Virus record (IMG/VR): IMGVR_UViG_3300045973_000209
Coordinates: 64,001-92,699 of that record
DNA length: 28,699 nt
Direction: 5' to 3' (one strand)
Source of the DNA: a virus
Shown here: piece after piece, positions 1 through 28,699 of the stretch
Layout: each line of letters opens with the position of its first letter
Numbering within the stretch: position 1 is the first letter of the stretch
The notes under the pieces: generated by a model
What the model saw: only the letters and a program-made list of their open reading frames with translations
Database searches by the model: none
What the model was told of the DNA's origin: nothing
Made by a program: the position numbers and the translations under genes

Positions 1-1203
1 TACAACTGGTATATCTACATCATTTATACTGTCATTTAATTCTGCCATTAAATCAGTCTGAGCAGATAATGTACCAGTAATTCCACCCCATGCTCCACCT
101 GGACTAGGTGCCATAATAAGATTAGTACCATCAGATTTTACTACATAGTTAATAGTTCCTGCTGTCATAGGATATGTTGCAGTTGATGTTACAAAATCAG
201 TACCATTAGCTATTATAATCTTTCCACTAGTGGCCGCTGTGTTAGGATATGCTGGTGTTGAATTAACAACATTATTTCCATCAGAAATCAATATTTTTCC
301 AGTAGTACTGGCAGTACTTGGATAAGTTGCAGTACTCCATCCTGGAAGTGCACCACTACCTCCACTTCTTAATATCTGTCCACTAGTACCTGTTGTTAAT
401 GTTTGTTGAACTCCAGTAGGAGTAGTACCAGCTGCAATTAATCCATATGCAATAGTAGATGTATTTCTACCTGTTCCACCTTGTATAATTGTAACTGAAG
501 AGTTACTTGTTAATATAGTTGAACTAACATCAGGAAGAGTAAATACTTTCTCACTAGTAGTTGGACCACTAAATTTAATGAAACCATTACCAGTCCCCCC
601 ATAAGAAGAAGATATGATATTAGTTACGTTAGTACTACCATCTACACTATTTCCATAAATACTTCTAGGAGTTGTCCATTTTGCAGCACTTCCTGTAGTA
701 TTTTGATTAAAAGTAGGAAAACCAATTAAACTTGCTGCACTTCCATTAGTAGATAATTTAGCATTTAATGCATTTTGTAAATCTGTCTGAGTTGATAGTG
801 TACCAGTTATAGAACCCCAACTACCTTCACCTCCACTACCTCCACCTCCACTTCCATGTGCACGTGCGTATGCTTGAGTAGAAAGAGTATCAGTAGTATT
901 TAATCTAGGAACTCCAGTAAAATTAGGAGCATTAATTGGTGCTCTTAAATTAATTTGACTCTGAAAATTAGAAGTACCTCCAGCAACTAAATTTAAATCA
1001 GCAGCACTAAAAGTAGAGCCAGATAATTTATTTAAATCTGCTGCACTACTGGTTATAACAATACCACCAATTTTAGCACCGTTTCCAATATTAATAGGTG
1101 CTTTAAAATCATATTTCGTATATGTTTGTACCCAACCTGCACCTTGTGGAAATAAAGGTTGCAGTAGTAATAATAGAACAAAACCTGTTAATAATTTTTT
1201 CAT
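1..1203 (-). CDS. Tail fibre protein with N-terminal signal-like segment (C-terminus off window)
   Basis: Open for 401 codons from an ATG at 1203 to the window edge, so the C-terminus is missing. The protein is low in complexity, rich in Ser, Thr, Gly and Asn, and has fibre hallmarks: AADLN repeats (residues 54-72), a Gly/Ser linker (117-128), WGSITGTLS and WGGITGTLS units (129 and 372), GGTG motifs (about 202 and 242) and three tandem 25-residue units beginning with YP (294, 319, 344). It probably forms trimeric fibres for host-surface recognition. The first 20 or so residues are oddly like a Sec signal peptide (MKKLL, then a leucine-rich core). The start overlaps the upstream stop as TAATG. 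Fibre identity is well supported; the role of the N-terminus is not known. Confidence 0.85.
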   Translation of the reverse strand, partial: MKKLLTGFVLLLLLQPLFPQGAGWVQTYTKYDFKAPINIGNGAKIGGIVITSSAADLNKLSGSTFSAADLNLVAGGTSNFQSQINLRAPINAPNFTGVPRLNTTDTLSTQAYARAHGSGGGGSGGEGSWGSITGTLSTQTDLQNALNAKLSTNGSAASLIGFPTFNQNTTGSAAKWTTPRSIYGNSVDGSTNVTNIISSSYGGTGNGFIKFSGPTTSEKVFTLPDVSSTILTSNSSVTIIQGGTGRNTSTIAYGLIAAGTTPTGVQQTLTTGTSGQILRSGGSGALPGWSTATYPSTASTTGKILISDGNNVVNSTPAYPNTAATSGKIIIANGTDFVTSTATYPMTAGTINYVVKSDGTNLIMAPSPGGAWGGITGTLSAQTDLMAELNDSINDVDIPVV

Positions 1204-1784
1204 TAGTATTGTATTTTAAGTTCAACATCTGTTAATTCATCATTACTATCATTTATAATATCAAGTACATATAAGTTATCAACAAGAGTAACTATTTGTC
1301 CTATATGTGAACTAATAACCATACCTGTATTATCATACATAATAATAGATATAGGTTTTGTAGTACTATTTAAATTATATCTTGTAGTAACATTTGCAGG
1401 AATTGTAATAGTAGTACTAACAGAAGGTATGTATTCTCCAGAAGTAGTAATTGGTACAATCCCAGGTACCATACCAGGAATATTAATAATATCTGGAGTA
1501 GCACCAACTAAAGATAGTTTATATATTATTTTATCATATTCTTCTTGTGTTAACCAATCTAAATAATTCCAGTCTGGATTATTAGTTTGTTCTAACAATT
1601 GAATAACAGTAAAATAGAATTGAGCAAGATATGTAATTAATGTTCCTTGCTCTTTACTAGTACCCATACTTTTTTCATCAGCACTTAACCATGCTAAAGA
1701 TTCAATTAAATCAATCTTTCTAGCATTATAAAATGTCTGATATATAGAAAATATATCTGGGTTATATGTAATTACTACTGCCAT
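1203..1784 (-). CDS. Putative tail/virion structural protein (193 aa)
   Basis: I do not recognise the family. The first 90 residues look helical (WLSADEKSMG, LITYLAQFYF, LDWLTQEEYDKI). They are followed by a Pro/Ile-rich segment (GMVPGIVPITTSGEY) and a Thr-rich beta region that could be a small jelly-roll or immunoglobulin-like domain. Its place between a connector-type gene and the fibre gene suggests it is a tail or fibre-attachment component. The start overlaps the preceding gene by 10 bases, and its stop shares a base with the fibre start. The coding call is strong; the role is inferred only from position. Confidence 0.8.
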   Translation of the reverse strand: MAVVITYNPDIFSIYQTFYNARKIDLIESLAWLSADEKSMGTSKEQGTLITYLAQFYFTVIQLLEQTNNPDWNYLDWLTQEEYDKIIYKLSLVGATPDIINIPGMVPGIVPITTSGEYIPSVSTTITIPANVTTRYNLNSTTKPISIIMYDNTGMVISSHIGQIVTLVDNLYVLDIINDSNDELTDVELKIQY

Positions 1785-2272
1785 ATTCTATTAGTACTTT
1801 GAAAAGTATTTACTTGTCTATCTAAATATTTTGTACATCTTGCTATAGCTTCAGCAATATTAGTATATAAGGTATCATTACCACTACTATATGTTGCGTT
1901 CTGATATGTATTATTACCAATAAACATTATAGATAACATTACTAAATTAACAAAGTCATATCCTTTAGGAAGAATCCTTTGAATATCATCTGAAAGTAAT
2001 ATTTCTTTTATATCTTTTTCTAATTCAGTAAGAATATCATCTGCAATAATAATAGTAACTCCAGCGCCAGAGGTATGATTACTTATTTTATATAATCCTA
2101 TTTCACCAAAACTATAGTTTTGATTAATATTATTATTAATAGTTACTTGAGTAGGAGTATCAAATATACCACTAGTTAATAATTTTGCAATATCAAATGT
2201 AATAGTTCCACCACTAGCATTAGCTATATTTATAGTATCATTAGAACTAAAAGTAATAGTTACTCCGGTCAT
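1775..2272 (-). CDS. Putative tail/connector virion protein (165 aa)
   Basis: The first 80 residues are beta-rich and hydrophilic (VTITFSSNDTINI and similar strands). A helical second half contains an acidic-amphipathic stretch (DDILTELEKDIKEILL) and a conserved-looking YDFVNLVMLSIMFIG segment. It begins with a 4-base ATGA overlap with the ring-type protein upstream and is followed by two more structural-type genes. I infer a virion component near the head-tail junction from context. There is no family match that I can name. Confidence 0.78.
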   Translation of the reverse strand: MTGVTITFSSNDTINIANASGGTITFDIAKLLTSGIFDTPTQVTINNNINQNYSFGEIGLYKISNHTSGAGVTIIIADDILTELEKDIKEILLSDDIQRILPKGYDFVNLVMLSIMFIGNNTYQNATYSSGNDTLYTNIAEAIARCTKYLDRQVNTFQSTNRIWQ

Positions 2273-2979
2273 TGGTTTTTAGATTTAGCTTCCATTAATA
2301 ACTGTTGATAATTTCCACTAGATACAGCAGCAGAAATAAACTTAACTGTATCATCAATTATAGTATCATGTACAGAATCAGGCAAATCACAATCTACTAT
2401 TATTGGAGAAGATGTTAGTACAGCAGATTTTGCTATATAAATCATTCCAAGTTTATTAAATGTATATCTACCTAAATGATATACTCGTAATTTATTGTTA
2501 ACAAGTATTGTTCCAATATATTTTCGTTTGCCACCATAAGGATTATTATTAAAACTAATTATATCATATGTATCTAATAATGGATTAGGTAGAGTAACAT
2601 ATGTAACATTATTACATTCAATAGGTTTTATTATAGAATAACTAGTTTCAAATCTAAATAAATCAGTTGGTAACGTATAATCTCTAAATGAAGTATCTAT
2701 TTCAGCATCTGGTGCTGTATCATCTTTTATTTTAATTAGAGTACGAAGATTATTATATTTATTTATAATATCTCCATAAGTGAGAATTCTAAATGGAACT
2801 CTTTTATTTTCATCAGGTTTATTACCTTTACTAATTTCAGTTTTAACAAATTCAGAAATAGTTCTATTAAGAAAAAAATCCTTTATTACAGGATCTAAAC
2901 GATTAGTAGGATTACTATTTAGAATACTTAATCCTAAATCTAATCCAATGTGCATTTGTGCTCTAGTTCTGATTGGCAT
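2269..2979 (-). CDS. Putative head-tail connector (ring/adaptor) protein
   Basis: 236 residues. The N-terminus (TRAQMHIGLDLGLSILNSN) and the helical C-terminus (DSVHDTIIDDTVKFISAAVSSGNYQQLL) bracket a beta-rich middle. That plan resembles the short adaptor/ring proteins that bind below the portal in podoviruses, including crAss-like phages. In phages of this group such proteins complete the neck and lead to the tail barrel. The ATG lies only about 10 bases downstream of a strong terminator, so it is probably transcribed by read-through at reduced level. The family assignment is from architecture and position and is moderate. Confidence 0.75.
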   Translation of the reverse strand: MPIRTRAQMHIGLDLGLSILNSNPTNRLDPVIKDFFLNRTISEFVKTEISKGNKPDENKRVPFRILTYGDIINKYNNLRTLIKIKDDTAPDAEIDTSFRDYTLPTDLFRFETSYSIIKPIECNNVTYVTLPNPLLDTYDIISFNNNPYGGKRKYIGTILVNNKLRVYHLGRYTFNKLGMIYIAKSAVLTSSPIIVDCDLPDSVHDTIIDDTVKFISAAVSSGNYQQLLMEAKSKNQ

Positions 2980-2989
2980 GATAGAAAGT

Positions 2990-3018
2990 AAAAAAGCCCT
3001 AGCCTTCCGACTAGGGCT
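2990..3018 (-). terminator. Rho-independent terminator after the 302-aa virion gene
   Basis: On the minus strand the arms AGCCCTAG (3018-3011) and CTAGGGCT (3002-2995) pair perfectly across an 8-base loop. They are followed by six T residues (2995-2990). It lies just past the stop of the 302-residue gene and within about 10 bases of the next start. It therefore probably cuts expression between the capsid block and the tail block. Confidence 0.9.
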
Positions 3019-3027
3019 AATTATTAA

Positions 3028-3936
3028 TTAAACATTAAAGTCAGCTTCAAGATTAAATATGCCTTCATTACTATTATTAGTTGTATGACCAGTAAGAGAA
3101 GCAAGAAATGCAAGTACTAGTTCCTGATTAGGATTCATACTTTCTAAAATAGGACGATGTGTAGGTGTATTAAACCTAAACATATATGTGTTATATGTTC
3201 CAGTGGAACTTACTTCACTAACAACTGTATTCATAAGATCAGGATACTGAGGATAATTACATTTTCCTCTTTCAACATTACATTCTTTTTCATATGCAAT
3301 GAGTTGTGTAGCAGTTCCTGTTCCAGTAACATGAGCAGTACTAGTTGTAATAACAGCACCTCTAGTAATACCTACTGGAGAAACTTGGAAGTTTTTACCA
3401 GCTGTAATACGTGTTAGTACAATATTTGTACCAGCAGTAGCATTAACTACTCTCAATGTATCAGCATTTACTAATGCAATAAGAGCTGCAATAATAGTTG
3501 AAGAAGTATCACTAGCTGTAACAGTATATGAATATGTTCTATTTCTAGTTAATTCATGAGCACTTTTAGTAGTATCGGTTACTACAAACCCAGCAACCTG
3601 TCCAACTTCAAGATTACTATAAGTAACAGCAATATTCATTACTTTAGCAACAGGCGCAGCATATGCCTGATAATGAACTTTACAATCTGCTTTTGTAATT
3701 ACAGGACTTAATTTAATCCCATTAGCAGTCATAATTGCAATCATAAACTTAGTAGGAGTATCTGACTCACTAGCAGCAGCGAGATCACAAATTCCATCAT
3801 AATGTGCAGAATCAGGATCTTTGTCAATAATAACATAAGCTCCAACAGCTAACGATGCAAGATCATCTAAGTCTCCACTTGCAACTGTAAGTCCAGAAGC
3901 ATATGTATCATGGCTAATTACCATCAATTGTTTCAT
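3028..3936 (-). CDS. Virion structural protein, candidate auxiliary capsid protein
   Basis: 302 residues, Thr-, Ala- and Val-rich with long beta-prone runs (for example 130-205, TYSYTVTASDTSS and GTNIVLTRITAG). The C-terminus (PNQELVLAFLASLTGH) is neater and helical. GC content and codons are richer than in the small early genes, as in the capsid gene, which suggests high expression. The gene ends directly at a strong terminator. Position three genes after the portal within the capsid block suggests an abundant head or tail component. I cannot tell which from sequence alone. Confidence 0.8.
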   Translation of the reverse strand: MKQLMVISHDTYASGLTVASGDLDDLASLAVGAYVIIDKDPDSAHYDGICDLAAASESDTPTKFMIAIMTANGIKLSPVITKADCKVHYQAYAAPVAKVMNIAVTYSNLEVGQVAGFVVTDTTKSAHELTRNRTYSYTVTASDTSSTIIAALIALVNADTLRVVNATAGTNIVLTRITAGKNFQVSPVGITRGAVITTSTAHVTGTGTATQLIAYEKECNVERGKCNYPQYPDLMNTVVSEVSSTGTYNTYMFRFNTPTHRPILESMNPNQELVLAFLASLTGHTTNNSNEGIFNLEADFNV

Positions 3937-3959
3937 AATACAAATCTTTTTTTTAGTTA

Positions 3960-4958
3960 TTAAACTTTTTGTAAAATAGAATAACGAGTTTTAAACTCAT
4001 TAACTTTTGCGACTCTATCAGCAGCTTCACTAGAAAAATAAGCAACTGCTTCGTCAGTAGTATTTCCTATAACAATTCCAGCATCATTACCATCAACAAT
4101 AATAGATGTATTACTTAATCTTTTTAAAATACCATTAACACAATATCTTTCAATTTTTGCTTTGATTGTTGTAATAGAATCATTAGCAATTTTAAGAAAC
4201 TCTTTTGGATTACTATCCACCATGGTTTTAAGTTTCGAATCAGCGTCTACATCATCTAATGATGAAGCATTAATACCTTTAACAAATAATATATCTCTAA
4301 CTTTAGATCTATCTGCAAGTATTTCCAGATATTTCTTAGTAGCTTCGATACTTACTGTATGTTGTGCTCTTCTTGTATCTTCAATTTCTCTAGGATCAAT
4401 AAGAATAAATTCAATGTTAGTACTATTATTAATTGATTCTGCTTGTTTAGCAACTTTTCTATGCCCTAAACAAAATATCCAAAGTAGATATTGTTCAGGA
4501 TTTATAGGACTTGCATATTTAAATCTTTCATTTTCAACAATAGCAGAACTCATGACATAATTCTTAAGACTATCATCAGAATCAATAACAGTTTTCTTAG
4601 CATCTTTTGCAGCAAGTGCAACAATAGCTTTAATATTTTTTTCTCTACTTAAATCAGTAAAATTAAAATTGAATCCAGTTTCTAATGTTTTTCCTCCAAT
4701 AGGAACTTTAATACCAAAACTATCCCAATAATTCTTTACTTTCTTATGCCATGTAGGATCATCCGTGTTAGTCACTATTAATCCAGGCATTAGTACTTTT
4801 AGCATCTCTTGATACTCAGGAGATAAAATTCTAGTAACAGCTCCTTGAACAGAACCTAAAGGTTGTTCAACAGTTCCAAAAACATCTTTATTTAGAAGTT
4901 TAAAAACAGTAGGATTTAGTTTGCTTATTAAGTTAATAGGACGATTTAAAGTAACCAT
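3960..4958 (-). CDS. Virion structural protein downstream of the capsid gene (332 aa)
   Basis: A mixed alpha/beta protein of 332 residues. The first part is rich in LNPTVFKLL-type segments and the middle contains NPEQYLLWIFCLGHRKVAKQAE. A long charged helical part runs from about 200 to 290 (SIEATKKYLEILADRSKVRDI, AKIERYCVNGILKRL). It follows the major capsid gene with a 56-base gap in the same orientation. Crassvirales have conserved, mostly uncharacterised head proteins at this place. The coding call is strong; the exact role is unknown. Confidence 0.82.
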   Translation of the reverse strand: MVTLNRPINLISKLNPTVFKLLNKDVFGTVEQPLGSVQGAVTRILSPEYQEMLKVLMPGLIVTNTDDPTWHKKVKNYWDSFGIKVPIGGKTLETGFNFNFTDLSREKNIKAIVALAAKDAKKTVIDSDDSLKNYVMSSAIVENERFKYASPINPEQYLLWIFCLGHRKVAKQAESINNSTNIEFILIDPREIEDTRRAQHTVSIEATKKYLEILADRSKVRDILFVKGINASSLDDVDADSKLKTMVDSNPKEFLKIANDSITTIKAKIERYCVNGILKRLSNTSIIVDGNDAGIVIGNTTDEAVAYFSSEAADRVAKVNEFKTRYSILQKV

Positions 4959-5014
4959 AGTATTTTATTTATAAGTTATAATCTTTTATATATTATCACT
5001 TGGTTTGGTTCATA

Positions 5015-6487
5015 TTATAGAGCCATTTCAAGCCAAAACGAAGTTGTTGCGTTTTTAAAGTTGATACCACGAGAAGTCATAACTTCATATGATGCTTTAT
5101 CTTTAGTTGTAGACAATTTTGAATCACGTCCAGCAACTGCTTTCCAAGCTTCTGGAAGATTCGTCATACCAACATATACACCAGCCATTTCTTCTCTGCC
5201 AGCTTCAGCAACAAGAGTAACATTACGTTCTCCACCTTCATCCAATGAATGATCTACAAAGACAAGGTTGTAAGAAAACAATGGATAACCATTATACATT
5301 CTACCATTCTCCCTATCCTGTTCTGCCAAAGCACCATGATCAAACATCTTACATGGACGAACAGTAATAACTCTACCATCAATCATCTGATACCTATTAA
5401 AATAAGCACCAAATGTCATATACTGATTTCCAGTAACAACTTTTTCACCAACAGCTACAACATACTCAGCAGCTTCACCCATAAGCATGGTATGAAACAT
5501 TTCAGCACCACCACGACCAGTATAGAGAACAACTTCCATAGGAGTTGAATCTACACGATTATCAAATACTGTACGAGCAGTACTATCAAATTTAGCTTTA
5601 GTTAATACTGAGAAAGTATCATAGTTACCAGCAGTTTTAATAATCTGCTTTACACCAGCTCCTTTAGGAATAGGTAATCCAGTTTCAGGATCGGTAGTTG
5701 TTATAACACCAAGACTAGTCCTGTTATATTCACTGAACCAAAGATCAGTTTCATCTAACATCCTACGTTCCATTTCCCATTGTTTCAACTCAACGGGCAT
5801 CCACATATTAGTTTTTCCACCACCTTCAAGATCAAACTCTACGTTTGTAACTTTGTTAGCAATATTACCACTAATAACTTTAGAATAACGCTGCCATCCA
5901 AACTGATTGGTAAGTTTACCAGGAAGCATCCTATTAGATGTAGTTCCATCAGACAACTGACCAGCTACAGAAGTAGGACCCATTGCCCATGCTTGTCCAG
6001 CATAAAAGTTAGTAAGAGGAACATATGCTGTAAGGTCACTCGTAAGTAACATAACAGTAACTCTCCATCTCTTTTCAGATTCCTTTTTAGGTTCACTCTG
6101 AAAACGTACCTGATATGCCTGATCAGGAGTATATGCAGAATACTGATAATGAATCCAGTTATCTTCAAAGATAACATCAAAAGGAGTACAGTTAAGACCA
6201 GGAGTTGTAAGATTAGTATCTGCTAATCCAACTACTTTTGTAGTCCAACGAGATCTGCCCATTACAGGCCAAGTATACTGGGTATCATTAAGTTCCACTG
6301 GTTTAATACTCTTAAAAGCATTCTGCCCTTGTGTAGCAGTAAAAAGCGGAAACATATCACTATCTCTACCCCAAAGATATGTGAGATTTTTACTTAGAGT
6401 AACTAGGTCAATAAGGCCAGTTTTATACAGTAAATTCTCATCAAGATGTGTTTTACTGTCATACTCTGTAGGATACAATTCTCTCAT
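5015..6487 (-). CDS. Major capsid protein, crAss-like (HK97 fold expected)
   Basis: 490 residues, the usual length for crAss-like major capsid proteins. The N-terminus is highly characteristic as I remember the family (MRELYPTEYDSKTH, then LLYKTGLIDLVTLSKNLTYLWGRDSDMFP). Other segments include VEFDLEGGGKTNMWMPVELKQWEMERRMLDE (mid-protein, acidic helix region) and VVLYTGRGGAEMFH. It builds the icosahedral shell. The gene is visibly less AT-rich than its surroundings and uses host-like codons, which fits a very highly expressed protein. Gene order portal, scaffold-like, capsid supports the call. Confidence 0.93.
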   Translation of the reverse strand: MRELYPTEYDSKTHLDENLLYKTGLIDLVTLSKNLTYLWGRDSDMFPLFTATQGQNAFKSIKPVELNDTQYTWPVMGRSRWTTKVVGLADTNLTTPGLNCTPFDVIFEDNWIHYQYSAYTPDQAYQVRFQSEPKKESEKRWRVTVMLLTSDLTAYVPLTNFYAGQAWAMGPTSVAGQLSDGTTSNRMLPGKLTNQFGWQRYSKVISGNIANKVTNVEFDLEGGGKTNMWMPVELKQWEMERRMLDETDLWFSEYNRTSLGVITTTDPETGLPIPKGAGVKQIIKTAGNYDTFSVLTKAKFDSTARTVFDNRVDSTPMEVVLYTGRGGAEMFHTMLMGEAAEYVVAVGEKVVTGNQYMTFGAYFNRYQMIDGRVITVRPCKMFDHGALAEQDRENGRMYNGYPLFSYNLVFVDHSLDEGGERNVTLVAEAGREEMAGVYVGMTNLPEAWKAVAGRDSKLSTTKDKASYEVMTSRGINFKNATTSFWLEMAL

Positions 6488-6505
6488 AAAACAAACGTAA
6501 TTTAA

Positions 6506-7831
6506 TTATTTAACACTTAAAATTAATTTTTTGCCACCTGTGGCAGTACCGCTTCCTCCACTACTTGCTTTAGTATTTAGCTTAATAACATTTTTGACGA
6601 TATTATTATTTACATTAGCATTGATAATTTGTGAATCATCATACTTTGTAAATTTTCTAAATGCATCAAAAATATCATGATGGGGTGTGCGTTTAGTATC
6701 TTCCATAGCTTCGTCATATTCAAGTTGTGTCATAGTATAAACTTGCTCACCAACTTTAAAATTAAGAGGCTTTTCTATATAATCTTGAAAATCTTTAATT
6801 GTTTTAGTAACAAATTTACCATCATCAGTCTTAACTTTAATCACTTCTGGAATAGTAAATTTCTTATCACCAACAACTAATTGCTTAGTAGAAAGAGTTT
6901 TATGTACTTCATTCCAATATGCAGTTCTTTCTATTTCTGCATTTCTTTTAGATTCAGCAACAGCAGTTGCTCTTGCAACATCATTTGCTTCTTGAGAAGT
7001 CTTAAGAAAAGCTAATCCAGTTTCAGCAGCACCTTTAAGTTTCTTATCTGCTTTATAGTAATTAACCATATCTGTTATTTCACTCTGAGATAAACCTTGT
7101 GCTAATTTAGCTTTAGTAAAAAGATCAATTTGTTGATTTTCATCATCACCAATAACTATTTTACTATAATCTATATTCTGAGTAAAATTCTCTAATGAAC
7201 CATTTATTGTAAGATGTTCTACAACTTGTTGTAATATTGGAAACTTACTAAATAATTCTTGTTCATATTCAGTAGCACCTAATTTACGTCCTTCTTTATA
7301 AACATCTTGAGCATATTGAGTAAGACCAGGAACTGTATTTTCATATGTAACCGGTTGTCCAGTATCACTAACTGGTGTTAAATTAGTTGCTTTCTGAATC
7401 TCATTAATATAATTTACTTCTTCGTTTTCAGATGCAGTAAGTATTAATGTAGTTAATTCAGCTTTAGTCTTAATAACTTTTCCAGTAGCGTCTACTGCAG
7501 CACCATCTTTATTAATCTTATATTTAACTTCATCAAGTTCTATTTCAGCACCATCAATAAGTTGTGCTTCAGCAGCAATTGTTTGCTCTACAAGACGTTT
7601 TGCTGTTTCTTTTTCAGCGTCAGTTTGTGCAATCTGTGAAGTAGGTTTAAGTTTTTCTAACTCATCTTTAGTTTTAAGAACTGTACCTTTATCATCAACA
7701 GCATTACCATCTTTATTTATTTTAAAAGTATCATTACCTATTACTAAATCTGTAAGTTCAGAAGTAATAGGAGGAGGTGTAGGATTTGGATTTCCTCCAC
7801 CAATTGGAACAACAAGTTTTAAATCAGCCAT
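6506..7831 (-). CDS. Putative scaffolding / head-assembly protein with duplicated N-terminal module
   Basis: 441 residues between the portal and the major capsid protein, the usual slot for a scaffold or head-assembly protein. A Pro-rich N-terminus (GGGNPNPTPPP) precedes two copies of a module of about 32 residues (29-60 and 97-128), each containing KINKDG, AVD, G-V and KTK-EL. The middle is helical and charged, including AKLAQGLSQSEITDMVNYYKADKKL and a long Ala/Glu/Arg helix (about 280-310). The C-terminus is a Gly/Ser linker ending KKLILSVK. High helix and charge content and position fit a scaffold; I see no protease motif. Confidence 0.72.
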   Translation of the reverse strand: MADLKLVVPIGGGNPNPTPPPITSELTDLVIGNDTFKINKDGNAVDDKGTVLKTKDELEKLKPTSQIAQTDAEKETAKRLVEQTIAAEAQLIDGAEIELDEVKYKINKDGAAVDATGKVIKTKAELTTLILTASENEEVNYINEIQKATNLTPVSDTGQPVTYENTVPGLTQYAQDVYKEGRKLGATEYEQELFSKFPILQQVVEHLTINGSLENFTQNIDYSKIVIGDDENQQIDLFTKAKLAQGLSQSEITDMVNYYKADKKLKGAAETGLAFLKTSQEANDVARATAVAESKRNAEIERTAYWNEVHKTLSTKQLVVGDKKFTIPEVIKVKTDDGKFVTKTIKDFQDYIEKPLNFKVGEQVYTMTQLEYDEAMEDTKRTPHHDIFDAFRKFTKYDDSQIINANVNNNIVKNVIKLNTKASSGGSGTATGGKKLILSVK

Positions 7832-7946
7832 CTTTTTAGTATTTATCAGTTAATAATCTGTTATATTTCTAAATTTACTTATATTATCATTTCTATTAGC
7901 ACCACCATTAGAAGTTCTAAACGTATATAGGGGAAAGGATAAAATT

Positions 7947-10337
7947 TTACTTCTTTGTAGTAGTATTTGCTTTACGTTCAGCAAGTTTAACTTTTATTCT
8001 ATTATTTCTTTCGGTACTAGCAATTTGTTTCTCCTTTAATACATTCTTAGTATTAGCATCATTCTGTTTAAAATTCAATTGATCACGTTTTAATGAATTA
8101 TCTTGAGTAGTACTATTTTCATCAAATTTATAATCATCACCAGTAGGGATATCTGCTTCTATTTTCATTTCTGCTACTGTAATTGCAGTATCTTTAGAAT
8201 TATCAGAAACATATTTAGAAGTTTCATTAATACTTTCTTGTCTTGCAGTTGCACTATCAGCAACATATTTTTGAGTATCAATTTGTCTTTGTTCAAGATC
8301 TGCTTTAAGTTTCTTATTTACTTCTGCAATTTCATGTATTGCCTGTCTTAACTCAGGAACACTATCATAACTAATACATGCAGCAGCAGCTTCTATATCT
8401 CCATTCTGCCCTGCATTAAATCCAAGTTGTTTATATTGATCTAATTTATCTTGATCTATTTTAGAGTTTTCAACATGAACACCATAATCAGATTCTCTAT
8501 GGGATTCTAAATTAAGATCAACATAAATATATTTACCAGTAGTTTTATCTAAATAACTTCCTCTCTTTTCATCTTGATATGCAATTTTACTAAATTCAAG
8601 ATCAGCCATATGATCTTTCTCAAGTGCAGCATTAAACATTGTAATAGATAACACATTACCTAATGATGCTCTATATATTCCTTCTTGCATAACACCTTTA
8701 CCTGTACTAGGAGCAATATCACCTAAACGGAAATTGTTCATATTTGCAATTTCCATAGCTTCAGATTTATATTTATCTCTGATATCAATAAGTGTTTTAA
8801 GATAATTAGCAATCTCTGGCATATTAACAACTCGAAATCCTTGAGCAATAGTATTAAAATCTACAGATGTATCATCATATATTAAAGTATTATCTGCTTT
8901 AATATAAAACATTTTTTCATCTTTAGTTCCAGTAGTATCACTATTCAACATAGATTGTGGAATGACTTGAATATATCCCTGATACTTAGCCATAGTACGT
9001 TCTTGCTGAAGAAGAATCATTCTATCTATAATAATATAAGGAATAAGTCTTTTAGGAATAGGATTCTGTTGTATATTACGAAGAATACCTTTTTTTCCAC
9101 CAACTGGAAGTTTAGGAGTTAATTTATGTTTATCATATCTCTGAACATCACATGGTTCAGGAGTTAAATATACTCCAGTAATTTCATTACCAAATCTTCT
9201 ACCAATATATACTTCTTCTATCCATTCTTCTCTAACTTCAACATCTTCTATGGTTTGTACATATTCTTCTGGAACTGCTTCTTCAAGAGTATTTCCCATA
9301 GGATCAACATACTTTCTAATCTTAACAGGAACTTCAGTTCTCCAAATAGTAATATATTCATCTAGTACTTCATAATTATCAGTAACATCATATTCTTTAC
9401 TACCATTCAACATAAAACCTTCTTTCCTACTTGTATCCCAAGTTCTACTTCCTAACCATTCACCTTTAATAGTAAATTTACCATATGCATTTCTTGCAAG
9501 TTGTTCAAGATAAGTTCTTTCTTCACCACTTAATTTATTCCAATATAAAGATTTTACTTTAGTTAAAGTAGTTTTACGTTTAATTACAAATCCAGTATAA
9601 TCTTCAACAAACTGTTCATCATTATAAATAGGATAACCTTCAAGTGGAGATATAAGAGAAGTATAAACTTCATTGTTAATTACTTCACGATAAGTATAGA
9701 ATTCTTCACAAGCCCACCAGTAAAAGAAAGATTGGATTCGCTTAGTGTCAAAATCATTAACATCATTAATTAATTTAAGAGTATGAAATCCTTGTATGGC
9801 TCTATCATCAATCCATTTTTCAATAAACTTTTTAGCAAATGTTTCTATATCTGGAACTTCTTTATTCTGAATTCCAGTAGGAGGATTATTAGGATCTTGT
9901 TGTTCTTGTTGTTTACCATAGAAATCATTTAACATATTAATAAGAGCTTGTTCCATAAGCTTACTAACTTCAGCATTAACTGCTGCATCTCTCTTTAATA
10001 CACTATCTTGATTATTTACAGTAACTGTAAACTTATATGGTAATCCAATATACTCACCTATATTACGTTCTCTGACCATATTAACTAAATCAGTATCACG
10101 TATCTCACCAGGAAGAGTTCCAATTGCTTTCTTAGTTTCCTGATTTATAATAGGACTAATCATATACTTAATAGAGTCGGTACTAATTATTCCATTAGCA
10201 GAATCTAACCATGATATCAAATCAGCTTTAGGATTTAAAGCAATAGCTTTATCAATAAGATAATCATATGTAGGTTTATACCAAGAATCTTGTTCTTTTG
10301 CACTTCTTGAAACTCGTTGTTCAGGATATGTAATCAT
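7947..10337 (-). CDS. Portal protein, crAss-like
   Basis: 796 residues, the unusually long size expected for Crassvirales portals, and placed directly after the terminase with a 12-base gap. It starts ITYPEQRVSRSAKEQDSWYKPTYDYLI, and its body contains the WLGSRTW and WRTEVPVKIRKYV segments. A long helical, Gln/Lys-rich tail (about 650-796) looks like the coiled-coil crown and barrel. Twelve copies should form the DNA entry and exit channel at one capsid vertex and anchor the terminase and then the tail. A Gln/Pro-rich linker (KQQEQQDPNNPPTG) lies near residue 145. Confidence 0.9.
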   Translation of the reverse strand: MITYPEQRVSRSAKEQDSWYKPTYDYLIDKAIALNPKADLISWLDSANGIISTDSIKYMISPIINQETKKAIGTLPGEIRDTDLVNMVRERNIGEYIGLPYKFTVTVNNQDSVLKRDAAVNAEVSKLMEQALINMLNDFYGKQQEQQDPNNPPTGIQNKEVPDIETFAKKFIEKWIDDRAIQGFHTLKLINDVNDFDTKRIQSFFYWWACEEFYTYREVINNEVYTSLISPLEGYPIYNDEQFVEDYTGFVIKRKTTLTKVKSLYWNKLSGEERTYLEQLARNAYGKFTIKGEWLGSRTWDTSRKEGFMLNGSKEYDVTDNYEVLDEYITIWRTEVPVKIRKYVDPMGNTLEEAVPEEYVQTIEDVEVREEWIEEVYIGRRFGNEITGVYLTPEPCDVQRYDKHKLTPKLPVGGKKGILRNIQQNPIPKRLIPYIIIDRMILLQQERTMAKYQGYIQVIPQSMLNSDTTGTKDEKMFYIKADNTLIYDDTSVDFNTIAQGFRVVNMPEIANYLKTLIDIRDKYKSEAMEIANMNNFRLGDIAPSTGKGVMQEGIYRASLGNVLSITMFNAALEKDHMADLEFSKIAYQDEKRGSYLDKTTGKYIYVDLNLESHRESDYGVHVENSKIDQDKLDQYKQLGFNAGQNGDIEAAAACISYDSVPELRQAIHEIAEVNKKLKADLEQRQIDTQKYVADSATARQESINETSKYVSDNSKDTAITVAEMKIEADIPTGDDYKFDENSTTQDNSLKRDQLNFKQNDANTKNVLKEKQIASTERNNRIKVKLAERKANTTTKK

Positions 10338-10349
10338 TCTAATATCTTA

Positions 10350-12656
10350 TTAATTTTTATATAAACCTATACTACTTAGAAAAGTCCCTTGTCCTTGTTG
10401 ATAAGTAGGCTTCTTTTTCTTAGCAATATAAGCTAATCTTTCAAATGTTAAAAGCCTTAAAGCACTAATCCTATCAAAGTTACCTTTACTATTATATTGT
10501 TGAAGCTCAAGTAAGGTAGGTAGGTCAGGTATATAATGCAAACGATATACATAGCTACCATCCTCGTTTACATTTATGATAGTATATAACCATTGTTTTA
10601 ATTGTATTATTCCAGTAACTGCATTATCTCCTTCACCAATATAAACACCATATTCATTTACTCCGCCTTCCATAACTCTATTGTTTACAACAGCTAATGG
10701 ATTTTTTATTAATCTATTTACTTTATGCCATACTTTAAAATCTGCAACAACTGTACCTCTATCTGTTTCTGGAAGTGCTTTAGCATTATAATACTCAACT
10801 CCTTTTAATGCTTCAATAGAGCAATCTGTTTGTGAATCATCTCTACGTCCTACATAAATAGCTTGTATACCTTCAGGTACACCAAGATCATTAGGATATG
10901 ATAAAACATAAATTGCATTAAGAGAATTTTTAGTATTAACTTCTTTTATAGTTTTATCTTTACCAACTGTATCTATAACTTCATAATAAAGATTATTTGG
11001 AATTAATCCATCAAATCGTTTTGGTTCATGAAATATTCTCCAACATCCATATACATCATCTTCTTTTCTAAAGGGTACATTCATTAAATATGAATGAACT
11101 TTATCTCCTCTTTTATATAATTCATCATTAGTTTTAAATTCAACAGTGGATCTTTCTATTTCTCCATTTGCTTTTTTAGTAACAACATTTTCAAATTGAC
11201 CTTCTCTATATAATATAGTACTTTGATTTGCTCTAATAAACTTTACATGTTCATCTAATTCAGTACTACTAAATATATTTTCGGTTGAAATATTAAATGC
11301 TTCGCTAGGAGAATTAGCTCTTTGAGAACAATATACAGAATAATCTTCACTAGTTAAATGTCTACGCTTAGCAATTTTATCTTCAATATCAATATTATAT
11401 GATTCAACTAAATAACTATTACCATTAATATCCATATGAGGTTCAAAGTCCCACATCTGTGGATGAAAGAAGCCACAAGTATTATGTCTAAGTCCTTTAT
11501 CCCAGATATTTTCAAAAGGCATCATATTATTAATCTCAGGATGAAAAAACATATTACTAAAAGGAAGCCAGTTTGCACCTTTAGTTCCTCCAGTTCCATA
11601 TGCTCTTATTGTACCTACAGATTCATCACCACTTTCTGTAGAAGATAAAGTAACGTTAACTGTTTCTTGTAAATTAGGAAATACTCCAGATTCTTCAAAG
11701 TCAATTTCAACTGCACCTTTACCAACTACAGCATTTGGATTATCTTTACAAGTAACACTTATTCCACTACTTCTAAATCCATATTTTTTATTACCTGTTT
11801 TACTAAGTTTATATCCAAGTTCAATTGCAGTAAGGTCTTCACTAAGATACCCACGTCTCCAAAATGTATGATTCTCATACCAATCAAGACATTTCTTTAA
11901 CATATCACTAGTAGCACCAGGTTTAGTCAAGAAAGTAATATCCCATGCTGCAAGTACAATAGTAGTACTAGGATTTAAATTCATAGTATTAGCACCTTGA
12001 CTACCTCTCTTATGTGAATATCCTTTACGTCTAGATTTACCTTTACATAAATGATAATTATTTCTAGCTATAAATTCATCAATTTTAAAGTTCCAATAAT
12101 CACCATCCCAGAATCTAGGAAATCCATCTATTCGCTTCTGTTTAAATTTACCTGCTTTATTAAGCTCTTCACGTTCAATTTTAGTAGGTGTACGTTGAAT
12201 ACGCCCATAGTTTAAATAATTATAATGATCACCAGTTATATGTAAAGGATGAAGAAAACTTAATCTTTCTTCATCTGTAGTACATAAATTATATGCATTA
12301 ATATCTTTTCTATAGAGTTTACAAGGAGCAGTCATACCAACACGTCTACGCATTGTTTCTTGCTTCCAAAACATCTTATATCCTATAGTGTCTGGTTTAT
12401 CATTATTATAAAATCTAACACTATCATTTTTTCCACTAAGTTGAAATTTTCTAGCTGCTTGTGTAAAATGATAGGTATTAACAAATATAAAATCAATCTT
12501 CATAAGAAATCCACCAGAATCTCCTACAAGAAAATCATCATCTAAATCAGTATAGTTTTTAGAAGTAGCAGAAGTATAATGAGTTTTATCTTCAAATATA
12601 TAGTCTATAAAAGGATGTAGACCAGGAATATATTTATATACTTCTTGATTAATCAT
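10350..12656 (-). CDS. terL: Terminase large subunit (packaging ATPase/nuclease)
   Basis: 768 residues. The Arg-rich Walker A-like motif is CKGKSRRKGYS (204-214), a form seen in crAss-like terminases. Walker B with catalytic Glu is VEIDFEESG (316-324), and a GTGGTKG coupling motif lies at 354-360. The second half carries the RNase H-like nuclease with an acidic strand (LYYEVIDTVGKD, about 580-590). The enzyme cuts concatemeric DNA and pumps it into the head through the portal. Its start overlaps the stop of a 38-residue gene as ATGA, so the two are translationally coupled. I did not see a separate small terminase subunit in the window. Confidence 0.93.
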   Translation of the reverse strand: MINQEVYKYIPGLHPFIDYIFEDKTHYTSATSKNYTDLDDDFLVGDSGGFLMKIDFIFVNTYHFTQAARKFQLSGKNDSVRFYNNDKPDTIGYKMFWKQETMRRRVGMTAPCKLYRKDINAYNLCTTDEERLSFLHPLHITGDHYNYLNYGRIQRTPTKIEREELNKAGKFKQKRIDGFPRFWDGDYWNFKIDEFIARNNYHLCKGKSRRKGYSHKRGSQGANTMNLNPSTTIVLAAWDITFLTKPGATSDMLKKCLDWYENHTFWRRGYLSEDLTAIELGYKLSKTGNKKYGFRSSGISVTCKDNPNAVVGKGAVEIDFEESGVFPNLQETVNVTLSSTESGDESVGTIRAYGTGGTKGANWLPFSNMFFHPEINNMMPFENIWDKGLRHNTCGFFHPQMWDFEPHMDINGNSYLVESYNIDIEDKIAKRRHLTSEDYSVYCSQRANSPSEAFNISTENIFSSTELDEHVKFIRANQSTILYREGQFENVVTKKANGEIERSTVEFKTNDELYKRGDKVHSYLMNVPFRKEDDVYGCWRIFHEPKRFDGLIPNNLYYEVIDTVGKDKTIKEVNTKNSLNAIYVLSYPNDLGVPEGIQAIYVGRRDDSQTDCSIEALKGVEYYNAKALPETDRGTVVADFKVWHKVNRLIKNPLAVVNNRVMEGGVNEYGVYIGEGDNAVTGIIQLKQWLYTIINVNEDGSYVYRLHYIPDLPTLLELQQYNSKGNFDRISALRLLTFERLAYIAKKKKPTYQQGQGTFLSSIGLYKN

Positions 12657-12769
12657 TTTATTTTATAGTCATGTTTACAATCATTACATCCTTCTCCAAG
12701 CCAAAATTTAAAACAAAGTGCTCCACAACAACCTACTTTTTTAAGTCTAGATTTTCGTATTGATTTCAT
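12653..12769 (-). CDS. Cys-rich mini-protein (38 aa), possible zinc-binding
   Basis: A short gene with a very basic N-terminus (KSIRKSRLKK). Five cysteines follow at 14, 15, 19, 28 and 31, plus His33; CC-x3-C and C-x2-C-x-H could bind a metal. It is held between tight junctions on both sides: TAATG with the gene upstream and ATGA with the terminase gene downstream, which argues that it is translated. It has no family that I recognise. The coupling suggests co-expression with the terminase, perhaps a packaging or nucleic-acid-binding helper, but that is speculation. Confidence 0.65.
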   Translation of the reverse strand: MKSIRKSRLKKVGCCGALCFKFWLGEGCNDCKHDYKIK

Positions 12770-12933
12770 TAATTCAAATACATTATATGTAATGCTTCTA
12801 AATGTTCTCTACCATCAAATGAATTATGAATAACAATCATTTCTCCATCTTCATAAACAACCATAGGTTTACACTCACAAGTAGAATTTTCTACATGTAA
12901 TTTTAAATCATTTGTAGGTATTACATTAAATAT
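12769..12933 (-). CDS. Conserved small phage protein (54 aa), apparent ATA start
   Basis: The frame ends ENSTCECKPMVVYEDGEM, then VIHNSFDGREHLEAL, a pattern I recognise from small proteins of unknown function in gut Bacteroides phages (Cys-x-Cys-x-Pro, then HNSFDGRE). The full-length frame has no ATG, GTG or TTG at its 5' end. The natural start would be ATA at 12933-12931, where the upstream stop and this codon form TAATA, in the same register as the TAATG junctions used elsewhere in this operon. Internal ATG codons would give products of at most 28 residues and lose the CxC segment. The protein is probably real; the start is uncertain. Confidence 0.6.
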   Translation of the reverse strand: MFNVIPTNDLKLHVENSTCECKPMVVYEDGEMIVIHNSFDGREHLEALHIMYLN

Positions 12934-13478
12934 TAGAAGTTTTGATATACTATTTCTAATTCTTCACTTATTTCTATATCAATAGGATTCTTATCCCATG
13001 TTATACCTTTAAATATTCCATAACAACCATCTAATATACGTGCCACATATTCAGAACAATAAAGTCTATGAGTAGAACTATATCCTTTAGGTCCAACCCA
13101 ATGTCCAGTAAGAACTAATATTATCTGAAATAGAAAATTAAGAAAATCATATCTATGAGGAATAAGGACATAGTATATTGCATCTTTACTTAAATCAGGA
13201 TCAACTGATCTATTAATAATTCTTTTTATTCTTACAGTATTTTTATCTAAATAATCAAATATAGGATATCTAACTTCAATACCAGAAGCATTTGCTTCTG
13301 CAACCATTAATACATCCCATATATTAACTACTATAGCACAATGACTAGGAATAAAATCTACTTTATAATTACGTTTCTTTGCATATATAGTCATAAAATA
13401 TCTAATGATTTTAGATAACCAACTTCCACTTTTAGTAAATAAAACATCACCGACTTGAGGTACATACTTTGGTTCCAT
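12933..13478 (-). CDS. Permuted NlpC/P60-like (YiiX-type) papain-fold enzyme
   Basis: 181 residues with the order expected for permuted NlpC/P60 proteins. GDVLFTKSGSWLSKIIR (10-26) is followed by the His motif PSHCAIVV (His46), an acidic residue in MVAEANASGIEV (Glu62), and the nucleophile near the C-terminus in LYCSEYVARIL (Cys141). Family members include amidases, peptidases and lipid hydrolases. Near a lysis-like gene set it could cut peptidoglycan peptides, but no signal peptide or binding domain is seen and a lipid or amide substrate is equally possible. It ends TAATA into the next small gene. Confidence 0.78.
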   Translation of the reverse strand: MEPKYVPQVGDVLFTKSGSWLSKIIRYFMTIYAKKRNYKVDFIPSHCAIVVNIWDVLMVAEANASGIEVRYPIFDYLDKNTVRIKRIINRSVDPDLSKDAIYYVLIPHRYDFLNFLFQIILVLTGHWVGPKGYSSTHRLYCSEYVARILDGCYGIFKGITWDKNPIDIEISEELEIVYQNF

Positions 13479-13479
13479 A

Positions 13480-14106
13480 TTAATTTTCTATATTATTATC
13501 TGGTTTATAACTATCTGTTATTTCATCACCACCACGCCCAATCTCTTTAGCTTTTTCTTCTTCCTCAAGAAGATTCATTGCAACTTTTAATTGTTTAACA
13601 TTCTCTGGAACTTTAGTTGCAATATCCATAAGTTGTTTTTGAAATGCAAGTAATTCTCCAGTTTGTTGAGGAGTTAAAGTAGGAAGATCAAGACTTGTTG
13701 TAAGAACTGCTTCTATCTTCTCTACAAGTTTATTATTAAATGCAAATATTCTAATTAATGTTTTAATAGCTTTTTTAGACTCACTAAGATGTTCTCTTTC
13801 ATATTGAGTCATAAGTAAACTAACTAATTCATCAGGTTTATATTCTTTACCTAATCCTGCTTGTGTTGCTGCATATATATGTGCTTCTTTTTCAGACATA
13901 CCACTCTGAGATGGATATGCTCTATAATCACATCTATAATATACATATGCAAATTCTTTAAAAGCATAAAGTTTCAGGCGACCATCTGGATCGCCTGATA
14001 CCTTACCACCTCTATCTCGTGATAGTATTTTTTTAATATTACTATTAACACCAATCATATCATGATCTAGTGTAACAATACCATCAACTAGTTTAAAGTA
14101 TTCCAT
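13480..14106 (-). CDS. Conserved phage protein (208 aa), unknown function
   Basis: I take the start at 14106 (MEYFKLVDGIVTLDHD). A longer frame to 14223 has an N-terminus (LYLNLLINLLWLKK) that is the out-of-frame shadow of two other genes. The protein has a DGRLKLYAFKEFAYVYYRCDYRAYPS segment, an Ala-rich helix (SEKEAHIYAATQAGL) and a helical C-terminal half (KAIKTLIRIFAFNN, FQKQLMDIATKV, LKVAMNLLEEEEKAKE). It ends in an acidic, Asn-rich tail. The gene lies between a 16-codon ORF and the YiiX-like enzyme. Position near the terminase suggests a packaging or virion role; I cannot name one. Confidence 0.8.
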   Translation of the reverse strand: MEYFKLVDGIVTLDHDMIGVNSNIKKILSRDRGGKVSGDPDGRLKLYAFKEFAYVYYRCDYRAYPSQSGMSEKEAHIYAATQAGLGKEYKPDELVSLLMTQYEREHLSESKKAIKTLIRIFAFNNKLVEKIEAVLTTSLDLPTLTPQQTGELLAFQKQLMDIATKVPENVKQLKVAMNLLEEEEKAKEIGRGGDEITDSYKPDNNIEN

Positions 14107-14110
14107 AAGA

Positions 14111-14161
14111 TTATTTACAACCTCCTTTACCACCAGATTTCTTACCACCTTTTTTAGCCAT
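14111..14161 (-). CDS. Very small Lys/Gly-rich ORF (16 aa)
   Basis: An ATG-initiated ORF encoding MAKKGGKKSGGKGGCK, preceded by an AT-rich leader (TTATTA-ATG) as for other genes here. It fills an otherwise odd 73-base gap between a 73-residue gene and the 208-residue gene. Its codons are regular AAA, GGT, GCT. It also contains GGAGG about 14 bases before the next ATG, so it may serve partly as a translation signal for that gene. The peptide is strongly basic and could bind nucleic acid. Support is the clean ORF and spacing only. Confidence 0.5.
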   Translation of the reverse strand: MAKKGGKKSGGKGGCK

Positions 14162-14179
14162 AATAAATTAATTAATAAA

Positions 14180-14401
14180 TTAAGATACAATAACTGACCA
14201 ATTCCATTGATTAACTTCATCACCCTTATGAACAGAAGTTATCCAAATATCATTTATACCATCAGTAATAACTTTTAAATTAACCATGTCTTCGCTCCAT
14301 ACACGAACAATAATAGCAGGTAATTGTTCTGCGTGATTAACTTTAGGTCTAATATCCTCAGGTACATTAAAAATTACAATACGTCCAATAGTTGGTTTCA
14401 T
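14180..14401 (-). CDS. Small conserved phage protein, MKPTIGRIV family (73 aa)
   Basis: The sequence MKPTIGRIVIFNVPEDI with PAIIVRVW, VNLKVITDG, WITSV and a final QWNW matches a small protein family of unknown function that I know from many tailed phages. The usual pattern there is a beta-barrel-like chain with AxIVRVW, VNLxVxxDG, WxTSV and WHW. It is often found beside holin and lysin genes, as here. The function is not established. The start is the first ATG, preceded by AT-rich sequence and only 6 bases after the upstream stop. Confidence 0.82.
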   Translation of the reverse strand: MKPTIGRIVIFNVPEDIRPKVNHAEQLPAIIVRVWSEDMVNLKVITDGINDIWITSVHKGDEVNQWNWSVIVS

Positions 14402-14407
14402 ATTTTA

Positions 14408-14782
14408 TTATTTTTTAAGTTCACCCATTACTCCTCTAGAAAGTCTATCTTCAATTCTTGCTTTACAAGCATCAAGATAAATATTTAATCCTTTTAACAT
14501 TTCTTCATTAAACCCAGAAGGATATTTAGCATTTAGTTTATTAGTTCTATCAATAAGAATATAAACTAACTGTTCAGACTGAAGTCCATCAACCATTGAT
14601 CCATCATCTTTCTTTTGAACAAATCTAAGATTAATTTCATTTTCTGTATATTCTGCAACACCTTTATTAAAACCTAAAGATGTTTTAGCACTATAGTTAT
14701 GTGCACCGCCATAACCATCATTATCTTCAACAAAAATTGTTTGTTCTTCACTAGGAAAAACTTTAAATTCTAATTGCTTCAT
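14408..14782 (-). CDS. Conserved gut-phage protein ending RGVMGELKK (124 aa)
   Basis: I choose ATG 14782 (MKQLEFKVFPSEEQ). An ATG 24 bases earlier would overlap the preceding gene and adds MLEFKKLN with no sign of use. The N-terminal half is beta-like (FVEDNDGYGGAHNY, LRFVQKKDDGSM). The C-terminal half is a helical hairpin, SEQLVYILIDRTNKLNAKYPS then NEEMLKGLNIYLDACKARIEDRLSRGVMG. I recall similar proteins in Bacteroides phages, all hypothetical. The hairpin faintly resembles small nucleotide-sponge anti-CBASS proteins, but I would not rely on that. Confidence 0.8.
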   Translation of the reverse strand: MKQLEFKVFPSEEQTIFVEDNDGYGGAHNYSAKTSLGFNKGVAEYTENEINLRFVQKKDDGSMVDGLQSEQLVYILIDRTNKLNAKYPSGFNEEMLKGLNIYLDACKARIEDRLSRGVMGELKK

Positions 14783-14792
14783 ATTTAACTTT

Positions 14793-14978
14793 TTAAATTC
14801 TAACACTACCTAAATAATGAAATGCTCCAACAGCATTAAGTAACCAGATAATAAGAAAAATTACAACAACTACATTAAGTATTGTTTTAATCTTTCCATC
14901 CATAGGAATATAAGAGTTCACTAACCAAAGTAAAACTCCTACTACAATTAATACAACCACAATAGTTAACAGTGACAT
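14793..14978 (-). CDS. Two-helix membrane protein, Thivi_2564-like (holin candidate)
   Basis: 61 residues with two clear membrane segments (about 3-21 and 31-50) joined by SYIPMDGKIKTILN. This matches my memory of the Thivi_2564 family of small membrane proteins (VGVLLWLVNxYIPMDGKIKxILN). Both helices lie in the inner membrane with a short loop. Next to DUF5675 and a YiiX-like enzyme, a holin or other lysis role is possible but unproven; bacterial members outside lysis cassettes also exist. Confidence 0.8.
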   Translation of the reverse strand: MSLLTIVVVLIVVGVLLWLVNSYIPMDGKIKTILNVVVVIFLIIWLLNAVGAFHYLGSVRI

Positions 14979-15003
14979 AATTAATTTAATTTAGTTTAGA
15001 AAC

Positions 15004-15531
15004 TTATTTAATTTGTGTAAGATTAACAAATCTAGCTTTAATAGTATATCCTTCTTTAATCTTATTCTCTATTACTATACGAAGACTTTCTTTCATACCA
15101 TTATAAATAAATGGTTCTTTAGTAAGATAGTTACCTTGATATGAAGGAGGATTAAATTTAGAAGCAACTAATATACATCCTTCTGTATGTTCATATGATG
15201 CACCATTATGTGCAAGGCAACCACTCCAACTTAAATCTCCAAATTTAATAGTATTCTTATCTATTTCAGTATGAAATATAATAGTTTTTTTATAATGATC
15301 ATTTTCAAATAAACTAACATTACATTCTAATCCACCTGGTAAACAAGTTTCTGCATATACTTTTATATTACTAGGTCTTGCAGTATCTTCTAATGTATAA
15401 CAATAAAAATCTTTACTAGTAATTAAAGGACTTCTAACATAATCTTTTATATATTCAAAATTCAATGCACCTACTGTAGTTCTAGTAGTATAAAGATATC
15501 TTTCAATTACTAACCAAAATTCTTTATTCAT
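15004..15531 (-). CDS. DUF5675 family protein
   Basis: 175 residues with DUF5675 marks: CYTLEDTARPSNIKV (44-58), ETCLPGGLECNVSL (61-74), CLAHNGASYEHTEGCILVAS (105-124), with His108, His115 and Cys119. DUF5675 proteins are frequent in phages close to lysis genes. The H...HTEGC arrangement recalls the active site of L,D-transpeptidase-like folds, but the biochemical role is not established. A 1-base TAATG junction couples it to the nuclease gene upstream. Confidence 0.8.
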   Translation of the reverse strand: MNKEFWLVIERYLYTTRTTVGALNFEYIKDYVRSPLITSKDFYCYTLEDTARPSNIKVYAETCLPGGLECNVSLFENDHYKKTIIFHTEIDKNTIKFGDLSWSGCLAHNGASYEHTEGCILVASKFNPPSYQGNYLTKEPFIYNGMKESLRIVIENKIKEGYTIKARFVNLTQIK

Positions 15532-16463
15532 TATTTAAATAATTTTAATTGAGTCTTTAAAGTTCTACTTTCAAAATAATGTTTGAACATAGATTCACTA
15601 TATTTTCTATAATCCATCAAAACTAACTTATTAACTTGTTCAACAAATCCTTGTTCAGTTTCTCGTATCTGATATATAATGTTACCTATGTTAACAAATC
15701 CAAATTGTTCTATTAACCATGCATATCCACTAACTTGAAGATTATAATGAACTCCAGTACTATCTTGCAAATAATGAAGAGGATATTTCATGTAAGAATT
15801 CTTATAAACAAAATTCTTTGTAGATTTACCTTCTAAATCTTTTTCAAAGTAACCTGCTTCATATTTAATATCGTCTTTATTAGTTTTCCAATCTATAATA
15901 ATAAATGTATGATCTTTAATAGCAATTAAATCTATCTTTCCAGATATTAATAATTCAACATTATATGCTCCAACTTCTGAATAAAATTTAAATCCACTAT
16001 TGTGTAGTGTTAATATAGCTTCATATATTTGTGGATATCTAAATGCTATTCCAGTACCAGCAAACCAATCAATAGATAACTCCCCAAAACTATTATCTAT
16101 AATATCATCAATAGTAAATAATCTATCTTGTATTAAATCTGTTCCTTCTATAGTTCTATATTTAGTTGCTTTCTTAAGTGTATCTTCAAGATAATCATGC
16201 TTTCTAGTTCCATTTTCTAAAGCAGTAGTACTAATTAATTTCCATTTTAATTTAATCATCTCAGCAGTCATACCTTTATAAATAGAATATTTAGGATGTG
16301 CTGGATTACGGCCAATTCTTTCACAAGCTAATGCAACTCCTTCTGTATCAAACTCTTCTCCATATTTAGGAATAACAGTTGTAACACTAGTATAAGTATT
16401 ACCTCTATCATCTGTATATTTATGAAGTCGTTCATCAAAAAATATAACTTGATTAGTTGTCAC
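15531..16463 (-). CDS. RecB/Cas4-like PD-(D/E)XK nuclease
   Basis: 310 residues with all core motifs in order: GTRKH (85-89, with H89) in an N-terminal helix, Glu163, the acidic residue in SGKIDLI (D178), IIIDWKTN (D191, K193) and the QVSGY helix motif (Q243xxxY247). This is the RecB-like class that also includes Cas4 and phage exonucleases. A nuclease of this family is a conserved member of the crAss-like late arm. It could process replication or recombination intermediates before packaging. No iron-sulphur cysteine set is visible, so it is not a Cas4-type cluster enzyme. It begins with an ATGA overlap. Confidence 0.87.
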   Translation of the reverse strand: MTTNQVIFFDERLHKYTDDRGNTYTSVTTVIPKYGEEFDTEGVALACERIGRNPAHPKYSIYKGMTAEMIKLKWKLISTTALENGTRKHDYLEDTLKKATKYRTIEGTDLIQDRLFTIDDIIDNSFGELSIDWFAGTGIAFRYPQIYEAILTLHNSGFKFYSEVGAYNVELLISGKIDLIAIKDHTFIIIDWKTNKDDIKYEAGYFEKDLEGKSTKNFVYKNSYMKYPLHYLQDSTGVHYNLQVSGYAWLIEQFGFVNIGNIIYQIRETEQGFVEQVNKLVLMDYRKYSESMFKHYFESRTLKTQLKLFK

Positions 16464-16906
16464 TTCTTTAAGAAATTATAATTAATCGTACTATCTCTAT
16501 TATCAATCTGTTTAAAATATAAAGGAAGAATTATAGCTTTCTTTCTACTTTCAATTTCAGCACTAAGTTTATCATAAGTTTCTTGATCTACTTTTCTAAG
16601 ATCTTCAACATTATTTTCTCTCTTAACATCATTCTTTATTTGTCGTATTATTTCCAAACTTTCTCTATATTGAAAAGTTCCTATAATAGGTATTGCAATA
16701 TTTCTTTTATTTCCAATTGCTTTAATAATACTTCTATTCTGTTGATGAAGTATTTCTTTAATAATAAATTCTCTATCATTATCACTAAATCCATTAAGGA
16801 AACGTTTAGCATAAATTCTAGCTTTACGTTTATGAGAATGAAAAGAAGGTAGAGTCTTCTTTATAGACTCTACCATATTATTAAATACTTCATCAATAAT
16901 TTTCAT
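16460..16906 (-). CDS. Conserved small basic protein (148 aa), unknown
   Basis: Mostly helical and basic: HKRKARIYAKRFLNGF (25-40), NDREFIIKEILHQQNRSIIKAIGNKRNI, then IPIIGTFQYRE, which superficially recalls the GTF loop of IHF/HU proteins. A charged helix (RENNVEDLRKVDQETYDKLSAEIE) and LPLYFKQID at the end complete it. 4-base ATGA overlaps on both sides place it in a tight three-gene unit with the GroES-like gene and the nuclease. DNA binding is plausible from charge but not shown. Confidence 0.75.
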   Translation of the reverse strand: MKIIDEVFNNMVESIKKTLPSFHSHKRKARIYAKRFLNGFSDNDREFIIKEILHQQNRSIIKAIGNKRNIAIPIIGTFQYRESLEIIRQIKNDVKRENNVEDLRKVDQETYDKLSAEIESRKKAIILPLYFKQIDNRDSTINYNFLKK

Positions 16907-17310
16907 TTAATTATAGTTTGAACAAGATACTCTGGAAATATTCCATAATCAATAACATCAACAGTAGCAGTCTTTGCATTTTGTATTAATAAACTAACTT
17001 CACTAGGTTTCATACTTTTATATGTTCTCTGAAGTTCTTTAATGCTATTTCCATTTCCAATAACTTGAATTTGACTATATGCTTGATTTATTAATACAGC
17101 AACTTCATCACCAATATTTAAATCAGCTGGAACAAGTGGTCCAAATGCTACTACTGTAAAAGTAGCTTTATTCTCTTTAGTAGCTTCACTAATCTTACCA
17201 CTACTAATTTCCATAACACTGCCTGTAGTTTCAATTTTAATAATAACATTGTTACCACGAGGAACATGGTTAACAATAGATTCTGCTTTACCTTTTAATA
17301 GAGTCTCCAT
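16903..17310 (-). CDS. Putative GroES-like co-chaperonin-fold protein
   Basis: 135 residues. The order of elements resembles GroES and the T4 gp31 type: NNVIIKIETT (20-29), an SSG-K mobile-loop-like stretch (36-48), TFTVVAFGPLV (50-60), LNIGDEVAVLI (64-74). An unmatched C-terminal extension (90-135, KSMKPSEVSLLIQNAK) follows. If correct, it could help the host chaperonin fold the abundant capsid protein. It is the first gene after a promoter-like site and so leads the late operon. Sequence similarity is weak, so the fold call is tentative. Confidence 0.55.
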   Translation of the reverse strand: METLLKGKAESIVNHVPRGNNVIIKIETTGSVMEISSGKISEATKENKATFTVVAFGPLVPADLNIGDEVAVLINQAYSQIQVIGNGNSIKELQRTYKSMKPSEVSLLIQNAKTATVDVIDYGIFPEYLVQTIIK

Positions 17311-17342
17311 TTTAGATTAATTTAATTAGACATTATATGATA

Positions 17343-17373
17343 CAAAGATATGTAATTTTTTTCAGATATAAAA
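17343..17373 (-). promoter_or_regulatory. Bacteroidetes-type promoter for the late arm
   Basis: On the minus strand TATCTTTG (17350-17343) matches the Bacteroides -7 consensus TAnnTTTG exactly. TTTT (17373-17370), 19 bases upstream, stands at the -33 position (consensus TTTG). The predicted transcript start near 17336-17338 gives a leader of under 30 bases to the ATG at 17310. It is the best match to this consensus that I noticed in the window. Confidence 0.6.
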
Positions 17374-17393
17374 GTCAATTTTGACTAAAATTG
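17373..17393. promoter_or_regulatory. Overlapping inverted repeats (operator-like)
   Basis: AGTCAA-TT-TTGACT (17373-17386) and CAATTTT-GACT-AAAATTG (17376-17393) are two perfect overlapping inverted repeats. They sit at and just upstream of the -33 position of the leftward promoter. Such a layout fits a dimeric repressor or activator site. No regulator gene is recognisable in the window, so binding is inferred. Confidence 0.4.
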
Positions 17394-17439
17394 TTGTATA
17401 TAATATAAAGGTATATAAGGGAGTCAAATTTTGAGTATT

Positions 17440-17477
17440 AAAAGAAGATACCCTAGATGTATTAGACCTAGGGTATC
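17440..17477 (-). terminator. Leftward terminator upstream of the late promoter
   Basis: GATACCCTAG (17447-17456) and CTAGGGTATC (17468-17477) form a perfect 10-base-pair stem around an 11-base loop. On the minus strand it is followed by TTCTTTT. On the plus strand no T-run follows, so it should end leftward transcription of the holin-like and lipoprotein genes and insulate the promoter at 17343-17373. Confidence 0.8.
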
Positions 17478-17520
17478 AAATCAATAAAACTAACATAATC
17501 ATTTAAATAGAACAAGGAGT

Positions 17521-17586
17521 TCATTTAGCAGCATTCAGGTCAGAAGCATTAACTTGATCAGTATCATTATTTATTAGTTGATTCAT
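17521..17586 (-). CDS. Possible tiny ORF (21 aa) overlapping the holin-like gene
   Basis: The ATG at 17586 opens MNQLINNDTDQVNASDLNAAK in the +1 frame relative to the 98-residue gene. It continues 46 bases past that gene's stop, using coding-like codons (GCT, TCT, GAC, CTG, GCT, GCT, AAA). It may be a coupled peptide or the tail of a frameshifted form of the 98-residue protein, or chance. Support is weak. Confidence 0.25.
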   Translation of the reverse strand: MNQLINNDTDQVNASDLNAAK

Positions 17587-17863
17587 CTTCAGTTATTACA
17601 GTTCCTTCTGGATTAGCAGTTTGTGTAGTAACCTTAGTTGCATCATCTACTTTACTATTAACTCTAAGATTATAAAGAGTATTCTTTATAAAATAAAATG
17701 TTATTATTGCATCGAGACTTACAAGATATTCAGTAGGAATCTTTATTTTAAAACCATTAGAAGCACTAAAACTAATTATTAAATAAGCTAATAAAACTAA
17801 TGCTGTATATCCACCAAATTTTCTAACGCTATAAGTACCATCAATATCTTTAAAAGGACTCAT
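17567..17863 (-). CDS. Small two-helix membrane protein, holin-like (98 aa)
   Basis: It starts MSPFKDIDGTYSVRKFGGYT, a beginning I know from small membrane proteins in Bacteroides phages. Membrane segments lie at about 19-33 and 47-61, and a hydrophilic C-terminal tail is rich in Thr, Asp and Glu (66-98). Size, topology and the lipoprotein gene just upstream fit a holin with spanin partner, but the assignment rests on topology. The gene lies upstream of a terminator and apart from the late promoter, so it is probably a separate leftward unit. Confidence 0.75.
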   Translation of the reverse strand: MSPFKDIDGTYSVRKFGGYTALVLLAYLIISFSASNGFKIKIPTEYLVSLDAIITFYFIKNTLYNLRVNSKVDDATKVTTQTANPEGTVITEDESTNK

Positions 17864-17917
17864 AAATTTAATTTTTAATATATACTTAATAAAATTATTG
17901 CTATTTTGTAATCTATC

Positions 17918-18055
17918 TTATGCAGTTTCGTAACATGTTTCGATAGTACTAACTTCTTTATGATCTCTACTATCTTCTTTAATTACTATATCTTCTCCAT
18001 CTCTACAAGATGTAAATATATATAAAATAAATGATATAAACAAATATTTTTTAAT
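17918..18055 (-). CDS. Small lipoprotein (45 aa), possible outer spanin, apparent ATT start
   Basis: The frame reads KKYLFISFILYIFTSC, a textbook lipoprotein signal peptide with lipobox cysteine at residue 17. A 28-residue charged tail follows (RDGEDIVIKEDSRDHKEV then a Cys and ETA). The codon in the usual start position is ATT (18055-18053); the nearest accepted alternative is TTG at 18043, which would drop the basic KKY. Tiny outer-membrane lipoproteins beside a holin-like gene are typical of Rz1-like spanins. Function is inferred from size, lipobox and neighbours. It could also be a recently damaged gene. Confidence 0.6.
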   Translation of the reverse strand: MKKYLFISFILYIFTSCRDGEDIVIKEDSRDHKEVSTIETCYETA

Positions 18056-18182
18056 AAATTTTTAAAAATAGTTTATCTTGTGATCTATGAATCTCAACTA
18101 CGTATGTCCTATTATAAGAAATAAAATTTTCTTCAACTCTAGAATCAACGTACTTTCTAACTTTCGATCCAACTTCATCAAA
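18051..18182 (-). pseudogene. Coding-like frame without a start codon (gene remnant or frameshift)
   Basis: A 43-codon frame directly after an in-frame TAG contains FDEVGSKVRKYVDSRVEENF and YVVEIHRSQDKLFLKIY. It ends at a TAA that overlaps the ATT start of the lipoprotein. No in-frame ATG, GTG or TTG exists near its 5' end. An out-of-frame ATG at 18178 opens only 26 codons in the neighbouring frame. It could be the 3' end of a gene that lost its start, or ATG-initiated with a one-base shift. Confidence 0.35.
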
Positions 18183-18270
18183 CTAAATACTAAAACAAAT
18201 TAGTTTTAAAACCCCCATAAAAGAAGAATATTGACAAGATGTGGTATATAGTGTATGTTAAGATAAAAAA

Positions 18271-18462
18271 CTGATTGTAAAATATGATATAAAATATGAT
18301 AGAAAGACTTTTACTGATAGGAATGAAAGAGGAATTATAAAGAATGAAATAAAATATGATAGAAGGATTAATAGTGGTAGAGAAGATGGTGTATATAATA
18401 GCGCGTTTGAACCTCCTGATTCATCACCCCCTACTGGTTTTCGACAATGGAATAGCCCGTAG
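18271..18462 (+). other. Coding-like plus-strand frame lacking ATG
   Basis: The frame is open from 18262, with CTG at 18271 the only possible near-cognate start, and runs to TAG at 18460-18462. It would encode about 63 hydrophilic residues with two IKYDR units and a final PPTGFRQWNSP. The last third uses codons rare elsewhere in the window (CCC, CGA, CCG, GCG, AGC). That fits a conserved RNA or foreign segment better than coding sequence. I therefore do not call it a gene. Confidence 0.25.
18279..18360 (+). repeat. Three direct repeats of AAAATATGAT
   Basis: Exact copies lie at 18279-18288, 18291-18300 and 18351-18360. The last two are extended to ATAAAATATGATAGAA (18289-18304, 18349-18364) and are exactly 60 bases apart. 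They sit in the divergent switch region just ahead of the GC-rich leader, so they could bind a regulator or act as origin iterons. Copy number is too low to decide. Confidence 0.5.
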
Positions 18463-18482
18463 TCATTTTCTAGAGCTATTTC
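18431..18482 (+). promoter_or_regulatory. Possible H-type pseudoknot in the leader of the first early gene
   Basis: Stem 1 pairs CUACUGG (18431-18437) with CCCGUAG (18456-18462), with one mismatch. Stem 2 pairs GGAAUAGC (18449-18456) with GCUAUUUC (18475-18482), with one G-U. The arms interleave (stem 1 left, stem 2 left, stem 1 right, stem 2 right), sharing only position 18456, so a compact pseudoknot is possible. It is GC-rich within AT-rich surroundings and ends 37 bases before the ATG at 18520. The fold was assigned by eye. Confidence 0.4.
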
Positions 18483-18519
18483 ACATTTATTAATTTTCTA
18501 AATTTAATTCTTAAACATT

Positions 18520-19047
18520 ATGAAAAAGATTGTAAGAGTGCTCGTGGATCATCTTCGTATTTATCCTGAAGAACGTGAAGTAACTTCAGCTATCAGTAAA
18601 ACCAAAGGGACACGTGCAGGTGCTCTTGTATTGGTAGATCTATTGCCTTGTTCAGAGGGACAGAGTGCTACCAATGCATTACAGTTATCAGGTAAACAAA
18701 TTGCTAATCTTGCTAGTATGCACGGTAATGCAATACGTAGTACTGGTAAAGAGGCTTATATGGATCTCTCAACTTACGTCGGTGTACAGCAGAGTGTTGC
18801 TTCTATTACTTGTGAAGAACATAAGAAAGGTGACAAGTATGTAGATAGTGAAGGTGAGGAGAAAGAGTACACACAGGACAGTACGTCTTACAGTGTTAAC
18901 AGCATTGCTCTTCCTGATAAGATCACTGATAAAGTCGTTGCAATGACTATTGAGAAGAATATTAACTGGAAGACTCCTGATAGTCTGGTCAGTAAACTTC
19001 TTGGTAACATGGTTCCTTCTGCAGTTGAGGGAGTTGAAACCAAGTAA
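18520..19047 (+). CDS. Probably highly expressed early protein of unknown function (175 aa)
   Basis: The protein has a basic N-terminus (KKIVRVLVDHLRIYPEEREV), a beta-like part (GTRAGALVLVDLLPCSEGQ), a helix (LSGKQIANLASMHGNAI), a further beta region with HKKGDKYVDSEGEEKEYTQDS, and a C-terminal helical end (IEKNINWKTPDSLVSKLLGN). GC content is visibly higher than in any other right-arm gene, and codons are host-like (CGT, GGT, CTT, AAG), as in the capsid gene. It stands alone after a long structured leader and ends in a strong terminator. A single-strand-binding role is conceivable, but no acidic C-terminal tip is present. Confidence 0.85.
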   Translation: MKKIVRVLVDHLRIYPEEREVTSAISKTKGTRAGALVLVDLLPCSEGQSATNALQLSGKQIANLASMHGNAIRSTGKEAYMDLSTYVGVQQSVASITCEEHKKGDKYVDSEGEEKEYTQDSTSYSVNSIALPDKITDKVVAMTIEKNINWKTPDSLVSKLLGNMVPSAVEGVETK

Positions 19048-19064
19048 GGTTGGGAAGATACTGT

Positions 19065-19096
19065 GGTGATAGTAACAATACTATCACCTTTTTTTT
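19065..19096 (+). terminator. Rho-independent terminator
   Basis: GGTGATAGT (19065-19073) pairs perfectly with ACTATCACC (19080-19088) across a 6-base loop and is followed by eight T residues. It lies 18 bases after the stop of the 175-residue gene. The gene is thus a single-gene transcript or is strongly separated from the following small genes. Confidence 0.95.
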
Positions 19097-19147
19097 ATCG
19101 GCAATGTACATATAGTTATTTAATAAGATCATAATACTACTAAAAGC

Positions 19148-19357
19148 ATGAAACCATTAGTTAAACATGGACAGCATATGAGTGAAATCAATGTTAGTCC
19201 TATTTCAATAGATACTGAAGTAACTTTAAAAACTACTAATAAAGGTGTAATTGTAATGCAAAATGATGAGATTGTTACACTGTTACAATTTGCAGTAATG
19301 CACATAGTAAGAGGTATAAGAGAGATGTATCCAACAATTAAAATGAATGTGATATGA
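19148..19357 (+). CDS. Small hypothetical protein (69 aa)
   Basis: The protein has a basic N-terminus, a beta-like centre (DTEVTLKTTNKGVIVMQNDEIVTLL) and a helical end (VMHIVRGIREMY). An alternative in-frame ATG at 19178 (MSEINVSP) is possible. The stop overlaps the next start as ATGA, so the pair is translationally coupled. There is no family that I recognise. Confidence 0.7.
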   Translation: MKPLVKHGQHMSEINVSPISIDTEVTLKTTNKGVIVMQNDEIVTLLQFAVMHIVRGIREMYPTIKMNVI

Positions 19358-19683
19358 GAGATTGGAGTAGTGCTTCCGAAAGGATGATGAGGGCAAAGAT
19401 AATGAATGATAGTATTAAAGCTATTGCTACTAAAAAGAAGCGTAAACTATCTGAAAAAGAACTAATGAAGAGAAAGTTCAGAAAGTTCTTGTATGATAAT
19501 GATGCTTTGTTTACATGGGAATATAATCAGAAGCATTATAGTGTAGGTTATAGTAAAAGTAAGCTATTTAATACAATAAAGGCTGAAAGTTGGATATCTT
19601 ATGGTTTTAATTGGAATATGACTATTGAAGGTAATGATTATTGGCTTGAGCTTAGTGTAAAGTGGATGAATAAGTGTATATAA
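19354..19683 (+). CDS. Small basic hypothetical protein (109 aa)
   Basis: The first 45 residues are very basic and helical (AIATKKKRKLSEKELMKRKFRK). The rest is aromatic-rich and beta-like (FTWEYNQKHYSVGYSKSK, WISYGFNWNMTIEGNDYWLELSVKW). The basic arm could bind nucleic acid. It is coupled to the gene before by ATGA and followed by a 237-base gap with strong secondary structure. Function is unknown. Confidence 0.72.
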   Translation: MRDWSSASERMMRAKIMNDSIKAIATKKKRKLSEKELMKRKFRKFLYDNDALFTWEYNQKHYSVGYSKSKLFNTIKAESWISYGFNWNMTIEGNDYWLELSVKWMNKCI

Positions 19684-19779
19684 AGGACTAATCGCACCAC
19701 TATTCCAACGACTCTTGTAAAGTCTCCTAAAAAGTCTCCTTTTTCTCTTAATCTACATCTTGTTAAATCTCCTCATTTT

Positions 19780-19852
19780 CTATCTTCTCTAGCAAAACTT
19801 ATATTGATATTACTATTAGCACTTTAAAAATAATGAAGTGTAGAGAAGATAG
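19780..19852 (+). other. Long-armed nested hairpin in an intergenic gap
   Basis: CTATCTTCTCTA (19780-19791) is the exact inverse of TAGAGAAGATAG (19841-19852). Inside, CACTT (19820-19824) pairs with AAGTG (19836-19840), directly stacked on the outer right arm. The 237-base gap 19684-19920 also carries three copies of an AAAGTCTCCT-like element (19719-19728, 19731-19740, and a variant near 19764). There is no T-run, so it is not a standard terminator. A small RNA, processing site or regulator site is possible. Confidence 0.5.
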
Positions 19853-19920
19853 TTTATCTATTAGTACTACTATTTAGCGATAAAGCTTATTTAATTACGT
19901 TATTAATACAACTATTTATT

Positions 19921-20262
19921 ATGGTACAACATTTCAGTAAACACAGATTAGATACAGATACAAAGATGTATATAATCGAAGAAGTAAAAGAATTCGTATA
20001 TACATTACTTATTCTTGAAGGCTTTGCAACTATTATAAGTGTAGGTGGTAATGGAAGATTTCAATTCTTATTGAATAGTACATTATATTCATCTACATTT
20101 ACAAAGAATGTATGTTTTGAAAAGGATACATTTGGATTTCATAAAGACGATGATCAATATTATGACTATTCAAAGGTAGTATTTGATCATAATATTGATA
20201 AAGAATGGAATGAATTATATCATTCACATATCAACAATGGTGATTATTGGAAAGAGTTATAA
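19921..20262 (+). CDS. Small hypothetical protein (113 aa)
   Basis: The N-terminal half is helical (DTKMYIIEEVKEFVYTLLILEGF). A GGNGRFQFLL beta segment and an acidic, aromatic C-terminal half follow (FHKDDDQYYDYSKVVFDHN). It starts after ACTATTTATT, a variant of the early start motif. I do not recognise a family. The start is the only suitable ATG. Confidence 0.72.
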   Translation: MVQHFSKHRLDTDTKMYIIEEVKEFVYTLLILEGFATIISVGGNGRFQFLLNSTLYSSTFTKNVCFEKDTFGFHKDDDQYYDYSKVVFDHNIDKEWNELYHSHINNGDYWKEL

Positions 20263-20315
20263 AATCATTAGTATTTAATAGATAACTACTATTCATACTA
20301 TTAATAAATAAATTT

Positions 20316-20483
20316 ATGAAAGTATTTGTTATTATCGCATTATCTATTAATATCTTAGTATATTTAATAGGCATTATATCTACCATTGAAAATGAAGATG
20401 CAAAAGGATTATTAACTGCATCAATCTTATTTATATTAGCAGTAATTGCATTAGTATTTACTTGTGTATCAAAATTTTGTTAA
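20316..20483 (+). CDS. Small two-helix membrane protein (55 aa)
   Basis: It starts KVFVIIALSINILVYLIGII (first membrane helix), then a polar turn TIENEDAKG and a second helix ASILFILAVIALVF, ending TCVSKFC. It fills an otherwise empty gap between two genes and has its own ATG after an AT-rich leader. It is probably an inner-membrane protein expressed early. The function is unknown. Confidence 0.65.
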   Translation: MKVFVIIALSINILVYLIGIISTIENEDAKGLLTASILFILAVIALVFTCVSKFC

Positions 20484-20510
20484 TAAAATTTATTTCTATT
20501 TAATTATAAA

Positions 20511-20521
20511 ACTATTTAATT
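20511..20521 (+). promoter_or_regulatory. Early start motif ACTATTTAATT before ATG
   Basis: An exact copy of the motif that directly precedes five rightward starts (20522, 21085, 21677, 22683, 25897). Near copies lie before 19921, 22039 and 25613. It replaces a Shine-Dalgarno sequence and may act in translation or, as a TATTTA box, in transcription. Confidence 0.55.
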
Positions 20522-21082
20522 ATGTCAAAACATGATGATATATTTAGTCTTGGTAACTTTATAAGTGAACAGACTAAAGCTGGTGGTTTAAATGAAACTA
20601 TCAATGAAATTGTAAAAGCTCTTTGGAATGAATATAAAGAGTTTGATATTAAAACTGATTGTACTATAATTACTGCTGACTTTGGAAGACTTGGTAGTTT
20701 AGTATTTAGAACTGTAGATGAATATGAAGATAATAAACCTTTAATATATAAAGAAGGTTCTTATGATTATATATCAATAATTAGTAAATGTACAAAGCGT
20801 ATTTTATGGACTGATTATAATGATACAGAACCATATAATAGACAATCTGGTTTATATTGTGATGGTGCATCATTTGAATCGTTAGGACATCCTGTTAAAC
20901 AAACTAAAGAATATAGAGAGTTTAATTCAACTATTAATTATATTATTAATATATCATTTGGAGTGTGGGGATATAGTTATAATACATACTATAATTCTAT
21001 TACATTTGGTATATGTATTAAGAATAATAAAGTTGATGAATTTGTTAATAAACTAAGAATTATACTTGGTAAAACTATTTAA
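20522..21082 (+). CDS. Hypothetical early protein (186 aa)
   Basis: An acidic alpha/beta protein: helix ETINEIVKALWNEYKEF, strand TDCTIITADFGRLGSLVFRTVDEYE, then a Tyr-rich C-terminal half (SGLYCDGASFESLGHP, SFGVWGYSYNTYYNSITFGICI). Its last codons (GGTAAAACTATT TAA) lie inside the next gene's start motif, so its C-terminus GKTI is partly fixed by that motif. There is no family I know. Confidence 0.78.
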   Translation: MSKHDDIFSLGNFISEQTKAGGLNETINEIVKALWNEYKEFDIKTDCTIITADFGRLGSLVFRTVDEYEDNKPLIYKEGSYDYISIISKCTKRILWTDYNDTEPYNRQSGLYCDGASFESLGHPVKQTKEYREFNSTINYIINISFGVWGYSYNTYYNSITFGICIKNNKVDEFVNKLRIILGKTI

Positions 21083-21084
21083 TT
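21074..21084 (+). promoter_or_regulatory. Early start motif ACTATTTAATT before ATG 21085
   Basis: An exact copy. The upstream gene's stop codon TAA is embedded in it. Confidence 0.55.
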
Positions 21085-21666
21085 ATGAAACCACATGATA
21101 TATTCAAAGCCTTTGGAATAATAAGTGGTAATTATATTGATTCATATATGAAATCATACGTAAGTCCTATTGATAAAGGTATTATTGGACATGGTATAAT
21201 ATTAAAACCATTAGATATTAAAAACAATCGAGATAAATATTCTCAATTATATCGTAATGATATTAAATTAAATGAGAATATATTTAGATTAGGTGGGATG
21301 TCTAGTGGATTTAATAATAAGTCATATTGTAATCTTATATATTACGGTGTTGATAGAACTAGTTTAATTGACGCTACTACAATTGGACATTCTGGTAATC
21401 ATTGTATCATTGATATAAATGGTGATATTAAATTTATGTCACCTGATACATATGAAAGTGTTTATTATCATCAAGGAGTTATATGTTCTATGAAGAATGT
21501 ATATTATAATCTTCTTAATGGTAAACGTATAATTGAAGGTTCACAAAGTATTAAATCTAAAGATTTTTTATTTGTTGAACATGCTTATGATTGGTATAAT
21601 AAAGATATGCCTTTAGGTGTATATAAGATTAATTGGAATACAGGTGAAATTGAATATTTTAAATAA
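21085..21666 (+). CDS. Hypothetical early protein (193 aa)
   Basis: Gly- and Tyr-rich and mainly beta-like, with segments IIGHGIILKPLDI, FRLGGMSSGFNNKSY, TIGHSGNHCIIDINGDIKFMSP and YKINWNTGEIEYF. The INGDI and NTGEI turns resemble beta-propeller or beta-solenoid turns, but no repeat family is clear. It starts with the same MKPHDIFK/MSKHDDIF style as the gene before (shared H-D-I-F), perhaps an old duplication of the N-terminus. Function unknown. Confidence 0.78.
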   Translation: MKPHDIFKAFGIISGNYIDSYMKSYVSPIDKGIIGHGIILKPLDIKNNRDKYSQLYRNDIKLNENIFRLGGMSSGFNNKSYCNLIYYGVDRTSLIDATTIGHSGNHCIIDINGDIKFMSPDTYESVYYHQGVICSMKNVYYNLLNGKRIIEGSQSIKSKDFLFVEHAYDWYNKDMPLGVYKINWNTGEIEYFK

Positions 21667-21676
21667 CTATTTAATT
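21666..21676 (+). promoter_or_regulatory. Early start motif ACTATTTAATT before ATG 21677
   Basis: An exact copy starting at the last base of the upstream stop. It supports 21677, not an earlier ATG at 21617, as the true start of the KH protein. Confidence 0.6.
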
Positions 21677-22036
21677 ATGGACATAAATACTATTGATCAT
21701 TGGATATTTCTAGTTAAGAGAAAGATTACATTTTTCTTTTATCCTGAAAGAAATAGATTAAGTAAACAAGCTAAACTTAATCGTAAAGTTGCTAATATTA
21801 TTAAAGAATATTTTGAATGTGATCTTGGTGATCGTTCCGTAAGTGTAAGTGTTCTTGGTTTAACTAGAGTTTCTGTAAAAGAGAAAAGGACTATAGTTCA
21901 TATTACTATTGAACTTTATAGACCTGGATTATTTATAGGTAAAGCAGGTAAAACATTTGATGAAATTCAGAATAAGATTAGTAATCATTTTGATAAGAAA
22001 GTTAAAATACATATTATTGAATCTAATCTATTTTAA
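21677..22036 (+). CDS. KH-domain RNA-binding protein
   Basis: 119 residues. The C-terminal part is a clear KH domain: VHITIELYRPGLFIGKAGKTF (74-94) holds the RPG and the GKAG (88-91) GxxG loop, followed by helix DEIQNKISNHF and strand KVKIHIIE (108-115). It is close in style to the KH domain of ribosomal protein S3 (RPG-x-x-IG-x-x-G). The N-terminal half is basic and helical (RNRLSKQAKLNRKVANIIKEYF). It should bind single-stranded RNA or DNA and could target host translation or phage RNAs. The start motif fixes 21677; a longer frame from 21617 overlaps the previous gene. Confidence 0.82.
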   Translation: MDINTIDHWIFLVKRKITFFFYPERNRLSKQAKLNRKVANIIKEYFECDLGDRSVSVSVLGLTRVSVKEKRTIVHITIELYRPGLFIGKAGKTFDEIQNKISNHFDKKVKIHIIESNLF

Positions 22037-22038
22037 TT

Positions 22039-22671
22039 ATGTTTAAAAAATGTAAAGTTATTCTGCTTCCTACTAATAAAGCAGAAAATGCTTTGATATT
22101 ACATAATAGAGGTGTTAATCCTTTAGAATATCATGGTAATAAATATCTCACAAGAGATTATTTAAAGAGTGTTGGTGCTAAAGCATTTCATTTATATATT
22201 ATATCTAATGATGAAATTAATATTGCTGATAACTTTATAGGTTTATTTGATGAAAATAATGGAACAATATATAAAGCAATTAATGATTATCCTTTACCAA
22301 ACACTTGCAAAAAAGTTATTGCTTCTACATATATTTCTTTTCTTAATCTTCCTTCTTTAACTAAAGAACAAATTGAATTATATTGTTCTGAATATAATAA
22401 AGGAAATAAGATTGAAGGAGTAATGGTTGAATATAAAAATATATTTGATCCTGAAGGAATAACTATTATAGATGATCCATCTAGTATAATATCAAATGAT
22501 AATTTAAAACTTAAATTAGTTGATAATCATATCATTATTAAATCAATTAAAACTAGTTGGACTAGAGAAGAAGTAATTGAACTTATGTGGAACATTCGTA
22601 ATATTCAATATACTAGCAATCTTACTAATAATAAAAAGATATTTAATGAATGGATTGAATCTAATTTATAA
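22039..22671 (+). CDS. Conserved gut-phage protein (210 aa), unknown function
   Basis: It belongs to a protein type I recognise from many Bacteroides and Prevotella phages. The order is KVILLPTNKAENALILHNRG at the start, HLYIISNDEINIADNFIGLF, then CKKVIASTYISFLNLPSL, IELYCSEYNKGNKIEGVMVEY, and near the end IIIKSIKTSWTREEVIELM. Family members are annotated as hypothetical and no catalytic motif is obvious. It starts after CTATTTTAATT, a one-base-longer version of the early motif. Confidence 0.83.
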   Translation: MFKKCKVILLPTNKAENALILHNRGVNPLEYHGNKYLTRDYLKSVGAKAFHLYIISNDEINIADNFIGLFDENNGTIYKAINDYPLPNTCKKVIASTYISFLNLPSLTKEQIELYCSEYNKGNKIEGVMVEYKNIFDPEGITIIDDPSSIISNDNLKLKLVDNHIIIKSIKTSWTREEVIELMWNIRNIQYTSNLTNNKKIFNEWIESNL

Positions 22672-22682
22672 ACTATTTAATT
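22672..22682 (+). promoter_or_regulatory. Early start motif ACTATTTAATT before ATG 22683
   Basis: An exact copy. Here the upstream stop (22669-22671) lies just before the motif, so the motif is kept even when it is not needed to supply a stop. Confidence 0.6.
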
Positions 22683-23423
22683 ATGAAAAAATATATTATT
22701 TTATTAGCATTAGTATTATATGGTTGTACAAAACAACCTATTGAGCCTATTTCAAATGATATAAAATTATCTTTTGATTATACTCTTCCTGTTAAATCAG
22801 GAGATATGACTACTAAAGGTAGTTCACTTAGTTATATAAACTTTTATAATAAATATATAGCAACTAAGATACTAACACCAAAGACTTATAATTTAAATTT
22901 TATAAATCTTGATAATAATTTTAGATATGGTGCTAGTGGAATATGGGAAGCACATGATTTAATCTCTATACCTGCAGGTAGATATCATGTAATTGGTGAT
23001 TCTAGAGCAGATGAAGACTGTAGTGATATTTGTTCATTTTTATTTAATGATACTATTACTATTTCATCTGCTACTATTACATTACAGTTAAAAGCTAAAT
23101 ATGCTTGTTCTTTGATTTTACTTGATACTACTAATATTGGATGGACACAGTTTTCAACTACACATCCTAATACTGCTGTTATTGCAGATGGTATGATGAA
23201 AACTGATGATTTATTTCATTCATTTATTAGTGATCAGGTTAATGGATCAAACTATATTAATTATAGTATAGATTTATGGATTTCTAAAAGAGCTGTAAAT
23301 GGTGCTGCTGGTGGTACAGGAATGTCAATATCAATAACTAGTTTTAAATGGGAAACTGGTAAATATTATTATATTGAAAATACTGGTAATACATATGTTA
23401 TTCCAATGATGATAAATAAATGA
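22683..23423 (+). CDS. Lipoprotein, surface or periplasmic (246 aa)
   Basis: The signal peptide MKKYIILLALVLYGC gives a lipobox with Cys15, followed by TKQPIEPISNDIKLSF. The mature part is beta-rich with SIPAGRYHVIGDSRADEDCSD, TITLQLKAKYACSLILLDTTN and a Gly-rich turn (NGAAGGTGMS). The pattern recalls Bacteroidetes fimbrillin-like or related surface lipoproteins. A phage-encoded lipoprotein in the early arm could mask receptors (superinfection exclusion) or alter the envelope. There is no clear surface-export signal (acidic run) after the cysteine. Confidence 0.82.
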   Translation: MKKYIILLALVLYGCTKQPIEPISNDIKLSFDYTLPVKSGDMTTKGSSLSYINFYNKYIATKILTPKTYNLNFINLDNNFRYGASGIWEAHDLISIPAGRYHVIGDSRADEDCSDICSFLFNDTITISSATITLQLKAKYACSLILLDTTNIGWTQFSTTHPNTAVIADGMMKTDDLFHSFISDQVNGSNYINYSIDLWISKRAVNGAAGGTGMSISITSFKWETGKYYYIENTGNTYVIPMMINK

Positions 23424-23426
23424 ATT

Positions 23427-23597
23427 ATGGAAACTCCCAATAAAGATGAGAAAGTAGAATATAAGTGGATAGATAGGTGCTTCACTAGAGATGATCTTGA
23501 ACATGCGTTTAAAGCAGGTATGAATTTTGTTAATGGATCTAAAATAAATTTTAGTACATGGTTTGCAAACTATTTAAAACAACTTAATAATGCTTAA
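23427..23597 (+). CDS. Small conserved phage protein (56 aa)
   Basis: METPNKDEKVEYKWIDR, then LEHAFKAGMNFVNG, and the end FSTWFANYLKQ. The F-KAG-x-x-F plus F-x-x-WF pattern is one that I recognise from small Bacteroides phage proteins of unknown function. The start ATG follows TGAATT, the upstream stop being 4 bases before, and the end overlaps the next gene by 8 bases. Confidence 0.72.
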   Translation: METPNKDEKVEYKWIDRCFTRDDLEHAFKAGMNFVNGSKINFSTWFANYLKQLNNA

Positions 23598-23817
23598 TAT
23601 ACTTATAATTTTAATCGTAATATGTGTTGCTTTTGCATTAACAGAAGCAACACTATTTATTGCTATATGGCAAATACTATTACTAATTAACATGATTCAT
23701 AATCCATATCGCAAGTACCATATATTTGCATTCTTTGGACTATTAACTATGATGGTATTAGTAGTAATAAAGTTCTTTCAACTATTTATTCCATACGCTA
23801 AATTATTAGACTTATGA
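23590..23817 (+). CDS. Small membrane protein (75 aa)
   Basis: Two long hydrophobic segments, LNILIILIVICVAFALTEA (2-20) and IFAFFGLLTMMVLVVIKFF (45-63), with ATLFIAIWQILLLINMIHN between them. It therefore probably has three membrane spans. It starts inside the end of the gene before and ends with an ATGA overlap into the next. Function unknown; an inner-membrane location is nearly certain. Confidence 0.75.
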   Translation: MLNILIILIVICVAFALTEATLFIAIWQILLLINMIHNPYRKYHIFAFFGLLTMMVLVVIKFFQLFIPYAKLLDL

Positions 23818-24113
23818 AAACAATTAATGAACTTCTGATTATTATGCGTGATAATATTGATAAACTTCAAACAGGTTTATGTTTATTATATGATACCTTA
23901 TATTATGATTGTAAACTTATAACTTTAGACGAAGCTATATTATTAAAAAATTACATTAATAATAATGCTCCTACTATAAAATCTAAGTTATTTGAACCTC
24001 ATGATAGTATATACTATTGGCCTGTTGAAGCTAGAGTTGGTAAAATAGAAGCTATTAAACCTAGACTAAGATGGCTTAACTATCATATTAAAATAACTTC
24101 TAAAAAGAAATAA
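23814..24113 (+). CDS. Conserved gut-phage protein with YYWP motif (99 aa)
   Basis: Helical N-terminus (INELLIIMRDNIDKL) with GLCLLYDTLYYDCKLITLDEA, then LLKNYINNNAPT and the signature DSIYYWPVEARVGK with LRWLNYHI. GLC near the start, IT-x-x-E, NN-x-P, YYWP and RxxWLxxHI form a recognisable family of small Bacteroides phage proteins of unknown function. It is coupled to the genes around it. Confidence 0.82.
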   Translation: MKTINELLIIMRDNIDKLQTGLCLLYDTLYYDCKLITLDEAILLKNYINNNAPTIKSKLFEPHDSIYYWPVEARVGKIEAIKPRLRWLNYHIKITSKKK

Positions 24114-24114
24114 T

Positions 24115-24321
24115 ATGAGAAACCTAGAATTAGAAAAAACTCTTTATACATATATAAAAGAGAATGAAACTGAGCATATAGACTTTGTTAATATAATAAA
24201 TGCTTTTCCTAAATATAGTTATATTACATTAATGCAAAGTCTTGTTGATCTTAGAATACATCATAAAATAGAAAGAATTCAACTATTTGGTGGATATCAT
24301 AAATATATGGCATTATGTTAA
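24115..24321 (+). CDS. Small hypothetical protein, winged-helix-like (68 aa)
   Basis: Three short helices (LEKTLYTYIKENE, FVNIINAF, YITLMQSLVDLRIHHKI) are followed by a hairpin (IERIQLFGGYHKYMA). That order would fit a winged helix-turn-helix and thus a DNA-binding regulator, but it is short and the identity is inferred from predicted order only. The stop overlaps the next start by 7 bases. Confidence 0.68.
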   Translation: MRNLELEKTLYTYIKENETEHIDFVNIINAFPKYSYITLMQSLVDLRIHHKIERIQLFGGYHKYMALC

Positions 24322-24608
24322 ACTATATTAAATATCATAAAGAATTTATAGCTTTTTTAAAAGATAATGGAGCATTTCATATGTTTCATAATCATTATGC
24401 TTTAAATAAAAAACTTCCTGAAATAGAAAGAAGATTACCTGGAATATTTCCAATAGATCTTTCTGTTTATTATGAAACTAATGATCCTGTATCGTGGATT
24501 AGTAATGCATTTTGGTGGTCTGGTAAAGATTATGAACTATGGCAAGAATTACATAATAAATGGAATGCAAAATTGGGTGAATTAAAACAAATAGAATATA
24601 AATCATGA
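24315..24608 (+). CDS. Conserved gut-phage protein with WISNAFWW motif (97 aa)
   Basis: The protein starts YIKYHKEFIAFLKDNGAFHMFHNHY and ends DPVSWISNAFWWSGKDYELW, then LHNKWNAKL. FI-x-FL-x-x-x-GA-x-x-x-F and DP-x-x-WI-x-x-AF-x-W are features I know from small phage proteins of unknown function. It overlaps the genes on both sides, within a tight run of coupled small genes. Confidence 0.8.
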   Translation: MLNYIKYHKEFIAFLKDNGAFHMFHNHYALNKKLPEIERRLPGIFPIDLSVYYETNDPVSWISNAFWWSGKDYELWQELHNKWNAKLGELKQIEYKS

Positions 24609-24886
24609 AAAAGCAAATTAAAAGATTAGCAGATAATACTGCAATAAGAAAAGGTATGTATGTGCATACTATTGATAAAGTTAATGATATGTTTGCTGGA
24701 ACAGAACAACAAACATTAAGGATTAAATTAGCATATGAAAAAGACGGAATGTCTCATAGCGGATTACTGGTTGGTGAAGATGATTGTTATACTAATGAAT
24801 TATTATGGTATAAAGTAACTAGTCTTCGTAAAGCAACTGAAAATGAAATTAAAATATATAAAAAGGAACATGAAAAAGCAAATTAG
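24605..24886 (+). CDS. Small hypothetical protein (93 aa)
   Basis: Basic and beta-like: KKQIKRLADNTAIRKGMYVHTI, TLRIKLAYEKDGMSHSGLLVGEDD, and a helical end (ATENEIKIYKKEHEK). The RKGMYV and LLWYKVTSLRKAT order may be an SH3-like small barrel. It is coupled by ATGA to the gene before and overlapped by 17 bases by the lipoprotein after it. Function unknown. Confidence 0.72.
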   Translation: MKKQIKRLADNTAIRKGMYVHTIDKVNDMFAGTEQQTLRIKLAYEKDGMSHSGLLVGEDDCYTNELLWYKVTSLRKATENEIKIYKKEHEKAN

Positions 24887-25208
24887 ACCTTTAATATTTC
24901 TTATAACAGTATTTATCTTTGTAGTAATAACAGGATTGTGTAGTTGTAATTATTATGCATATCCTCATACACCTACTCAAATAGAAACATACTATCATAG
25001 TGAGCCTACTAAAATGACTGCTGAAGAACAGAAAGCCGATAATGAATATCAACTCTGGAGAGCAGAGCAATTATCTAAAGGTATGGAATGTACTGGAAAA
25101 GGTGCAAGAAGTACTGATTTGGATGTTGTTAAAAATATGTCTACTAATCCTAATACTTCTACTAGAATAGATCTTACAGTTAGAAATTCTAATCCGTATA
25201 AAAAGTAA
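24870..25208 (+). CDS. Small lipoprotein (112 aa)
   Basis: I choose ATG 24870 because it gives a clean signal peptide, KKQIRPLIFLITVFIFVVIT then GLCSC, with lipobox Cys near residue 26. It also has AAAAGGAAC ahead as a weak Shine-Dalgarno. An earlier ATG at 24843 adds a second basic stretch. The mature part is polar with TPTQIETYYHSEPTK, AEEQKADNEYQLWRAEQL and a Ser/Asn/Thr-rich tail. It is a second lipoprotein in the early arm. Likely periplasmic or outer membrane; function unknown. Confidence 0.75.
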   Translation: MKKQIRPLIFLITVFIFVVITGLCSCNYYAYPHTPTQIETYYHSEPTKMTAEEQKADNEYQLWRAEQLSKGMECTGKGARSTDLDVVKNMSTNPNTSTRIDLTVRNSNPYKK

Positions 25209-25215
25209 TTCAGTT

Positions 25216-25491
25216 ATGAAACTAGTAATAGCCAAAGTATGTATAGATTTAATAGGTGAAGAATATCTAGAATTTCATGATGGGCGAACAGGTCATCCAT
25301 TCATACTAGATATGTCCATCTGTAAGATTTCTACTAAAGAACGTGCTATTGATTTAGAAGCACAATTTACTATATTATATCCATTTCCAGAATATCGTAT
25401 GGAATCAATGGTTATAATAGAAGAAGAATCCTTATTTGAATTAGTATTTGCAGCATCTAATTTTGCTTCATTTACAATCTTATCAGATTAA
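25216..25491 (+). CDS. Small hypothetical protein (91 aa)
   Basis: It starts KLVIAKVCIDLIGEEYLEFHDG, has the centre HPFILDMSICKISTK and ends in an acidic helix (MVIIEEESLFELVFAASNF). An alpha/beta fold is likely. No known family. It is followed by a 121-base gap with a weak hairpin (TAGCAC 25531-25536, GTGCTA 25547-25552). Confidence 0.7.
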   Translation: MKLVIAKVCIDLIGEEYLEFHDGRTGHPFILDMSICKISTKERAIDLEAQFTILYPFPEYRMESMVIIEEESLFELVFAASNFASFTILSD

Positions 25492-25601
25492 ATTTAACAT
25501 ATTATAGTGTTAGATGTAAAATATTTTTATTAGCACCAGTAAATAAGTGCTATTATCATTACTATTATTCAATAATTTTTTGTATATTTAAACAAATTTA
25601 A

Positions 25602-25612
25602 TCTATTTAATT
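25602..25612 (+). promoter_or_regulatory. Early start motif (one mismatch) before ATG 25613
   Basis: TCTATTTAATT, differing from the consensus only in the first base, after a true intergenic gap. A TTTTG lies about 22 bases upstream, which could complete a Bacteroidetes-like promoter. Confidence 0.5.
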
Positions 25613-25894
25613 ATGAAAGATGATGCAGTTATAATAGAAGGTACAATATTAGTTGCAACAGAAGATCAACTTACTAGTTGTGGTATCTTATATTTAAAGA
25701 AAGGTTCTATTGTAAAAGTAGCCAGATATGTTAAAGATTGGCATGATGATATAAAAGTATTTAGAAATCATGAAGCCGAAGATGATGACAATACTCATTG
25801 GTTAGCAAAAGAAAAAGCTAGATTAGCTACTAATGATGAGATTATTATGTGGGAAAATGATTGTTATTTTATTAATGTTATTAATACTATTTAA
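25613..25894 (+). CDS. Small hypothetical protein (93 aa)
   Basis: An acidic alpha/beta protein with VIIEGTILVATEDQLTSCG, LYLKKGSIVKVARYVKDW, the acidic stretch EAEDDDNTHW and helix KEKARLATNDEIIMW. The KKGSIVKVARYV segment and late ATNDEI suggest a small beta-barrel related in style to the 93-residue protein at 24605 (which has KATENEI), perhaps a distant paralogue. Its end INTI lies inside the next start motif. Confidence 0.72.
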   Translation: MKDDAVIIEGTILVATEDQLTSCGILYLKKGSIVKVARYVKDWHDDIKVFRNHEAEDDDNTHWLAKEKARLATNDEIIMWENDCYFINVINTI

Positions 25895-25896
25895 TT
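25886..25896 (+). promoter_or_regulatory. Early start motif ACTATTTAATT before ATG 25897
   Basis: An exact copy with the upstream TAA stop embedded. Confidence 0.55.
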
Positions 25897-26283
25897 ATGT
25901 GTGAACTTACTAGAATAACTAAACGTAAATCAGCTATTATTTATAAAGCTGTAGAAAAGGATGTTAATGGTAACTATTATTCTTATTTTGCTGGACTTCC
26001 TATAAAATTAGGTAAAGTAGACAGTACTACTAGAATACATACTTATGATAATATTAGAAGTCATACTGGAACGATTATAACAAGTCTTCCTTGTGGTAGA
26101 GATACATTAGCTATTGGAAGAACTATGGGTGTTATTAAATTATCTGTTGTAAAACAAATATTTAATAATAATGTTATTATATTAAAAATGGAAATTGGTG
26201 GTTCTATTGCTGAAGGTATGTGGGATAAAAATCTTGTATTAGCAGGTACTGAAATTATATCATTTAAAGAAGTAAAAATATGA
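25897..26283 (+). CDS. Conserved gut-phage protein (128 aa), unknown function
   Basis: I recognise the type from Bacteroides phages: start MCELTRITKRKSAIIYKAVEKD, YYSYFAGLPIKLGKVD, then GRTMGVIKL and VVILKMEIGG-like segments (here NVIILKMEIGGSIAEG), ending AGTEIISFKEV. Proteins with this order are annotated as hypothetical. It is beta-rich with no enzyme motif. It ends with an ATGA overlap into a membrane protein gene. Confidence 0.83.
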   Translation: MCELTRITKRKSAIIYKAVEKDVNGNYYSYFAGLPIKLGKVDSTTRIHTYDNIRSHTGTIITSLPCGRDTLAIGRTMGVIKLSVVKQIFNNNVIILKMEIGGSIAEGMWDKNLVLAGTEIISFKEVKI

Positions 26284-26702
26284 ATCTAGATTTACTTATA
26301 GCACTAATTCTACTTAGTATTATTAGTGCTTTTATAGGATTCGGATTCAATAGAATGCAAGATCCTGATATGATATTTCAATGGTATAGAGAATGGCTTA
26401 ATAGAATGCCATATATACCTATTAAAAGATATCAAATTGACTATCTATCTACTGTTAGTAATCCTAAACCTATTCTTACTACTATTAGACATAAAAAAAG
26501 TATGTTTCTCTATTATTTAAGTAAACCTCTAGGTCTATGTATTATATGTAATACAACGTGGATTGGAATGATTTTAACCACTATCTTTCTTTTTAAGGGG
26601 GATTGGATAATTATTCTATATGATCTAATTGTAGGTTGTAGTAGTGCTGGATTAGTTGTACTTATTGTTAATAAATATAATCAATTACAAAGAAATAAAT
26701 GA
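26280..26702 (+). CDS. Membrane protein with CxxC motif (140 aa)
   Basis: Membrane segments lie at about 4-22, 89-106 and 112-131. KPLGLCIICNTTWIG (82-96) places a Cys-x-x-Cys at the start of the second helix, a pattern seen in phage and prophage membrane proteins (KPLGxCxxCxxxW) of unknown role. The cysteines might bind metal or form a disulphide. The gene is in a coupled pair with the next small membrane protein. Confidence 0.78.
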   Translation: MNLDLLIALILLSIISAFIGFGFNRMQDPDMIFQWYREWLNRMPYIPIKRYQIDYLSTVSNPKPILTTIRHKKSMFLYYLSKPLGLCIICNTTWIGMILTTIFLFKGDWIIILYDLIVGCSSAGLVVLIVNKYNQLQRNK

Positions 26703-26703
26703 T

Positions 26704-26949
26704 ATGATAACAATAATTATCTTAATAGTAATTTATTTACTATCAGTATATTTAGTATGGAGATATGCTCATATAGCATATTCAGAAGATGGTATTTGGG
26801 ATGGAGACAAGCCTGATGGTGTTATAGCAATGCTTATGATACTTCCTGGTGTAAATACGGTTGTAGGTATTATATTTCATTTTATACATTCTCCATATGA
26901 AAATAAAGAATATACGTTTCTTAATAAACTATTTAAATTAAAGAAATAA
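26704..26949 (+). CDS. Small two-helix membrane protein (81 aa)
   Basis: I choose ATG 26704 (MITIIILIVIYLLSVYLVW) just after the upstream stop. A longer frame from 26656 overlaps that gene by 47 bases. Segments at 2-19 and about 44-62 (LMILPGVNTVVGIIFHFI) cross the membrane, separated by a loop with EDGIWDGDKPDG. It ends in a basic tail KLFKLKK. Inner-membrane protein of unknown function. Confidence 0.75.
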   Translation: MITIIILIVIYLLSVYLVWRYAHIAYSEDGIWDGDKPDGVIAMLMILPGVNTVVGIIFHFIHSPYENKEYTFLNKLFKLKK

Positions 26950-26952
26950 TCT

Positions 26953-27498
26953 ATGATAACTTTTAGAGTTACCAAACAAGACTTTAAAGTAAACACTTTC
27001 TTTACAAAAAAGTCTACATCAATTGCTAATTCACAATTAGCATTTGGTTATTTAAAATCAATTGATAAGAAAGGTAATTGTATTGCTATTTGGTATAGTA
27101 ATTTTATTAAAGCTGAACTTCACTTTAAATTAAAAGAACTTAAAGTGAACTATAAATCTATTTATCCTTATTTTAATAATAAAGTTATGAGAGGTGGAAT
27201 ATGGAAACATAGTTATCTTACTTTATTAAATAATATATGTCCTGAAAGAGGATTCAGTAGAATTAAAGTTGATAAGATGACTTATAAGATTCACCCCTTA
27301 AAAGGAAATGATGTGATTATAAGTAATGCACGTAAAGTACTTGAACATAATCTTACAGTTCTTGAAGGTAAGATTATAAAAACTAATAAACATGTTTTTG
27401 ATGTAAAATCAAAAGATGGTACATTTAGTTTATTAAGATGTGATTTTGAGATTCTTCCTCAAGATTATTTTATATTATTAGCTATAAGATGTAATTGA
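26953..27498 (+). CDS. Hypothetical basic protein (181 aa)
   Basis: A basic alpha/beta protein: ITFRVTKQDFKVNTFFTKKS, LHFKLKELKVNYKSIYPYF, GGIWKHSYLTLLNN and the C-terminal half VLEHNLTVLEGKIIKTNKHVFDV. Two FKVN/LKVN-like units suggest internal similarity but not a clear repeat. No family recognised. It begins 3 bases after the preceding stop and ends 1 base before the next start. Confidence 0.76.
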   Translation: MITFRVTKQDFKVNTFFTKKSTSIANSQLAFGYLKSIDKKGNCIAIWYSNFIKAELHFKLKELKVNYKSIYPYFNNKVMRGGIWKHSYLTLLNNICPERGFSRIKVDKMTYKIHPLKGNDVIISNARKVLEHNLTVLEGKIIKTNKHVFDVKSKDGTFSLLRCDFEILPQDYFILLAIRCN

Positions 27499-27499
27499 T

Positions 27500-27916
27500 A
27501 TGTTTAATTTTGTAGATAAAGTAGTAGAGTCACTTAAACATGAGCATACTCCTGGTAAGAGAGTAAGTGTTAAAGTAATATGGAAAAATGGAGTATTTGT
27601 AGGTAAATATGGTGATAAACTAGTTAGTATCGCTGATTATGATGATCTTACTAATTGTAAGTGGCTCTACGCTTTACCTACTAATACTTATTATACTCCA
27701 TGGCATAGAAGTCCTTATGATGCACCTGTTAAACCTGATAAAAATGCATTAGAAATGCGATTAAGATTTTGGGGTAAATATAAAACAGGTATGACTATAT
27801 ATGGTAAGATAGTTGATAATGTATTTCATGAAGTAAAACATAGAGATAATGAATCCGGTATTCCAAAAGTTATTGCAGAACAAATCAGCGATGCGGCCAT
27901 TCATCCAGTGGTATGA
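27500..27916 (+). CDS. Hypothetical protein (138 aa)
   Basis: FVDKVVESLKHEHTPGKRV, then VSVKVIWKNGVFVGKYGDKLVSI, CKWLYALPTNTYYTPWHRSPYDAPVKPD, LEMRLRFWGKYKTGMTIYGKIVD. An aromatic- and Pro-rich centre lies between two small beta segments. The C-terminus (IAEQISDAAIHPVV) overlaps the next gene by 26 bases (start at 27891). This overlap region is more GC-rich than its surroundings. Function unknown. Confidence 0.75.
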   Translation: MFNFVDKVVESLKHEHTPGKRVSVKVIWKNGVFVGKYGDKLVSIADYDDLTNCKWLYALPTNTYYTPWHRSPYDAPVKPDKNALEMRLRFWGKYKTGMTIYGKIVDNVFHEVKHRDNESGIPKVIAEQISDAAIHPVV

Positions 27917-28199
27917 TGGAAAGTATCCTAATTCTCTTGCTATATTTCAGAATCTTCCTTTTGAACATCAACTTGGTGTATATTTAGCCTATTTTGAAAC
28001 ATTATATAAATTATATATAATTGTTAGTCCTAAAGGTTATAGTGTACAATTTGTTGATAGTAGAACTATTCCTCTAAGTACTAGAGAATCTATGGCATAT
28101 AATCATTATAAATTTGATTATAATGAACCAAAGAGTATTATATATGGCTATGAATTAGCTATTAATTGGTTATTTGAAAATTATGATGTACCCTTCTGA
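27891..28199 (+). CDS. Conserved gut-phage protein, MRPFIQWYDGKYP type (102 aa)
   Basis: I choose ATG 27891 because the family I know from Bacteroides phages starts M-x-PFI-x-WYD-x-KYP and goes on F-x-x-x-PF-x-x-Q-x-GV. Here YDGKYPNSLAIFQNLPFEHQ follows, then the glycine-rich strand VSPKGYSVQFVDSRTIPLS, and the end IIYGYELAINWLFENYDVPF also matches. A longer frame from 27849 would add 14 residues inside the preceding gene. Function unknown. Confidence 0.8.
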   Translation: MRPFIQWYDGKYPNSLAIFQNLPFEHQLGVYLAYFETLYKLYIIVSPKGYSVQFVDSRTIPLSTRESMAYNHYKFDYNEPKSIIYGYELAINWLFENYDVPF

Positions 28200-28201
28200 A
28201 A

Positions 28202-28471
28202 ATGAAAACAAATAGAGATATTACTTATCCTATTGCTAAACAAATAACAGCAATAGCAGTAGATAGATTTGAAATAAAAGGTGAACCTAGACAATTTACA
28301 GTACAAATTGATCCTCTTATTTCTAATATGATGTTTCATAGAGAACTTGAAATAATAGCTCATGAAAGACTTACTACAATAATGAAATTATCTAGAATAC
28401 TAGATGATAATATGTTGTTTACTGTTGCTGATGCTTTAGATTTAGAAGTTAATATTAAAAAAGATAAATAA
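28202..28471 (+). CDS. Small hypothetical protein (89 aa)
   Basis: The N-terminal half has DITYPIAKQITAIAVDRFEIKGE and FTVQIDPLISNMMF. The C-terminal half is helical (ELEIIAHERLTTIMKLSRIL, LFTVADALDLEV). It is all-soluble and possibly a small DNA- or protein-binding fold. No family recognised. The start is 2 bases after the upstream stop. Confidence 0.72.
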   Translation: MKTNRDITYPIAKQITAIAVDRFEIKGEPRQFTVQIDPLISNMMFHRELEIIAHERLTTIMKLSRILDDNMLFTVADALDLEVNIKKDK

Positions 28472-28473
28472 TT

Positions 28474-28699
28474 ATGAAAAATACAGAACTTCCAACATTA
28501 CCAAATGGATTACCTACTTATAAACTTATGAGATATAAACCTATTGATAAAAAATGTAAATTTATATCTTTAAATGAACCTATTTTAATGGATGATGTTA
28601 ATAATCCAGGAAGTAAGATTATGACTAAACCATTAACTATAACAATTAAAGTATTTCTAAAAGTTGAAGGGATTAATGCTAATTATAATATTGAAGTTA
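28474..28699 (+). CDS. Hypothetical protein, C-terminus beyond the window
   Basis: The ATG at 28474, preceded by ATAAATAATT, opens a frame that runs to the window end: MKNTELPTLPNGLPTYKLM, RYKPIDKKCKFISLNEP, then MTKPLTITIKVFLKVEG. At least 75 residues are visible, beta-like from about residue 50. It cannot be identified from this part. Confidence 0.65.
   Translation, partial: MKNTELPTLPNGLPTYKLMRYKPIDKKCKFISLNEPILMDDVNNPGSKIMTKPLTITIKVFLKVEGINANYNIEV

Follow-up and report, generated by a model that had tools for sequence, protein, structure and literature searches.

A near-invariant start-codon-associated sequence in an early accessory segment of a crAss-like phage

Results

The window analyzed here, a stretch of 28,699 nucleotides, is the right end (positions 64001-92699) of the 92,699-bp IMG/VR record IMGVR_UViG_3300045973_000209. 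Because 127 bases are common to both ends of the record, the genome is probably circular, with a length of ~92,572 bp. The phage is crAss-like. Its terminase, portal, and major head proteins match the PHROGs families of the same names, and by terminase its nearest named relative is cr127_1 (Crassvirales, Crevaviridae), at 44% identity. Two metagenomic genomes, G001 (terminase identity 76%) and G004 (70%), are much closer relatives than cr127_1. We searched for further close relatives through the KH protein described below, the protein of gene 21085, alignments of the first gene and the helicase, and TerL in contigs; a usable early arm was found only in G001 and G004. The structural genes lie among the leftward genes, while the rightward genes have accessory and replication functions.

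Within the rightward arm, an identical 11-nt sequence, ACTATTTAATT, directly precedes the ATG of five genes. Using window coordinates, all on the + strand, the exact copies lie at 20511..20521, before gene 20522-21082; at 21074..21084, before gene 21085-21666; at 21666..21676, before gene 21677-22036, which encodes a uS3-like KH protein; at 22672..22682, before gene 22683-23423, whose product has a lipoprotein-like N terminus; and at 25886..25896, before gene 25897-26283. Close variants mark three more starts: ACTATTTATT at 19911..19920 (gene 19921-20262), CTATTTTAATT at 22028..22038 (gene 22039-22671), which contains the TAA stop codon of the upstream gene, and TCTATTTAATT at 25602..25612 (gene 25613-25894). 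Two of the exact copies also encode the end of the preceding gene. At 21074..21084, ACT ATT TAA specifies the final -TI and stop codon of gene 20522, and the copy at 25886..25896 doubles in the same way as the -TI-stop of gene 25613. The initial annotation had proposed the five identical copies, the three near copies, and the -TI C termini at 21082 and 25894, and each of these was borne out.

Some copies lie away from starts. A tandem copy, TCTATTTAATT, at 20495..20505 (+ strand) is followed by ATA and is not a start, and another off-start copy lies at 19869. A tandem copy is likewise present at the head of the G001 cluster. The motif-bearing genes form a nearly gapless run, and we found no intrinsic terminator between 20522 and 23423. 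An intrinsic terminator-like hairpin with a T tract is present on the + strand at 19065..19088, 3′ of gene 18520-19047.

A profile search matched the 119-amino acid product of gene 21677-22036 to the KH domain at the N terminus of ribosomal protein uS3 (E = 9e-7). The best structural alignments of a low-confidence model of this protein (pLDDT 55) were to uS3 chains (Z = 8.4), and an orthologue is present in G004. A bS21 gene was not found.

To what extent the copies exceed expectation was assessed in several ways. The whole 92,699-bp record holds five copies of the 14-mer ACTATTTAATTATG (ACTATTTAATT-ATG), all of them on the + strand and none on the - strand. Markov models of order 1-5 predict 0.004-0.016 copies of this 14-mer in the rightward arm, and a model built on the phage's other start contexts predicts ~0.001-0.003 copies of the 11-mer among 100 starts. 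The motif or a variant is found at 8 of the 17 starts in one accessory segment of ~6 kb (window about 19.8-26 kb), compared with none of the 54 remaining rightward starts (Fisher p = 2e-6) and none of the 34 leftward starts. The motif is thus tied to one accessory segment and not to the whole rightward arm. The initial annotation had reported that the motif was restricted to the rightward arm and missing in front of leftward genes, which holds for the strand and the arm and is too broad as to the extent of the arm involved. Enrichment elsewhere in the early arm, which it had also considered, is not seen at the other 54 rightward starts; the motif is, instead, conserved in the same arm of the two relatives.

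From -11 to +3, the five exact copies are identical to one another (pairwise identity 1.00); on either side, the value drops to 0.33-0.60, which is at or near background. No similarity between the proteins of motif-bearing genes was detected by blastp. As identity ends at -11 and +3 and the proteins lack blastp similarity, paralogous duplication was ruled out as the source of the copies.

We also looked for comparable repeats in other viruses. Across the 3,447 starts of 188 other viral loci, no more than two copies were found of any 11-mer abutting a start; the panel includes loci chosen for containing the 14-mer, with a single copy in each. When viral contigs were scanned for the 14-mer, there was one copy per locus among the matches listed, and a second scan for TAAAACTATTTA-N1-4-ATG also gave one copy per stretch among the matches listed. 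The single 14-mer copies in other viral contigs are probably due to chance. Unbiased discovery of 14-mer motifs upstream of starts in these phages returned mostly generic AT-rich start context plus ATG and, in gaps, terminator arms.

The two close relatives carry the motif in the corresponding end of the rightward arm. Four likely gene starts in G001 have the core ACTATTTA 2, 3, 2, and 4 nt upstream, and CTATTTA is found at another; two of the three arm copies of ACTATTTA in G004 lie before an ATG, at distances of 4 and 1 nt. Most of the genes behind the motif differ between our phage and these relatives. For gene 19921, ~30 nt up to the ATG are kept in G001, and the proteins that follow have no detectable homology. 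The orthologous pairs of genes 22039 and 25897 retain a variant of the motif at the ATG but have diverged elsewhere upstream; the G001 orthologue of gene 22039 carries an exact ACTATTTAATT at its start. Spacing is not always preserved: for the orthologous pairs of genes 23590 and 26953, a distance of 13-17 nt separates the core from the ATG here, versus 2 nt in G001.

When compared with a simulated null of each phage's own start contexts, ACTATTTA occurs 8 times here versus 0.4 expected and 4 times in G001 versus 0.5 expected. With this null fitted per phage, ACTATTTA was not enriched at the starts of cr127_1 or crAss001. The automatic gene calling used for this comparison missed two small genes behind G004 copies. 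A different but overlapping word, AAAACTA, is enriched at the early starts of the crAss-like phage phi14:2 (11 versus 2.9 expected).

We compared the motif with the start context of the phage and with known host signals. In both arms, ordinary starts carry A at positions -13 to -11 and at position -3, a Bacteroidota-type context; A-12/-13 and A-3 are among the measured determinants of translation that does not depend on a Shine-Dalgarno (SD) sequence in Flavobacterium johnsoniae (PMC6847099). All five exact copies have A at -3; three have A at both -12 and -13, and the other two have A at one of these positions. The motif retains A-11 and adds a fixed CTATTT block at -10..-5. This block places T at -6 in all exact copies, where A is the favored base in F. 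johnsoniae. The motif contains no match to an SD sequence. Several other candidates were discarded. The host sigma factor -7 box, TAHHTTTG, is absent from the motif and unenriched in the right-arm gaps of the three phages; a sigma-70-type promoter scan scored below shuffled expectation; and the predicted accessibility of the mRNA did not differ between motif starts and other starts.

As the initial annotation had supposed, the phage encodes a virion RNA polymerase (vRNAP). A giant leftward protein of 5,824 amino acids (contig positions 25619-43093) is a homologue of phi14:2 gp66, a vRNAP (E = 3e-30), with GSDFDMD in place of the GSDFDID of phi14:2 gp66.

Discussion

The best precedent for the motif is the Start-Associated Sequences (SAS) of Cluster K mycobacteriophages, a repeat found directly upstream of start codons (PMC3203893), whose function is still untested (PMC12699233). 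Both are short, asymmetric repeats that lie next to the starts of non-structural genes in one orientation (almost always, in the case of SAS). In both, the genes belong to different families, the repeat is conserved in related phages, and the upstream stop codon sometimes falls inside it. However, SAS has the sequence GGGATAGGAGCCC, with an AGGAG SD core, and lies 3-7 bp from the start, whereas our motif, made up of A and T except for a single C, lacks an SD, directly adjoins the ATG, and occurs in a Crassvirales phage. Although the motif resembles SAS, it is not a member: its sequence is different, it lacks the SD core, and it belongs to another phage lineage.

Other known systems share fewer features. 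Like the Kozak-like, A-rich initiation region of Bacteroidota (F. johnsoniae; PMC6847099), the motif has A at -3 and at about -11 to -13 and lacks an SD; unlike this region, it has CTATTT fixed at -10..-5, with T-6, and is nearly identical over unrelated genes. With vRNAP promoters (P23-45 gp96, PMC10770324; phi14:2 gp66) it shares being an AT-rich repeat in the early region of a phage that encodes the enzyme, but it is fused to the ATG. The operators of the T4 RegA protein are a precedent for A+U-rich regulatory sites positioned on the AUG in phages, and these sites may include an upstream UAA (PMC3014915). Unlike our motif, RegA sites are loosely conserved.

Of the two readings offered in the initial annotation, we lean, with confidence only a little above even, toward a lineage-specific start-associated signal that would be read on the mRNA at translation initiation, and we treat a promoter as the main rival. 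The signal would take the form (AA)ACTATTTA followed by 1-4 nt and ATG at early accessory genes of this phage, G001, and G004. It would be layered on the Bacteroidota non-SD context, with the fixed CUAUUU block lying in the mRNA track immediately 5′ of the P site. Such a signal would probably raise initiation or allow a phage or host factor to regulate it, and its target would be a co-transcribed run of small early genes. The sequences show that the motif is present, where and on which strand it lies, that it is confined to one segment, that its genes lack detectable paralogy, and that relatives conserve it; that it acts on RNA, in which direction it would shift expression, and what would read it are inferred.

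We favor the translation signal because the motif recurs at one gene after another in a nearly gapless run, overlays the start context, and always includes the ATG. As the genes are nearly gapless and no terminator interrupts 20522-23423, a promoter for each gene would be unnecessary, and one upstream promoter could serve. In addition, since the core ends only 1-4 nt from the ATG, there is little room for a promoter box. At gene 25613, the conserved noncoding block farther upstream that is described below is a better promoter candidate. Several observations run counter to the translation signal. The motif has T-6 where A-6 is favored, so it is not simply an optimized host start, and predicted mRNA accessibility at motif starts does not exceed that elsewhere. 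Off-start and tandem copies (20495, 19869, and the G001 cluster head) also count against it, as does the spacing at genes 23590 and 26953 (13-17 versus 2 nt), which would not be expected of a strict start-context signal.

The main rival holds that the motif is a promoter for the phage vRNAP, in which a TATTTA box would direct transcription from or next to the ATG and give rise to leaderless mRNAs. We consider this possible, although unlikely. The phage encodes the polymerase, early genes are transcribed by the phi14:2 vRNAP (PMC10136315), and the P23-45 vRNAP uses a conserved AT-rich motif at many pre-early start sites (PMC10770324). A promoter would also fit the tandem copies at cluster heads, the varying distance to the ATG between orthologues, and the enrichment of AAAACTA at phi14:2 early starts. 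However, the box would end only 1-4 nt before the ATG, which is closer than is usual for two-barrel polymerases, and a promoter would be required at each of five consecutive, nearly gapless genes. Moreover, leaders exceed 10 nt in 87% of predicted F. johnsoniae transcripts with probable promoters, and ACTATTTA itself is unenriched at cr127_1 and crAss001 starts. By analogy with T4 RegA, the motif might instead be a translational operator, at which a phage RNA-binding protein would bind at the AUG to repress or time the genes. RegA sites are A+U rich and unstructured, contain the AUG or sit just 5′ of it, and may receive a contribution from an upstream UAA (PMC3014915), and our motif is likewise A+U rich, abuts the AUG, and contains UAA. 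We regard an operator as improbable: RegA targets are not near-identical repeats, and no counterpart of the uS3-like protein, the sole RNA-binding candidate seen, was found in G001, where the motif occurs. A search for the RegA family gave no match in the three phage genomes, nor in any control genome.

Two further explanations assign the motif no regulatory role of its own. It could be a by-product of cassette shuffling, a short sequence shared at the starts of swapped genes, as is suggested by the conserved 5′ block of gene 19921 that leads into genes with no detectable homology in the two phages and by the lack of orthologues at the same place for most motif genes. But relics of shuffling would have ragged ends and would decay, whereas the shared sequence of every exact copy has sharp limits at -11 and +3 and variants are retained at orthologous starts, making this explanation very unlikely. 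Least credible of all is that an AT-rich genome and general start context produced the copies by chance. With 3 mismatches allowed, the word does occur at chance level in the window (25 found versus 26.3 expected), and the signal therefore exists only in the exact form and close variants. In that form, the exact copies are several hundred times above expectation, and the simulated start-context null accounts for 0.4 of the 8 copies of ACTATTTA; the motif counts thus already disfavor chance.

Bacteroidota ribosomes do not use SD pairing, and, to our knowledge, little is known of how phages of Bacteroidota mark genes for strong or timed expression. No Crassvirales promoters were found in the open literature that we searched. 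Such a nearly invariant sequence, specific to the phage and placed at the start codons of an early gene cluster, offers a ready-made test case. If the first reading is correct, it would be a signal devoted to translation in a lineage without SD pairing; if the second is, it would be a vRNAP promoter coupled to leaderless mRNAs. We know of no instance of either in Crassvirales.

A more speculative idea, to which we give little credence, is that a phage factor, conceivably the protein resembling the uS3 N domain, recognizes ACUAUUUAAUU-AUG such that infected ribosomes prefer phage early mRNAs. If true, this would be specialized translation that depends on a start sequence peculiar to the phage, in hosts whose lineage makes no use of SD sequences. 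As a uS3-like orthologue was not found in G001, though G001 has the motif, this protein is probably not a required partner.

The segment also contains a candidate for a transcription signal. We rejected ATTAGCAC as a phage-wide promoter, as it is also widespread in coding DNA on both strands; only a longer conserved block is of interest. This 42-nt noncoding block (...AAAATATTTTTATTAGCACCAGTAAATAAGT) at 25507..25548 on the + strand is kept in G001 and lies 65-106 nt before the motif-bearing start at 25613. It is a plausible transcription signal.

Start-associated sequences in a phage-like record and in phi14:2

L045, a locus of a separate phage-like record (IMGVR_UViG_3300042569_000831), carries a start-associated repeat that differs from the one in this phage, namely AAACCTCAAAA(A)C-ATG. 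The repeat is found at five starts on the minus strand, which fall inside 1.6 kb (record positions 39295-40925), and is absent from the rest of the 66 kb. For phi14:2, a crAss-like phage with a virion RNA polymerase (gp66), the word AAAACTA is enriched within 30 nt upstream of early gene starts (11 versus 2.9 expected; early-arm loci L170 and L171). Within the early arm, it lies chiefly 10-16 nt before starts. AAAACTA may be a promoter or start signal of phi14:2.

Leaders and putative terminators

Terminator-like hairpins with T tracts occur at contig positions 11113-11208, 12064-12120, and 23626-23737, and at matching positions in the two closest metagenomic relatives, G001 and G004. Because these hairpins end no more than about 15-40 nt from the next gene's start codon in all three phages, genes that follow them would have scant leader space, provided the putative terminators truly terminate.

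Ahead of the first rightward gene, which starts at window position 18520, is a leader of >100 nt (about 18390-18519) that is kept in both relatives. Within this leader, CCCCCTACT is invariant across the three phages. An Rfam search of the window returned zero matches.

A uS3-like protein and the form of the genome

One motif-bearing gene (window 21677-22036, plus strand) encodes a 119-aa homologue of the uS3 N-terminal KH domain (profile search, E = 9e-7), and its top-scoring matches are uS3 chains. The G004 orthologue lies at positions 1487-1834 of locus L168. We found no mention of uS3 in the main text of a survey of virus-encoded ribosomal proteins (PMC6375957).

The two ends of the record (contig 1-127 and 92573-92699) are identical over 127 bases, so this is probably a complete record of a circular genome of about 92,572 bp.
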